Part shown: positions 1 through 58,022 of the stretch, one piece after another
Position numbering within the stretch: position 1 is the stretch's first letter
Layout of the letters: each line of letters starts with the position of its first letter
Source: Pirellula sp.
GTDB taxonomy: Bacteria; Planctomycetota; Planctomycetia; Pirellulales; Pirellulaceae
DNA: 58,022 nucleotides
Direction: 5' to 3'
Assembly (NCBI GenBank): GCA_025459355.1
Contig: JALOQS010000001.1
Location: forward strand, 1-58,022
The notes under the pieces: model-generated
Told to the model about the DNA's origin: nothing
Databases searched by the model: none
What the model saw: only the letters and a program-made list of their open reading frames with translations
Position numbers and translations under genes: made by a program

Positions 1-1
1 C

Positions 2-106
2 TATTACAAACTCCGTAACATTACCGCTGATACCGAAATGCGACAAAGTATCGCCGGTACGAGCACCACTGGACCAACCAATCCCGCGCGGCAGCAACCA
101 ACTTAA
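2..106 (+). CDS. C-terminal end of an unknown protein (truncated by window start)
   Basis: A reading frame is open from base 2 to a TAA at 104-106 and gives the last 34 residues, ending TNPARQQPT. The tail is polar and rich in Thr, Gln and Asn, as in a disordered C-terminus. The 76-nt gap to the next gene on the same strand suggests a shared transcript. No family can be recognised from so short a piece, and another frame is also open here, so the call is weak. Confidence 0.4.
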   Translation, partial: YYKLRNITADTEMRQSIAGTSTTGPTNPARQQPT

Positions 107-182
107 GCGATTGTTGAAAATCGCATTGCGTTCATAGCGGTTTGAGGCTCATCGCTTAGAGCATTTTTTAAACGAGGTTATC

Positions 183-671
183 ATGGCGGACGACTTAGAC
201 GATTTTTTGCGACAGGCTGCCGAACGCCGTAAGCAAAGGCAAAAGCAGAAAGAGAACCGCGGACCTATTGCGGCGGAACCACTGGCTGCACCGCCGTTAA
301 GCGAATCTGAAACACAATCTCGCAAACAGCCACTCAGTCAGCAGCAGACGGTCGCTCAATCCAGGCAGCGTCAAAGCGAGCACGTGGTTATCGCCGAGGC
401 TGTGGAGACCTCGCGACTCAAGTCGCAATTCGATCCGCCCGCCAAACCCACCAAGCAACAAAAAAAGCAAAAGTCGCAGCAACAGCAGTTGCCGAGCAGT
501 CAGACCCGAGTCTTAGCCAATACATCTGACGTGCCGGCTCGTGAAACAGGCCCCGAGTTGCCGACCAAGATTCTTAACTCTTCGAATATCATCCAAAATA
601 TACGCGATCCGCAATCGCTAAGAACCGCGATTATCGTACACGAGATCTTAAAGCGGCCGTGGCAGGACTAA
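183..671 (+). CDS. Hypothetical Gln/Lys-rich protein with conserved-looking C-terminus
   Basis: 162 residues. ATG at 183 is preceded by GAGG about nine bases upstream. Residues 1-18 (MADDLDDFLRQAAERRK) look helical and charged. The middle (about 20-115) is low-complexity and rich in Gln, Lys, Pro and Ser, so probably disordered. The last 35 residues look folded and hydrophobic (LRTAIIVHEILKRPWQD). There is no signal peptide or membrane segment, which points to the cytoplasm. The order folded head, disordered linker, folded tail suggests an adaptor or scaffold peptide, but this is inference. I do not recognise the family. Confidence 0.65.
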   Translation: MADDLDDFLRQAAERRKQRQKQKENRGPIAAEPLAAPPLSESETQSRKQPLSQQQTVAQSRQRQSEHVVIAEAVETSRLKSQFDPPAKPTKQQKKQKSQQQQLPSSQTRVLANTSDVPARETGPELPTKILNSSNIIQNIRDPQSLRTAIIVHEILKRPWQD

Positions 672-922
672 CGCTTATTCTCCTACGAATTTTCAGTCTG
701 CCGTTCTAAGGAACGAGGTAAGGTATTTGGAATACGACGCCCTAAACGTGTCGTTCAGAATCGAACGCTGGAGGTAATCGATTCGATCTTAATGGACACT
801 TTTCGCACTCGCGTGCCATTTGCCAAATGAATGGACTCGGGTAACTTCTACATCTAGCGAGCACGACACCGTTTTGCCTTTGCTCGCCGACTCATTGACT
901 TTTCCAAAAGGTGACTAACCTC

Positions 923-3601
923 ATGAGCTTTCCTAAGCTAGCTCTCATGCTACCCTATCCTAAGCTTCCACTTTTCGTTTTCTTGGTAACAACCATGTTG
1001 CTGAACACCGCGCCAGCTCAAGACACTCCGATTCTCGATCGGAACCTGTTTTTCGGAAATCCTCAGATCTCAGGTGGGCAGTTGAGCCCTGACGGAAAAA
1101 CCATTTCGTTCATGAAGGCCTACAACGGGATCATGAACATTTGGGTCAAAGGTTTTGACGAACCGTTCGAAGACGCAGTTCCCGTAACTGACAGCCAGCG
1201 TCCGCTGATGGGTTACGCTTGGACCGATGATGGCAAGTACATACTCTATGTTAAGGACAAAGACGGCGATGAAAACATAAACGTCTTTGCTGTTGATCCG
1301 AAACAAGCGACCAAAGACAAAATCCCGGAATCTCGCAATCTGACTCCGCTCAAAGATGTCTCCGCCCAAATGGTTCACGTGAGCCAAAAAGATCCTGATC
1401 TTTTGTGGGTTGGTTTGAATGACCGGGATAAAGCATGGCACGATTTGTACCAATTGAAAATCTCCACCGGTGAACTCACGCTGCTTTACCAAAACGACGA
1501 TCGAATCACCGGATACGATTTCGACTGGGACGACAATCTGCGATTGCTTAGCCGCACCGACGAAAAAGGGACGACGACACTTCTTAGAAAAGACAAAGAT
1601 GCGTTAGTTCCCATCTACGACACGCTCGTCACCGAAGGGGCGGGTGTCATAGGCTGGACACCGGATAATAAAAAGTGCTATCTCGAAACGAACAAAGGGG
1701 ATCTCGATCTTTCCTCGGTCTACATCATGGATCCGGAAACGAAAGAGTTGACGTTCTTTGAAAGCGATCCGGAAAAGCGAGTTGACTTTGGTTCCTTGCA
1801 ATTGGACCAAAATACTCGCAAAGTGATCTCGACTTCCTATGTCGAAGACAAGGCTCGCTACTACTGGAAAGATGTTACCTGGGAAGGAAACTATAATTTC
1901 CTCGTCAACAAATTTCCTGGACGAGAGATCTCGTTTCAGAGTTCTACGAAAGATTATTCCAAGTTTCTGGTGGCTGTTTCAGGGGACCGCTACGCAACCG
2001 AAGCTTGGTTCTTTGATGCGAAGTCGAAAGATCTAATCTTTCAATACACCCCAAGACCTGAGCTCAAAGAAGTTGAACAACACCTTGCGCCGATGCTTCC
2101 TGTTCGCTACCCAAGCAGTGATGGACTAGAAATACCCGCTTATCTAACGCTTCCCGTCGGAAAGAAGCCGGAAAATCTTCCAATGGTTGTTGTCGTGCAC
2201 GGTGGACCTAAGGGGCCTCGCGATATGTGGGGATACAACCCTGAAGCTCAGTTTCTTGCCAACCGTGGCTATGCTGTACTACAACCCAATTTCCGCGCAA
2301 GCGGCGGATATGGCAAAGCGTTCTTGAACGCGGGCGATGGCCAATGGGGAAAGCTGATGCAAGACGATATCACCTGGGGCGTCAAATATTTGATCGAACA
2401 GGGAACAGTGGATAAGTCTCGCATCGCCATTATGGGTGGCAGCTACGGCGGATATGCTACCTTGGCAGGACTAACCTTTACACCCGATTTGTATGCTTGC
2501 GGTGTCGATATCGTTGGTCCAAGTAACATATTCACATTGCTCGATTCCATTCCCGCTTATTGGGAATCCGGTCGTGCGTTCTTGTATGGAATGGTTGGCG
2601 ATCCTAACACTGAAGAGGGCAAGAAAAGGATCCAAGAAGCGAGCCCTCTGTTCAGCGCGAGTCGCATTCAGAAGCCCCTTCTTATCATCCAAGGAGCGAA
2701 TGACCCTCGCGTGAAACAAGCTGAAGCGGATCAAATCGTTATTGCTCTTCGCGATCGAGGACACGACGTTAGCTACATTCTAGCCGAGGACGAGGGACAC
2801 GGTTTTGCGAAGCCAGTCAATCGAATGGCCATGTATGCGGAAATCGAACGCTTCTTGGCAAACAAGATCGGTGGTCGATATCAAGAGTCGATGCCGGAGG
2901 ATGTTGCCAACCGTCTGAGTGAGCTTAAAGTTGACATCAGCAAAGTAACGTATGTAAATCCAAAAGAGGTTTCCGTCGTTGAAAAGCTACCAAAGATTAC
3001 CCCGGCTCTTAAAGCTGGTACTGAGAATTGGAACGTTAAGATTGCCGTTCAAGGCCAGGTGCTGTCCATGAAAACAAAGCGAACCATTTCCCAAAAGGGT
3101 GGTTCGTGGGTTATCACCGATGACACGGTCGGGCCTCTAGGCAATATGACTGACAGTGCGACCTATAACGCTTCGTTGGAACCAGAATCGAGAACGCTAA
3201 CCGAAGGCGAACAGGTTCTTGATGCGAAGTATACTCCTAACAAAGTCACGCTTTCCAAAGGAGATGTCTCGCAGGAGCTTGCCTACGCAGGAGCGTTGCT
3301 ATGCGATGGGCCAGGTCGCGACTACATTCTCTGCGGCATGGAACTGAGTGCCGAAACGAATCTTGTGGTCAATGTGGTAGACCTTCAAACTGGCAAAGTG
3401 CAGCCAACACGTATCCAGGTCGTCGGTGAAGAAGATTGGAACGGTAAGCTTCTTACCAAGTTGACTTTAACCAATTTGGAGATGCCGGCACAAAAGGGGA
3501 CTCTGTGGATTGACCTCAAATCTAAATCGGTTCAAAAATCCGAACAAGTCCTTCCGCAGTTGGGTAATGCACTCCTAGAGTTTACTCGCGCACAGGACTA
3601 G
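923..3601 (+). CDS. Secreted S9-family prolyl oligopeptidase with extra C-terminal domain
   Basis: Serine peptidase of family S9 (dipeptidyl/acylaminoacyl peptidase type), which cleaves short peptides, probably outside the cytoplasm. ATG 923 is chosen over an in-frame GTG at 911 because AAAGGTGA lies at good spacing before it; this gives 892 residues. Residues 13-31 form a hydrophobic signal segment ending near APAQD. A seven-bladed beta-propeller region fills about 35-390. The alpha/beta hydrolase part follows: the nucleophile Ser is in GGSYGG (about residue 507), the acid Asp in GANDPRV, and His in EDEGHGF. After the hydrolase ends (about residue 655) come some 230 more residues that resemble a beta-rich periplasmic domain and are not part of the usual family length. 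The family call is secure; the substrate is unknown. Confidence 0.93.
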
Positions 3602-3620
3602 CCGTCTCGATTGCCGGTAA

Positions 3621-5351
3621 TCAATCGTCTACCAATTCGAGGCGGAGTGTTAATTTAGCGCCTGCCTCTGATGGTTCGGAATACAGCTTGGCCGAAAACT
3701 GTTTGGCCAAGCTTTTGCTTAAGGCAAGCCCCAACCCTATGCCGGGTGCTGACTCCGCTGCTTGCTCTGCGGACTTAGAAAACGGTCTCCACCATCGAAA
3801 GGAATTTTTAAAGCCTGGCCCGAAATCACGAACGCTCACGTGCAGGTGTTGGTTCTTAATGCAGCTACTCAGAATGATTCTTCGATCAATCGCCGAAGCA
3901 GCGTATTTGCATGAGTTGTCAATCAAGTTTAGAAGGATTTGTTCCATGAGATCGATATTGCACGTCACCAATCGATTTGCATGATCTCGACAATCCCAAA
4001 CCATTACCATATTTCCTCTCATGGCGGCACTTTCGATTCTCCCTTCGATACACGCCAAAATCTCACCGAATAGGATTGTTGTCCGTTCGGGTGTAGCACG
4101 CCCCCGTTCAATTCTTGAGAATGCAAGAATGTTCTCGACGAGGTGCTGCAATCGCAACGATTCGGCCTTGAGAGTATCTAAGTACAATTTCCGCTGAGAC
4201 TCTTCTGTAACGACTCCTTGGGTTAGCAAATCGGTGTAAAGCTGAAAGGTAGTGAGCGGTGTACGTAATTCGTGGGTAACAGAAGAAACAAACAATGACC
4301 GGCGATAATTGATTTGCTGAAATGCTGCGAGAGACAAGCTGCCAGCGAGAATGGCTAGAATCGCTGCCCCCCAGGCAATCAAAAGGGTATACAAGGTAGA
4401 AGCACGAGTCGACGTTAGATGCGATATCGGGCTTGAGATGATTGGTTCGAGACGCAGAGGCAAAGAAGCGAGTCGAGCATAATCATCCATCATGGAATCC
4501 GCTTCAACCAGTGAGGATTTCAAGGGAACGATTTCTACTTCGGGAAAAAGATCGGAGACCAGGGACTTTATGGTACGACTAAGTTGAACATGATCAATTT
4601 GACATCCTTGAACGAGCGATCGATTCGAATCGCCAATGGCTCGGACGAGCAGCAGTTTGTCCCTGTTCCAAATCGGTATCATGGGTTGCAGGGAAACTGC
4701 TCGCTCTGTTTGCTGGGAGGAGTTTTCAAACGCAAAGTAGTTTCCGATTTGCGAATTTTGTTGTCGTTGTTGAAAATCTCGCTCATTTCGCGAATCTTGG
4801 TTGAACGCATTTAAAGCCTTGTTGGTGATCGGTGCAACGTTTTGATCGTGGCTTAGCCCATTCGATCCGATTCCTTCACGCTTGGGTGTGTCAGTGGCAA
4901 GCCTCCGATTGATTGCGATTGCTTTCTGAATAAGAACGATTAGCTCCTCATCAATGGATTTCCATTGCGTGGATACTGACCGAACTTGTTCCGTTCCAGG
5001 ATCCCATTCGAAACGATCTACAATGGGCAATTCTGACATGACCTCAAGGTTTGAGTTGGTGGCGGATGTGGACTCTCGGGTATCCTTTGGGCGCGAGGTT
5101 GTGATTGGCGATCCCATGAACATTTCGGGAGCAACGAGGCTTTCTTGTATGATGAGCGGGGCTAGCGCTGAATCCAATCGCCAAAGAGCAACTCTCAAGT
5201 TTTCAGAAAGTGCAGCCACGCGACGTGCCTCAGCTTCGGCGTACTCGGATTTCAATACGAGGGTTGAGATTAGGAAAAGACCTAGCAGAGCTAGAACCGA
5301 GATCGCCGCGAATCCGCACCACCATTTCATCGCTTGATTGGGAAGACGCAT
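3621..5351 (-). CDS. Membrane sensor histidine kinase
   Basis: Autophosphorylating sensor kinase that would pass phosphate to the regulator encoded just upstream. ATG 5351 gives 576 residues and starts 2 nt after the regulator's stop; an in-frame TTG at 5384 would add 11 residues and overlap. A first membrane helix lies at about residues 12-34, a long external sensor region of roughly 290 residues follows, and a second helix lies near 325-345. HisKA motif SSVTHELRTP holds the phospho-acceptor His (about residue 360). HATPase motifs are NLIDNSCKYA (N box), VRDFGPGF (G1) and GIGLGLALSK (G2). The sensor part has no recognisable ligand domain. It belongs to the EnvZ/OmpR-like class; the signal is unknown. 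Confidence 0.93.
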   Translation of the reverse strand: MRLPNQAMKWWCGFAAISVLALLGLFLISTLVLKSEYAEAEARRVAALSENLRVALWRLDSALAPLIIQESLVAPEMFMGSPITTSRPKDTRESTSATNSNLEVMSELPIVDRFEWDPGTEQVRSVSTQWKSIDEELIVLIQKAIAINRRLATDTPKREGIGSNGLSHDQNVAPITNKALNAFNQDSRNERDFQQRQQNSQIGNYFAFENSSQQTERAVSLQPMIPIWNRDKLLLVRAIGDSNRSLVQGCQIDHVQLSRTIKSLVSDLFPEVEIVPLKSSLVEADSMMDDYARLASLPLRLEPIISSPISHLTSTRASTLYTLLIAWGAAILAILAGSLSLAAFQQINYRRSLFVSSVTHELRTPLTTFQLYTDLLTQGVVTEESQRKLYLDTLKAESLRLQHLVENILAFSRIERGRATPERTTILFGEILACIEGRIESAAMRGNMVMVWDCRDHANRLVTCNIDLMEQILLNLIDNSCKYAASAIDRRIILSSCIKNQHLHVSVRDFGPGFKNSFRWWRPFSKSAEQAAESAPGIGLGLALSKSLAKQFSAKLYSEPSEAGAKLTLRLELVDD

Positions 5352-5353
5352 AG

Positions 5354-6079
5354 CTAATCGGAGGTCGAGGAAACGGGGGTGCAAAACATATAGCCATGTC
5401 CGCGAACGGTAATAAGAATTTTCGGATCGTCGGATGCGTCTCCTAGCTTCTCACGCAATCGCGCGATCGTCATGTCGATCGTTCGTGTCTGAAGTCCTCG
5501 TGGCGAGATCTTCCAAACATGGCTAAGTATCTCATCACGACTCACGACTCTAGAATGGTGTTTGGCTAGGTAAGATACAAGCTCCCACTCCTTTTCCGAC
5601 AACAAATGCACGGTCTGGTTATCGAGGCGAATTTCGCGTCGCTGGAAATTGATACATCCACCGGCGAACGAGAGTTTTTCGTTAGCCTGAGGACGTTCGG
5701 GAGTTCTTCGTAAAACAGCCTCGATTCGGGCTAAAAGCTCCTGGAGCCCAAATGGTTTCACAACGTAATCATCCGCTCCACTTCGCAGCCCAGCCACTCG
5801 ATCAGACTCCTCACCGCGAGCCGTTAGCATAATGACAGGTAGAGTCGATTCGGATTCGCGAATGCGCCGGAGCACGTCCATTCCACTGCACCCAGGCAAT
5901 ACGACATCTAATACCACCAGATCAATGGGATTGCTTAAGGCGGCATGAATACCCTCATCGCCACGGGCTGATTCGTAAACCTGATAACCCGCGAATCGCA
6001 ACGCATCGGCAAGCCCACGACGAATGGCATGGTCGTCCTCGACGATCAAGATTCGTTGTGAGTGGTTGTTAAGCGACAT
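5354..6079 (-). CDS. OmpR/PhoB-family response regulator
   Basis: DNA-binding response regulator of 241 residues and partner of the kinase downstream. Receiver domain: acidic pair in IVEDD (15-16), phospho-acceptor Asp58 in VVLDVVLP, Thr86 in MLTARGE, Lys108 in VVKPFG. The C-terminal winged helix (about 131-236) has the OmpR-type pattern LSEKEWELVSYL...VSRDEIL...RTIDMTIARLREKL and ends in VRGHGYMF. It is first in a two-gene operon, with the kinase starting within a few bases of its stop. Targets are not visible; the 400-nt gap upstream, shared with the divergent propeller gene, is a natural place for autoregulation. Confidence 0.96.
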   Translation of the reverse strand: MSLNNHSQRILIVEDDHAIRRGLADALRFAGYQVYESARGDEGIHAALSNPIDLVVLDVVLPGCSGMDVLRRIRESESTLPVIMLTARGEESDRVAGLRSGADDYVVKPFGLQELLARIEAVLRRTPERPQANEKLSFAGGCINFQRREIRLDNQTVHLLSEKEWELVSYLAKHHSRVVSRDEILSHVWKISPRGLQTRTIDMTIARLREKLGDASDDPKILITVRGHGYMFCTPVSSTSD

Positions 6080-6487
6080 GAGGCTGGTTCAAAGAAGAAA
6101 GAAAATGAAAAGGTGCCGAATTTGGCTACCGAGACCTGAAATGGTTATCCTTTAAACTAGTGGATTGGACCAGATTGCCAAACCAATTACCAACTGAGGT
6201 TCGGATTTATCAAGAATTTGCAGGATTTCATAGACTGTGTACCCATAGTGGCTGATTCGTTGTCCTCATCGGAACGATGTCAAATCGTACGCAGTGATTG
6301 CCAGTCGGTGTGTCACAAGAATGTAACTTCGATTCGACGTCCTACGGCATGATTGCGTCTATGCCGAACCATGGGATGGCTAGTTGGTTGACCCAAGCAG
6401 GGTGCCGGACTATAAAGGAAGCGAGCTTTTTATTGGCAATTTGCGGTTTTTACACCAAACGAATCCTACCTTTATCTAAGAAATCCT
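6080..6487. other. Divergent intergenic region, regulator / PQQ-like gene
   Basis: 408 nt between the leftward regulator gene and the rightward propeller gene, so it must carry both promoters. TATAAAGG at about 6411 lies 70 nt before the propeller ATG and could be a -10-like element, but no matching -35 is convincing. A 92-codon ORF from 6298 overlaps the real gene and has no family features. No RNA gene or strong repeat is seen. Confidence 0.5.
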
Positions 6488-8005
6488 ATGCGTCGCTTCC
6501 AGGTTCAAATGTTCCGAATCGCTCTTCTTTCCTCGGTTTTGGGCGGCTTGAACCCGGCCTTGACCATTGGGGCTAATGAGAACGACGCTGTGAATGCCGG
6601 TACATCTGGCGTTAAGGCCTCGAACAATTTTGTTAACACGACTGAGTCTGAAGTGCTGTCGGACTTCAGTGCGGAAGAGGGGAGCGAAAAAAATCTTCTT
6701 TGGAAAGCAAAGCTCGGACGAACCTCTTACGGCGGCCCCGTCGTGGCTGGTGGACGAATCTTTATTGGGACTAACAATGCTTCGCCCCGCGATCCTGCAC
6801 TCGATGGGGATCGTGGCGTCGTAATGTGCTTTGATCAAAAGACAGGCGAGTTCCTTTGGCAACACACACACGAAAAGCTCGGTGGAGCAGAAATGGACTA
6901 CCCTGAACAAGGTGTCGTCTCCAACCTAGCTGTCGAGGGTGACTACGCGTGGTACGTTAGCAATCGTTGTGAGCTCGTATGTTTAGATGTCCGTGGAGAT
7001 ACGGTAAACAAAGGCAAAGGTAGAGTCGTTTGGTCCTACGACATGGTCAAGGAGCTAAAGGTGTTTCCATGCCAATTGGCTGTTAGCTCTCCTTTGGTCG
7101 TTGGGGACTTGGTGTTTGCCGTGACAGGCAACGGTTGGAATATTGCCACGAATCCATGGACCTTTCCAGCTCCCGAGGCTCCTAGCTTTGTAGCCTTTAA
7201 CAAGAAAACGGGCGAGTTGGTTTGGAAAGATAGCTCACCAGGAAAGGAAGTCATGGAGGGGCAATGGACTAGCCCGGTCTATGCCGATAACAACGGCAAG
7301 CCTCTCGTCATTTTCCCTGGAGGTGATGGCTGGCTCTACGCGTTTGATGCGGTCAAGCCCGGCAAACCTGTTTGGAAGTTTTTCTGCAACCCCAAGAACT
7401 CTGTCTACGATCACTATAACAAACGCAAATCAGATCGCTGCTACTTTATCGCTGCCCCTGTGGTTCACGATAACAAAGTCTTCATTGGAGTCGGAACCAA
7501 CCCTGAAGATGGATCTGGTGTCGGTCACGTTTGGTGCATCGATGTGACTAAACAAGGGGATGTTTCACCAGTCGGAGATAACTTTGACCCGAAAGCTCCG
7601 GAGAATAAAGACTCGGCCTTGGTCTGGCATTACGGCGGAAAGCTTCCAAAGAAAGGCCAACGAGAATATCAAGTTGGACGTCTACTGAGCAACGTCACCG
7701 TCGCTGACGGATTGGCTTACGTGGCGGAACAAGAAGGCTACTTTCATTGCTTGGACGCCAATACCGGAGAGATGCTATGGATGCACGATATGTTAACAAG
7801 CACGTGGGCGACCCCCTACGTGATCGCTGGCAAGGTGTTCGTTGGGACCGAAGATGGTGATTTGCTCGTGTTTGATCACGGCAGGGAAGCCTCTGAACCC
7901 GAAGCTCTCTACATGGGTTCGGCGGTCAAGAAAGGAATCAACGTCACGGATGGAATCATCTACGTTTTGACCGATTCGTTTTTGTACGCGTTCGGAAAAA
8001 AGTAA
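6488..8005 (+). CDS. Secreted PQQ-like beta-propeller repeat protein
   Basis: 505 residues. Residues 1-27 form a signal peptide (RIALLSSVLGGLNPALTIGA). The rest is a series of beta-propeller blades of the PQQ/quinoprotein type, each with the pattern G.vyvgt..G.l.clD..tGe..W; examples are KKTGELVWKD, DANTGEMLWMH and VFVGTEDGDLLVFD. Planctomycetes encode many such proteins next to secreted enzymes. Calcium/PQQ-binding catalytic residues of alcohol dehydrogenases are not evident, so a structural or binding role is as likely as an enzyme. The only SD is weak (AAGAAAT). The stop codon lies in an 18-bp tandem duplication. Confidence 0.88.
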   Translation: MRRFQVQMFRIALLSSVLGGLNPALTIGANENDAVNAGTSGVKASNNFVNTTESEVLSDFSAEEGSEKNLLWKAKLGRTSYGGPVVAGGRIFIGTNNASPRDPALDGDRGVVMCFDQKTGEFLWQHTHEKLGGAEMDYPEQGVVSNLAVEGDYAWYVSNRCELVCLDVRGDTVNKGKGRVVWSYDMVKELKVFPCQLAVSSPLVVGDLVFAVTGNGWNIATNPWTFPAPEAPSFVAFNKKTGELVWKDSSPGKEVMEGQWTSPVYADNNGKPLVIFPGGDGWLYAFDAVKPGKPVWKFFCNPKNSVYDHYNKRKSDRCYFIAAPVVHDNKVFIGVGTNPEDGSGVGHVWCIDVTKQGDVSPVGDNFDPKAPENKDSALVWHYGGKLPKKGQREYQVGRLLSNVTVADGLAYVAEQEGYFHCLDANTGEMLWMHDMLTSTWATPYVIAGKVFVGTEDGDLLVFDHGREASEPEALYMGSAVKKGINVTDGIIYVLTDSFLYAFGKK

Positions 8006-8031
8006 TCGCGATCAAAAAAGTAATCGCGATT
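7996..8031 (+). repeat. 18-bp tandem duplication across the stop codon
   Basis: The unit AAAAAAGTAATCGCGATC occurs at 7996-8013 and again at 8014-8031 with only the last base changed (C to T). The first copy holds the TAA stop (8003-8005) of the propeller gene. Each copy contains the palindrome ATCGCGAT. Replication slippage is the simplest origin. Confidence 0.9.
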
Positions 8032-8117
8032 GAGCATGGAGCGTTGATCAGAATGCGATTAGCGCCGACATTTGCTTGTGGCTCTGCATTGGCGGAGCCG
8101 TTGGCCACACAGGTTGC

Positions 8118-8552
8118 CTATCTGGTCTCTTCCATTTCGCGAATGTAAGCACGTAGTCGCTCTAACTCGTCCTCCGTGCCTTTGAGTTTGAGCATATTCT
8201 GAACTCTCTTTTGCAATTCGAGCGAATTGACCGGCTTGGAAAGAAAATCATCCGTACCGGCTTCGACAGCTCGTTCGATGTCTCCGAGTTCGCTGAGGGC
8301 GGTTACCATGAGAATCATGATTTTCGAAGTGGCACGATCCGACTTTAGCTTTCGACACACCTCAAACCCGTTCAGCTTGGGCATCATAACATCGAGCAAA
8401 ATGAGGTCGGGCTGAAACGCCTGGACTTTGTCGAGCGTATCTTGCCCGTCAACCGAGAACTCGGTATCGCAATCAAACTTAGCGAGTAGAGCTTCGAGCA
8501 ACTCGCGGTTTTGCGCGTTGTCATCAGCAATCAGTATCTTTGGAGTGGCCAC
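8118..8552 (-). CDS. Receiver-domain-only response regulator (CheY-like)
   Basis: 144 residues made of one receiver domain with a short charged helical tail. Key residues: DD at 10-11 in LIADDN, phospho-acceptor Asp54 in LILLDVMMP, Thr84 in LMVTAL, Lys106 in FLSKPVNS. The tail (about 120-144, DELERLRAYIREMEETR) is a coiled-coil-like helix that could bind a partner. There is no output domain, so it acts through protein contact. It lies 23 nt downstream of glyA on the same strand and may be co-transcribed with it; that pairing has no obvious functional reason. Its kinase is not adjacent. Confidence 0.93.
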   Translation of the reverse strand: MATPKILIADDNAQNRELLEALLAKFDCDTEFSVDGQDTLDKVQAFQPDLILLDVMMPKLNGFEVCRKLKSDRATSKIMILMVTALSELGDIERAVEAGTDDFLSKPVNSLELQKRVQNMLKLKGTEDELERLRAYIREMEETR

Positions 8553-8575
8553 GGTAAGTCCTTTCAGGTTTTCAT

Positions 8576-9859
8576 TTATACAGCGACGCAGTGTGCTGCA
8601 GGAGATTCGGAAAGAACAGACGCTGGTACAGGGAACTGCATGGCCAAGTGCTTTACCTCGGAGCGAATCTTGGCGAGGGCCGCAGGATCTTCATGTGATT
8701 TCAGAGCTGCGACAATCCAATTACCAATCGACTTGAACTCGTCAGCCCCCATACCACGAGTCGTAAGGGCCGGGGTTCCGATCCGAATACCGCTCGGGTC
8801 CATCGGTTTGCGAGTATCAAATGGGATCATGTTCATGTTGACGGTGATCCCGCATTCGTCGAGGGCTTTCTCAGCAATCTTTCCACCGATTCCAAAGCTT
8901 GTCACATCGACGAGTACCAAATGGTTATCGGAACCGCCACTGATCAAACGAAGCCCGCTCGCGAGAAGAGTCTCCGCGAGGACTTTGCAATTAGCAACGA
9001 CCTGCTTACCGTACTCTCGAAATGCGGGCGACATGGCTTCTCCAAAACAGACCGCTTTACCGGCAACCACGTGCATCAGCGGCCCGCCTTGAATACCAGG
9101 GAACACGGCGCTGTTAATCGGCTTGGCATACTCGGCTTTCGATAGAATCAATCCACTACGAGGACCACGAAGCGTTTTGTGTGTGGTCGTCGTCACATAG
9201 TCTGCATAGGGAACCGGTGAGTTGTGAACTCCCGCAGCAACTAGACCGGCATAGTGGGCCATGTCCACCATCAGTTTGGCTCCCACTTCTTTCGCGATTT
9301 CCGCAAACTTGTCGTGGAAGATTTCCCGTGGATAGGCACTCGCTCCCGCAACGATCATCTTGGGCTTGTGCTCTCGCGCCAACTTCGCAACTTGATCGAA
9401 ATCGATCCGGTGATTCACTGGATCAACCCCGTAAGCAAAGAATTTGTAAAGCTTGCCGCTAATATTGAGATGCATCCCGTGGGTCAAGTGGCCTCCCTGT
9501 GCGAGGTCCAATCCCAGGACGGTATCGCCGGGAGTTAGAGCAGACAAATAAACCGCCATGTTGGCTTGCGAGCCCGAGTGGGGCTGAACGTTTGCATGCT
9601 CCGCTCCGAACAACGTCTTGGCACGGTCGATCGCAATGGTCTCCACCGTATCGACGTGTTCGCAGCCACCGTAGTACCGGCGGCCTGGATAGCCTTCAGC
9701 ATATTTGTTGGTCAGCACGCTACCCACGGCTTGCATGACGGCAGCGCTGGTGTAGTTTTCGCTGGCGATCATTTCCAGCCCTTCCTGTTGACGGACGGCT
9801 TCGCTTTCAACGGCTGCCCAAACGGCTGGATCTTGGGTCTGAAGAATATTCATTTGCAC
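8576..9859 (-). CDS. glyA: Serine hydroxymethyltransferase
   Basis: PLP enzyme that converts serine plus tetrahydrofolate to glycine plus 5,10-methylene-tetrahydrofolate; cytoplasmic. 427 residues, close to the usual 415-430. Recognisable family segments are [13 protein letters not shown] near the N-terminus, [38 protein letters not shown] and [14 protein letters not shown], in which Lys228 forms the Schiff base. The start may be residue 1 or Met3. It supplies one-carbon units together with the glycine-cleavage genes near 37-38 kb of this window. A receiver-only regulator follows after 23 nt. Confidence 0.98.
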
Positions 9860-10001
9860 GGATTTAAGGTTGAGAAAAGAGCCAATCAGGAAATCACGAC
9901 GATCTCAGCATAAGTAAACGTGTTGCACAGGACGCGATCTCTCACGAATTGTAGTTGTTTCCTGAAAACCGTATTCTCTTCTCGATTGTTCACCCCGTCA
10001 A

Positions 10002-10029
10002 CCGCGACCCGCTAGCCGCGACCAGTTAG
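10002..10029 (+). repeat. 14-bp tandem duplication across the permease stop codon
   Basis: CCGCGACCCGCTAG (10002-10015) is followed directly by CCGCGACCAGTTAG (10016-10029), two mismatches in 14. On the minus strand the duplication contains the last codons and the TAG stop (10012-10014) of the ABC-2 permease gene. Confidence 0.8.
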
Positions 10030-11652
10030 CCTCCACCGAGCTTGGAATAACCAAACATCTATTCCGAGCAAAACAGCGGTCGCCAACAGTGTTATGCCGG
10101 TATAACCAGCGATAAGTGGCCAGGAACCTATCTTCGGATCACCTTCTCCATAAACTGAGGGCATTGAGTTTAGCGGCGCGCTCTCGACCGCCATCAAAGG
10201 ACTTGTAATCCCTACAAAACGGAAATTCGGATTTTCTGCGAGTCCCGGTTGAAACACCCAGAACAAGAAATAAATCGCCACCGGCAAACAGTACAGCCCC
10301 AACAATATCACATACGTCAACATCATGGCCGTGCTGGTCTTGCGTACCAAGGTAGACAAAAACAGAGCTAAGACGGTGTTAAATATCGATGCCACGAAAC
10401 AGATTCCAAAGTAAGCCAACATCGACGGCCAATTCTCATACAGAGGTGTAATCGGAACCAAGGCCAAGATGAGAGGGAACATGATAAACAACGTCAGCAC
10501 AGCCGACACGCGATAACCAGCTAACAATTTTCCCCACAAGATTTGCCACGAGGTGACCGTGGTCGTCAAAAGCAAATCGATGGTTTGCCTTTCTCGTTCG
10601 CTGGTAATGCTGCCAGCTACGAAAACCGGCGCGACGAGCAAATTAAAGATCAATACGAAGCCGGCGTAAAAAGCTGCTTTGCTCGGGTCGAAAAACAAAA
10701 ACGCCGCCATCAGGGGAATGGCTAACGCCATGCTGATCTGAATCACCAACCGCAGCATCAAGCTTCCCTGGCTAAACAATTCGGCATGCATCTCTTTGTC
10801 GTAAACTGGATTCGCATTGTCCGCCATGAGCGATTTGCGACGCGGAGGAGCAAACAAGTTATCAGGAAATTGATCTCTTTGAATGACAAGTCCCACGGCA
10901 TTCTTTTGCTCGTTCTCGAGATCGATTACATCGCTCCCTTGACTGCCGATATCAGGTGGGTAAAGCAATCTGTGCCCGGTTACTGACAAAAGCAAAGTCC
11001 CCAATACGAGACAAACCCCGGGAACCAAGGTCACGGTTAACAATAACCTTAAATCAGCTTGCTGAGACAACGTCAACCATGCCACGACGCCTGCGATTAG
11101 GATGGGGAGAATCAAAACATAGCTGACCACTAATGAGGAACTGGTCCGTTTAAAATAACTGGAGCAAAACATACTGATGGCCCCAAACAAAAAGATCGCA
11201 AAAAGCAATCCAATATAAGCCGCCAACAACTCGTAAATCGACACCCCTCCCAGCGGCAAACACAACATGATGATGGGTAGAGACCCGCACACCAAGACTA
11301 CCAAATGGGTGAGGGCTGCAATCAATTTGCCTGACACGATCACCGACGGTCGCAAAGGGCTCGCCAAGAGCATCTCATAAGTCTTTCGCTCTTTCTCCCC
11401 CGTTATAGAACCGGCCGTAAAGCTCGGCGCCATCAAAGAAGCGATGGCGAATTGCCCGACAAAGAAAAAATCAACAAGCCGCTGCGCCGAAGCAGACTCG
11501 CGGCTCAAGTCGATCTTCTCATCCCTGGGGTAAGCAATCAATACGACAGATGCCAATGCGATTTGATACACCAACATAAGCAAAAACGCCCGAGGTGTTC
11601 GAAGATTGACAATCAGTTCTCGTTGTAAAACTGGATTATTCTTGAAAAACAT
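10012..11652 (-). CDS. Duplicated ABC-2 type membrane permease
   Basis: Integral membrane protein of 546 residues with about twelve hydrophobic helices. The start is placed at ATG 11652, eleven bases after the stop of the AAA+ gene; longer upstream codons would only read through that gene's end. It consists of two similar halves: the first has AGSITGEKERKTYEMLL and the second AGSITSERERQTIDLLL, the hallmark loop of ABC-2 permeases such as those of Cu/nitrous-oxide or Gldcluster exporters. The halves are joined by a cytoplasmic stretch with a possible NPVYDKEMHAELFS linker. An ABC ATPase would normally drive it, but none lies beside it; the upstream neighbour is an AAA+ ATPase of another type. 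The substrate is unknown. Confidence 0.88.
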   Translation of the reverse strand: MFFKNNPVLQRELIVNLRTPRAFLLMLVYQIALASVVLIAYPRDEKIDLSRESASAQRLVDFFFVGQFAIASLMAPSFTAGSITGEKERKTYEMLLASPLRPSVIVSGKLIAALTHLVVLVCGSLPIIMLCLPLGGVSIYELLAAYIGLLFAIFLFGAISMFCSSYFKRTSSSLVVSYVLILPILIAGVVAWLTLSQQADLRLLLTVTLVPGVCLVLGTLLLSVTGHRLLYPPDIGSQGSDVIDLENEQKNAVGLVIQRDQFPDNLFAPPRRKSLMADNANPVYDKEMHAELFSQGSLMLRLVIQISMALAIPLMAAFLFFDPSKAAFYAGFVLIFNLLVAPVFVAGSITSERERQTIDLLLTTTVTSWQILWGKLLAGYRVSAVLTLFIMFPLILALVPITPLYENWPSMLAYFGICFVASIFNTVLALFLSTLVRKTSTAMMLTYVILLGLYCLPVAIYFLFWVFQPGLAENPNFRFVGITSPLMAVESAPLNSMPSVYGEGDPKIGSWPLIAGYTGITLLATAVLLGIDVWLFQARWRLTGRG

Positions 11653-11662
11653 GTTGGCGCGA

Positions 11663-13459
11663 TTAACTAATTCCCATTTCTTCGAGCAAGCGGATTTCTT
11701 GTTCCATTTTCTCTCGGTCTTCATCCGATATGTTCGGATCCGGCAGCAAGGAACGCCTGGTGCAGTTCACGAGCGCCTGAAGCGTTTGGTATCGACGCGT
11801 CTGCTTGATGGCGGGCTGAATAAAGTCTCGAATCATCTCTTTTAAATCCGCCTCATCCTTGGGGGGGATGGCTCGAAACTGACTGCGAAGCGCCGCGTAA
11901 CCGGCCGACGAATAATCTTGCTCTAACCCCTCGGCATGCAACCATTCGACGAGCGGTTCGTTGCTCAGGTTGGTCGGCTTTAACATCCAGCGAATGAACT
12001 CTTTGCGATCTTCACCAATAGGATCAAGCACAGGGATGATCAAATCGCCGACGCGGCCAGGGCGTCTAATGTCAGGTGACAAAAGATGAATTCTAGCCGT
12101 CATCAACAGCCAAATCACTTTGCCCCGCAGTTTGGGATCGCTCATCATGCCTTGTATTTTGCCCGTTAGCCGCCGTTCAGTTTCATGAGCCCCGGCACCG
12201 ACTCCTCCAAACTGCGTGTCTGCTTCGTCGACGAAAATAAGGACCTTCTCTAAAGCCTCGAGTACTCGCTTTAGTCTTTCAAAAATAACATCGGTCTGAC
12301 CGAACCACTGGCTGCGTATGTTCTTTAGGACTAGAACAGGCATATCGAGTTCTGCGGCGACCGCCTCGAAGATAAACGTCTTGCCTCCGCCGATCGGGCC
12401 CGCGATGGCCGCACCCGGTAGTGCACGATCATCCGGCAGCTTCATTCGTGGTATCAAATACGAAGCGAGAAACTCCTTGAGCTTCGAAAAACCCACGCAA
12501 TCGGTTAAGCGATGCGACGGCTTCTTGAACTCGATAACATCTTCACCCAGTTGACTCTGAATAAACGCTTCCACCTGCAATGTCGTGTCTTGGCGATCAA
12601 CCTCTTTTTGAGTGTAATCGGCAGATAGCATGAGTTGCCTGAGGGCGTGCAAACTAAGCCCGGCGGTCGCGTCGGCCACCATGTCGACATTATGCTTTTT
12701 GGAAGCCGGATTCGACATGATATGAGTCGTCACAAAATGCTTGCGCGATTCCAGATTGGGGCTCGGGATTTCGACCGACAGAACTTGCGGTAATCTCGAC
12801 ACACGAGGATGAATCATGCTTCGCGATTCCGCGATTAATACGACCGCGTCCTTGCCAGCAAAGAACTCGGGGTTGCCGAACCAATCGGTGACAATGGCGA
12901 TTCGACGCAGTTGAGCATCATTCAACTTGGCAACATCACCATCTCCAGCAGGCAGCAGCATGTCCGCTCCCTCAATCAGCACGATCAAGCTCTCGCGCAT
13001 GGTTTCGCGTGAACAAATCGTAAGCTGGCGAAGAAACTCGAGGGCTTGCGTCGCGTTACCAATCGCGTCTCGGAGGTACTGATCGAATTCCCGACGGCGC
13101 AAGTCAAACTTGCTGCCATCGTTTAAGACCTCGCGCATGGGAATGGCATCGAGGGTGACTCCGTTCTTCCACGCGGCCCATGCCTCCCGCATTTTAACCT
13201 TGTCTTCATCGCTTATGCGAATCGGTCCATTTAATTCGTAGATCACTTGAATCAGGCCAGGGATTTTCGTCTTGGACCTGAGAAACGGAATCAGCGGCAC
13301 ATACTGACGGCCATCAAAATACAAATCATAGATGTTGCCCGACAACACAATCGACTTGGATTGGCCAGAATTGATGACCCGAGCCAGTTGCGAGAAGAAA
13401 GGATAAGTCGCAGCCGGTAGATCTGTAGTCGGAAGCTGGGGTGTCTGTAGTGTTGTCAT
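11663..13459 (-). CDS. AAA+ ATPase (Ycf46/FtsH-like ATPase core)
   Basis: 598 residues. The C-terminal half is a classical AAA module: Walker A GPIGGGKTFIF, Walker B VLIFVDEADTQFG, sensor-1 like WLLMTARIH and an arginine-finger/SRH segment DIRRPGRVGDLI. The N-terminal half (about 20-300) looks like a degenerate ATPase fold, with a Walker-B-like stretch SLIVLIEGADMLLP but no good P-loop, a layout seen in Ycf46-type proteins. No membrane helix or protease zinc site is present, so this is not FtsH itself. It is followed after 10 nt by an ABC-2 permease, so the two are probably translated from one message. Function inferred only as ATP-driven remodelling. Confidence 0.85.
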   Translation of the reverse strand: MTTLQTPQLPTTDLPAATYPFFSQLARVINSGQSKSIVLSGNIYDLYFDGRQYVPLIPFLRSKTKIPGLIQVIYELNGPIRISDEDKVKMREAWAAWKNGVTLDAIPMREVLNDGSKFDLRRREFDQYLRDAIGNATQALEFLRQLTICSRETMRESLIVLIEGADMLLPAGDGDVAKLNDAQLRRIAIVTDWFGNPEFFAGKDAVVLIAESRSMIHPRVSRLPQVLSVEIPSPNLESRKHFVTTHIMSNPASKKHNVDMVADATAGLSLHALRQLMLSADYTQKEVDRQDTTLQVEAFIQSQLGEDVIEFKKPSHRLTDCVGFSKLKEFLASYLIPRMKLPDDRALPGAAIAGPIGGGKTFIFEAVAAELDMPVLVLKNIRSQWFGQTDVIFERLKRVLEALEKVLIFVDEADTQFGGVGAGAHETERRLTGKIQGMMSDPKLRGKVIWLLMTARIHLLSPDIRRPGRVGDLIIPVLDPIGEDRKEFIRWMLKPTNLSNEPLVEWLHAEGLEQDYSSAGYAALRSQFRAIPPKDEADLKEMIRDFIQPAIKQTRRYQTLQALVNCTRRSLLPDPNISDEDREKMEQEIRLLEEMGIS

Positions 13460-13597
13460 TGCAAATGGGGCACGAAAGTATGGAAATGGGTGATGATCTG
13501 AAATCTGATTCTCATCATTCCTGGTTAAGGAGCGGCGATCATTCTAGCAGACTCTTGCCTTTGTTCGGAACGACGCTTGTGGTATTCTTTGGCGATC

Positions 13598-15070
13598 ATG
13601 GAATTTCAATCACTTGACGATATTGTTGCACGGCTTGATTCTCGGCAAATTTCCAGCCTGGAATTAACCCGCTTTTACCTTGATCGAATCCGTCGGATTG
13701 ATCCGCAGCTTAACTCGTTCGTCTACGTCGATGAATCGGGAGCGCTCGAAGAGGCAAAAAAATCGGACGCTCGTCGACAACGCAACGAATGCATGAGCCA
13801 GCTGGATGGAGTTCCCATTTCGCTTAAGGACAATATTTGCACGCGTGGCACACCCACCAGCTGTGGCTCCAGAATACTGAGCGACTATCGATCTCCTTTT
13901 GATGCAGAGGTGGTCGCCCGGCTTCGCCAATCCGGCATGATCATTCTCGGAAAAACAAACTTGGATGAGTTTGCGATGGGTGGCTCGACGGAAACGAGCT
14001 GCTTCGGGGCAAGTCGCAATCCCTGGGATACTTCCCGCACCTGTGGTGGTAGTAGTGGTGGCTCAGCCGCTGCCGTGGCGGCTTTGTTGTCTCCAGTCAC
14101 ACTCGGAAGCGACACGGGCGGTTCCATTCGGCAACCTGCTGCCTTTTGCGGTGTCTGTGGACTGAAACCAACCTACGGACGCGTTAGTCGGTACGGCTTG
14201 GTGGCCTACGCGAGTAGCTTGGACCAAATCGGACCGTTTGGACGTACCATCAAAGATTTGGCGACAGTCCTGAACGTTATTGCGGGCCACGATTCACGCG
14301 ACTCAACCAGCCTCAGTACACCACATGAGGATTTCGTTGCACAATTGGAAGGTGCCAAATCGCCTTATCGAATCGGAGTTGTTCGTGAACACCTCGAACA
14401 TCCATCTCTCGATGACGAAGTGCGCACCGCCATTTTGAATGCGATCAAACTCTTTCAAGAAATAGGGCACACGATCGTCGACCTGTCCATGCCTCATCAT
14501 AAGTATGCTGTCCCGACTTACTACATCGTTGCCCCCAGCGAAGCGAGCAGTAATCTATCCCGCTACGACGGTGCTCATTTTGGCTATCGCGCGGATTTTC
14601 CTAAACCGACCGCCGAATCACCTCTGGTCTCAATGTACAAATCAACTCGCTCTTTAGGATTCGGCACCGAAGTCAAACGCCGCATCATGCTCGGCACCTT
14701 TGCCCTCAGCGCAGGTTACAGTGACAAGTACTACGTCAAAGCCTTGCAAGTTCGACGACTGATTCGGAACGACTATGATCAGGCGTTTCAAACCGTCGAC
14801 GCGATTTTGGGACCGACCACGCCTACCACCCCCTTTACACTTGGCGAAAAAGTGAACGACCCCGTTCAGATGTACTTAGAAGACCTTTATACGGTCAGCG
14901 CTAATTTGGCTGGAGTGCCTGCTCTTTCGATCCCTGTAAATCCCCACTCGTCGGGGTTGCCAATCGGTGTGCAATTGCAAGCCGCGCCGCTGCAAGAATC
15001 AAAACTCTTGAGAATTGCTCACGAACTCCATCGCGAAATTGGTTATGTTCCTAGAGTTGCCATGCCATAA
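13598..15070 (+). CDS. gatA: Asp/Glu-tRNA amidotransferase subunit A
   Basis: Glutaminase subunit of the GatCAB complex, which amidates misacylated Glu-tRNA(Gln) or Asp-tRNA(Asn). ATG 13598 gives 490 residues, the normal family length; an upstream GTG at 13577 is less likely. The amidase signature is complete: Lys77 in SLKDNI, cis-Ser153 in CGGSSGGSAAA and nucleophile Ser176 in GSDTGGSIRQPA, followed by GLKPTYGRVSRYGL. gatB and gatC are not in the window. An RluA-like synthase follows after 18 nt and then threonine synthase, so the three may form one transcript. Confidence 0.97.
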   Translation: MEFQSLDDIVARLDSRQISSLELTRFYLDRIRRIDPQLNSFVYVDESGALEEAKKSDARRQRNECMSQLDGVPISLKDNICTRGTPTSCGSRILSDYRSPFDAEVVARLRQSGMIILGKTNLDEFAMGGSTETSCFGASRNPWDTSRTCGGSSGGSAAAVAALLSPVTLGSDTGGSIRQPAAFCGVCGLKPTYGRVSRYGLVAYASSLDQIGPFGRTIKDLATVLNVIAGHDSRDSTSLSTPHEDFVAQLEGAKSPYRIGVVREHLEHPSLDDEVRTAILNAIKLFQEIGHTIVDLSMPHHKYAVPTYYIVAPSEASSNLSRYDGAHFGYRADFPKPTAESPLVSMYKSTRSLGFGTEVKRRIMLGTFALSAGYSDKYYVKALQVRRLIRNDYDQAFQTVDAILGPTTPTTPFTLGEKVNDPVQMYLEDLYTVSANLAGVPALSIPVNPHSSGLPIGVQLQAAPLQESKLLRIAHELHREIGYVPRVAMP

Positions 15071-15088
15071 GAAAACCGCGAGTCATTG

Positions 15089-15781
15089 ATGGATATCGTT
15101 TATGAAGACAACCATCTTCTCGTTGTCAACAAACCAGTTGGCTGGATTGTCCAAGGTGCTCAGGCCGATCAAGACAGCTTGCTAGAACGAGCCAAATCTT
15201 ACATCAAACAAAAGTACAACAAACCTGGCAGCGTTTATCTAGGCGTTGTAAGTCGCCTCGATGGCCCCGTCTCGGGTCTCGTCCCATTGGCTCGCACCAG
15301 TAAAGCAGCAGCCAGATTGAGCGAACAGATTCGAGATCGATCGGTCAAGAAGATCTATTGGGCTGTCACCTCTGGCACCCCACCTAGACCATGCGATCGC
15401 ATCGAACATTGGCTCGCGCGGCATGAGTCTGAGACGGTGACACGCGTCGTTGCTCGAGCAACCTCTCAATCGCAACAAGCGATCTTGGAGTATCGAACGT
15501 TGGGAGCATCCGGAGAGAACTCATCGTTAAGCACTGCGCAGCAGCAATCATGGCTGGAGATCGAACTAGTTACAGGCAGAAAACATCAGATACGTGCCCA
15601 GTTAGAAGCCATCGGTTGTCCCATTCTCGGCGACGAAAAATATGGTTCGCACGTTCGCTTTTCTAATGGAATTGCGCTGCATTGCCGACGACTCGTATTT
15701 CAGCATCCCACGAAAAAGGAAACGCTCGACTTAACCGCCGCGATACCGAGCTCATGGCCACCATGGATTCACGAATCATGA
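15089..15781 (+). CDS. RluA-family RNA pseudouridine synthase
   Basis: Isomerises specific uridines in RNA to pseudouridine. ATG 15089 gives 230 residues, the size of short RluA/RluC types without an S4 domain. The motif YLGVVSRLDGPVSG carries the catalytic Asp58 of the family's HRLD pattern (here SRLD). Further family segments are NKPVGWIVQG near the N-terminus, LEIELVTGRKHQIRAQL and GCPILGDEKYG. Which RNA and which uridine cannot be told. Its stop overlaps the start of the threonine synthase gene as ATGA (15778-15781), implying coupled translation. Confidence 0.95.
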   Translation: MDIVYEDNHLLVVNKPVGWIVQGAQADQDSLLERAKSYIKQKYNKPGSVYLGVVSRLDGPVSGLVPLARTSKAAARLSEQIRDRSVKKIYWAVTSGTPPRPCDRIEHWLARHESETVTRVVARATSQSQQAILEYRTLGASGENSSLSTAQQQSWLEIELVTGRKHQIRAQLEAIGCPILGDEKYGSHVRFSNGIALHCRRLVFQHPTKKETLDLTAAIPSSWPPWIHES

Positions 15782-16887
15782 AGCATTACTTGGGTACAAA
15801 AACGGGTAGACGATATCCGATTGAGTCGATGGCATGGCATGGAGACGGGGGGGAGCTACTCGACTTGGAACCTTTTTCGGTTGCTTTTCCTCTCGACAAA
15901 ATTCGAGCTAGACCAGGAACTTTATGGCGATACCAGGAGGCTCTACCATTCGATGCTTCCGATGACTCCTGGAAATCCATCACGATGGGCGAAGGCTTTA
16001 CCCCTTTGGTGCAACTCGATCCGGAACAGCCCCATTTGTTTGCCAAAGTTGACTACATGATGCCAACGCTATCCTTTAAAGATCGAGGGGCTGCCGTGTT
16101 GGTCGCCAAAGCAAAGTCGTTGGGCGCAAAACACTTAGTCCAAGACTCAAGCGGCAATGCCGGCACCAGCATTGCCGCCTACGCCGCCCGTGCTGGGCTT
16201 CGGTGCACCATTTTTGTTCCGGAAGCGACATCGCCTAAGAAGCTCAAACAGATTTCTCTCTTTGGTGCCGAACTCCGAATCATTGCAGGATCGCGCGAGG
16301 CAACAGCATCTGCGGCCAAGGAATTCGCAAAGCAGGATGACGTTTTTTACGCCAGCCATGTTTACAATCCGTTTTTCTATCAAGGGACGAAAACCTACGC
16401 GTTCGAACTATGGGAACAATTGGGGAAAGCCCCTGACACGTTGATATTGCCCGTTGGAAATGGCACGCTCGTTCTAGGTTGCTTCTATGGATTCAGCGAG
16501 TTGCTTGCAGCCAAAATGATTGATCGACTGCCTCGGATCGTTGCCGTTCAGTCTGGGCAGTGTGATCCCTTAACGCGAGCCTTTGCCAACGATAATCCAG
16601 TTGTCGAGCCAGTTGTCAATCAAGGGACGGCCGCTGAGGGAATTGCAATCGCTGCTCCCGCTCGCGGCACTCAGATAGTGCATGCCATCCGCGCATCGCG
16701 AGGGACCATTGTATCGATCGCCGAAGACTTGATCGAACCAGCCAGGCGTTATCTAGCTAGCCGGGGATACGACGTGGAACCGACCTCGGCGGTCAACATC
16801 GCTGCGTTTACCGCGTATCCGAAATGGTTTCCCCCGAACGAGACCGTCGTGCTGCCTTTGTGTGGTGCGGGTATAAAATCGCTCTAA
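15778..16887 (+). CDS. thrC: Threonine synthase
   Basis: PLP enzyme converting O-phosphohomoserine to threonine. The start ATG 15778 overlaps the previous stop (ATGA) and gives 369 residues; longer in-frame starts inside the synthase gene are unlikely. PLP Lys101 lies in PTLSFKDRGA; the phosphate/substrate loop is DSSGNAGTSIAAYAARAG; later family segments include PVGNGTLVLG and the C-terminal EPTSAVNIAAF and PLCGAG. It is the compact thrC type. The first 70 residues include a stretch MGEGFTPLVQL typical of threonine synthases, which makes other fold-type II enzymes (cysteate synthase, threonine dehydratase) less likely. Confidence 0.9.
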   Translation: MKHYLGTKTGRRYPIESMAWHGDGGELLDLEPFSVAFPLDKIRARPGTLWRYQEALPFDASDDSWKSITMGEGFTPLVQLDPEQPHLFAKVDYMMPTLSFKDRGAAVLVAKAKSLGAKHLVQDSSGNAGTSIAAYAARAGLRCTIFVPEATSPKKLKQISLFGAELRIIAGSREATASAAKEFAKQDDVFYASHVYNPFFYQGTKTYAFELWEQLGKAPDTLILPVGNGTLVLGCFYGFSELLAAKMIDRLPRIVAVQSGQCDPLTRAFANDNPVVEPVVNQGTAAEGIAIAAPARGTQIVHAIRASRGTIVSIAEDLIEPARRYLASRGYDVEPTSAVNIAAFTAYPKWFPPNETVVLPLCGAGIKSL

Positions 16888-16928
16888 GTTTTTGGTTTAG
16901 GTTCGGGCACGAGACTTGAGCGATGAAG

Positions 16929-18200
16929 CTACTTAATGTCGACTTTCGGCACCATGGCTAGTGCTCGACGATAGGATTTCGGATCGAAGGCTTTCATCTT
17001 CTCAAGCTCGCTTGCAGCGTCTGGCAAGGGGCAATGACGCATGTAGTTGATGATCAAATACCGAGCCAGTCCTTGTTCTGATTCCGGATCGCGGAACAGC
17101 CGAGACAATTGTGGAATAGCGTCCCAGTATTCCCATCTCGCTAGATCTGGTATCACCAAATCAGCGGCTGCAGGATCATCGAGAACATGCGCCAGTGCAC
17201 GAGCGGATCGAGTCATCTGGCTTGGATCCAGATCGCTTCCCAACACGCGAATAGCGCTGATTGCAGCCGACTTGAGTCCGACGGGGCACTGTCGATTTCG
17301 CAGCATTTTCTCCTCAAGAGTTTGCATGGCCGTCTCGCCTCCCAGCCGTGCGTAACATGCCATAGCGGCCGCTAGCCAAGGGTAGTTCGCCACGGTTGAG
17401 GACTGGATCGTCTCGATTTCAGAGTTCTTGAGCTCTTGTTCGATAAGAGGCATCGCCAATTCTTGAAAGATCGGTGCATCGGTTTGTTCACCGAGCTCGG
17501 CTAAAACCATCCAGAGAAAGCTTTTATACTTGGCAGGAAAGTCAGGTTTCCGCAAAGCATTAAGGAGTTTCTGTTTGTCAAAATCTTGGCGAAACGAATC
17601 TTTGCGGATGGTTTCGAGCGAGACCCGAGCGCATTCTGAGTAAGCATCGTCAGACACCATTTGCTCGCTAGCGAAAAGGTGTTTGTAAAAGTATGCAAGT
17701 CGTTCCGACTCAGGACGATCCGTGAGAGGGAGGTTTTGAACATAGTCAGCTGCAGCTTCAGTCAGTTCCAGAGGAGTATTCCACAGCCATGTTATATGAT
17801 CCATATCTGATGTGTCGGTGGCAGCGACATCAGGTGTTCCGATTAGAAGAATTTTCTTACCTTTGGCGACTTCGTTGAACGAGAATACGCCCTGGAATTT
17901 GGGGGGCGATTTTTGTTCACCGATCGAGGCCACGAAATCGACCATAAGATCAAAACCGGCGCCATCATCTCGGGTAGTGCATTCCGTTACTTGAACGATG
18001 ACCCCGAGGGCTGGCGATTGCAAATCGTCGGAAATCGTGCTTCCAATCGCCTCGCACAATGGGCAAGCGACGAGTTGCCGCATAAAGATCGTAGCCGCGA
18101 TTAGGAGTACCACACCGACCGCGGTGATTGTTTTCGCCGACTGGGCCGGGCAAACCGGTTTTGTCGCGGTAATACCTTCACGATCCGTGGTATGGAACAT
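16929..18200 (-). CDS. Membrane-anchored protein with CPLC motif and helical repeats
   Basis: 423 residues. One membrane helix at about residues 25-44 (ITAVGVVLLIAATIF) is followed at once by CPLC (Cys46-Cys49), a thioredoxin-like or metal-binding CxxC placed at the outer membrane face. The middle (about 60-150) is a beta-rich region. From about 190 on, alpha-helical units resemble HEAT-type repeats (for example PWLAAAMACYARLGGETAMQTLEEKML). Planctomycete genomes contain similar membrane proteins of unknown role. Catalytic activity is not evident. The gene is convergent with thrC and divergent from the tRNA. Confidence 0.7.
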   Translation of the reverse strand: MFHTTDREGITATKPVCPAQSAKTITAVGVVLLIAATIFMRQLVACPLCEAIGSTISDDLQSPALGVIVQVTECTTRDDGAGFDLMVDFVASIGEQKSPPKFQGVFSFNEVAKGKKILLIGTPDVAATDTSDMDHITWLWNTPLELTEAAADYVQNLPLTDRPESERLAYFYKHLFASEQMVSDDAYSECARVSLETIRKDSFRQDFDKQKLLNALRKPDFPAKYKSFLWMVLAELGEQTDAPIFQELAMPLIEQELKNSEIETIQSSTVANYPWLAAAMACYARLGGETAMQTLEEKMLRNRQCPVGLKSAAISAIRVLGSDLDPSQMTRSARALAHVLDDPAAADLVIPDLARWEYWDAIPQLSRLFRDPESEQGLARYLIINYMRHCPLPDAASELEKMKAFDPKSYRRALAMVPKVDIK

Positions 18201-18518
18201 AGACGCGGAGATCCGGTTTGAGGGTTAGTTGGGAAGCTTAGGAGGTTTGAGGTGGCGTCCTGAGTGAATACCAAAATCCCGTTTCTGAAAGCAAGAGCTA
18301 GGCGGGATAAAGGTCGAATTCTGGGAAAACGTAGGGAATAGAGGGATTTTCTCGACGTATTAAGGCTTAGGGCGACGGTTTTTCTCAGTTCGTCTTTTCA
18401 GAGAAACAAGAGCGTGTAGAATTCGGCACTAAGCGACTAGGGGCGGGTTTGAAAGCCTGAACTTCCAGCTAGGAAGTTTCGGGACCAGCGGTCCGCTGTA
18501 GCAGCTTGGTAAGATAAT
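18201..18518. other. Intergenic region upstream of tRNA-Met
   Basis: 318 nt between the leftward CPLC-protein gene and the tRNA; it must hold promoters for both. TAAGATAAT at 18510-18518 touches the tRNA 5' end and is too near to be its -10 box unless the transcript starts at the mature end. No ORF, repeat or second RNA gene is apparent. Confidence 0.45.
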
Positions 18519-18592
18519 GGCGATGTAGCTCAGTCGGTTAGAGCAACGGCTTCATAAGCCGTGTGTCGGTGGTTCGAGTCCACTCATCGCTA
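18519..18592 (+). tRNA. tRNA-Met (CAT), elongator type
   Basis: A full cloverleaf can be drawn. The acceptor arm pairs 18519-18525 with 18585-18591 (G1-U72 wobble), the D stem is GCTC/GAGC, the anticodon stem ACGGC/GCCGT encloses TTCATAA with anticodon CAT at 18553-18555, and the T arm has TTCGAGT. CCA is not encoded. The initiator marks (three G-C pairs in the anticodon stem, 1-72 mismatch) are missing, so this is elongator Met, or possibly the Ile-CAU tRNA that is modified to lysidine. The 3' half serves as the attachment site of the element that follows and stays intact after integration. Confidence 0.93.
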
Positions 18593-18595
18593 CTG
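18551..18595 (+). repeat. attL: 45-bp direct repeat inside tRNA-Met
   Basis: It starts in the anticodon loop (TTCATAA) and runs three bases past the discriminator A. It is identical to 28331-28375. Bases flanking the two copies differ on both sides (GGC versus CCG before; CAAAA versus TAGAG after), which fixes the repeat length at 45. Confidence 0.97.
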
Positions 18596-18623
18596 CAAAA
18601 AAACCAATGTTTTTCCACGTCGG

Positions 18624-18707
18624 ACGCTAGTTAGCGTACCAGTCAAAACGACTGAGCGACATTACTTTCCTGAAGTTCATACACCGAAACTGTCCTAATC
18701 AGACAGT
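18624..18707 (+). promoter_or_regulatory. Three successive palindromes between attL and the integrase gene
   Basis: ACGCTA-GT-TAGCGT (18624-18637), CAGTC-AAAAC-GACTG (18640-18654) and ACTGTC-CTAATCA-GACAGT (18689-18707) are all perfect inverted repeats. They lie in the 150 nt leader before int, a usual place for arm-type integrase sites, excisionase sites or the operator of the int promoter. Which of these they are cannot be told by eye. Confidence 0.55.
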
Positions 18708-18746
18708 ACACCGGTGGGTGAGCGTTAGACAAAGGAGTCGTTCAAC

Positions 18747-19979
18747 ATGCCAAGACCAAAGGCACAAGCACCCGCGATTAGTCGCCACCTTAGCGGCCAA
18801 GCTATCACCAAAGTTGACGGTGTTACGTTCTATCTTGGGAAGCACAATTCAGCGGAGTCATTCGCACGCTACGCAGTTTTGCTCAGGCGTTACCAGGAGA
18901 ACGGATTTAAGCTGCCGGACGATATCACACCGGAATCACTCAGGAGCCTGGACGTTGAGCCAGGACGCGTTGTTGACAAGGTTGATGAGTCGCAGGAGCC
19001 TATTACAGTCAAGCACATTGTGGAGTCGTACAGGGGCCACGTTAAGGTGCGATACGCTTTTAGCCAAAGCGAAAAGAATCGGCTGCTCCAGGTTTGCACC
19101 ATTGTCGAGAATGAAGCTGGAAAGCTGGAGGCTGACAAATTTGGTCCGAGATTGCTCCTCAAAATGCGTGGCGATTGGATCAAGTCCGGGAAAACCCGCC
19201 AATACTGCAATCGACTAGCGAATGCCGTTATCCGCATGTTCAAGTGGGCTGTCTCACAAGAGCTGGTAGACATTTCGACTCATCAGCGACTAAAGACTGT
19301 TGAGCCGCTCAGGATCGGTGAGACGGACGCGCCAGAGACCAAGCCGATACTACCGGCAAATTTGGATCACGTCAGAGCTACGGCAATTCACCTGCCACCA
19401 CAATTGAAGGCGGTCATTCGCATCATGGTTGTTACCGGTGCGCGACCATCCGAGATTCTGACAATGAAGCCCGCAGAAATCGATCGTAGCGGGGATGAGT
19501 GGTTCTATCGACCCAAACAGCACAAGAACGCTAAACGCGGGAAAACGCGTTCTATCCCTCTCGTGGGAGATGCCAAAGAAGCCGTGATTGATTACTTGAA
19601 TCGGGATGCGGATGCCTACTGCTTTTCGCCAAAAGAAGCCGTCGAATGGTGGAACGCACAGAAGCGTGCAGCAAGGAAATCCAAGGTACAGCCCAGCCAA
19701 CAAAACCGCAGGAATCCAAACGCAACAAAACTACCAACTGACTGCTACGACAAGCACAGTCTAGGACGTGCTATTTCGCGAGCTTGCAAGAAAGCAAATG
19801 TTCCAGCGTGGCATCCGTACCAGTTGCGTCACCTTGCTGGAACGATGGTTCGGGATGCACTTGGTTGTGAGGCTGCTCAGGCATTGTTAGGTCACTCATC
19901 GATGCAGATGACTCAGCATTACGCCAAGATCAACGAACAAAAAGCGGCAAAGGCTGCCAAGTCTATGCCCAAACTGTAA
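18747..19979 (+). CDS. Tyrosine recombinase / integrase of the element
   Basis: Catalyses site-specific integration and excision at the tRNA-Met site. 410 residues; ATG 18747 has AAAGGAG nine bases upstream. Residues 1-75 are an N-terminal arm-binding-like part typical of planctomycete integrases (KVDGVTFYLGKHNS). A SAM-like core-binding region covers about 85-185. Catalytic part: Arg233 in VTGARPSEIL, the HPYQLRHLAGT box (His356, Arg361), His383 in LLGHSSMQMT and nucleophile Tyr392 in QHYAKIN. In the HPYQLRH box the exact position of the first catalytic His differs from the textbook HxLR. The gene lies next to the tRNA and points into the element, as usual for tRNA integrators. Confidence 0.96.
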   Translation: MPRPKAQAPAISRHLSGQAITKVDGVTFYLGKHNSAESFARYAVLLRRYQENGFKLPDDITPESLRSLDVEPGRVVDKVDESQEPITVKHIVESYRGHVKVRYAFSQSEKNRLLQVCTIVENEAGKLEADKFGPRLLLKMRGDWIKSGKTRQYCNRLANAVIRMFKWAVSQELVDISTHQRLKTVEPLRIGETDAPETKPILPANLDHVRATAIHLPPQLKAVIRIMVVTGARPSEILTMKPAEIDRSGDEWFYRPKQHKNAKRGKTRSIPLVGDAKEAVIDYLNRDADAYCFSPKEAVEWWNAQKRAARKSKVQPSQQNRRNPNATKLPTDCYDKHSLGRAISRACKKANVPAWHPYQLRHLAGTMVRDALGCEAAQALLGHSSMQMTQHYAKINEQKAAKAAKSMPKL

Positions 19980-20016
19980 AATATATTCTTCGTCGAGAGG
20001 GGAGTAGCTACCCCGC

Positions 20017-20060
20017 GTCAGTTGGCGTCAATCATCCTCTAGTGGTTGGCGTCAACTGAC
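20017..20060 (+). promoter_or_regulatory. Repeat-rich site upstream of the 181-aa gene
   Basis: GTCAGTTG (20017-20024) and CAACTGAC (20053-20060) are an inverted pair. Inside and overlapping it, TTGGCGTCAA occurs twice in direct orientation (20022-20031 and 20046-20055, offset 24 bp, close to two helical turns and a bit). It lies 30 nt before the next start codon, so a regulator or recombination-factor binding site is likely. Confidence 0.5.
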
Positions 20061-20089
20061 ATCGACTTCACAAAACTAGAGGTATCTGT

Positions 20090-20635
20090 ATGAAGTCCAA
20101 CATCGAACTATTGGTTTCGGAATTGCGATTGCCGGGCGGATTGTCGCGTGAAGCCAAGAAGCTTGCTGACAGCGTTCGCGCCGAGCTAGTCGCGGAATAC
20201 AACGCAACTCCAGCGGGTTCGCTACGTCGGGGGCATATTGGCAGGGCATTGCGTTACATCGTTCGTTCGTGCTTTGATGTTGATTCTCACATCCAAGTGG
20301 ACCAGGGGGCGGCGGCGGATGCGCTCGAGCGACTACTGCCCAAATTGGATAGCCACGAAGCGCCAAAGGCTGAATCGATTGATGATTTGTTTGAACGGTT
20401 ACGACCTGAGTTAATCCAACTCAAAACCCGTCGTGATTGTGGAGACGCGTCAGAAGCGAGAAAAGACAGGACCGCAAATAAGACGCAGGGGTTCTATTCT
20501 GCGGATTGCGGCTGGGTTGCCTTTAAGAAATCGGGCAAGGCACATAACGCGCCGAATGATTGGTACGAAGTCCCTGAGCACTTACAAGCTACTGTCGAAT
20601 CTTTTTTTTCTCGAAAAACCAAGGGAAAACGCTAG
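20090..20635 (+). CDS. Hypothetical protein of the element
   Basis: 181 residues; the start ATG 20090 is preceded by AGAGGT at 20078-20083. The first 45 residues are helical (MKSNIELLVSELRLPGGLSR, KLADSVRAELVAEYNA). Residues 46-65 hold SLRRGHIGRALRYIVRSC. The centre (about 85-140) is charged and perhaps flexible, and the tail holds aromatic clusters (GFYSADCGWVAF, NDWYEVP) and a basic end KTKGKR. There is no signal peptide. It sits between the integrase and the HTH gene, where directionality factors or regulators are common, but I do not recognise a family. Confidence 0.65.
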   Translation: MKSNIELLVSELRLPGGLSREAKKLADSVRAELVAEYNATPAGSLRRGHIGRALRYIVRSCFDVDSHIQVDQGAAADALERLLPKLDSHEAPKAESIDDLFERLRPELIQLKTRRDCGDASEARKDRTANKTQGFYSADCGWVAFKKSGKAHNAPNDWYEVPEHLQATVESFFSRKTKGKR

Positions 20636-20641
20636 TTTCTA

Positions 20642-20667
20642 ATATCACTCGATATGACTAGTGATAT
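20642..20667 (+). repeat. 8-bp inverted repeat ATATCACT / AGTGATAT
   Basis: Perfect arms at 20642-20649 and 20660-20667 around a 10-nt spacer, just after the stop of the 181-aa gene. There is no T-run at its end, so an operator is more likely than a terminator. It is about 90 nt before the DUF1580-like gene. Confidence 0.5.
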
Positions 20668-20702
20668 CGAGGCAGATAATAAAAAAACGACTAATCCTGA
20701 AT

Positions 20703-20751
20703 ACTCCTGTCATGGCGTTTGTTGAAAAGCAAGCAGAACATGAACAGGAGT
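20703..20751 (+). promoter_or_regulatory. Stem that would hide the ribosome binding site of the DUF1580-like gene
   Basis: ACTCCTGTCATG (20703-20714) can pair with CATG-A-ACAGGAGT (20739-20751): twelve base pairs with one bulged A. The 3' arm contains AGGAG, the SD of the gene starting at 20756. If the transcript includes both arms, translation would be blocked until the stem is opened. It could instead be a protein-binding palindrome in DNA. Confidence 0.55.
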
Positions 20752-20755
20752 TGTT

Positions 20756-21067
20756 ATGGCGAAAACGATTAATTTCGAACAGGCGGAACAAGAGCTTAAC
20801 GCTAAAAAGGCGAAGCAAAAAGTTTACGTTGAACAGGCGGTTTCTAGGGTTCTCACAGAGAGCCACCGCACTATCAAACAAGCTCAGCAAGACATCCACG
20901 AAGCTAGTGGTATTCGTCCTGACAAAAGCACCGTCATTCGGTGGATTCTCAAAGGCAAGTCAGGCATTCGACTTGAAGCGGTTCGTATCGGCAATGTTTG
21001 GGTGACTAGCTCAGAAGCGATCACTCGATTCATCACCGAGATCACCGCTAAGTCACTCGCATCTTGA
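20756..21067 (+). CDS. DUF1580-like small HTH protein (possible excisionase/regulator)
   Basis: 103 residues with an ATG at 20756 and AGGAG five to six bases before it. The N-terminal 40 residues are a charged helix (FEQAEQELNAKKAKQKVYVEQ is its region). From about 40 on there is a MerR/AlpA-like winged-helix pattern: STVIRWILKGKSGIRLEAVR, then IGNVWVTSSEAITRFI. That closing pattern is typical of DUF1580 proteins that are frequent in Planctomycetes and often found beside integrases. Excisionases and AlpA regulators share this fold, so a role in excision or transcription control is likely but inferred. A hairpin in front covers its SD and a terminator-like hairpin follows. Confidence 0.75.
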   Translation: MAKTINFEQAEQELNAKKAKQKVYVEQAVSRVLTESHRTIKQAQQDIHEASGIRPDKSTVIRWILKGKSGIRLEAVRIGNVWVTSSEAITRFITEITAKSLAS

Positions 21068-21073
21068 AACGAA

Positions 21074-21113
21074 AACAGCCACCGGTGCAGATGGCTGTTC
21101 TCTTATCGTTTTT
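21074..21113 (+). terminator. Rho-independent terminator or attenuator after the DUF1580-like gene
   Basis: AACAGCCA (21074-21081) pairs with TGGCTGTT (21092-21099) around a 10-nt loop, followed by CTCTTATCGTTTTT. It lies between the HTH gene and the replication genes on the same strand, so it would separate early regulation from the replication operon or act as an attenuator. Confidence 0.6.
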
Positions 21114-21135
21114 CACACCTTTAAGGAGTCTTTAT

Positions 21136-21396
21136 ATGTTAGGCGATGCGGCCAACAAAACAAGTCTAGTGGATTTAGTGTTTTCCGATCGTCCGAGTTC
21201 GCCAATTTCGAACATCCTGGATGAGTTACTGGAGACGATGGAAGATGTTGAACAAGTCGATGCGTCGATGATTTTAGACGCTATCGCGATTCGTTGGCTG
21301 TTGGCCGATTTGCTACGAGGGCAGGGAATGCCGATTGAGAAGATAGTAGCGATGGAAACGAACCCCGAGATGAAAGCCGAGGTTCTGAATGATTGA
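21136..21396 (+). CDS. Small acidic protein ahead of the primase
   Basis: 86 residues. ATG 21136 has AAGGAG seven bases upstream, which decides this start over an upstream in-frame TTG at 21064 that would lie in the terminator. The protein is acidic and mostly helical (LDELLETMEDVEQVDASMIL, IRWLLADLLRGQ). Its end overlaps the primase start by 8 nt, so translation is coupled and the two products are made together. A helper for the primase is plausible; no family is recognised. Confidence 0.7.
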   Translation: MLGDAANKTSLVDLVFSDRPSSPISNILDELLETMEDVEQVDASMILDAIAIRWLLADLLRGQGMPIEKIVAMETNPEMKAEVLND

Positions 21397-23998
21397 TGAA
21401 ATCAAGCGTCAGGCAGCCGGGCGTTGCGGCGCAATTCTTGGGATGCAGTTGGCTAGGAATGATTCAGCCGGTCAGCCTTGCCCAAGGTGTGGCGGAACCG
21501 ATCGGTTTCATATCGATCGAGACTTCGAGACTAACGGCAAAGTTTATTGCCGACATTGTTTACCGAAAGGATCGGGCGACATCATCGGAACCTATGGCTG
21601 GTTGCATGGGATCGAGAACCCCGAAGCGATTAAGCGATTAGGGTCAGAGCTGGGAATAAAACCGGGCGATGCACCTAAGCGAAGTTTGATCGAGTTGATT
21701 TGCCACGAAAAGCGAATGCCGATCGATGCGTTCATGCAATTCGAGCCAACACTAGCGAAGCGTGGAAAGCTTGAAGTTGTTCGCGTTCCGGTTTGGAATG
21801 GCAAAGCAGAGAGGCACAGCTATTTCGATTTGTGGCCAGGTGACAAAGGCAAGTTTGCACGCGGTCAGGGAATGGCAGGATTCTTTTTCCCTGGACGATT
21901 ACCACAAGACGGTGAGACTTGGCATATCGTCGAGGGCGTTAAGGATGCGGCGGCATTGGTGGCGTTAGGATTCAACGCGGCGGGAATGCCGACTTGCGAA
22001 TTGGCGTCAGTCTATGCGAATCTCTTTCGTGGCGTTCATATCGTTTTCGTTCCCGATTTGGATATCCCTGGACAACGCGGAGCGCAGAAAAGCGGCGGCG
22101 TTCTCAAAGGAATTGCGGCGAGCGTTCGCATAGCAAGGCTACCGGGTGAGATCCGAGAAAAGCAAGGTGACGACGTTCGCGACATTCTACGCAAACCCAA
22201 CGGGGAGCAATTGGTTCGCGATGCGATCACCAACGCGGTAGAGTGGGAACCAGAGGAGCAACATACCGACAAGCGGCCGGAAGTCCTGTTGACGTTAAAC
22301 GAAGGATTCGTTGCCGACCAAGTAATTAAGCACTTAGGCAATCTCGGTTGGGTATCCCCTCGGATTCCAGAACGATTACAAGAATCGGTGCGGGTGTTTG
22401 TTCGCGGCGGTTCGCTTGTCCACGCAATTGAATCAGAGGATGAGCTAACGAAAGGAATGCTTTCCATACGTTCGCTTCCAGCAAGCTTGGTTCGAGAGCG
22501 AATAACACAAGCTTGTCAGCTAACGATCGAGCAAGGCAAAGAGGATGATATCGAGATCGTTCCAACGCGTCCTATTCGTTGGCTAGTCGATGCGATACAT
22601 CAACGCGGATTCTATGGCGGTTCAATTCGTCCGTTAACGGGCGTGGTTCAATCACCAACGATTCGAGCCGATGGTTCGATCATACAGACAGCCGGTTACG
22701 ATGAGGCGTCAGGATTGATCTATCGACCCAATGCAGAGTTTCCCCAGTTGGCAGAGAATCCAACGCGTGAGGATGCACAGCGAGCGATCGAGAAATTAAA
22801 TCACGTCACAATCGATTTTCCGTTTGTCGATCCAGCGGACCGTTCGGGATGGTTGGCAATGTTGCTTTCCATGATCGGGCGTCCATGCGTCGAGGGATGC
22901 GTTCCGATGTTTGCGATCGGTGCGAATATCCGAGGAGCCGGAAAGAGCCTTTTGGCAGATGCGGCAAGCTTGATTGCCTACGGGCGCCCAGCGTCGAGAA
23001 AGACGTTCACACGGGACGATGACGAACAGCGGAAGCTTGTAACGTCAATTGCGATCGAGGGAACACCATGCGTCCTATTCGACAATCTGGACGTTCAGCT
23101 AGGCGGAGCAAACATTGACGCGGCGTTAACGGCAAGGAGTTGGAACGATCGAATTCTAGGAGCAAGCAAAACGACCGGCGAACTACCGATGAGGACGGTT
23201 TGGGTTGCGACTGGAAATAACATTGCCTACGGTTCAGACGTGGCAAGGCGTGTTTTGCCTATCCGACTGGAAAGCCCATTGGAAGCCCCAGAGGATCGTT
23301 CGGGATTCGTTCACGGCGATCTATTGGGGTTCGTTCGGGAAAATCGACCGAGGCTAGCAATCGCAGCGTTAACGATTCTGAGGGCGTACTTCGTTGCAGG
23401 TTGTCCGAGTGTTCCGGATGGTGTTTGGGGATCGTTTGAGGAGTGGACGCGAATCATACGCGGTTCGCTTGTTTGGGCAGGGGGAGCCGATCCGTTACCG
23501 ACTAGGAAATCAGCGACCGATTCCGATGAGACGCGTTCACTGTTGGGAATGCTTGTTACAGGATTGACGGAAGCAGACCCAGACAAGGCAGGTTTAACGG
23601 TTGGTGAGATCGAGCGGATAGTGGCATCGCAGAACCGAGATAACCCGAGCTGCCCAACGCTACTGGAAGCAGTAGCGGCGATTTGTGGCAATGGATGGAA
23701 CGCTAAACGGTTTGGGCGGAAGTTGCTTTCCTTTAAGGACAGGACTTGGCAAGGGTGGCGAATCGAATCTGAATCAGCCGGTGGAGGCGTGAAGCGGTGG
23801 AGAGTCCGGGATGGTTATGGTGGGTATAGTGGCTTACACGAACCCCAATCTCTACGCGGGGAAAATAAAATCATCTCTCCTATACGTAAGGATGATATTT
23901 ATATCCCGTATGAGGAACGAGGTGAACCTAACCCATCAAACCCCGCAAACCCACTATTGCCGACATCGGGCGCGAGAATCGTATCGGGGGTGGTGTAA
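21389..23998 (+). CDS. Replicative primase-helicase with zinc finger, Toprim-like and ATPase parts
   Basis: 869 residues. The zinc-binding part near the start is of the CHC2/P4-primase kind: Cys31 and Cys34 in PCPRCGGTDRFHID, Cys54 and Cys57 in YCRHC. A Toprim-like segment follows (about 178-235: WHIVEGVKDAAALVALG, then VFVPDLDIPGQRGAQ). The C-terminal half is a P-loop ATPase: Walker A GANIRGAGKS with Lys519, Walker B-like CVLFDNLD and sensor WVATGNN. This layout suits an initiator/primase/helicase that can start replication of the excised element, like the alpha protein of satellite P4. It overlaps its neighbours at both ends (8 nt before, 1 nt after). Confidence 0.88.
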   Translation: MIDEIKRQAAGRCGAILGMQLARNDSAGQPCPRCGGTDRFHIDRDFETNGKVYCRHCLPKGSGDIIGTYGWLHGIENPEAIKRLGSELGIKPGDAPKRSLIELICHEKRMPIDAFMQFEPTLAKRGKLEVVRVPVWNGKAERHSYFDLWPGDKGKFARGQGMAGFFFPGRLPQDGETWHIVEGVKDAAALVALGFNAAGMPTCELASVYANLFRGVHIVFVPDLDIPGQRGAQKSGGVLKGIAASVRIARLPGEIREKQGDDVRDILRKPNGEQLVRDAITNAVEWEPEEQHTDKRPEVLLTLNEGFVADQVIKHLGNLGWVSPRIPERLQESVRVFVRGGSLVHAIESEDELTKGMLSIRSLPASLVRERITQACQLTIEQGKEDDIEIVPTRPIRWLVDAIHQRGFYGGSIRPLTGVVQSPTIRADGSIIQTAGYDEASGLIYRPNAEFPQLAENPTREDAQRAIEKLNHVTIDFPFVDPADRSGWLAMLLSMIGRPCVEGCVPMFAIGANIRGAGKSLLADAASLIAYGRPASRKTFTRDDDEQRKLVTSIAIEGTPCVLFDNLDVQLGGANIDAALTARSWNDRILGASKTTGELPMRTVWVATGNNIAYGSDVARRVLPIRLESPLEAPEDRSGFVHGDLLGFVRENRPRLAIAALTILRAYFVAGCPSVPDGVWGSFEEWTRIIRGSLVWAGGADPLPTRKSATDSDETRSLLGMLVTGLTEADPDKAGLTVGEIERIVASQNRDNPSCPTLLEAVAAICGNGWNAKRFGRKLLSFKDRTWQGWRIESESAGGGVKRWRVRDGYGGYSGLHEPQSLRGENKIISPIRKDDIYIPYEERGEPNPSNPANPLLPTSGARIVSGVV

Positions 23999-24234
23999 TG
24001 GGAACACCGGTGAACTTCCTTGTTTTCTGTTGGGCAATCGGCGTTCGATTGTCTGTAGTCGGTGATTCGGTTCGTTATGAAGCCGAAGCCGAGTTAGTTT
24101 CCGATGAGTTGATTGAAGTGATTCGACAACACAAAGAGCCGTTGCATTATCTGCTAAGCGGTTTGGCAGATGGCACGATTACCGAAAACGATATTCATGC
24201 AGCGTATGACCTGGAGGTATCGCAATGGAAATAA
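23998..24234 (+). CDS. TubC N-terminal docking-domain-like small protein
   Basis: 78 residues. ATG 23998 shares its first A with the primase stop (TAATG). Residues 4-55 follow the pattern of the TubC docking domain: a short helix, GVRLSVVGDSVRYEA, then SDELIEVIRQHKEPLHYLLSG. In natural-product synthases this domain joins subunits; similar stand-alone copies occur beside primases in mobile elements. Here it may tether the primase to a partner. The similarity is by pattern only. Confidence 0.6.
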   Translation: MGTPVNFLVFCWAIGVRLSVVGDSVRYEAEAELVSDELIEVIRQHKEPLHYLLSGLADGTITENDIHAAYDLEVSQWK

Positions 24235-24377
24235 CGATCACACTAACGACACCAGCGAGTTATCCGCCACCCGAGCCGGACGCATGGCAGCGATTGCGGA
24301 AGTTGCTCAAAGCGTTGTTGCGAGTCTATGGCTTGCGTTGCGTTGACATTCGCAGGACGGATGAGGACAAGCCGTGA
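24225..24377 (+). CDS. 50-aa basic peptide
   Basis: ATG 24225 has GGAGGT nine bases upstream and overlaps the end of the TubC-like gene by 10 nt; TGA at 24375-24377. The product begins MEITITLTTPASYPPPEPDA and has a basic amphipathic helix WQRLRKLLKALLRVYGLRC. The strong SD and tight packing support a real gene. No family is recognised. Confidence 0.6.
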   Translation: MEITITLTTPASYPPPEPDAWQRLRKLLKALLRVYGLRCVDIRRTDEDKP

Positions 24378-24470
24378 CCATTCCAAACACGTTACGAGCG
24401 AAGCCATGGCCATTGGCGGGGATGTTTGAGGCGAGGAGCGATACTCTCCCCCTGGGCATTAAACGATCTT

Positions 24471-24499
24471 TTGAGCCTTTCAAACGCTATACGGCTCAA
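24471..24499 (+). repeat. Inverted repeat in the leader of the 267-aa gene
   Basis: TTGAGCC (24471-24477) and GGCTCAA (24493-24499) enclose 15 nt. It lies in the 194-nt stretch between the 50-aa peptide and ATG 24572. There is no T-run after it, so it is not a simple terminator. It could be an RNA leader structure or an operator for the second half of the element. Confidence 0.4.
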
Positions 24500-24571
24500 T
24501 TGCATCGTGTTTCCGCACTAAGACATCGAAGCCTACCTTACAAAACCGTTTTTATTCGAGGAGTATTTGAC

Positions 24572-25375
24572 ATGAAGAGATTAAACACCCGCCTGGACGC
24601 CCTAGAATCGCGTTCTAGCGATGCGTTGACGCAAGATGACCAGATGAGCCTAGTTGACTTGCTGGCACGCAGAGACGCGTTGTTTTGGCCTTGGCGATGC
24701 ACGCTAGATTCCCCTGTTCCCTACGCGGAGATTTTCGCTCGTCAGGCGGATTACCTCAGTGGAGCGGTTGGGCTGAAAGTCAAAGCCGATGGCAAGCAAG
24801 ATTGGAAGGCATCGCACCACAAAAGGCAGCGGCTGATTGCATCGGGTTTCGTGAATGCCCAGGTTTCCGGCGGTCAGGTTTCGAGCCTGTTTTTGACTGC
24901 TCAAGGTGAAGCCGTTGCAAGGTCGCTGGTTGGTCCGAGGTTGCACAATTGCGAAACAGCGAAGCATTACTTCATCAAGTTGGTTCTGCTTGGCAAAACG
25001 ACCGAATGCACCTTGGTTAGGGAAAGCGTGCTGTTCTCTCGAACGTGCAATGGATCACCGAGCGATTGGGATCACGACACCGAGATGCTGCTACCGCTTT
25101 TGACAGCGGGGATGGTTCGAGCAATTCCGGACACTGTAGGGCGGATTCTTTACAAGCCCGTTGCAGGCGTCGAGTTCCCAGAGCATATCGATATGCCAAA
25201 TGGCACATCGTCCGATTTCGAGGATCTTTACCTAGCATCCTTTGACGCCGAAAGACAAGCACTTGAAACATGCGAGCCACGAAACGCAAACGAGCTGTTC
25301 ATTCCGGCGCCAGCATGTTCGAGCGTTGCACCACATTTCGATTTTTACAAGGGCAATCCAGATGAGACAATCTAA
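24572..25375 (+). CDS. Winged-helix-like protein of the element, unknown role
   Basis: 267 residues from ATG 24572, preferred because CGAGGAG stands eight bases upstream; the frame is open back to a GTG at 24374 (333 residues), which overlaps the previous stop and remains possible. After an N-terminal helix (MKRLNTRLDALESRSSDALT), residues about 60-125 look like a winged helix (HHKRQRLIASGFVNAQVSGG, then VSSLFLTAQGEAVARSLVG). A second, weaker copy of the pattern is at about 145-200 (LLPLLTAGMVRAI). DNA binding is inferred. Its end overlaps the next start by 14 nt. Confidence 0.65.
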   Translation: MKRLNTRLDALESRSSDALTQDDQMSLVDLLARRDALFWPWRCTLDSPVPYAEIFARQADYLSGAVGLKVKADGKQDWKASHHKRQRLIASGFVNAQVSGGQVSSLFLTAQGEAVARSLVGPRLHNCETAKHYFIKLVLLGKTTECTLVRESVLFSRTCNGSPSDWDHDTEMLLPLLTAGMVRAIPDTVGRILYKPVAGVEFPEHIDMPNGTSSDFEDLYLASFDAERQALETCEPRNANELFIPAPACSSVAPHFDFYKGNPDETI

Positions 25376-25727
25376 ATATCTGCAAGTTTTAGCGGCGGCG
25401 GTAGCATCAGGTTTGAGCGTTCGGGATGCGTCAAAAACTGCGGGATGCACCGAATCGACAGCCTACAGCCTCAGTTGCACCCAAGCGTTCAAGGATGAAG
25501 TCAGCCGACTTAAAAGCGAAGCAGTAACGCAGGCAGTTTCCGTTCTCACAGCAAATGCGACAGCGGCTAGCAATGCGTTGGTTCGCCTGTTGGCAAGCGA
25601 CGATGAGAAGGTTGTACTCGCGGCGGCAACAAAGATTCTAGGCACGCTAGGACCGATGCAGGAGTTGGCAGAGCTGCGGGCGCGAATCGAAGCAATCGAG
25701 GGGCAGCGGCTAAAGGTGGCGCGATGA
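25362..25727 (+). CDS. HTH protein resembling a phage small terminase subunit
   Basis: 121 residues from ATG 25362, inside the end of the previous gene. Residues 1-45 form a helix-turn-helix: KYLQVLAAAVASGLSVRDAS, then AGCTESTAYSLSCTQAF. A long alpha-helical region follows (AVTQAVSVLTANATAASNAL, DDEKVVLAAATKILG), ending in a charged helix ELRARIEAIEG. This order is shared with small terminase-like proteins of the phBC6A51 kind, which recognise DNA for packaging. It starts a tight run of overlapping genes with the zinc ribbon and the ClpP-like protease, both with phage parallels. Transcription factor is the alternative. Confidence 0.6.
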   Translation: MRQSKYLQVLAAAVASGLSVRDASKTAGCTESTAYSLSCTQAFKDEVSRLKSEAVTQAVSVLTANATAASNALVRLLASDDEKVVLAAATKILGTLGPMQELAELRARIEAIEGQRLKVAR

Positions 25728-25975
25728 GATCCGGTGAGCGGTGCGATTCATGCAGCATAGGCAGGATGCGAACGAGATCGACATTCACCAAAGGAGCAAG
25801 CCGAGTTCGATACTTGGTTTGCCCATCATGCGGCGCGACGGGCAAAGAGATTTTGCAAATCGACGATCTAGGTCGAACTATTATTTTGCCTGTCGTTGCT
25901 ACGCGTAGCAAACAAGGGGATGCACCTTTGCCATTCATCGATCTATCATTCATGCAAGGAGGGCAAGACCCATGA
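25724..25975 (+). CDS. Zinc-ribbon protein, Ogr/Delta-like size
   Basis: 83 residues; start ATGA overlaps the previous stop by 4 nt. Two CxxC pairs, Cys7/Cys10 (CDSC) and Cys33/Cys36 (CPSC), with RTRSTFTKGASRVRYLV between them, form a zinc ribbon. The arrangement and spacing recall the late-gene activators Ogr/Delta of P2/P4-type phages, but the second pair there is CxxxxC, so this is an analogy only. Its end overlaps the protease gene by 4 nt. Confidence 0.65.
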   Translation: MRSGERCDSCSIGRMRTRSTFTKGASRVRYLVCPSCGATGKEILQIDDLGRTIILPVVATRSKQGDAPLPFIDLSFMQGGQDP

Positions 25976-26646
25976 TTCAGATTCACAAACCGATTGGTCA
26001 GGCGCCAGGCGAGTTCAGCGCGGCAATGTTCCGATCACAGTTGCCGAAAAATGGCGAACCTTTGATTGTCAGTTTTCATTCCGAGGGCGGAAGTCTTTTT
26101 GAAGCGTTCGCAATCTTCGACATGATAAAAGCATATCGAGGTCGCAAGGTCGCGAAGGTGGAAGCGATGGCGTTTAGTGCGGCGTCGATGTTGCTTTGCG
26201 CGTTCGATTCCGTCGAGGTGAGTCCTAACGCGTACGTGATGCTTCACAATCCACACTTCGAGGGTGAATCGGTCGATGATTCGCAAAAGCGACTGCTTGC
26301 CCAATTGCGAGATCGGATGGTTGGGATTTACGCCGACAAGACCAGGCGACCAAGATCATTCATCGAGCGAGAACTGGACCGCGAGGTTTTCTATGATGCC
26401 CAGGCGTCGATCGGTTTGGGAATTGCAAATCGCATAGCTCCAGCGACGTTGGGCGTGGTTGCACGATTACCGCAGCGAATTGTCGCAAGGATTAGAAGCA
26501 GCGACGTGTCAGCAAAAGCAAGATGGAACACCGAAGTAAAAGCCCGTATCGCGGCCGGAAAGAATGGCATCGATGCTGTTCGAGCGGTTGACCGAGAGTT
26601 TCCTGGTTTGCGGTTGCAGATGTTGGCGGAAGTAAACAAACGATAG
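25972..26646 (+). CDS. ClpP-type serine protease, head-maturation-like
   Basis: 224 residues. The ClpP fold is seen in IVSFHSEGGSLFEAFAIFD, then AMAFSAASMLLCAF with nucleophile Ser69, VSPNAYVMLHNP with His92, and ELDREVFYDAQAS with the likely acid Asp136, ending GLGIANRI. Phage prohead proteases of this type share YVMLHNP. The C-terminal part (about 165-224) is a basic extension. No ClpX/ClpA partner or capsid gene is nearby. It starts by ATGA overlap with the zinc-ribbon gene. It could process a helper phage's scaffold or the element's own neighbouring coiled-coil protein; host ClpP-like housekeeping is unlikely in this context. Confidence 0.82.
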   Translation: MIQIHKPIGQAPGEFSAAMFRSQLPKNGEPLIVSFHSEGGSLFEAFAIFDMIKAYRGRKVAKVEAMAFSAASMLLCAFDSVEVSPNAYVMLHNPHFEGESVDDSQKRLLAQLRDRMVGIYADKTRRPRSFIERELDREVFYDAQASIGLGIANRIAPATLGVVARLPQRIVARIRSSDVSAKARWNTEVKARIAAGKNGIDAVRAVDREFPGLRLQMLAEVNKR

Positions 26647-26665
26647 TTTTCACACGAGGTAAAAA

Positions 26666-27457
26666 ATGATTACACAAGCTGATAGTTTTGTCGCAGATGT
26701 TGCGAGCGATTTCGCAGAAGAGTCGATAGTTGCCGATGGATTATTGTCTGAGATCGTCGAACAAGGCAGAGCACCTACCTATGCGGAAAAAGTGTATTTT
26801 GCGAAGCACTTGCGTTGGGATGAGAGAGAGGTCGGGCGTCAGCTAACCAGAATGGCGGCGGTCATTCGGGATTTGCGAATCGCTGGCAGCAAGGCAGATC
26901 GAGACGCAGCGACGAAAGAAGCTCAGGCGTCAGCGAAGATTCTGGACACTCAAGGTCCGAAGATTGCTGAGCAAATCGAGAAGCTCCAAGCCCAGTTGCG
27001 TTCGCTTGAACGTGACGCCCAGCTATCGACCAAACGCGTCGAGGAGCAAGCGGAAGCGGTTGTAAGACTTCGCGAGAATGCACCCGTCCACATTGCCGAC
27101 AAAGTTCGAATCGAGCGCGAGCGAATCACGGAAGGCGTATGGCGTGAGATCGAGAATACAAAATCGCGAATCAGTGAGATCGAATCTGTTCTCGATCCAT
27201 CGAAGCATGAAGGCGGAGAGCATGGTTACCTGTATCTGGATGCTGTCGCGCGTGTCAACCATGAAGCCGTTGTCTGGATTGACTCCAAGCCTTATCGCAA
27301 GAGGGCATTAAGCCCAGCGTGGCCTAGCATCAAGCGAGGGCTAGAAAAGGAATTGTCGGAGTTGCGGGCAAAGCTGAAAAAGTTGACGCCACAATACGAA
27401 GCCGAGGTCGTCAAGATTGAAGCGGATTTGAATTTCTACGTTACGAGGAGAGGTTAA
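26666..27457 (+). CDS. Long coiled-coil protein downstream of the protease
   Basis: 263 residues. There are two strong coiled-coil regions: about 80-145 (KIAEQIEKLQAQLRSLERD is part) and about 215-255 (KELSELRAKLKKLTPQYEAE). Between them is a globular stretch with HEGGEHGYLYLDAVARVNHE. There is no signal peptide or membrane helix. The start ATG 26666 follows CGAGG and lies 19 nt after the protease stop. Phage scaffold proteins are often coiled-coil and encoded next to the maturation protease, so a scaffold or capsid-size factor is a reasonable guess, not shown. Confidence 0.7.
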   Translation: MITQADSFVADVASDFAEESIVADGLLSEIVEQGRAPTYAEKVYFAKHLRWDEREVGRQLTRMAAVIRDLRIAGSKADRDAATKEAQASAKILDTQGPKIAEQIEKLQAQLRSLERDAQLSTKRVEEQAEAVVRLRENAPVHIADKVRIERERITEGVWREIENTKSRISEIESVLDPSKHEGGEHGYLYLDAVARVNHEAVVWIDSKPYRKRALSPAWPSIKRGLEKELSELRAKLKKLTPQYEAEVVKIEADLNFYVTRRG

Positions 27458-27460
27458 GAA

Positions 27461-27685
27461 ATGTTGAAGCGAATTTCGATTGATGTTGAGTTACCAGACG
27501 TTGCACCCGAGGGCTATCGTCCTCTTCCGTTTGCGCGACTCGGTGCAGAGCGTAGCGACAACTTGGCGCGGTTGGCGTCAGCATTGCGAACCGCAGAAAT
27601 GCCGAGCGACTTAGAATTAGTTCTCGGTGCGCTCGCAGATGCGATTGGAGCGGCCGAACCTGTCGAGGTCGAGCCTGTTGAATAG
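27461..27685 (+). CDS. Small acidic protein, element operon end
   Basis: 74 residues; ATG 27461 has GAGAGG before it and starts 3 nt after the previous stop. The N-terminal part is a short beta-like stretch (LKRISIDVELPDVAPEGYRP), the middle a helix (DNLARLASALRTAEM, DLELVLGALADAI) and the end is acidic Glu/Val-rich (EPVEVEPVE). No family recognised. Confidence 0.65.
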   Translation: MLKRISIDVELPDVAPEGYRPLPFARLGAERSDNLARLASALRTAEMPSDLELVLGALADAIGAAEPVEVEPVE

Positions 27686-27779
27686 TTGGTTGGCATGGCG
27701 TTCTGTATTGGTCAGCGAATATCGGTTCTTCGCTAAATGACGATCAACGGTGCAAGTCTGTTGAGATCCAGGGCGTTTA

Positions 27780-27835
27780 CCCGTTGGGCTGTTGGTGATT
27801 ATCCCACCATGTAGTCCAGCGGGTTTTTCTTTTTT
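27780..27835 (+). terminator. Terminator at the end of the main element operon
   Basis: CCCGTTGG (27780-27787) pairs with CCAGCGGG (27816-27823) with one G-U pair; an inner stem TGGTG/CACCA can form as well. TTTTTCTTTTTT follows directly. This is the clearest intrinsic terminator in the window. It ends one base before the GGGGAG ribosome site of the next small gene. Confidence 0.8.
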
Positions 27836-27845
27836 GGGGAGTAGC

Positions 27846-28064
27846 ATGGAATCAGAATTTATCGAGCCAAAGCGATTACCACAGACTCCCACGAGCTTTC
27901 CGCCTGGAAGCCTTGGCAAGTTACTTGTAATGCGTGAGCGACTCGAAAACGGTGAGCACATACACCATGAGCATGATTGCAGGTTGACTCTACCGAGCAC
28001 CGGCGGGCGCAGAGTTAGCGTGACATTGTCACAGGATGCGGGAGAAGTTCGCACGCACGCGTGA
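27846..28064 (+). CDS. 72-aa protein after the terminator
   Basis: ATG 27846 has GGGGAG at 27836-27841, directly after the U-tract of a terminator. The 72-residue product has a proline-rich start (RLPQTPTSFPPGS), a helix (LGKLLVMRERLENGEHIHHE) with several His, and a beta-like end. Because the SD touches a terminator, expression would need read-through or antitermination. The last 17 bases of the gene are the first copy of a direct repeat. It may also be a chance ORF. Confidence 0.45.
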   Translation: MESEFIEPKRLPQTPTSFPPGSLGKLLVMRERLENGEHIHHEHDCRLTLPSTGGRRVSVTLSQDAGEVRTHA

Positions 28065-28163
28065 GCTGCAATACCCTCACGACGACGTGAGGTTTCATGG
28101 TCACATCACGAAGCCATTCGCACGCACGCGTGAAATGCAACTGGAAGTTCGCGATGTCGCGAA
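28048..28163 (+). repeat. Repeat and palindrome cluster near attR
   Basis: TTCGCACGCACGCGTGA occurs at 28048-28064 and 28117-28133 (offset 69 bp). Between them CCTCACG-ACGA-CGTGAGG (28075-28092) is a perfect inverted repeat, and TTCGCGA-TG-TCGCGAA (28148-28163) is a perfect palindrome. The rest up to attR (28164-28330) has no convincing gene. Such clusters serve as replication origins, packaging sites or integrase arm sites in small elements. Confidence 0.65.
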
Positions 28164-28330
28164 GTTTACCCTCAACATCGGTGCAGCGGAGTTGTTATTC
28201 GTCCTACACCGAAATACACCGCAACTACCCTTATTCGATACTTTGCTTGCAACTCCGGTTGCACTGTGGTACGATACAAAACGCAGGAAAAGTAATGTTT
28301 TTGAGCTTTTCAAGACCTGGAAAAAACCCG

Positions 28331-28375
28331 TTCATAAGCCGTGTGTCGGTGGTTCGAGTCCACTCATCGCTACTG
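28331..28375 (+). repeat. attR: second copy of the 45-bp direct repeat
   Basis: Identical to 18551-18595. It carries only the 3' part of tRNA-Met from the anticodon loop on, so it cannot give a tRNA. It marks the right end of the integrated element. Confidence 0.97.
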
Positions 28376-28997
28376 TAGAGAATACTTGACGATTCCTTGC
28401 GAAAACAAGGAAACTTATCACCGGCTAAAGCGTCGTTTTCACCCCCCAAAAAACCGGTAGGGTATCGGAATGGAGAGTGGGCGAAACGCTGGCTTGCGAA
28501 TCGAGAAACAACGTCTACACAGAGTGTCCGGTCCTGTTTGCGTTATTCTGCACAGCGAGTCTTCTTGCTTCAGTGTGTGGACAACTCTCCCAAGTCTCAA
28601 GCCGTATACGCAAGCGCAAGTCTAAAACCGTACACGCAAGCCGTGTCTCCGAATATGGAGCGTCCCACACAGCACTTGCGGTTTCAAGGTCAGGCTCCTT
28701 TAGTCACTTGACTAACAACCTTGCAGACCAACCCTGCAAACGATGGGTTTGTGAAAGCAAAAGGGGGTTAGTGAATACAAGCCAAGATTCCATATCGATC
28801 TTGCAGTTCCGGTGTCACTGCAGCAGCAATCGATTGCAAGAACGCTTGGTCGCAAACCAAGTCGCGACGGGAGGCTGGATTGGAATCTTTTAGCAATCGC
28901 ATCCAAAGCCGCTTCTCTCATAACATTGGCCTAATCGACCAATATTCAGGGAATCGGCGTAGGCAGTACGAGCCTGCGCCACCGGTTATGTTTCGTG
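28376..28997. other. Gene-free region right of attR, with a 26-bp imperfect tandem repeat
   Basis: 622 nt with no convincing coding sequence; overlapping ORFs from 28397 and 28477 lack any family feature. A 26-bp unit beginning CAAGTCT and ending CGCAAGC plus one base is present at 28591-28616 and again at 28617-28642 with four differences. The former 3' neighbour of the tRNA before integration is this region. Confidence 0.6.
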
Positions 28998-30389
28998 CTA
29001 CGCCGCAGGTTGGGCAAGTAGTGCTTTGATGCGTCTTCGCTTTGCGAAGCCGAGGACCCCAGCGGCAAGACCCAAGAGAGCTAAAGAACTAGGTTCGGGA
29101 ACCGCAGAAAACGCAAGGTTGATATTGGACCCGCTCTGAACCCACCTGAACGTACCAACAGACTCAGCAGGTGCCCCGACAATCGTCATATTGCTGAGAG
29201 CAACTGTATTGGATACGCCAGTGAAAACAGTCCAGGTTTGATTTTGCTTCCAAAACTGGTCGCTAAAATCCGAGTTTAAAATTAAACGTGTATCCATTGC
29301 CCCGTCGATCGACAAAGTGCCAGACAACCCCACCCGGTCGAATTCCGTCTGTGCGGTCGTGTTTCCATTTAGCTCCCATTCAAACACTGAATTTGCTTGG
29401 TATGTTAGATTCCCGTTAATCGTCTGCAAACCGGGAGAGTTGCCTGGCCTGTGTATTGCATTGGCTCCAATCACGACATTACCGTTGATCGTTCCTGTAC
29501 CACTTAAAACAGAACCGCTACCAGAAATGGACAGCCCACCGTTTACGACTCCGGAGTCACCTAGTGATACACTCGAACCCGCTACCGTGGTGAGGTTATG
29601 CTGGCCACCGGTGACGTTGACGGTAGACGCGGTCTGCAGATTGATTGTGGACGTGCCCCCTTTCAAATTAACAGTCGTTGCACCTGAGACATTGGTTGCC
29701 GTCGTAACAGTACCTAAATTTCCAATGTTTCCGCCCTCAACGTTGATAGTACTGATCTCGGAGATACTCGTGACACTGGATGATCCAGTTCCAGAGAACG
29801 TTGCTGTTGAGCCAGCACCACCAGTAAGCGTCGTTATGTTGGTTCGCCCAATCCCGGAAACCGACAAAGAATTCGATGCCCCAATACTCACAGAACCGAA
29901 ACTCAGCGTGCCAGATGCAACGTTGTTCGCAACGCTCAATGAACGGCTGCTTCCTGCTAGGACGACGCTCGCCGCGAAATTTGTATTCCCAGTCCCTGAG
30001 CGTGTAATCGACGAAGTAGATGAGCCGGCGAATGTCAGTGTAGGTGTTTGACCTACTGATTGACCAATTTGGAAATTCGTCGGCGAGCCTGAGCCTAAAT
30101 CGAGAAATGCTACGTTTTGAACCGACTGGCCGGTGCCTAGGTTTACGACAAACGGAGAGGGGACGGGTACCTGTGGCTGTTCTGAAGAGCGATTCGTAAA
30201 TTGGGCCGTGTCTCCAGCAGAAGGAAACGCATTACTATTATTAGGTATGCCCCAACTCAAGTTTGACGACCATAAACTGTTGTTGATGTCGGTAGACCAG
30301 TTGTATGTTGTTTGCGCAAAAGATACAGCTGCCAAGCTTTGCGTGATTGATACAACGAGGCCAAATGAAAGGAGGGTTTTGAGGCTCAT
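28998..30389 (-). CDS. Secreted PEP-CTERM beta-solenoid protein
   Basis: 463 residues. Signal peptide at 1-25 (LLSFGLVVSITQSLAAVSFA). The body is rich in Gly, Ser, Thr, Val and Asn with repeated short beta units (for example VNVTGGQHNLTTVAGSSVS, GTINGNVVIGANAIH), as in passenger-type beta-solenoids. The end is a PEP-CTERM sorting tag: VPEPSS, a hydrophobic helix LALLGLAAGVLGF and basic AKRRRIK. The tag directs processing by an exosortase and surface or matrix release; the exosortase is not in the window. A role in cell-surface or extracellular matrix is inferred. Confidence 0.92.
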   Translation of the reverse strand: MSLKTLLSFGLVVSITQSLAAVSFAQTTYNWSTDINNSLWSSNLSWGIPNNSNAFPSAGDTAQFTNRSSEQPQVPVPSPFVVNLGTGQSVQNVAFLDLGSGSPTNFQIGQSVGQTPTLTFAGSSTSSITRSGTGNTNFAASVVLAGSSRSLSVANNVASGTLSFGSVSIGASNSLSVSGIGRTNITTLTGGAGSTATFSGTGSSSVTSISEISTINVEGGNIGNLGTVTTATNVSGATTVNLKGGTSTINLQTASTVNVTGGQHNLTTVAGSSVSLGDSGVVNGGLSISGSGSVLSGTGTINGNVVIGANAIHRPGNSPGLQTINGNLTYQANSVFEWELNGNTTAQTEFDRVGLSGTLSIDGAMDTRLILNSDFSDQFWKQNQTWTVFTGVSNTVALSNMTIVGAPAESVGTFRWVQSGSNINLAFSAVPEPSSLALLGLAAGVLGFAKRRRIKALLAQPAA

Positions 30390-30787
30390 TGAGTATACCT
30401 TAGGACGGATTAAGTTACGGAAGTGACGAACGTAACGGTTAAGAATACATGCCCTTCTTGCGCAAACAATACTCTTTAAGTTGACTTTTCCAATTTTTCA
30501 CAAGCCTCCCCCACCAAAGGGGGGGCTAGAATGACCGTTCCATGAGGGGGCCGGGGGAAAATGATGAGCCCCAACATAAATTCCCTACAACTTAGATGCA
30601 CATTGCTTTTCCGTTCAGCGATTCGGTTCGACTGAAAAGCCCATCAATGCGTCTCGGTTAATCGCAAAGACCATTAAATACGAACCGAGATTTCCGAAAA
30701 TCGCTAATCAACCTCGGTTGTCAGTTACGTTGTCAGTTATATCCTGCACGTGTTCCACCTGAATCGTAGATTCTGGCCACCTGAACG
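30390..30787. other. Intergenic region between PEP-CTERM gene and ettA
   Basis: 398 nt upstream of the leftward PEP-CTERM gene and downstream of leftward ettA. CCCCC/GGGGG around 30508-30527 can form a GC-rich hairpin (possible ettA terminator without a T-run on that strand). TTGTCAGTTA is repeated in tandem at 30718-30727 and 30730-30739. No gene is seen. Confidence 0.5.
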
Positions 30788-32461
30788 TTAGGTCGCTAGC
30801 TTCTTGTACTTAAAGCGTCGCGGTTCGTCGTCGGTGATGCCCAACCGCTCCTTGCGCTGCTGCTCGTAGGTCTCAAAGTTGCCCTCGCACCAGTGAACAT
30901 ATCCGTCCCCCTCAAAGGCGAGTATGTGAGTCGCGATCCGGTCGAGAAACCAACGGTCGTGGGAAATGACGACTACGCAACCTGCAAAACTGAGAATCGC
31001 TTCTTCTAAAGCTCGCAGTGTATCGACATCAAGATCGTTGGTGGGTTCGTCCAATAACAAAACGTTGCACCCACGGCGCAAGAGTTTAGCGAGGTGGACT
31101 CGGTTCCGCTCTCCACCAGAGAGGACGCCAACCTTTTTCTCTTGGTCCGTGCCTTTGAAGTTGAATTTGGATACGTAGGCACGTGAGTTGATTCGCTTGC
31201 CTCCCATTTCCAGCCAATCGTGTCCACCGGAAATCTCTTGATATATGGTGCTGTTGGCATCCAGCGAGTCACGTGATTGGTCGACATAACCGAGTTCCAC
31301 CGTTTCGCCAACTCGCAATGTTCCCGAGTCCGGCTTATCTTGCCCCGTGATCATGCGGAACAGAGTGGTCTTACCTGCCCCGTTCGGACCTATCACACCG
31401 ACGATGCCACCGGCGGGCAATCGGAAAGTGAGGTTGTCAATTAACACCTTGTCCTGAAATGCTTTGCTCATGCCATCCGCATGAACGACGACTTCTCCAA
31501 GATGCTTTCCTGGAGGAATCTGGATCTCCAGTTCGTCGGGACGCTCTTCGAACTGCTGGGCAGCCAAACTCTCGTACGCGTTAATCCGGGCTTTGTTCTT
31601 TGCTTGACGAGCACGCGGTGACATGCGGATCCACTCGAGTTCTTTCTCCAAAGTCTTTTGTCGGGCTGCGGCGGACTTTTGTTCGATCGCTAGTCGTTTT
31701 TGCTTTTGCTCTAGCCACGAGGTGTAGTTTCCTTCGAATGGGAACCCTGAACCCCGGTCCAGTTCCAGAATCCATTGTGCGACATTGTCCAAAAAGTATC
31801 GGTCGTGCGTTACGGCAACGACAGTCCCTGGGTATTTGGCCAAATGCTGTTCGAGCCAACTGACCGCTTCCGCATCGAGGTGGTTGGTAGGTTCGTCCAG
31901 CAAAAGCAAATCAGGTTGCTCGATGAGCAGTTTGCACATTGCTACGCGACGACGCTCGCCGCCGGATAGTTTGGTCACATCTGCATCCCCGGGTGGAAGA
32001 TTCATAACCGCCATGGAATGCTCGACTTGGCGATCTAATTCCCAGAGATTCTGTGTGTCGATGATATCTTGCAGTTTTGCCATTTCATCGCAGAGTTTCT
32101 CCATCTGCTTGTCATCGGTAACATCTCCGAGCATGCAGCTAATTTCGTTGAATCGATCCAGCGTTTTGCGACGTGGTGCAACGGCCTCTTCAACATTACC
32201 CTGAACATCTTTATCTGGATTCAAGTGAGGTTCTTGGGAGAGATAACCGGCTGTGAATCCGTTGGAGAGCCGTGCGACTCCATCGAACGTCTTATCGGCC
32301 CCCGCCATGATTCTAAGCAGCGTACTTTTACCCGCGCCGTTCGAACCGAGAACTCCAATCTTGGCTCCTGGATAAAACGATAGCCAAATGTTTTTCAACA
32401 CTTCTTTTTGGCCATGTCGTTTGGTCAAGTCCTCGATCTGAAATATGTACTGACGATTCAT
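30788..32461 (-). CDS. ettA: Energy-dependent translational throttle protein EttA (ABC-F)
   Basis: Soluble ABC-F ATPase that binds the ribosomal E site and gates the first steps of elongation according to ATP/ADP. ATG 32461 gives 557 residues, matching the family (about 555). Two ABC modules: Walker [12 protein letters not shown] and [11 protein letters not shown], signatures [10 protein letters not shown] and [12 protein letters not shown], Walker [12 protein letters not shown] and [11 protein letters not shown]. The linker has the EttA-type segment [13 protein letters not shown] and the C-terminal tail is basic. No membrane helices. It begins 8 nt after guaA and is probably co-transcribed with it. 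Confidence 0.96.
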
Positions 32462-32469
32462 CTTTATTC

Positions 32470-34032
32470 CTATTCCCATTCAATAGTGGCGGGTGGTTTG
32501 CTGCTGATGTCATAGCAAACGCGATTCACGCCTCGAACTTCGTTAATGATTCTTGTAGAGATCCGCGCGAGCAAATCATACGGCAAATGACTCCAGTCGG
32601 CTGTCATAAAATCATCCGTGTTGACGCACCGTACAGCGACCGCGCGTTCGTAGGTTCGCGCATCGCCCATGACCCCAACGCTTTGCGATTCGAGCAATAC
32701 CGCAAACGCTTGGGATGTTTGACGATACAACCCAGCGTTCTTGATTTCGCTCACGACAATATCGTCGGCCTCTCTGAGTATGGTCAGTTTTTCCTTAGTG
32801 ATTTCGCCTAGGCAGCGGACAGCCAACCCTGGACCAGGGAACGGATGTCGCCAAACCAAATGCTCGGGCAATCCGAGTTCTAATCCCAGCTTTCGCACTT
32901 CGTCTTTGAAAAGATCTCGTAGTGGCTCAATCAGCTCAAAGCCTAATTGCTCTGGCAATCCACCGACATTATGGTGCAATTTGATCGTGGCTGCCGGGCC
33001 ATCGGGCGCCGCCCCACTTTCGATCACATCGGGATACAACGTTCCTTGAGCCAAGAACTTGGCACCGTTTATTTTCACGGCCTCCAGTTTGAAGCAATCG
33101 ATAAATGAATAACCAATGCGTCGGCGTTTCTCCTGCGGTTCTTTGATTCCCGCGAGTTCGTTAAGAAACCGATCGCTCGCATCGACAACTCGCAAATCCG
33201 CTTTGAAGTGATTCGTAAACTCGGAGATGACCGCCGACTGTTCGTCTTTTCTTAGCAGCCCATTGTCGATCAATATGCACGTGAGTTGCGAGCCAATGGC
33301 TTTGTATAACAACGCTGCGGTTACAGAAGAATCTACTCCCCCGGATAGACCGCAGATGACTCGATCGTTGCCGACGATCCCCCGGATATGTTCTGTCGCG
33401 CGATTGGCAAAATCGCTAAGGTGCCATTTGCCTTCGCAGCTTGCAATGTTGTAAAGAAAGTTGTGAAGCAATGAACTACCGAGGGAAGTGTGGGAGACTT
33501 CAGGATGGAATTGAAGCCCGTAGATCGGTTTGGTCTTGTGACGCACGGCCGCAAACGGGCACGTCGGGGTCGATGCTAGTATGTCGAACGACTCGGATAA
33601 ATCATTTACTTGATCGCCATGGCTCATCCAAACATCGATCTCATGAGGGAAGCCAGCAAACAATCGTTCCATCGATTTGACTTGCAGTCGCGAACGCCCG
33701 AACTCACGTTGCGAGCAACTCGTAACTTTGCCACCTAAGCTTTGTGACAAGAGTTGCATGCCGTAGCAAATTCCTAAAATGGGAATCCCGAGGTCAAAAA
33801 TTTTAGGGTCGCATTTGGGAGCGTTTGCTTCGTAGACGCTCGACGGTCCACCTGAAAAAATGATAGCCATCGGTGCACGGGACTTGACCGTCTCGGCCGA
33901 GATATCGTGCCGAACGATTTCGCAGTAAACGTTCTGCTCTCGAACGCGCCTGGCGATTAACTGGGCATACTGGGATCCAAAGTCCAGGACTAGAACACGT
34001 TCACTGATAAGATCTGGTGCTGTATTGTTCAT
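32470..34032 (-). CDS. guaA: GMP synthase (glutamine-hydrolysing)
   Basis: Last step of GMP synthesis: XMP + Gln + ATP to GMP. ATG 34032 gives 520 residues, the usual length; the frame is open further upstream but would overlap the divergent hydrolase gene. Class I glutaminase: nucleophile Cys89 in ILGICYGMQ, with the His/Glu pair in [13 protein letters not shown]-pyrophosphatase: P-loop [10 protein letters not shown]-terminal dimer domain ends in PPATIEWE, as is standard. GGAAG precedes the start. Downstream is ettA. Confidence 0.98.
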
Positions 34033-34200
34033 TGCAAAGCAATCTTCCAAGATGACTAACGCTGGTGGAAAAGAAAACGAAAACTTTCTTACCCGCGACA
34101 GAGTCAGACTATCTTTATCCCTAAGAAAACGCGAGATTATAGCGATCCAAGGTGCATCCGCCACCGCATATTCCAACCTCGAGACCCGAACATTCGCTAA

Positions 34201-35238
34201 GTGAATTCTAACTGGACCGAGAACAACGAGTTTACCCCCCCGTGGTACCTGAAAAGCGGCCACCTTCAGACGCTGCTAACCGGTTTTTATAAGCCGAAAG
34301 TTTCGATCATTCCCGATGTGACGCACAGGATTCCGCTCGGAAAGCTCGGTGAGATGCTGGTGCACGAAAACACCCCGCCCAACTATACGGACGACCAAAA
34401 GGGAGTCTTTCTCCTACATGGGCTGGGCTCATGCCATCGCGGCACCTACATGAGCCGTATTACTGCCAATTTGCTGGCGAGCGGTTTGAGGGTTTTCCGA
34501 TTTGATTTGCCGGGGGCTGGCGATTCCTACTTGCATACGCCTCTGCCACCCCATGGCGCTTGCTATGAATTGGTCTGGCAAGCGTTGTTGTACTTGTCTG
34601 ATCGTTGCAATATTCGTCGCTGGCGAGGCGCCGGCGTTTCTCTGGGTGGAAACCTATTGCTCAAACTGACCGCGACCCACGCACACGAGTTGGCTCATCA
34701 AGACCAAGCTCCGTTTCGCATCGATCGGGCTATTGCTGTTGCTCCACCGATCGACTTGAACGCCTGCTGCGTTAACATGGAACGTGGATTTAACGCCATC
34801 TATGCCAAATACTTTCTTAGGTCGCTCAAACGCCAAACAATAAGCCGCGCGAAACATTGGGCGGAGTGGCGAGATATCTTGCCGGGCGCATCATTTAAAA
34901 CCATACGAGCTTTTGACAACACGGTGACGTCTCGGCTTGCGGGCTTTTCGAACGCCGACCATTACTACGCATCTGGTTCGTCGAAGTACGATTTGGAAAA
35001 GATCGCAACGAACACATTAATACTGCTAGATGAAGACGATCCTATCGTCCCCATCTCTATCTTCCAAGATGCTCGTTACTCTTCCTCTACGACCGTCATC
35101 ACCACGAAAAAGGGGGGGCATGTTGGATATCTGGCGAAGAGCAATCGCCGGCTAGTCAGCCCAGACGCGAACTCCTCCAACAAATCGGGACACGTTCGCT
35201 GGGCAGACGACTGGATTTCCAGGCAACTCGCTGAGTAA
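34201..35238 (+). CDS. YheT-type alpha/beta hydrolase
   Basis: 345 residues, start GTG 34201. The early motif KSGHLQTLL is characteristic of the YheT/ABHD1-3 branch. Fold elements: [12 protein letters not shown] (oxyanion loop), nucleophile Ser in GVSLGGN, acid Asp in LDEDDPIVP and His in KKGGHVGYL. Family members are esterases or lipases of largely unknown substrate. No signal peptide, so cytoplasmic. It is divergent from guaA across 168 nt that must carry both promoters. The GTG start has no strong SD, so a slightly different start is possible. Confidence 0.9.
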
Positions 35239-35312
35239 CACGTCTATCGTTTCCCCCGCGTCGGACCTGCTGGGATCAAGTGTTGTCGCGACTGCAACGT
35301 ATTGCCCGCGGG

Positions 35313-35338
35313 CAAGCTTACAGCACAAGCTTATAGCA
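35313..35338 (+). repeat. 13-bp tandem repeat between two convergent genes
   Basis: CAAGCTTACAGCA (35313-35325) is followed directly by CAAGCTTATAGCA (35326-35338), one mismatch. It lies between the hydrolase stop and the stop of the FHA protein gene. Confidence 0.8.
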
Positions 35339-35370
35339 CAAATCGGCCACGCGAACTGGCTGGCCAGAAT

Positions 35371-36069
35371 CTATCGGCCGCCGAAATACTTCTTGAGGGT
35401 TTCGCTTGCAGCGTCTTTCGTGTTCTTGGTCGTTGGTCCCGATGTGGTCTTCGGCAGCTTGATAGGGGCCTTTTTCTCGAACTTCTTTTTCTTGTCCTCT
35501 TCCTCGTCGGACTGATCTGCGGCTTTGTCGGTCGAGTCTTCGAGGCTACTCGCATCGACGCGAGTCGTATCCTCCATCGTGAACTGCCTGGTATCAGCAT
35601 CCCCCTCCACAGTGGCAGAGTTGGGTCTCGATCGATCGACTTGATCGGCTTCGAGCAACCACGACGAGATATCGAACGATTCTTTCGCATCCAAACTCGT
35701 CTGCTCGGTCATGCGAACCGCAGCCTCCGCGACTGTCGAGACCTCCGGCTTTTTAGCGCTGGCAATGCCAACCTCGATGAGCACTTCGAATTCGAGTTGA
35801 CCACATCGAAGCTTATCACCCGACTTGAGAATCTTTGCTTTTTCGGTCGAGAGTTGCTTTTCGTTAACGAATGTGCCGTTCCGACTCTTGAGATCGATGG
35901 CTAATACCATCCCGTCCTTTTGAACGATTGCACAGTGCTTGCGGCTGATCGAGTCACTCTTTGGCCTCAATTGGCAGGATTCACTCCGGCCAATCAAGAA
36001 CTTTTCGTCCTTGATCTTAATATCTTTGCCTTCGTGCGTGCCAGAAAGAACCTTAAGAATGACTTGCAT
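35371..36069 (-). CDS. FHA-domain protein with acidic/basic tail
   Basis: 232 residues. The N-terminal FHA domain (about 1-95) has all landmarks: GR at 27-28 in FLIGRSESC, Ser42 and His45 in SISRKHCAI, and Asn64 in KSRNGTFVN, so it should bind phosphothreonine peptides. Residues 100-232 are low-complexity: an acidic stretch (EDSTDKAADQSDEEED) followed by Lys-rich KKKKFEKKAP, then a short end. The tail may be phosphorylated by Ser/Thr kinases like the one in this window and bound by other FHA proteins. Cytoplasmic; partner unknown. Confidence 0.93.
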   Translation of the reverse strand: MQVILKVLSGTHEGKDIKIKDEKFLIGRSESCQLRPKSDSISRKHCAIVQKDGMVLAIDLKSRNGTFVNEKQLSTEKAKILKSGDKLRCGQLEFEVLIEVGIASAKKPEVSTVAEAAVRMTEQTSLDAKESFDISSWLLEADQVDRSRPNSATVEGDADTRQFTMEDTTRVDASSLEDSTDKAADQSDEEEDKKKKFEKKAPIKLPKTTSGPTTKNTKDAASETLKKYFGGR

Positions 36070-36158
36070 AGCCGTCCTGCTTTAAAAACACGTTTAAGAC
36101 CGCGTTAATTTTCGATTAACTTTGTTCGTGCGACACTAACTCTACAATTGTAGTCTGA

Positions 36159-36986
36159 TTAACCAAACCGCCAATAGCCAGAAAAGGCATTCTCAAGGGA
36201 CGATTGCAAATTCTTCACAAGCCAATTGGTCCACCTTTCCCAGTTCAACGGTTCAGACAAACCTCCCGGCCGCTCAAAAATCGAGTCGTCTGTGGCCTGG
36301 CTTTTCAAACCAGAACCGCCAAGATCTTTTGGGGAAAGCCCCTCCAAAAAATCCAGAATTCCAGCTAAATGGTTCGCGTGATCCGAGCTTCGCAACAATA
36401 CGCTGCCATGTTGGAGCAGCCCGAATTGCGTGCGACGCTGTGCACTGCCAACCACTTTTACCCCGTCGATAACGATATCGACCGGTGATCTTCGCTCAAA
36501 ACAAAGAAAACTCTGATTAGCTGCTTTGCCGTCCACCTTGCACGTGCACTGTTCTGCTAATTCTGCGTTTAACCCTAGATCGCGTAGGCTTTCTACCAAA
36601 CCGACATGTATGGCGCGGTAGACCATCTCGCTCGGTCCCTTTACCCCGAACGAAGGAGCCGAGTCCGCAGACGTTGGGATCTCAGAAGGGTTCTGACTCT
36701 TGCGATGATTGATATGTGGAATCACCAAACTGTAGGTGAGCTCTCGATCGTGAACAATCGCGCCACCCCCTGTCTTTCGAATGACGCGGTCCAACCGCCC
36801 CCAGTCTACGTCGCGAGGAATATCCGTTTCGCGCTGAAAGTGACCGAGAGACAACGTCGGTTGAGCCCATCGATAAACTCTAAGGACTAGCGAAGGACAA
36901 TGCTCCGCATCCCGGAGCATCGCCTCGTCCACTTCCATATTGTGCGAGCCTGTTGCTGGTTCATCAACCCTCAGTATCGCTTTCAT
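36159..36986 (-). CDS. Lipoate-protein ligase / octanoyltransferase family protein
   Basis: 275 residues of the biotin/lipoate A/B ligase family. Motifs: LSLGHFQ near the N-terminus, IRKTGGGAIVHDRELTYSLV (the family's RRxTGGGxVxHD) and VDGVKVVGSAQRR with the likely catalytic Lys177. It transfers octanoyl or lipoyl groups to a target lysine. It lies 35 nt after gcvH on the same strand, so its natural target is GcvH Lys64. Without an accessory C-terminal domain it could be an LplA without adenylation or an octanoyltransferase of the LipM/LipL type; the choice is open. Confidence 0.88.
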   Translation of the reverse strand: MKAILRVDEPATGSHNMEVDEAMLRDAEHCPSLVLRVYRWAQPTLSLGHFQRETDIPRDVDWGRLDRVIRKTGGGAIVHDRELTYSLVIPHINHRKSQNPSEIPTSADSAPSFGVKGPSEMVYRAIHVGLVESLRDLGLNAELAEQCTCKVDGKAANQSFLCFERRSPVDIVIDGVKVVGSAQRRTQFGLLQHGSVLLRSSDHANHLAGILDFLEGLSPKDLGGSGLKSQATDDSIFERPGGLSEPLNWERWTNWLVKNLQSSLENAFSGYWRFG

Positions 36987-37021
36987 GTGACCACCAGCCG
37001 CGATCGCTACTTGTTACGTTG

Positions 37022-37405
37022 TTACGAACCAACTTGGGCTTTGTACTTTTCGTAGCTGAGCAAACGGCCCAACTCCGATTCATCGGCTACCTTTACCTTC
37101 ATGATCCAGCCTTCGTTGTATGGATCGTGACTGAGCACCTCCAGCTTGCTCACCAAGTCCTCGTTTACCTCGACGACATCTCCCGTAACAGGACTGTACA
37201 TGGGACTGACCGCCTTGACGCTTTCTACCTCGCCGAACTCTTCTCCGGCTTTCACTTTTTGGCCAACCTTGGGAAGTGCCATAAAGACCAAGTCGGTCAG
37301 TTCGGCAACCGCAAAGGCCGAGATACCGATCGTGGCAACACCACCGGCGACGTGAGCCCACTCATGCGAATCGCAGTAAAGTAATTGCTCAGGAGTAATA
37401 GTCAT
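37022..37405 (-). CDS. gcvH: Glycine cleavage system H protein
   Basis: 127 residues. Lipoyl-carrier protein of the glycine cleavage system, shuttling the methylamine group between P, T and L proteins. The lipoylated Lys64 is in GEVESVKAVSPMYSP. Family segments HEWAHVAGGVATIGI and DPYNEGWIMKVKV are present. It begins 5 nt after gcvT and is followed by the lipoate ligase family gene, a self-contained set for making lipoylated H protein. gcvP is not in the window. Confidence 0.98.
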   Translation of the reverse strand: MTITPEQLLYCDSHEWAHVAGGVATIGISAFAVAELTDLVFMALPKVGQKVKAGEEFGEVESVKAVSPMYSPVTGDVVEVNEDLVSKLEVLSHDPYNEGWIMKVKVADESELGRLLSYEKYKAQVGS

Positions 37406-37410
37406 TTTTG

Positions 37411-38526
37411 CTAAGCTCGTTTGTAAAAAGGCAAATTGGAAATAGTCGCGGCAACTTTGCTGCCTCGAATGTCAATGTCTACAGTCGTACCTACGGTTGC
37501 GGACTCCGCTCCTACGTAAGCCATGGCAACAGGCACATCTAACGTAGGGGAAAAACTACCGCTTGTCACGCAGCCGATCTCTCGGCCATCACGATCGAGA
37601 ACCATCGCACCCTGTCTGGCAGCACGTCGGCCTGTCAAAATCAGTCCCACTCGAACTTGATCGGTTGGTTGCTTCGATACGGTGGCAAGCTCGTCAGAAC
37701 CAATGAAGCTGCGTTCCTTAAGATTGCAAGCGAACTTGAGACCGGCCTTATACGGATTGATGGTTTCGTCTAGTTCATGCCCATAAAGAGGCATGCCTGC
37801 CTCAAGCCGCAATGTATCTCGCGCTCCGAGTCCCGCTGGCTTGATGCCATGCTCTCGCCCTGCGAGGAGCAAGTTCTCCCAAACTCGTTCGGAATCCTCC
37901 GCTCGCACGATCAACTCAAAGCCATCTTCTCCCGTGTAACCGGTACGAGAAACGATGCATGGCTTTCCCATCTGATTGGTAACCTTGGCACGGTAATATC
38001 CGAGTGAATCGATCGAGCCGGGAAATAGTCCCTTGGTGATCTCAACCGCCTTGGGCCCCTGTACTGCAATCATTGCTGTCGCACTAGTCGAATCAGAGAA
38101 CTCTACATCGGGAAAGTCCGCTAAATGTGGTTGGATCCAGTTCCGAATCTTGCTGTGATTCCCCGCATTGACCACCAAGAGAAAATAAACTTTGCCACTC
38201 GGGCTCTCGAGACAACTAACGAGCACATCATCGAGTATTCCACCCTCTGCGTTACACATCAATGAGTAACGAACTTGCCCAATCTCCATATCGGTCACTC
38301 GACGGGTTAGCAAATGATCGAGCAACTGATCAGCTCTCGGTCCATCAAATCGAAGCCGCCCCATGTGCGATATATCGAACAATCCTGCCGCAGTTCGGGT
38401 CGCATTGTGCTCGGCGACGATGCCCTCGTATTGAACGGGCATATCGAAACCGGCAAACTCGACCAGCTTTCCACCGTTCTTTTGGTGCCAAGAGTGCAAC
38501 GGAGTTACCGCCAATGGTGCATTCAT
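37411..38526 (-). CDS. gcvT: Aminomethyltransferase (glycine cleavage T protein)
   Basis: 371 residues. Transfers the one-carbon unit from lipoyl-GcvH to tetrahydrofolate, releasing ammonia. Family features: MPVQYEGIVAEHNATRTAAG and FDISHMGRLRFDG at the start, TGYTGEDGFEL, PAGLGARDTLRLEAGMPLYG, and the C-terminal barrel with GREIGCVTSGSFSPTL. ATG 38526 begins the standard MNAPLAVTPLHSWH. First gene of gcvT-gcvH-ligase. The 334-nt leader shows no glycine riboswitch core. Confidence 0.98.
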   Translation of the reverse strand: MNAPLAVTPLHSWHQKNGGKLVEFAGFDMPVQYEGIVAEHNATRTAAGLFDISHMGRLRFDGPRADQLLDHLLTRRVTDMEIGQVRYSLMCNAEGGILDDVLVSCLESPSGKVYFLLVVNAGNHSKIRNWIQPHLADFPDVEFSDSTSATAMIAVQGPKAVEITKGLFPGSIDSLGYYRAKVTNQMGKPCIVSRTGYTGEDGFELIVRAEDSERVWENLLLAGREHGIKPAGLGARDTLRLEAGMPLYGHELDETINPYKAGLKFACNLKERSFIGSDELATVSKQPTDQVRVGLILTGRRAARQGAMVLDRDGREIGCVTSGSFSPTLDVPVAMAYVGAESATVGTTVDIDIRGSKVAATISNLPFYKRA

Positions 38527-38860
38527 GAAATCGCCTTGAAATTTGGGCCGTGCTGGAACATAGAAGTGCAGAAGTGTAGCCCGTTCTCCAATTTTTTCTA
38601 GATTTGACTATCCAATCTACGTCGATGGGATCCCACCCCAAGAATGGCACAAACCATCGCAAAACACTTGAGTTTTTCTGCCCCTCTATCGAGGGAGTTC
38701 GTGCTAAAAAATTCAAAAAATTTGCATTTCGGGTCTGAGTCCTCTACGCTGATAACTACATCATGTGCCGGTACCGGTGCCGCAATCATCCAGAATTCAT
38801 TCGATCGTTGGAGGAAACTACAACCATCCGTTAACTCATCACATTTTGCGAGGTGACAAA
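38527..38860. other. Divergent region gcvT / 173-aa gene
   Basis: 334 nt that must carry promoters for both directions. CCGGTACCGG (38768-38777) is a 10-bp palindrome about 85 nt before the rightward gene. A run of A's around 38706-38720 may act as an UP-like element. I looked for glycine riboswitch signatures on the gcvT strand and saw none. Confidence 0.45.
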
Positions 38861-39382
38861 ATGACGACTCAGACAGCGAAGATCGTGAACTATGCATTTC
38901 TTCAAGAACTTAAAGAAGAGAACACGCCGCTTTGGGAGGACGTCTTGCTTTTGGGATCTTACGGCCAAGAACCCTTTTCAAGCGATTGGATTGAACAAAA
39001 CGCTGGCACTCTGCTGAGGCGTTTGCGCGACCGAATCTCCGGCCAATTCCGAATGGAAGAGACGCTCGCTTACATACCGGTCGAAGGCATCACGCAATCG
39101 CAGCCTGTGACGAAGGCTCTTAATCAACATCTCCAAATTCTTTTGCATTGCATCGCACTCAGCGAGCAATGCGATGACTTTGAGTACTCGGGCAAACTGT
39201 TTACCGAGACCTACGAAATTTGGAAAGAGATGAGGTCGCTCTACGACGAGATCATGGAGCACGAGTCTCTCGAACGTAGACTGCTCAATCAATTGATTGA
39301 AACAAACGACGATGCTTTCTTCGGCAATGCGAGGCAATCAAGCTTGGCTACGCGTCAATCTTCAACCCTAGATGAATGGTAA
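38861..39382 (+). CDS. Hypothetical helical protein, tail overlaps ileS
   Basis: 173 residues from ATG 38861, which has GAGGTGA nine bases upstream; an ORF extension to 38765 is not needed. The protein is soluble, acidic and mainly helical. A stretch [20 protein letters not shown], followed by helices with His and Glu ([37 protein letters not shown]), recalls hemerythrin-like four-helix bundles, but the metal ligands are not clear. The last 35 nt overlap the end of ileS on the other strand. Confidence 0.75.
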
Positions 39383-42300
39383 GGTCATCAAGCTCAACAG
39401 CCTCCATCAATACGTCGGTTGTTGTCGTACCCCAGTTCAGACGAACCGTTAAGGTTTCTTGGCAAACGAATTGCTCGTTCTCAGCGATGGCATCTCGGAT
39501 GCTATCGCTCGCTCCGTCGATCCAAATTTGAATGCGATCGGTAAAGTTGCAATTACGCTTCTTTCGCAAATCTTGAATGAGACGGACGGCATCTTTCGCT
39601 ATCCCTCGGCGAATCAAGCCTTGGTTAAGCTCTGTGTTGAGCGCCACGACGGCCAATTTACCTTGCGCAGCCGCCCAACCTGTTTTGGCCGTTAATCTCA
39701 CTTGAATATCCTCGCCATCCAAATCGATATTCGTGCCATCGATATCTAGCGAGATCTTGCCCTTGTCTGTTAGCTCCGCCAATAAAACCGCACCAGAAGC
39801 TCCCCCTAAGACTTGCTTCAGCTTTGGCAATAGCTTGCCAACCTTGGGGCCGAGCTTTCGAAAGTTCGGTTGAACTTGATAATCGACGAACGGGCTGGTG
39901 CCGCTCGCATAGTGAATCTCGTCGACGTTCAGTTCTTCTCGGACGATGTCATCATGTTGTTTGAGCCAATCGACGTGCGCATCGCTGGCCAACGTGACTT
40001 CGACACGTTGTAGCGGCTGCCTGACTTTCAGCTTGGAATCCATTCGCGCGGATCGGCCCAAAGAAGCGATCTCTCGTAGCAAACTCATCCGTTCGCTGAG
40101 CTCGGAATCTGGTTCAATGAACCCCTCTGCAGCTTGACCAGTCGGCATGTCGCAAAGATGAACGCTTTCTCGCACACCGGGTAAATCACCCTTGAGGTGC
40201 CGCCAAAGTGTTTCAGCCAAGAAGGGCGTAAACGGAGCAATCAACTTTGCGATAACGACAAAGGATTCATACAACGTCCAATATGCATCGAGCTTGTCGG
40301 GAGATTGTTTGTCGGCCGCCCAATATCTAGATCGGCTTCGACGGATAAACCAATTGCTCATCGCATCGACCAACGCATGAAGCGATTGGCAAGCTCCATA
40401 GCTGTCGTAACGATCCATCTTCTCAACCACCGAACGACATGCGGCAGAGAGTTCGCTCAACATCCATCGGTCTAACTCACCTCGCTCGGCAATAGGACGA
40501 TAACTCGGAGCGGATGCGAACTCCACGCCTGTCAATTGGTCCAATCCCTTTGTGATCTCAGATGGACCACGGAAGCCATCGATTTCTGCATAGATTGAGA
40601 AGAAGCTAAAGGAGTTCCACAGCCTCAATATGAACTCGGATATGCTGTCTCGAATCGCTCGTTCGCTGTACAGAATCGAATTCCATGGCGCTTGATTTGC
40701 GAAGAGATACCATCGCAGCGCGTCAGCACCGTACTTGTCAAAAATCTGCTGTGGGCTCGGATAGTTCCGAAGCTGCTTGGACATCTTGCCCGTCTTGAGA
40801 ACATACTCGCTACCGCAAACCGACTTGGCCTCCTCCTCGGTCAAGAATCTTTGTTTGCCATCTTTGCTTTCGTACCATTCGGTCAACATCAATCCGAGAA
40901 CGATACAGTTCTTGAACGGATGAGGATACGCTCGATCTGGTGGTGTGTTGTCGGTCGCATCATCTTCTCTGCCGAACAACATGGTGCTGATCGCTAGCTG
41001 GCTATAAAACCAACCACGGGTTTGATCGATGGCTTCGCTAATAAAATCAGCAGGGAATTGCGATTGAAAGCGATCCTGATTTTGATGAGGATAGCCCCAC
41101 TGTGCGAAAGGCATCGCGCCGCTGTCGTACCAACAATCGATAACCTCCGAAACCCGTTGCATGCGTCCTCCGCTGACAAACGGTGAATCATAGGTCACGG
41201 AATCGATGTACGGCTTGTGTACCTTAAGGTCCTCTACAAGATCGGGATTGGCTTTCTTTGCTTCGAGCCACACCTCTGTTCCAGAAAGACCCGGTTTAGC
41301 CAGCAGCTCTTCATAGGAACCAACCGCCTCCATTCGCCCAGACTGGCTGCAAACCCATATCGGCAACGGAGTCCCCCAATAACGCTCTCGGGAAAGAGCC
41401 CAGTCTACGTTCGATTCTAAGAAATTGCCAAATCGGCCCGGTCCAATATGCTCGGGCAACCAGCCAATGGTCTTGTTGTTGGCGAGCATCGCATCTCGGA
41501 ACTTGGTCGTGCGAATGAACCAACTCTCGCGCGGATACTGAATCAACGGATCATCGCTAGCTCGCCAACAGAACGGATAATCGTGCAAGTATTGTTCTTG
41601 ATGCCAAAGCTTGCCTCGATCCTTCAAGGTGCGTTGAATCGGCTTATCTGCTTCTTTGACCCAGACACCTTGTTGCTCAGGGAAGTCGCTCGTGAACAAT
41701 CCGTTGGAGCCCACGGCGCACAACATCTCGGGCACACCGGGAGCCTCGAAACGTTCTCGTTCTGATACCAGCACTTCATAATCGACTTCACCAAATGCAG
41801 GTGCTAAATGGACTAATCCGGTACCTGAGTCGATGGTCACAAAATTCGCCGAAACGACACGCCAGTACGGCTGTTGAGTTCCACCGTCCTTGAGCGCTGC
41901 GGGCTCTCGACCTAGCTTGGCGACGTAATAATCAAACGGTGGCTCGTAGCATAATCCGACCAGCTCGACGCCTCGCACAACTTTAGTAACCGTTAAGTTT
42001 CGCTTGGTCTTCTCTGCTAAGGTTTCGACCAAGTCCTTAGCGACAACAATTGTGCCCTCGACTCCTTCCTCCTGACAAAATGCATAGTCCAATGTCTCGT
42101 TGACGGCCACCAGCTGATTGCTGGGCAATGTCCAAGGAGTCGTTGTCCAGATAACCAATGATGTGTTATCAAAGCCCACGATAGAAAACTTAACGTAGAC
42201 GCTCGGGTCTGCGACTTGGCGATACCCCTGGCCGACCTCGCCCGAACTAAGTGCCGTTCCACCCTGAGCCCACCACCAAACGATTTTGTGACCTCGATAA

Positions 42301-42815
42301 AGCAAGTCTCGATCAAACAGCGTCTTGAGCGACCACCATACGCTTTCAACATAACTCTGATGATAGGTGACATAGGCTTCGGACAAATCGATCCAAAAGC
42401 CGAGTCTCTCCGTGACTCGCTCCCACTCCCGCATGTACTTCCAAACGCTTTGTTGGCACTTTTGAATGAATCCTTCGATGCCGTACGATTCGATCTCGTC
42501 TTTGCCGTGAATACCTAGCTCTTTGCAAACCTCGACTTCAACGGGGAGCCCATGCGTATCCCAGCCCCCTTTGCGTTCGCAGTGATAGCCTCTCATCGTG
42601 CGATAGCGAGGAAACAAATCTTTGATGGCCCGCGTTAAGCAATGCCCAGGGTGAGGTAACCCATTGGCGGTAGGAGGACCTTCGAAGAAGACAAAGCTCT
42701 CGCCACTCTTTCGCAGATCAAGACTCTTTTGGTAGATCTGGTTTTCGCTCCAGAATCGCAAGATCTGCTCTTCTTGCTGCGGAAACTTAGTGTCTTGTTT
42801 AACGGCACGAAACAT
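39348..42815 (-). CDS. ileS: Isoleucyl-tRNA synthetase, type-2/eukaryote-like
   Basis: 1155 residues. Class I synthetase charging tRNA-Ile. The HIGH signature is HPGH (55-58 in [16 protein letters not shown]) and the KMSKS loop is KMSKQ (about 677-681). The editing domain is present. The length and the segment [20 protein letters not shown] place it with the long type-2 enzymes, which in other bacteria are mupirocin-resistant. The zinc knuckle position before TALSSGEV reads WWWAQGG and lacks the usual cysteines. The C-terminal domain is the long type. Its 3' end overlaps the convergent hypothetical gene by 35 nt. Confidence 0.97.
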
Positions 42816-42950
42816 AGATAGACTCGAAAGTTTACAGGCCAGCCATCCTGCATGGGTGAGTCAGCTGGCGTCAATAAGAAGAAACCTATAAGCGAAAGGA
42901 CGCTCGGCTGGAGCGTCCCTTTTCCAACGTTTGCTAGACGCTGCCGACGA

Positions 42951-43463
42951 TTATACGTCGTCTAAAGTACCCGGATCATCTAGCAGATCGGGATCGACGT
43001 CTTCGTCATCGTCAGCTTCGACAGGGAATCCATCATCCTTTGGCTCAATTTCGTACTCGTCGTCCAATTCTTCCTCAAAGTCGTCGTCAAAATCGTCGTC
43101 AAAGTCATCTTCGTCGAAATCATCAAACGGATCTGCCTCCTCACCGGAGTCGGGCGTAACCTCATCGTCATCTTCGACCGGTTCGTCCTCGACGTCATCA
43201 TCGTCATCGTCCCACGCACTGCGAACCGGAATGGGAGCTTCGGTCTGCAATGCCAATTCGAACCAATCGACTTCGTCTGCATCGACCCCAATCACGGTTC
43301 GTTTTGTTACGCCAGCTTCAACTGTCAATGGGCACAGAATCACCGACAGCTCTCCATCGGTAGGTTCGCACTCATCGGACGGTTCCGATTCGAACTGAAC
43401 ACCGCACGGAACGTCTAGTAATTCTGTTTCTGGAGCATCAACAAGTACGTTCAAAGGAGCCAC
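42951..43463 (-). CDS. Very acidic hypothetical protein
   Basis: 170 residues, probable GTG start at 43463 without a strong SD. Residues 1-80 look folded (GELSVILCPLTVEAGVTKR, ADEVDWFELALQTEAPIPV). From about 84 to the end the sequence is almost only Asp and Glu with a few Phe and Pro (DDDDDDVEDEPVEDDDE). Such tails mimic nucleic acids or bind cations or basic proteins. It lies upstream of ileS on the same strand with a 135-nt gap. The opposite strand is also open here, but as a Ser repeat shadow. Function unknown. Confidence 0.7.
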   Translation of the reverse strand: MAPLNVLVDAPETELLDVPCGVQFESEPSDECEPTDGELSVILCPLTVEAGVTKRTVIGVDADEVDWFELALQTEAPIPVRSAWDDDDDDVEDEPVEDDDEVTPDSGEEADPFDDFDEDDFDDDFDDDFEEELDDEYEIEPKDDGFPVEADDDEDVDPDLLDDPGTLDDV

Positions 43464-43902
43464 CGTTGAAAAAAGTATTTGGGATCAGCCGAAAATCGGG
43501 ACGTTTAATAGTGTAAAAGGTGCTCGCATCGGTCCAGAATGTCAACGGCTATTGGAACCTCTGCTCCCAAGGCACGGGGCTCCAAGGCATAGTTCGTTGT
43601 TTTCATCATCCCAGTACTGTGGTAGGATACCGAAGGCTGGAGAAAATGCCTCCCGGGCTGCTATCTGTTTGATAAATCACCAAAAATGATGGTCTCGTCT
43701 TTTCTTCTATTTCTGGTCGTTACCTTGCGGATGCCCGCTTTATTGGCGGCATTCGCAGCGTTTATTCGGCTAGTGCGGATGCGAAATCCTTTCGAAGAAC
43801 CGGCGTCCTCGGTGTGCAATCTACAGGTCGATGCGCGGGGCTCGACTCTATCTCTGACGATTCCGGATCACCTAAAAGCCGACTGGATTCAACGGTCAGC
43901 GA
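43464..43902. other. Region between the acidic-protein gene and rny
   Basis: 439 nt, divergent, so promoters for both neighbours are expected. A 123-codon ORF begins at 43686 with a hydrophobic start (SSFLLFLVVTLRM) but overlaps rny by 155 nt in another frame and has no family features; I did not call it. No RNA or repeat is evident. Confidence 0.45.
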
Positions 43903-45615
43903 ATGCCCGCCCCCACTTCCGAACCTTTAAAAGACCACCCAAAAGAAAGCAAAACCGTGACCTATGCGATTTCTCCCTTCTGTTTTTTGGCCCCAAATAC
44001 CACTCCAGGGCAAGAGATTTACTGGCTCATTCAGTCTCCTTGGCTGATTGCGGCTGACTCAGAATCAAACTCATCTTCTAGCCTGCTGGTTTTGGTCGTC
44101 GGCCTGCTTGTCGGCGCCGGCGTGGCCTTTCTCGTCAATTTTCTGATGGGAAAAGACGCGAAATCGCAGTCAAAACGCCTTTTGGATCAAACCAAACTCG
44201 ACTGCGAAAATCTGGTCAAGTCCGCTGAAATTGAAAAGAAAGAAGCGCTCTTACAACTGCAAAGCAAGTTTGACAAAGAAAACCAAAAGCAACGGGACGA
44301 AACTCGCAAAAGAGAATCGGAACTCGATAAACGAGAAACCGCTCTCAAACAAGCGTCAGACGATCTTAAGAAGCAAGAGCGATTCGTGGAAAGCAATCAA
44401 CGCAAGCTTTCTGAAAAAATCGAAGATGCTCAGCGCAAGACGGAGCTTTACAACAAACTCATTCAGCAGCAACAAACAGACTTGCAACGTGTCACGGGCA
44501 TGTCCAAAGAGGAGGCCCAAAAACAATTGCTTACCGTGCTCGAACGAGATCTCCAATCCGAAATGGGTTCGGTTATCCTGAAGCACGAGAAACGCGTACA
44601 AGAGTCGTTGCAGCAGAAAACCCAAGATATCTTGCTCACCTCCATGCAAAGATACGCCTCGTCGCAAACCGCTGAAAGCACGACGAGCACGGTCGATATC
44701 CCGAACGATGAGATGAAGGGACGGATTATCGGACGCGAAGGACGCAATATCCGCGCCTTTGAAAAGATCTCCGGTTGCGATTTGATTATCGATGATACTC
44801 CCGGGGTCGTCATCGTCAGTGGTTTCGATCCTGTTCGACGAGAGATTGCTCGGGCCTCAATGGAGAAACTCGTTACCGATGGACGTATTCACCCGTCGCG
44901 AATCGAAGAAATCGTGGCTGCGACCGAGGCTCAAATCGAAGCCTTTATCAAACGAAAAGGTGAAGAAGCCGCTCAAGAAGTCAACATTCAGGGGCTCCAC
45001 GAACGAACCATCAATATGCTCGGTCGCCTCCATTTCCGTACCAGCTACTCGCAAAACGTTCTTCGTCACAGCATCGAAGTCGCTTTCCTCTCGGGAATGA
45101 TGGCGGAAATGATTGGACTCGATCCGATGCTAGCCCGTCGTGCTGGTTTGCTTCACGATATCGGGAAAGCTGCCGACCATGAGCTAGAAGGTGGACACCC
45201 CAAAATCGGCGCCGATCTCCTCAAGCGAAATGGCGAGAACGACATCGTCGTTCATGCTGCGTTGGGCCATCACGATCAACTCACGACGGAATATCCCTAC
45301 ACGCTCTTGGTGGCAACCTCGGACGCGTGCAGCGCCTCTCGGCCCGGTGCCCGCCGCGAGTCGCTGGAACGCTATATCAAGAGGATGGAAGAACTCGAGA
45401 CCATCGCGAAAGGATTCCATGGTGTCGAACAAGCGTTTGCAATCCAAGCAGGCCGAGAACTGCGAGTCATTGTCGGTGCTAAGAATACGGACGATGCGGT
45501 GGCTGCAAAGATTTGTCGCGACATTGCCAAGGCATTTGAGGACCAACTGACGTACCCTGGTGAAATCAAGGTGACCGTGGTACGTGAATCTCGATTTACC
45601 GAAACAGCTCGCTAA
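43903..45615 (+). CDS. rny: Ribonuclease Y
   Basis: Membrane-bound endoribonuclease that starts mRNA decay. 570 residues from ATG 43903. A single membrane helix (about residues 61-81, [18 protein letters not shown]) is preceded by a 60-residue N-terminal stretch, which is longer than usual, so a later start cannot be excluded. A long coiled coil follows (about 85-220). KH domain with [15 protein letters not shown] (about 271-285). HD domain with RHSIEVAF and [11 protein letters not shown] (His418, Asp419) and later ALGHHDQ. C-terminal [12 protein letters not shown] and VTVVRESR complete the family pattern. A hairpin at its stop can end transcription. Confidence 0.96.
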
Positions 45616-45650
45616 CCACCCCCGGTAATCATTCACGGGGTTTAGCGAGC
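45607..45650 (+). terminator. Hairpin at the rny stop codon
   Basis: GCTCGCTAA (45607-45615, containing the TAA stop) pairs with TTAGCGAGC (45642-45650); inner CCCCG/CGGGG (45620-45624 / 45636-45640) extends the stem. No U-run follows, so a processing or weak termination role is possible. Confidence 0.55.
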
Positions 45651-45674
45651 CAGAAATCCAAAGCGTAAAAATGC

Positions 45675-45710
45675 AAACGACCTGCGCAGAATACTCTACG
45701 CAGGTCGTTT
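45675..45710 (-). terminator. Strong hairpin between convergent rny and FHA operon
   Basis: AAACGACCTGCG (45675-45686) and CGCAGGTCGTTT (45699-45710) form a perfect 12-bp stem with a 12-nt loop. On the minus strand it is followed by GCATTTTTACGC, so it probably ends the sigma/FHA operon and may also stop rny transcription. Confidence 0.75.
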
Positions 45711-45804
45711 ACCTAATCCTGCCCCTCCCCTCTCGCTGTACGATGACATCGCCGTGCGTAAACGCGGAGCGGGGTCGGGCGCGAGGGGCATTCTTTTTCC
45801 TTAG

Positions 45805-46593
45805 TTACCAAACCGACAATCGCAAACGGCTCGGACCGACGTCCAAAGTAGTCGGCAGCAGCAGTTGTTGCGCGGAACCGGGCAATACATCCACGCCATT
45901 AACGCCCAGCATGCTCTGGGAACTCACGTTTGCGATCACCACCCGATCTATGGCGACACGCGTTATGCGAACATGTTCGCGCGATACACCAGGTTCGTCG
46001 TTGTCGGCGACAATCAGCCTTCTGAAGTCATTGGTTAACCACTTGCCATTTCGTTCTTCTTTCGTGCATCGACCAACGATCAACGGGGTCTTGACGGTAA
46101 ACTGATGCGATTGACTGCTCGACACGGCTCGACTGTCTCGTGCAACCCAAATCGGCGCATGCTCATCGAGTACCTTTACCAAATGCTGATCTACCTCGTC
46201 GATCTGATCGAATCGATCAACAAACTCTGCGATCATGGGTGGGTTACACCACCGACTCCTCGCCAAAAACTCGGACTCGATTAACTTCAAAACGCAACTA
46301 ACCTCACCTCGGAGCTTTGGGAATTGCTCGAGATAATCCTCAACGAAGTGCGGATTGCGATCCGCTTCGCTGTAAACTCCTGGCTCAGAACTGGGCTCAG
46401 CGTTGAATCCGGCCAGACGCCAACGCCACTCCGAATCTGCTGCCAAGACCTCGGACAAATAATCGAAATCAAAACTATCTTGTAACGGTGCGATCAATTC
46501 GGAAACGGGTACCGGACTGCGACTCTGCCAGCCTCGATCGATCCGGTCCAATATTTCAATCACAGTTCCGTCGGTCGTGTCTGCTGCGGTCAT
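45805..46593 (-). CDS. FHA-like domain protein paired with ECF sigma factor
   Basis: 262 residues. The N-terminal 150 residues are helical and acidic (a planctomycete sigma-associated pattern: LIAPLQDSFDFDYLSEVLAA). The C-terminal part (about 165-262) is FHA-like: TPLIVGRCT, GVSREHVRIT and VIANVSSQSMLGVNGV in place of the usual S..N.T core. It overlaps the sigma gene start by 4 nt as ATGA (46590-46593), so the two are translated together. It may relay kinase signals to the sigma factor; inferred. Confidence 0.8.
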   Translation of the reverse strand: MTAADTTDGTVIEILDRIDRGWQSRSPVPVSELIAPLQDSFDFDYLSEVLAADSEWRWRLAGFNAEPSSEPGVYSEADRNPHFVEDYLEQFPKLRGEVSCVLKLIESEFLARSRWCNPPMIAEFVDRFDQIDEVDQHLVKVLDEHAPIWVARDSRAVSSSQSHQFTVKTPLIVGRCTKEERNGKWLTNDFRRLIVADNDEPGVSREHVRITRVAIDRVVIANVSSQSMLGVNGVDVLPGSAQQLLLPTTLDVGPSRLRLSVW

Positions 46594-47237
46594 AACGTTT
46601 CACCCGATTCTGTTTGCCACAATCCAGCGATCACGTTGAGGTGCCTCTGAACGGTTCTAATACTGATCTGTAACCTGTCTGCAATCTCGGAATTGGAGTA
46701 ATGCTCCAACCTGAGCAACAATATCTGCTTAGCTGTCGGATCCTCAATCGAAGCGAGCAATCTGTCCAACAGGTCAGACCACTCCACCTCATCGCTCGGT
46801 TCCAGCTGTTTCGAGTCAGGAACCGTCACGCCAAAATCAACGCTGGAATCACAACTGGAACCGCCCGAATTTCCGTCCTTTCCGAGCGATTCAAAACTAA
46901 ACGTCGCTATCGCACCCCCACGTTTCTCTGCCTTGATCCCTTTGAAAACATCATTCACATGCCTCATCGTGATCAGCTTGAGCAACTGCCAAACGCTGTT
47001 GGGACAATTGAGGTCAAACTCTTGATCAACGAACGCCCGACGGAAAAAACTTTGCAACGCCTCGCTTGTCAAATCGCTCGCGTCGTTCGCAAGCTTAGGC
47101 ATAGACGCCACTTTGTACCGCACCGCAGCCTTGAGCTTTGGATAAAACATTACCCACAACGCATCATGCGCTGCGGTGTCGCCGTTCGATGCAGCTCGTA
47201 GCAAATGTTGAAGTTTCTCTGATTCTTCAGGCCTCAT
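46590..47237 (-). CDS. ECF-type RNA polymerase sigma factor
   Basis: 215 residues. Region 2 covers about 10-110 (AHDALWVMFYPKLKAAVRYK, VWQLLKLITMRHVNDVFK), and region 4 about 150-205, with the HTH EIADRLQISIRTVQRHL. A Ser/Gly-rich linker separates them. There is no anti-sigma gene with a membrane helix; instead an FHA-like gene follows with a 4-nt overlap. Planctomycetes have many ECF factors linked to Ser/Thr kinases, which fits here. The start ATG 47237 begins MRPEESEKLQHLL. Confidence 0.88.
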   Translation of the reverse strand: MRPEESEKLQHLLRAASNGDTAAHDALWVMFYPKLKAAVRYKVASMPKLANDASDLTSEALQSFFRRAFVDQEFDLNCPNSVWQLLKLITMRHVNDVFKGIKAEKRGGAIATFSFESLGKDGNSGGSSCDSSVDFGVTVPDSKQLEPSDEVEWSDLLDRLLASIEDPTAKQILLLRLEHYSNSEIADRLQISIRTVQRHLNVIAGLWQTESGETL

Positions 47238-47593
47238 TAATCTTCGCGCTTCATTCCTCGCATTTAGTCCAGTCTATGAAATCACTCCGGGGCGCTAAGC
47301 AGCCATCAGACTGCCGTCGTATAATTACTCTATGGAATTTCTGATTCGATTGGCGACAAGAATTGTGGAGAAAAATCGGAATAAGCTCGAATCCCCCGTG
47401 TTTCACCACCCAAACAGCCCGCTCCCTGCGCATTCTGTCGCGATTATGCAGGCGTTTTCCTAGCGGACGTTTGCCAAATGACGTACAACTGTGACTTGGT
47501 TTCTCGCAAGACATTCCTGCGAGACACGGTCTTGCGGGTTTGATAGCTATAGCGTCGCGAGCTCAATGGAACCTCTTTGAAAAGAAACCGTTA
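47238..47593. other. Divergent region ECF sigma / sdaA
   Basis: 356 nt with promoters for both directions expected. An 87-codon ORF on the minus strand (47251-47514) has no family features and no good SD. No repeats or RNA genes are seen. Confidence 0.45.
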
Positions 47594-49225
47594 ATGTCGA
47601 CCCCTGTAAGTATTTTTAATGATGTCATCGGACCCGTAATGCGTGGTCCATCGAGCTCCCATTGCGCGGCAGCCCTGCGGATTGGTAGGCTGGCTCGCGA
47701 CCTTATGAATGGTCGCATCGAATCCGTATTGATCGAATTCGATCGCGAGGGCTCGCTCCCCATGACGCACGAGAGCCAAGGCTCGGATATGGGACTCTTT
47801 GGCGGTCTGCTTGGGTGGAACGCTGATGACGAGCGGCTTCCTCAATCGGGGGAATTCTTGGCTGATGCCGGAATCAAAGTTCGCTTTGAAACGGTCGACG
47901 TTGGCGATCCGCACCCTAACACTTACAGGCTGAGCCTCTCGAACGAATCAGAGGAACATTCCATCATCGCCATCTCCACCGGCGGAGGAATGATCGAAGT
48001 CCTCGATATCGACGGCTTCAAGCTTTCTATGCTCGGAGATTATCGCGAAACGCTAGTTTGCCTCAGGCCTAATCCAGGCCTCGATCCATTGGATATCTCC
48101 GATTGGATTTCTGCGAATCTCAAGTGCGATGAAGTGCTCGTCCACACTAAAGATGACCTTCTCTTGTTGCAGCTCAAAGCTCGAAAATTCTGGAACGCAG
48201 AACAATTGCGTGAGTTGAGCTCGCTCGGTTCCGTCGTCTGGACAAGAGAGCTGGATTGCGTTCTGCCTGTCATGTCCTACAGCGGCATGCAAGTTCCCTT
48301 TCGCACCTGTAATGAATTGGTGGATTTCGCCGTCGACAAGGATCTTAAGCTTTGGGAGCTCGCGGTTCTGTACGAATGCGCTCGCGGCAACATCTCGCAA
48401 CATCAAGTCGTTGAGCAGATGATTGAGATCGTTCGAATTCTGCGACGCTCCATTGCCAGCGGCATCGCAGGCAGCTCGTACGAGGATCGAGTGCTCGGTC
48501 ATCAATCCGGACGATTCCAAGAAAGGTGGCAACAAGGGAGCTTGCTGGGCGGCAGCATGCTTAACCGAATCATTCTTTATGTAACCTCCCTCATGGAAGT
48601 CAAAAGCTCCATGGGGGTCATCGTCGCCGCTCCAACCGCTGGCGCGTGTGCCGCGCTCCCGGGAGCTGTCATCGCAGTCGCAGAAGAACTGGAATTATCC
48701 GAAGAGCAAATGGCTCGCGGGCTTCTGGCTGCCGGTTTGATCGGTGTCTTTATCACTGGCCAGTGGACCTTTGCGGCCGAGGTGGGTGGCTGCCAAGCTG
48801 AGGGTGGGGCAGCGGCATGCATGGCTGGCGCCGCATTGGTAACACTCGTTGACGGAACTTTGAAGCAATCGTTGGCCGCGTCATCACTAGCTTTCCAATC
48901 GATGCTGGGGTTGATATGTGATCCTATAGCGAACCGCGTGGAAGCACCCTGCTTAGGCAAAAACGTGATGGCCGCGAGCAACGCGTTGTGCTGCGCGAAT
49001 ATGGCGTTAGCCGACTTTGACCCACTCATCCCTCTCGACGAAGTCATCTGGGCCGCCAAAGAGGTCGCCTCGAAAATGCCTCGTGAACATCGCTGCACTT
49101 CCCTCGGTGGACTAGCCATTACGCCGACCTCTCTGAAGATCGAACAACGTCTCAACGAGAAAAAAGCCTCGTGCGGCGGCGGTTGCGGCTGTGTCATCAC
49201 TCCCGCTACAAAATCGAAAGTCTAG
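47594..49225 (+). CDS. sdaA: L-serine ammonia-lyase (iron-sulfur type)
   Basis: Deaminates L-serine to pyruvate and ammonia; cytoplasmic, with an oxygen-labile [4Fe-4S] cluster. ATG 47594 gives 543 residues, one chain with an N-terminal beta part (SIFNDVIGPVMRGPSSSHCA, with the GPSSSH motif) and the catalytic alpha part (GVIVAAPTAGACAALPGA, EVGGCQAEGGAAACMAGA, GLICDPIANRVEAPCLGKN). The cluster cysteines are in these segments. The tail ASCGGGCGCVI adds a Cys cluster not usual for the family. The stop is inside a 20-bp tandem duplication. Confidence 0.95.
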   Translation: MSTPVSIFNDVIGPVMRGPSSSHCAAALRIGRLARDLMNGRIESVLIEFDREGSLPMTHESQGSDMGLFGGLLGWNADDERLPQSGEFLADAGIKVRFETVDVGDPHPNTYRLSLSNESEEHSIIAISTGGGMIEVLDIDGFKLSMLGDYRETLVCLRPNPGLDPLDISDWISANLKCDEVLVHTKDDLLLLQLKARKFWNAEQLRELSSLGSVVWTRELDCVLPVMSYSGMQVPFRTCNELVDFAVDKDLKLWELAVLYECARGNISQHQVVEQMIEIVRILRRSIASGIAGSSYEDRVLGHQSGRFQERWQQGSLLGGSMLNRIILYVTSLMEVKSSMGVIVAAPTAGACAALPGAVIAVAEELELSEEQMARGLLAAGLIGVFITGQWTFAAEVGGCQAEGGAAACMAGAALVTLVDGTLKQSLAASSLAFQSMLGLICDPIANRVEAPCLGKNVMAASNALCCANMALADFDPLIPLDEVIWAAKEVASKMPREHRCTSLGGLAITPTSLKIEQRLNEKKASCGGGCGCVITPATKSKV

Positions 49226-49244
49226 CTACAAAATCGAAAATCTA
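49205..49244 (+). repeat. 20-bp tandem duplication across the sdaA stop codon
   Basis: The unit at 49205-49224 (beginning GCTACAAAATCGAAA and ending TCTA) is repeated at 49225-49244 with one change (G to A). The stop TAG (49223-49225) spans the junction of the two copies. The 279 nt that follow, up to the next start codon, show no gene. Confidence 0.9.
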
Positions 49245-49504
49245 GCGCACCTTTGGTGATTGACGTATAGGTCGGTTGGTTCGCGTACACAGATTGGTGG
49301 CGACTGCCCGACTCAAGGGTTGTGTTTTCTTAGCCCACCCAAATCCAGGTCAACTCCGGGTTGCGAGACCCAGGCAAAGATGAGGAATTAACGAATTCAT
49401 TAATTTATTCAAACTGTTGGCGTGGACAAATAAATGTACCTAAACGATCTAACAGCCGTATTATAGGTTACTGGCCGACCAAAACCTAAATCAGGATTCA
49501 GATC

Positions 49505-49870
49505 ATGCAGCTTTGTATTCACACCCACGGAATCGACCTGACCGAAGCGATCAAAAAGCAAACCTATCAAAAGCTGGAGTTGGCTCTGGACCGATTGGAG
49601 GGGCAGATCTGTGACATTAGCGTCACGATTGTGGATACCAACGGCCCGTTTCTAGGAGGTGTGGATAAAGCCTGCCGGATCGAGGTTCGTATTCGCGATC
49701 AAGATCCCATCATTATCGAAGATTGCGACGAAAGTGTTGATGAAGTAATCGACAGAATAACGGACCGCCTCGGTGTAGTGGCTTGTCAGAGAATTGACAT
49801 TTGCCGACGAACCAGGACGCAGCGTCGCGGTTGGTTTCAAAACGAGCCAATCGAAAAACGCTTGGACTAG
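49505..49870 (+). CDS. HPF/RaiA-like ribosome-associated factor
   Basis: 121 residues of the sigma-54 modulation/S30AE family, which bind the 30S subunit and help ribosomes hibernate. Start MQLCIHTHGIDLTEAIKKQT and the fold order beta-alpha-beta-beta-beta-alpha fit, with LELALDRLEG and ESVDEVIDRITDRLG as helices. It is the short type, without the C-terminal dimerisation domain. The C-terminus is basic (RRTRTQRRGW). Upstream AT-rich sequence (49380-49440) may be a promoter. Confidence 0.85.
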   Translation: MQLCIHTHGIDLTEAIKKQTYQKLELALDRLEGQICDISVTIVDTNGPFLGGVDKACRIEVRIRDQDPIIIEDCDESVDEVIDRITDRLGVVACQRIDICRRTRTQRRGWFQNEPIEKRLD

Positions 49871-50043
49871 AAATGCTCTGACCGCTAAGAGGGGCCTCAC
49901 ATCTACGCGCCAGCCCCCTAGCGATGCTCCCGTGGCTCGGCACAGGACGCCGGCAAATGTTTTGTATCTGGCGTTCTAGGGGCGTGACTTAGTATACTTC
50001 GTGGACTAAGTCTGGATTCTTTACTCACGAAGTTGATTTTTGT

Positions 50044-50319
50044 ATGACCCTGCGGCGTATAACGTGCTTCTTTTCGGGAAGAGTTCAAGGTGTTGGGTTT
50101 CGATTCCACACCAAGGAAGTAGCCAAAAAATTCTCGGTCAAGGGAACGGTCCAAAATCTTGACGACGGTCGAGTCAAAGTGATTGCGGAGGGGGAAAAGG
50201 ATGAGGTTCACCGCTTCCTGGACGCCGTGAGTCAATCGATGACCGGAAATGTCAAGGGGGACGATCGATTCGAAAGCGAACCTTCATCGGAGTTCGAAAG
50301 CTTTGTCGCTTTGTGGTAA
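50044..50319 (+). CDS. Acylphosphatase
   Basis: 91 residues. Hydrolyses carboxyl-phosphate bonds of acylphosphates. The signature FSGRVQGVGFRFHT holds catalytic Arg20 and VKGTVQNLDDGRVKV holds catalytic Asn38. Size and ferredoxin-like fold match the family. Start ATG 50044. CTTAGT/ACTAAG (6-bp inverted repeat, about 49987-50009) lies just before it and overlaps a TATACT that may be a -10 box. Confidence 0.94.
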   Translation: MTLRRITCFFSGRVQGVGFRFHTKEVAKKFSVKGTVQNLDDGRVKVIAEGEKDEVHRFLDAVSQSMTGNVKGDDRFESEPSSEFESFVALW

Positions 50320-50379
50320 GATAGCGTATCCGAATCCGTCACCTCTACCACGTTCCTCCCACCTTTAACGAGTTTAGCA

Positions 50380-52560
50380 ATGAGAAAGCTCTCCGCCGGC
50401 GGCGGCTGGCAAGCCGTGAGATACACCTTCCGAAAAGGAATCGAGGCGGGCGGTCTCTGGAAATTCTATCGGGCTCTCCGATCCAGAAATGCTTGCAAGA
50501 CCTGTGCGTTAGGCATGGGTGGGCAACACGGGGGAATGGTAAACGAACACGGATCATTTCCAGAAGTTTGCAAGAAATCGATTCAGGCCATGGCCGCCGA
50601 CATGCAGCCTGCGATCACCGCTGATTTTTGGGCCAAGCATCCGATTCGGCTGATGAAAGATTATTCGCCACGTCAAATGGAAACGAGCGGCCGGTTGATT
50701 CAGCCTATTCTCTATGAACAGGGAGATGATGCGTATCGAACCATCACGTGGCGAGAGGCATTCGAAAGGATCGAAACAAAACTTAAATCGCTTGGAGCAG
50801 ACCAAACCTTTTGGTATTTCAGTGGACGGAGCAGCAATGAAGCCGGCTTCTTGCTACAACTTTTCGCCAGACTGTACGGTACCAACAACGTCAACAATTG
50901 CAGCTACTACTGCCACCAAGCGTCAGGGGTTGGGTTGCAATCAACTGTGGGCTCTAGCACGGCAACTTTGGTGCTCGATGATCTCGATGTCTGTGATACG
51001 ATCTTTATCATTGGCGGCAATCCTCCCAGCAACCATCCTAGACTTATGACCACCCTTATGCATTTGCGTAGACGTGGTGGAAAAGTCATCGTGATAAATC
51101 CGATTCGCGAATTAGGCTTGGTTAGATTCAAGGTTCCGAGTGATCCGATCAGCATGTTGTTTGGCACTAGCATTGCCACACATTATGTGCAGCCCCACAT
51201 TGGCGGCGACTTGGCTTTACTCACGGGCATCGCAAAGGCAGTCCTAGAAAACGACATGCATGATGCCTCGTTTTTGGCCACTCATTGCGATAACTCAGAT
51301 GCCTACATGGAAAGCGTCAAGAATACGACGTGGAGCGAGATTGTCCGCAAGAGTGGCGTAGAAGAAGCCTCGATTCGTGAAATTGCCCAGGTCTATGGTG
51401 AAAGCAAGGGGACCGTGTTTTCATGGACGATGGGAATCACTCATCACACCAATGGAGTGGAGAACGTGCAGTCGATCGCGAATCTAGCATTGCTGAGAGG
51501 GATGGTCGGCCGACCTGGCGCGGGCTTGATGCCTATCCGTGGTCACTCTAACGTCCAAGGAATTGGTTCGGTCGGTGTAACACCAAAGCTCAAAGATGAA
51601 ATCTTCAATAACTTGAAGACCAAGTTTCGCATCGATCTCCCAACGCAACCCGGGCTCGATACGTTGGCATGCATGGAGGGGGCTATGCGTGGAGAGCTCA
51701 AGTTTGGTTTCTGCTTGGGCGGAAATCTGTATGGATCGAATCCTGATTCGCAGTTTGCCGACAAAGCGATGGCGAATCTTGACATGCTCGTCATGCTCAA
51801 CACCACATTGAATACCGGGCACGCAAACGGACTTGCCAAAACGACCATTGTGCTGCCGGTCCTGGCACGCGACGAGGAGCCCGAGCCTACAACCCAGGAA
51901 TCGATGTTTAATTATGTTCGCCTGAGCGATGGCGGCCCTAAACGACTACCAGGCCCCAGAAGCGAGATCCAAGTCATCGCGGAACTAGGACAACGAGTGC
52001 TCGGAAACTCAACGCCTGTGGATTGGACCGAGATGCAGAAATCTCAAACCATTAGAACATGGATCGCGAAAGTAGTTCCAGGTTATGAGAAGTTAGAAAC
52101 CATCGCATCGACCAAACAAGAATTCCAAGTAGGCGAGCGAACATTTCACGTTGCCAAGTTTAAAACCCCAAGTGGCCGCGCGACGATGCACGTCCATGCT
52201 ATTCCCGACGTCGAAGAGTTAGCCCCCAACGAGTTGAGAATGATGACCGTACGGAGCGAGGGACAATTCAATACCGTCGTCTACGAAGATTATGATCTGT
52301 ATCGACATCAAGATCGACGAGACGTCGTTCTCGTCAATCCAGCAGACTTGAAACGTATGGGGTTCGAGCACGATCAATTGGTTACCGTGGAAAGCGAATC
52401 AGGCACGATGAAAAATCTGCTGGTCCGCGCATTCGAGGACATCCGAACCGGTTGTGCCATGATGTACTACCCCGAAGCGAACGTGCTGGTTCCTAGAAGT
52501 GTCGATCCTAAATCCAGAACCCCGCGATTTAAGAACATTAAAATCAGGATCTTCGCCTGA
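50380..52560 (+). CDS. FdhF/YdeP-family molybdopterin oxidoreductase
   Basis: 726 residues, a formate-dehydrogenase-alpha-like protein of the YdeP branch. Cys39 and Cys42 in NACKTCALGMGGQHGG start the domain and are in the place of the Fe-S cluster Cys of the family. Molybdopterin-binding segments include YFSGRSSNEAGFL, NVNNCSYYCHQASG, FIIGGNPPSNHPR and the C-terminal MTVRSEGQFNTVVYEDYDLY. No twin-arginine signal, so cytoplasmic. The physiological electron donor is unknown; YdeP has been linked to acid resistance in enterobacteria. ATG 50380 is 60 nt after the acylphosphatase stop. Confidence 0.9.
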   Translation: MRKLSAGGGWQAVRYTFRKGIEAGGLWKFYRALRSRNACKTCALGMGGQHGGMVNEHGSFPEVCKKSIQAMAADMQPAITADFWAKHPIRLMKDYSPRQMETSGRLIQPILYEQGDDAYRTITWREAFERIETKLKSLGADQTFWYFSGRSSNEAGFLLQLFARLYGTNNVNNCSYYCHQASGVGLQSTVGSSTATLVLDDLDVCDTIFIIGGNPPSNHPRLMTTLMHLRRRGGKVIVINPIRELGLVRFKVPSDPISMLFGTSIATHYVQPHIGGDLALLTGIAKAVLENDMHDASFLATHCDNSDAYMESVKNTTWSEIVRKSGVEEASIREIAQVYGESKGTVFSWTMGITHHTNGVENVQSIANLALLRGMVGRPGAGLMPIRGHSNVQGIGSVGVTPKLKDEIFNNLKTKFRIDLPTQPGLDTLACMEGAMRGELKFGFCLGGNLYGSNPDSQFADKAMANLDMLVMLNTTLNTGHANGLAKTTIVLPVLARDEEPEPTTQESMFNYVRLSDGGPKRLPGPRSEIQVIAELGQRVLGNSTPVDWTEMQKSQTIRTWIAKVVPGYEKLETIASTKQEFQVGERTFHVAKFKTPSGRATMHVHAIPDVEELAPNELRMMTVRSEGQFNTVVYEDYDLYRHQDRRDVVLVNPADLKRMGFEHDQLVTVESESGTMKNLLVRAFEDIRTGCAMMYYPEANVLVPRSVDPKSRTPRFKNIKIRIFA

Positions 52561-52673
52561 TAAGAAGAGGCTAAACTGGAGTCGCGGGAGAAAGTCGTGT
52601 ATTCTTAAGGTAGGGTCGGGCCACCCCGCAATTCACCCGAACCAGCCACTATTTCCTCACTTTCCAGGTACTC

Positions 52674-54920
52674 ATGAACGGCGACCAGGATGATGATCCC
52701 GAGATTGAACTCAACAATGCATTGTTAGAGTTCATGCGTCGCTACGACTCTGGGCACTTGGAAGATCGCGAAGCGTTTCTCAAAAACTACCCAGAGCTCG
52801 CGGAAAAACTATCGGAATTACTCGCTACAGCTGACTGGATCGAGTCAATGGCCGGTCCAAAGCTGACCATGGATGCAGAGAAAAAGCTGGGTGAGTGGAA
52901 CATCTCTAAAAACGATGACGAACCTTACGATCCTAACGCAGCAACGTTACCTCCCACTTCGCGAAAATTAGACAGAACTATATCGCCGGACGAGTCGACA
53001 CTACCTCCGTCACGTGCCAATCGACCGCTCGATCTCAGTTACGGACCGAGCAATCTTCCGTCGATGGACAATACGCAGTCGGCGCTCCCCTGTCGATTCG
53101 GTGAGTACGTTCTTCTCAAGATCTTGGGGCGAGGCGGCATGGGAGTTGTCTACTTGGCAACTCAATGCAATCTTGATCGACAGGTCGCTGTGAAGATGAT
53201 TCGATCGGGCGCGCTCGCGTCAAAGGATGAAGTGAATCGGTTCTACGCCGAAGCGAGAAGTGCTGGGAGCCTCGATCACCCCTCCATCATCACGGTATAC
53301 CACTGCGGCGAACACGATGGACATCACTTCTTTTCCATGGATTATGTCCCTGGCACCGACCTTGCCAAACTCATGGCTCAAGGACCGATGCCCGTCCGCG
53401 AAGCTGTAAGATATGTTTTGGATGTGACCCGAGCGATCGAATATGCCCACTCGCGAGGCGTGATGCACCGGGACCTCAAGCCCGCTAATGTGCTTATCAC
53501 CGAACAAGGAAAAGTGGTTTTAACCGACTTCGGATTGGCAAAGAGAATTGGATCGGACGATGGCTTAACGGCAACTGGCGCAGCACTCGGCACCCCCAGT
53601 TATATGTCTCCGGAACAAGCCAGTGGTAATCAGGACGAGCAAAATTCTCTTACAGATATCTACGCTATCGGGGCCATTCTCTACGCACTACTGGTTGGCA
53701 AACCTCCGTTTCAAGCGGATTCGGTCATGCAGACCTTGATGCAGGTTCTTCACAAACCCGCCCCCAGCGTTCGAAGTTCAAGAGCTGATGTTCATCCCGA
53801 TCTCGACACAATCGTTACGAAATGCTTAGAGAAGACGCCGAGCCGACGATATGATTCGGCCAGATCGTTAGCAGAGGATTTAGATCGATTTTATCGAGGA
53901 GCACCGATAGCAGCGCGTCCTCCATCGATTCTTAGGCGAACCAAGCATTGGGTTCAAAATATTCCTATCTTCGCGGCGCTGACTGGAGTTCGAAATCTCG
54001 AACCGACTCCTGCCCAACGTTGGACTCAAAATGGATTGATCATTTTTTGGTTGCTACTCTTGGTGGCATGGATGGTTGGCCCCATGGGCTGGAATTACTT
54101 CAGAGAAAATTCCCTTCCTGATTCCATTGTCATCGCCTCGGGTGCACCGGGGGGAATGTACTTTGAAACAGGAGGCGAGCTAGCCAACAAGCTGAAAGAA
54201 CGGACAGGCATGAATCCAAATGTGATTCCCACCGGCGGCTCTCTCGAAAATCTGACTAAGCTCGAAGAAAGAAAAGCTCATCTGGCCATCGTTCAACAAT
54301 CCGCGCTGCGATCTAACGAAGTCGTCGTTGTCGCGCCCCTCTTTTACGAAGCCATGCACATATTGGTTAAGTCCAATGCGATGATTTCAGAGTTGTCCGA
54401 ACTACGCAATAGAAAAGTAATTCTCGGGGCAACCAATTCGGGCACGCGACAGGCTGCTCTGCGGTTGCTGCAACACTTTGATGTAACTCAAGATGATCTG
54501 GAGATTATCGACGGCGATTGGTTCTCCAGAGAATCCAGAGATAAAGCCGATGCCATGATTGTTGTGGTCCGACCAGGCTTGTTGGGAATTTCGGAGATCA
54601 TTAGCAACGAGGGGTTTAAGCTCTTGGACGTGCCTCGTGCAAACGATGTCGCTCGCGAAGAACATAGCTTCTTGCCTTTCGAGATTACGGACAAACATTA
54701 TGTTTCGTTGGGCCCTCAGGGAATCGAGACCTTGGCCACTACGGCATTGCTCGTAACCAGAAAAGATGCTTCGTCCCGCTTGGTGACCGAAACGCTAAGA
54801 TCGATCTACGAAACTCAGTCGTTACCCAAGGATATTATTCCACAACGCAAGGCAGCGTCTTGGCAAGATTTACCTTACCATGACGCTTCTCGCACCTATT
54901 TCTTGCTTCCGCAGCAGTAA
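52674..54920 (+). CDS. Ser/Thr protein kinase fused to an external TAXI-type solute-binding domain
   Basis: 748 residues. A 140-residue N-terminal extension (YDSGHLEDREAFLKNYPELA, then Pro/Ser-rich) precedes a Hanks-type kinase (144-410): GRGGMGVVY glycine loop, Lys174 in VAVKMIRSG, catalytic Asp267 in HRDLKPAN, Asp285 in TDFGLAKR and the GTPSYMSPEQA activation segment. A membrane helix (453-473, NGLIIFWLLLLVAWMVGP) is followed by a TAXI-family solute-binding domain (about 483-720): IVIASGAPGGMYFETGGELA, NVIPTGGSLENLTKL, AHLAIVQQ and GATNSGTRQAA. The external domain would sense a small anion and control the kinase. Many planctomycete kinases carry external domains, but this combination is notable. 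The next gene begins 20 nt after. Confidence 0.9.
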   Translation: MNGDQDDDPEIELNNALLEFMRRYDSGHLEDREAFLKNYPELAEKLSELLATADWIESMAGPKLTMDAEKKLGEWNISKNDDEPYDPNAATLPPTSRKLDRTISPDESTLPPSRANRPLDLSYGPSNLPSMDNTQSALPCRFGEYVLLKILGRGGMGVVYLATQCNLDRQVAVKMIRSGALASKDEVNRFYAEARSAGSLDHPSIITVYHCGEHDGHHFFSMDYVPGTDLAKLMAQGPMPVREAVRYVLDVTRAIEYAHSRGVMHRDLKPANVLITEQGKVVLTDFGLAKRIGSDDGLTATGAALGTPSYMSPEQASGNQDEQNSLTDIYAIGAILYALLVGKPPFQADSVMQTLMQVLHKPAPSVRSSRADVHPDLDTIVTKCLEKTPSRRYDSARSLAEDLDRFYRGAPIAARPPSILRRTKHWVQNIPIFAALTGVRNLEPTPAQRWTQNGLIIFWLLLLVAWMVGPMGWNYFRENSLPDSIVIASGAPGGMYFETGGELANKLKERTGMNPNVIPTGGSLENLTKLEERKAHLAIVQQSALRSNEVVVVAPLFYEAMHILVKSNAMISELSELRNRKVILGATNSGTRQAALRLLQHFDVTQDDLEIIDGDWFSRESRDKADAMIVVVRPGLLGISEIISNEGFKLLDVPRANDVAREEHSFLPFEITDKHYVSLGPQGIETLATTALLVTRKDASSRLVTETLRSIYETQSLPKDIIPQRKAASWQDLPYHDASRTYFLLPQQ

Positions 54921-54939
54921 TTGCTTTCCCTCGGGCTTT

Positions 54940-57576
54940 ATGGCCATGCATCCAAAACGTAAATCGAAATGGTACGATTCCGAAGGACAACGAAGCGCAC
55001 GACGTGTCGTATTGCACAAAGCCAATCCGTCGCGAACATTGATTTCATTGATTTTGCTGCTCGGCTTGGTGTTGCTATTGCTCCAGCAACTCTCCGACAC
55101 GAACAAGGTGGCGCAAGTCGGGCAAGCCATTGGACTCTTCGAACCATCCGAACGCACTAACACGGTCAATTCAGATGGCTTCACCAAGGCTGATGCGGCA
55201 AATGACGTTAGCCCAGAGGCTCGGATTCTGTTCGAGTCACTGCGGTTGCGATCTGACAAAAATGCGGTATCGCGCGAGCAAGCCATTTGGACCTATTGCT
55301 TGTCGAGAATGTCGACGGAACAGCAAGACGTAATGGTTCGATTTTTTCTGGCCCCTAAAGCAAATGTGAAACCAGAAGAAATCACAACGCTGCTCGACGA
55401 TTGCACCTCGGCCTTAAAAAACTGGATGGACCAAATCCAACAAAACACGTCGGATGGGACCGCCAACTCATCAGACAATGACGCCGAAATCCTCCGCCTG
55501 ATGCGAGATCGGCTCGAAACCTGGCGGACTACTGGTAATGCAACTCGTGACCTCGGTTCCCCCTTTCGAATTGCACTCGATCGCGTACTGCTTAAACGAT
55601 TCCTGGATAACCAAAATTGGATGTCAAAAGAACAAGTGGTTGCACTTAGGACTTGGGCTCGCATTAGAGAACTGCGCACCGCAATGGAGGAAAGAGCGCT
55701 CGCAGCTGACGAACTGCCCATAGTGGAAGTGTCGCAAGTGATGGGTTCCGAGAATGCGAACTATCGAGCCGTTCCCCTTCGTTTCTTAGGATCGATCGCC
55801 AGTGTCGACGAGCGAACAGGTCGATTGCAATCCGAGGAGTGGAATGGTGTGGCATATCGCGTATGGTGGATGAAGCCGACGGAGGTTAGCTCGCAGCCTG
55901 TCGCGGTTTATGTCCCTATCGAATTGGAGCCTTCTCAATATGAGAACGATCTAAAATCCGAACTTGAGATCACAGGATTCTTCGCTAAACGAAAGGCATA
56001 CGCATCTCAACGCGGCCCAGAAATTGCCCCAGTGATTTTTGCAGCCGCGATCCGACGGGTGAGCAATACCCCTGCAACCAAGACGCAGGGCTATGCGAGC
56101 TGGCTTGCGAATTCCATCGTAACTCGTACTTGGTCGCCTCCGATTGACTTGGCCACTCCCATCCGACTCATAAAGTCAACAATGGAATCAATGCCCAGTT
56201 ATTCCATAGAGGGCTCCTCGCAATCCTCAATACCTCCGCTCGCGCTGTCGCTGCTTATGGTGGCCCAGAAACATGAACCGGAGCTACGCACCTTGACGGC
56301 CACCAATCAGAATTGGGTTCTTTCAGAGCAAGTGAAAATCGATCGGGTGAGCGGTTGGTGCAATCAATTGAAGGTATGGGATATCGAGGCAATCACGGAG
56401 TCCGGAGTTAGCACAGATCTGATCTCGATATTGCGCCGCGAAGGGTTTCAAACCATTTACGAGCTATCCGTCCAGTCATCAACGGATTCAGGCAATGAAC
56501 AACGCAATGTGTACGTCAAGTCGATACCCGAAGCGTGGCGATCCCAGGCAAAAGGAGATACCATCGAACTACGGCAGCCGATCGAAATGGTTGGGTTCGT
56601 GTGTCAGCCGGAGGCGAATGGTCCATCGTTTGTGGTCGGAGACCACGTGTCTTGGAAACAATCGGTATCGAACACGGAGAAGCTTGCGGAATTGCTCCCC
56701 GAAATAGACGCCACCGATCGTTATCTGCTTGGACGCGGCTGGAATCTTTCGCAAAAGGACGTGATCCAGCAGCTTCAATCGCCAGCTCAACCAATAAGTC
56801 GCCAAGAAGAGGAAGGCCTCTTTTCGCTGCTCCGGATCGCAGGAGAAGACCGCTCCCAAACGAACATCGGTAAATCGTTCCAGGCAACCTCCATAGTTGA
56901 GATAATCAAGAGCTCATTGAGTGCCACAGCCAAAACGAGACAGCGCCCATCATTGCTTTGGACAGAGTGTAACGTTCGCGTGGTTCGCGTGACTCGCATT
57001 CACTTAGACTCCTCGGTGCAGCAACATGTTCTTGGCCAAGACTACTACTATCAGTTAGATTGTTTTGCAGACATTGGCAACGTGACGTTCGAGATTCCGA
57101 CCGATACAGAGCCGATCAGTTATGCGGGTGAGTATCCGATCACTTGTATTGCAACAGAGTTACCAGAGTCGTTTCTAACTCAGCCGCAAAAAAGTAATGC
57201 TGCTGGGGATCAAACTGACGAGCCGGCACTGACTGAGCCAGAGGGCTCGGCCAATCAAGATGTTTTCTATCCACGACTCAATGGAAGAGTTGCCGGATGG
57301 TTCTATCGATTTTGGAGTTATCGTACCCAAGAGATGACTCAGCGGTTAGGAACGAAACACCGTCAGGTTACGCCCCTCGTTATCGTGTCGAGCTTTCAAG
57401 TGAATCGAGGCGATGTTGGTGGTCCGAGCTCGGGGACGATTTCTACGATTGCGTGGGTCGCTGGACTTTTGACCGTGGCTGCCGTTTGGTGGGCAGTTCG
57501 ATCCTACGGAAAGAGCAAAGGTGAATCCGCGAAAAAGACGATTCGCTTTGCAGTAAAACGGGACGCGGAGTCTTGA
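54940..57576 (+). CDS. Large membrane protein of unknown function
   Basis: 878 residues from ATG 54940, 19 nt after the kinase stop; an earlier start at 54880 would overlap that gene. Membrane helices lie at about 33-50 (LISLILLLGLVLLLLQQL) and near the C-terminus (about 845-865, ISTIAWVAGLLTVAAVWW). Between them is a large region of about 790 residues with several beta-rich stretches (for example VPLRFLGSIASVDERTGRL and KGDTIELRQPIEMVGFVCQ), which may be OB-like repeats. Cytoplasmic or external placement of the large part is not certain. The operon position suggests a partner of the kinase. Confidence 0.7.
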   Translation: MAMHPKRKSKWYDSEGQRSARRVVLHKANPSRTLISLILLLGLVLLLLQQLSDTNKVAQVGQAIGLFEPSERTNTVNSDGFTKADAANDVSPEARILFESLRLRSDKNAVSREQAIWTYCLSRMSTEQQDVMVRFFLAPKANVKPEEITTLLDDCTSALKNWMDQIQQNTSDGTANSSDNDAEILRLMRDRLETWRTTGNATRDLGSPFRIALDRVLLKRFLDNQNWMSKEQVVALRTWARIRELRTAMEERALAADELPIVEVSQVMGSENANYRAVPLRFLGSIASVDERTGRLQSEEWNGVAYRVWWMKPTEVSSQPVAVYVPIELEPSQYENDLKSELEITGFFAKRKAYASQRGPEIAPVIFAAAIRRVSNTPATKTQGYASWLANSIVTRTWSPPIDLATPIRLIKSTMESMPSYSIEGSSQSSIPPLALSLLMVAQKHEPELRTLTATNQNWVLSEQVKIDRVSGWCNQLKVWDIEAITESGVSTDLISILRREGFQTIYELSVQSSTDSGNEQRNVYVKSIPEAWRSQAKGDTIELRQPIEMVGFVCQPEANGPSFVVGDHVSWKQSVSNTEKLAELLPEIDATDRYLLGRGWNLSQKDVIQQLQSPAQPISRQEEEGLFSLLRIAGEDRSQTNIGKSFQATSIVEIIKSSLSATAKTRQRPSLLWTECNVRVVRVTRIHLDSSVQQHVLGQDYYYQLDCFADIGNVTFEIPTDTEPISYAGEYPITCIATELPESFLTQPQKSNAAGDQTDEPALTEPEGSANQDVFYPRLNGRVAGWFYRFWSYRTQEMTQRLGTKHRQVTPLVIVSSFQVNRGDVGGPSSGTISTIAWVAGLLTVAAVWWAVRSYGKSKGESAKKTIRFAVKRDAES

Positions 57577-57716
57577 TGGCGTAGTATGTAAAAAAATTCC
57601 GACGGGTGGGCGTATAAAACGGGACTAGTTTCGACTAGGATATTAGACCAGTTTAACGTGCCTGCTGCTGTCGTTTGCAACGGGTTGCATCCCGCGACAT
57701 GAGGATTGAGATAACG

Positions 57717-58022
57717 ATGAATACAGACGCCCCGAATCCCTACTCCTATCGTGGAGACGCACCGCGCGGTTCTGAGGGGCAGACCGACACGGCTAACGAA
57801 GAGGGGGATGCGACCGGCGGAGTGATTCCCTACAAGAATCCCAAAGCCTTGATTGCGTATTATTTGGGGATCTTGAGTGGACTACCCTTGATTGGTTTTC
57901 CGATGGGGATCATTGCACTGGTATTAGGTGTGCAAGGTCTTCAGGCTCGGTCCAAGAATCCGGCTATAAAGGGCTCCGTGCATGCGTGGATCGGTATCGG
58001 CTGTGGCGGGGTGTTTGCCATT
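57717..58022 (+). CDS. DUF4190-like small membrane protein (cut by window end)
   Basis: ATG 57717 opens a frame that runs off the window (102 codons so far); GAGG lies about 13 bases upstream. Residues 1-40 are polar (MNTDAPNPYSYRGDAPRG). Hydrophobic helices follow at about 46-75 (ALIAYYLGILSGLPLIGFPM, then GIIALVLGVQ) and a second begins near 92 (IGIGCGGVFAI). The pattern fits the DUF4190 family of small membrane proteins. The 140 nt before it hold no gene. Confidence 0.7.
   Translation, partial: MNTDAPNPYSYRGDAPRGSEGQTDTANEEGDATGGVIPYKNPKALIAYYLGILSGLPLIGFPMGIIALVLGVQGLQARSKNPAIKGSVHAWIGIGCGGVFAI

Follow-up and report, generated by a model that had tools for sequence, protein, structure and literature searches.

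A tRNA-Met island in Pirellula sp. that reads as a probable phage satellite with its own head-maturation protease

What kind of mobile element sits in the tRNA-Met gene of this Pirellula genome, and could it be packaged by another phage? We analysed the window, a 58,022-nucleotide stretch of contig JALOQS010000001.1, in which a preliminary description had proposed a satellite of a planctomycete phage lying between 45-bp att repeats. The repeats are confirmed: they are exact over 45 nt, lie 9,780 bp apart and delimit an island of about 9.8 kb in the sole tRNA gene that ARAGORN finds in the window (Table 1). They are not a chance duplication, because the sequence is an exact copy of part of the tRNA gene beside an integrase. 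Window positions 18610-18775 align at 74% identity with the leader and start of another integrase gene of this genome, on contig C345, and the 24-nt repeats near the right end are possibly an arm or packaging site. We searched the genus for an unoccupied att site flanked as in the window; in the 11 stretches covered, four window flanking genes had no match, bar general ABC-F matches in two, and the search therefore gives no empty-site proof. In a sister species, the same tRNA-Met is occupied by an island with a split integrase.

Table 1. Features of the island and its boundaries (window coordinates)
Feature	Position	Strand	Evidence or remark
tRNA-Met gene	18519..18593	+	integration target, rebuilt by left att copy; ARAGORN
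attL core, 45 nt, 3' part of tRNA-Met	18551..18595	.	exact repeat
conserved leader between att and int, probably with arm sites for the integrase and the int promoter	18596..18746	.	similarity to C345 leader
tyrosine integrase, 410 aa	18747..19979	+	PF00589 5.4e-18; phrog_1 1.1e-32
protein of 181 aa (p181), no family (Pfam, PHROGs, NCBIfam)	20090..20635	+	ORF; codon score 0.128
DUF1580 protein, 103 aa, probable excisionase/directionality factor	20756..21067	+	PF07618 2.2e-9
protein of 86 aa (110 aa from TTG at 21064), no family	21136..21396	+	ORF; codon score 0.161
primase/helicase, 869 aa, zinc ribbon and P-loop	21389..23998	+	PF08273 3.6e-6; phrog_19930 2.3e-34
small protein, 78 aa, weak HTH match	23998..24234	+	phrog_12757 0.02
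p50, small conserved protein	24225..24377	+	common to other elements
p333, no family	24374..25375	+	GTG start at 24374 uncertain; true start may be further in
TerS-like protein, 121 aa, N-terminal HTH and long helix	25362..25727	+	phrog_2538 0.0068; orthologue 2.6e-5
zinc-ribbon protein, 83 aa	25724..25975	+	two CxxC pairs; 4-nt overlap with each neighbour
ClpP-type head-maturation protease, 224 aa, proposed triad S72/H92/D136	25972..26646	+	PF00574, phrog_94, NF045542
coiled-coil protein, 263 aa, scaffold candidate	26666..27457	+	homologues in G522, G402
protein of 74 aa	27461..27685	+	ORF; codon score 0.222
doubtful ORF, 72 aa	27846..28064	+	ATG with GGGGAG upstream; codon score -0.014, not gene-like
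two 24-nt direct repeats, 69 nt apart, near attR	28048..28140	.	repeat family D2
attR core, 45 nt exact copy	28331..28375	.	exact repeat

The gene inventory of the preliminary description also stands. The plus strand encodes, in order, the integrase at the left end, the DUF1580 protein, the primase/helicase with its zinc finger, the small-terminase-like (TerS-like) HTH protein, the zinc ribbon, the ClpP-type protease and the coiled-coil protein, the last with generic Pfam coiled-coil matches only. That all genes point in one direction is upheld by codon usage, the measure applied here: 13 of the 14 plus-strand genes or ORFs score 0.064 to 0.222, and none of 20 chosen minus-strand ORFs is convincing (-0.107 to 0.068, the sole value above 0.026 being that of 27023-27262, opposite the coiled-coil gene).

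The first part of the island would serve its integration and replication. The integrase has R233, K260, R361, H383 and Y392, which we take to be its catalytic residues, and is matched at E<=1e-40 in 77 of 199 genomes of the family. It is not a satellite-specific type, since prophages, Rep/ParB-like elements and a cargo island use relatives too; a phage collection (at 1e-5) and a plasmid collection returned no match to it. Relatives of the DUF1580 protein occur in at least 23 elements of a 51-locus set. The primase/helicase combines a PF08273 zinc ribbon and a P-loop (GAGKS) with matches to a polymerase/primase group (phrog_19930) and a primase group (phrog_510, 8e-13), and is matched at E<=1e-10 in 38 of 392 genomes of the phylum, its own included.

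The second part is built of smaller proteins, several of which recur elsewhere. A copy of p50 with 78% identity is found in element E3 on C345, another in G507 (49% over 45 aa), and its motif appears in G538 as well. The relatives of p333 are in G522 (54%) and G585 (55% over 110 aa), and those of the zinc-ribbon protein, which has no convincing family in Pfam, PHROGs or NCBIfam, are in G522 (66%), G511 (two copies, 51%) and G585. The TerS-like protein is predicted with a mean pLDDT of 80. In Foldseek searches of PDB and BFVD its model matched nothing at an E below 0.001, so the TerS assignment rests on the PHROG matches, weak for the window copy, and on gene order; among the weak BFVD matches are named terminase small subunits (E 0.028, 0.059 and weaker), and in PDB the Sf6 TerS ranks 28th (E 1.2), after TetR-type regulators. 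Fold prediction for p333 gave a mean pLDDT of 34 and no usable model. A conserved protein of this kind, with no family, could be imagined as the capsid of a minimal self-sufficient virus, as could p181 or the coiled coil; such a virus is very unlikely, as no packaging motor or portal was found in the window proteins scanned, and relatives have ordinary HK97-type capsid or TerS genes after their replication genes.

The protease matches PF00574 (2e-18), phrog_94 (3.1e-30) and the NCBIfam head-maturation model NF045542 (4.8e-26; 91.7 bits, below its 120-bit cut-off), and its proposed triad is invariant in the orthologue. We could not use phrog_94 for counting, because it matches 77 of 77 genomes, housekeeping ClpP included. 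In relatives the protease adjoins the element's own capsid gene (G555), is separated from a capsid gene by one 70-aa ORF (G514) or is fused to the capsid (G462). The coiled-coil protein has homologues in G522 (about 40%) and G402 (23%) and no homology to the coiled coils of G473, G476, G562b and G585 (hhalign probability under 1). Against scaffold families nothing rose above noise (phrog_233 at 0.036 in the orthologue; none for the G402 copy).

Do these genes belong to a phage-related element at all? An integrative island independent of phages, generic or mobilisable and plasmid-like, might have gained the ClpP-like protease and the HTH protein for other uses, and this would suit the presence of the integrase family in Rep/ParB-like elements and a cargo island, its absence from the phage collection and the lack of a detected helper in the genome (below). 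We consider such an origin improbable. The protease scores higher with the head-maturation model of NCBIfam than with its housekeeping ClpP models (48.3 bits), Pfam, PHROGs and NCBIfam searches of 10 window proteins gave no relaxase or conjugation family, the plasmid collection returned no match to the integrase, and relatives carry capsid, tape-measure and TerS genes.

The preliminary description had also noted that genes for a large terminase (TerL), portal, capsid and tail are missing, and this was upheld: searches of 10 window proteins with Pfam, PHROGs and NCBIfam, and of three further small ones with PHROGs, gave no such match. None of the genes of these four kinds that a complete prophage would have between its att sites was thus recognized in the island, which shows two traits of satellites, an integrase with att sites and an incomplete set of virion genes.

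To place the island among its relatives, we used 10 att-bounded islands with related integrases, the window's included, chosen regardless of content. Apart from a prophage of 25.9 kb and a cargo island, all are compact, at 7.0-15.4 kb. These eight compact elements have replication genes, and TerL or portal was detected in none. Fragments of a virion kit were recognized in six of them: TerS with ClpP (two), a capsid, a protease-capsid fusion, a tape measure and a tape-measure-like protein; the other two (G402, G473) have no recognized virion gene, and the G562b call is by similarity only. The relatives include elements of 7,432 bp with TerS (phrog_83 4.8e-7) and ClpP, 9,278 bp with a capsid (PF05065 2.1e-26), 9,963 bp with the fusion (phrog_4523 1.2e-54) and 14,683 bp with a tape measure (phrog_1533 9.4e-76). 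Long proteins of the relatives were scanned one by one, because a PHROG tally of 94 proteins gave only the best 25 of 84 families; the integrases and the G419 primase were named by similarity to those of the window. The 25.9-kb island (G562_C1a) is a complete-looking prophage in tRNA-Asp, with TerL, portal and capsid by PHROGs.

Related arrangements were also found outside this set. The block of five genes from p333 to the coiled coil is present in the same order on a 4,085-bp contig of UBA11397, another genus (G522), with identities of 54, 49, 66, 54 and 39% in gene order and pN/pS of 0.40-0.55; a scan of genome contigs with the ClpP pair gave nothing beyond this contig (G522:C686). A capsid search yielded a 9,181-bp element with ClpP and capsid. 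An apparently circular IMG/VR contig of 7,821 bp, with identical 123-nt ends and one attP, encodes an integrase, a DUF1580-like protein, a primase, TerS (phrog_83 1.3e-10), a coiled coil and a protease of HK97 type (phrog_80), and no capsid, portal or TerL was recognized on it. Viral contigs yielded no confirmed relative when searched with the ClpP pair, with an alignment of three primases or with the primase by itself, and an alignment of four capsids gave five weak partial matches.

In a capsid tree, one branch (support 94/91) separated five TerL-less elements from nine prophages, and none of 500 shuffles scored as low. A PF03354 TerL lies near the capsid in all nine prophages (labels checked with PF03354 and annotated phage records). 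The five TerL-less capsids come from four genomes, of which three have no PF03354 match, and in the fourth, G538, the two matches are far from the island. The tree does not include the L145 fragment, the G462 fusion, a weak 171-aa match in L143, the capsid of the G562 prophage, which belongs to another PHROG, or L140, where the called genes do not include the capsid. The L130 and L131 capsids are 495 aa long.

These results bear on whether the island is the remnant of a prophage whose capsid, terminase and tail genes were deleted and a few leftovers kept. A prophage with a related integrase does exist (G562), as does the split-integrase island in the same tRNA-Met of the sister species. Decay is nonetheless very unlikely, given intact and exact att cores, the 4-nt gene overlaps in the style of a live operon, a five-gene order conserved, at pN/pS below one, in a second genus, TerS and a head protease kept together in other compact elements, one apparently circular, and the separation of TerL-less capsids from those of prophages.

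We return to the satellite. Either virion genes hidden among the unassigned proteins or homologues confined to longer prophages or conjugative islands would have spoken against the preliminary description, and we found neither: the Pfam, PHROGs and NCBIfam searches gave no TerL, portal or capsid family in the island, and eight of the 10 att-bounded elements are compact, with no TerL or portal detected. The satellite reading is supported because relatives hold partial packaging, head or tail gene sets, as satellites do, and by its gene content the island is probably a self-replicating satellite that would depend on a helper and brings its own TerS-like protein and maturation protease. A helper was sought in the same genome, and none was matched with PF05065, PF04860, PF03354, phrog_2 or phrog_38 in this assembly, which is 76.5% complete; neither PF03354 nor phrog_2 detects the TerL-like proteins of G562 and G533 either. 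Among the searched genomes of compact relatives, only G538 has PF03354 TerLs, and same-genome helpers are therefore not the rule. In G538, a genome of one contig, the capsid-bearing island coexists with two prophage-like regions that have TerL, portal-like and capsid genes.

How does the island relate to known satellites? The P4 signature genes are Sid, Psu and Delta, and tycheposons target tRNA genes; tycheposons and VEIMEs are close systems by description only. No convincing P4 family was found among the window proteins scanned with Pfam, PHROGs and NCBIfam, the Psu match in the DUF1580 protein (0.031) reaching 14.2 bits against a cut-off of 27.4, and the likeness to PLE is by description only.

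The comparisons that follow draw on portions of the cited sources. P4 and PLE encode scaffolds (Sid, TcaP) that make small helper capsids (PMC10945586), a role that the window coiled coil could play. PICIs and SaPIs have int, xis, a primase and sometimes terS (PMC6092414). The island resembles them in its integrase, probable excisionase, replication genes and TerS-like protein, but it has a head protease and no visible divergently transcribed master regulator among the 20 minus-strand ORFs judged by codon score. Att sites of PICIs are characterized as never occupied by prophages; a related integrase serves the tRNA-Asp prophage, and no tRNA-Met prophage was seen among the few loci read. The cf-PICIs are likewise integrated and carry head genes that include a head-maturation protease (PMC10690885), but they have capsid, portal, connectors and both terminase subunits; of such a full head and packaging set, with capsid, portal and TerL, only the protease and the TerS-like protein were found here. 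The island thus differs from PICI, cf-PICI and P4 in some of the features tested. A precedent for the capsid-only relative G538 is Ccm of SaPIbov5, which is homologous to capsid proteins and redirects the capsid of the helper (PMC8569155). TG93, an episomal PICI-like element of Vibrio crassostreae, has a head maturation protease and a small terminase, which its authors read as disrupting head assembly (PMC13230959); as described there, TG93 is a plasmid with a capsid gene and no detected integrase, whereas our island is integrated and yielded no capsid gene.

From these parts a life cycle can be proposed. Excision of the island would fall to the integrase, its direction set by the DUF1580 protein, and copying to the primase/helicase, and the helper phage would contribute the major capsid protein, the portal, the tail and the large terminase. 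The TerS-like protein may well bring satellite DNA to the helper's large terminase, a step for which the odds are slightly favourable. Somewhat less likely than not is a takeover of helper procapsid maturation by the protease, perhaps aided by the coiled coil as an alternative scaffold, so that the procapsids suit a small genome; relatives would have met this problem in other ways, with a capsid of their own, a capsid fused to a protease, or a tape measure. The protease might instead be a weapon of the satellite, which by early cutting of the helper scaffold or capsid would stop helper particles while unmodified helper heads are used for packaging. A protease without a capsid is indeed odd for a builder, two PHROG groups (ClpP type and HK97 type) occupy this position, and satellite interference with helpers is known (PMC6092414, as far as the portion used covers it). 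We regard the weapon as unlikely, since a protease beside, near or fused to an element's own capsid, as in G555, G514 and G462, is a builder's arrangement.

No described planctomycete phage satellite was found in the open-access literature searched, as the preliminary description had supposed, and known satellite families come mainly from Firmicutes and Gammaproteobacteria (PMC10803314, in the part used). The related islands, each with a different virion-kit fragment, suggest a little-known planctomycete satellite family. As a bolder and tentative proposal, this family would take over helper heads through its own maturation protease, TerS and possibly a scaffold, without a capsid; it would have recruited two kinds of protease (ClpP and HK97 type), its sister satellites would use a separate capsid lineage, and together they would range between PICIs and cf-PICIs as an open-ended series of partial virion kits. 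If the satellite reading holds, such satellites would be widespread in one family of Planctomycetota and graded in content, some with TerS and a protease, some with a capsid alone, some with both protease and capsid, and some with a tape measure alone. The series would open to experiment the question of how satellites shift between using a stolen helper head and assembling their own, and a head protease without a capsid would offer a new handle on the control of capsid size and maturation.

The preliminary description had read the tRNA-Met-inserted element of the window as a phage satellite. The att repeats that it reported are exact, lie 9,780 bp apart and have as their core the 3′ part of tRNA-Met (18519-18593). 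All accepted genes are on the + strand, with 4-nt overlaps between several, and the single gene direction is borne out by codon-usage scores of 0.064 to 0.222 for 13 + strand genes versus -0.107 to 0.068 for 20 minus-strand ORFs; a 72-aa ORF (27846-28064) is doubtful, scoring -0.014. Pfam confirmed the integrase (PF00589, 5.4e-18), the primase/helicase with its zinc ribbon (PF08273, 3.6e-6) and the ClpP-type protease (PF00574, 2e-18), and assigned a DUF1580 protein (PF07618, 2.2e-9), a putative excisionase or directionality factor. In PHROGs the protease falls among head-maturation proteases (phrog_94, 3.1e-30); the NCBIfam head-maturation model matches it at 91.7 bits (E 4.8e-26), below the model's 120-bit cut-off. 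Its residues S72, H92 and D136, which we take to be the ClpP-type triad, are invariant in the orthologue. The HTH protein described as small-terminase-like (TerS-like) matches terminase small subunits weakly (phrog_2538, 0.0068), and its orthologue does so at 2.6e-5. As the description had stated, no large terminase (TerL), portal, capsid or tail family was found among the island proteins scanned against Pfam, PHROGs and NCBIfam. By base composition the island is not distinguishable from its surroundings. Two 24-nt direct repeats (28048-28071 and 28117-28140), possibly arm, origin or packaging sites, lie near the right end, where there is no well-supported gene.

Positions, sizes and characteristic genes of the window island and related elements
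Feature	Position, size or site	Details
attL	18551-18595	45 nt, exact repeat
attR	28331-28375	45 nt, exact repeat
C345 elements at tRNA-Lys	L024:1196-2422 and L024:2578-13962	
Window island	compact	TerS-like + ClpP
G419	compact, 7,432 bp	TerS phrog_83 4.8e-7, ClpP phrog_94 5.4e-41
G538	compact, 9,278 bp, likewise tRNA-Met	capsid PF05065 2.1e-26
G462	compact, 9,963 bp	protease-capsid fusion phrog_4523 1.2e-54
G476 (L082, L113)	compact, 14,683 bp	tape measure phrog_1533 9.4e-76
G562b	compact, 15,351 bp	817-aa protein, unnamed PHROGs only
G514	9,181 bp, tRNA-Pro	DnaB-like helicase, ClpP, capsid
G555	16,746 bp, tRNA-Arg	more distant integrase, capsid, ClpP, tape measure

The closest relative of the island's late block is a 4,085-bp contig (G522:C686) of a genome from the same family, which keeps the gene order: p333 (a protein without a named family, 54% identity), TerS-like protein (49%), zinc ribbon (66%), ClpP (54%) and coiled coil (39%). 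For all five genes pN/pS is below one (0.40-0.55), a rough estimate because synonymous sites are near saturation (pS 0.60-0.80). In the predicted model of the window's TerS-like protein (121 aa, mean pLDDT 80) an HTH leads into a helix of 38 residues, and fold searches with it gave weak matches only, terminase small subunits among them. A third coiled-coil homologue comes from G402. In a sister species (G585) a tRNA-Met is occupied by an element that encodes a different integrase and a DUF1580-like protein, together with relatives of the zinc-ribbon protein and of p333, the latter truncated at the contig end. In another sister species (G537, L174) this tRNA-Met carries an island of 10.5 kb whose integrase is split across two ORFs and in which no virion gene was recognised by reading.

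The window's own genome holds two further elements, on contig C345, apparently a tandem array at tRNA-Lys. One (E3; 11,339 bp) lies between 46-nt partial copies of tRNA-Lys and encodes polymerase/primase-like and helicase/primase-like proteins, a 639-aa unknown protein, its own integrase and a relative of the island's small conserved protein p50 (78%). The other (E2), truncated at the contig end, abuts an E3 att copy, and its integrase is 72% identical to the window's. The suggested search for related prophages in this genome did not yield a helper: the capsid, portal and TerL families (PF05065, PF04860, PF03354, phrog_2, phrog_38) gave no match in its 459 contigs (76.5% complete).

The integrase matched at E<=1e-40 in 77 of 199 genomes of the window's family. 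We analysed 51 loci, mostly the best scoring of those listed and including the window and C345, taking genes up to the far att copy or else to 13 kb. At least 23 of the 51 elements carry a DUF1580 relative. TerL-like proteins were found by phmmer at two loci (G562_C1a and G533_C24), with five TerL seeds that distant TerLs could escape. Elements with Rep-like zinc and ParB-like proteins, named from reading their sequences, share the integrase family and are perhaps integrative plasmids (G462_C3, L097; G476_C12+, L082; G533_C80, L081; G569_C44, L098).

The far att copy was located at 10 of the 51 loci; many of the contigs end too early to include one, and on some long contigs no copy was within reach. 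One of these ten elements (G562_C1a; L076, L108; 25.9 kb, tRNA-Asp) encodes TerL (phrog_38, 2.2e-24), portal (phrog_21, 5.9e-38) and capsid (phrog_212, 5.2e-22), followed by presumed tail genes, and looks like a complete prophage, a helper-type phage for this family. The cargo island of G539 (13.9 kb) has a DUF1580 relative adjoining the integrase, and no replication or virion family was found in the four of its long proteins that were scanned. The remaining eight, the window island included, are compact elements with replication genes (6,952 to 15,351 bp), and none of them has a TerL or portal in long-protein and phmmer scans, which supports the satellite interpretation. No virion gene was recognised in the compact elements of G402 and G473. 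The 817-aa protein of G562b has a relative (3.8e-28) of 1,053 aa, encoded in what is presumed to be the tail region of an IMG/VR phage. Two small genes of the G476 element, tail-type by reading only, have relatives in the G562 prophage and in an IMG/VR phage. A whole-genome search with PF03354 (TerL) gave no match in G000, G402, G419, G462, G473, G476 and G562, and two in G538, both over 1.7 Mb away from its island; the search is not exhaustive, because the TerL of G562's own prophage escapes it.

An IMG/VR search with an integrase alignment matched nine loci, of which four were examined. The clearest stand-alone relative of the window island is IMGVR_UViG_3300035459_000162 (L149). Its contig ends share an identical 123 nt, which suggests a 7,821-bp circle, with a tRNA-like 3′ half, taken as attP, immediately upstream of the integrase. 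It encodes a DUF1580-like protein, a primase, TerS (phrog_83, 1.3e-10), a coiled coil of 206 aa and, in two pieces, a head protease of HK97 type (phrog_80, 1.8e-24 and 2.6e-11); no capsid was recognised in it. It follows the logic of the window island, pairing TerS with a head protease where no capsid is recognised, but the protease is of a different kind. At the second locus, the terminal part of a 36-kb contig, integrase-adjacent genes are similar to those presumed to encode the tail of G562_C1a; by reading, no virion gene was recognised at the other two.

PF05065 capsids occur at 24 places in 16 of the 77 integrase-bearing genomes; stretches around 20 of these were examined, plus the G538 island. 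The elements of G514 and G555 and two short capsid contigs of G522, one also with TerS (phrog_83, 2.9e-12), were found through capsid or ClpP searches and are hence a selected set. None of these genomes has a PF03354 TerL; G522 gave a single weak phrog_2 match (9.4e-7), at another place. A tree was built of 19 capsids; in it a branch (support 94/91) separates the five that come from TerL-less elements from the nine that come from TerL loci, each of the nine beside a PF03354 match. Label shuffles scored as low in 0 of 500 cases for the TerL-less group and 1 of 500 for the TerL group. The tree includes two near-copy rows from the short G522 contigs and one from a serine-recombinase element; two (G555, G422) of its five unlabelled rows are on the TerL-less side, and resolution is weak among the prophage capsids. 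A compact G402 stretch of another kind (L132:8044-16073) combines a ParB-like gene and a serine recombinase with an HK97-type capsid that belongs to the TerL-less lineage; no further phage gene was recognised and no att found there.

Excision of the satellite would involve the integrase and the DUF1580 protein, and the satellite would copy itself. Its own TerS would have its DNA loaded by the helper's motor, while its protease would replace the helper's maturation protease and the coiled coil might act as a scaffold. The protease is better read as a builder than as a weapon, because in three relatives it adjoins the capsid gene (G555), lies near it (G514) or is fused to it (G462). Anatomy, conservation and the company of such elements are observed; the satellite mechanism as proposed is plausible.

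In the largely open-access literature covered, with subscription journals mostly outside it, we found no paper on planctomycete satellites and none on DUF1580. PICIs are described with a divergent regulator and no structural genes in 12-15 kb (PMC6092414), cf-PICIs with the entire head and packaging set on board (PMC10690885), the Vibrio element TG93 with a capsid together with a head protease and TerS (PMC13230959), and PLE and P4 as using scaffolds (PMC10945586). The window island would work like these elements but fails a tested feature of PICIs, of cf-PICIs and of P4, and we therefore class it as a satellite from a family not yet catalogued.
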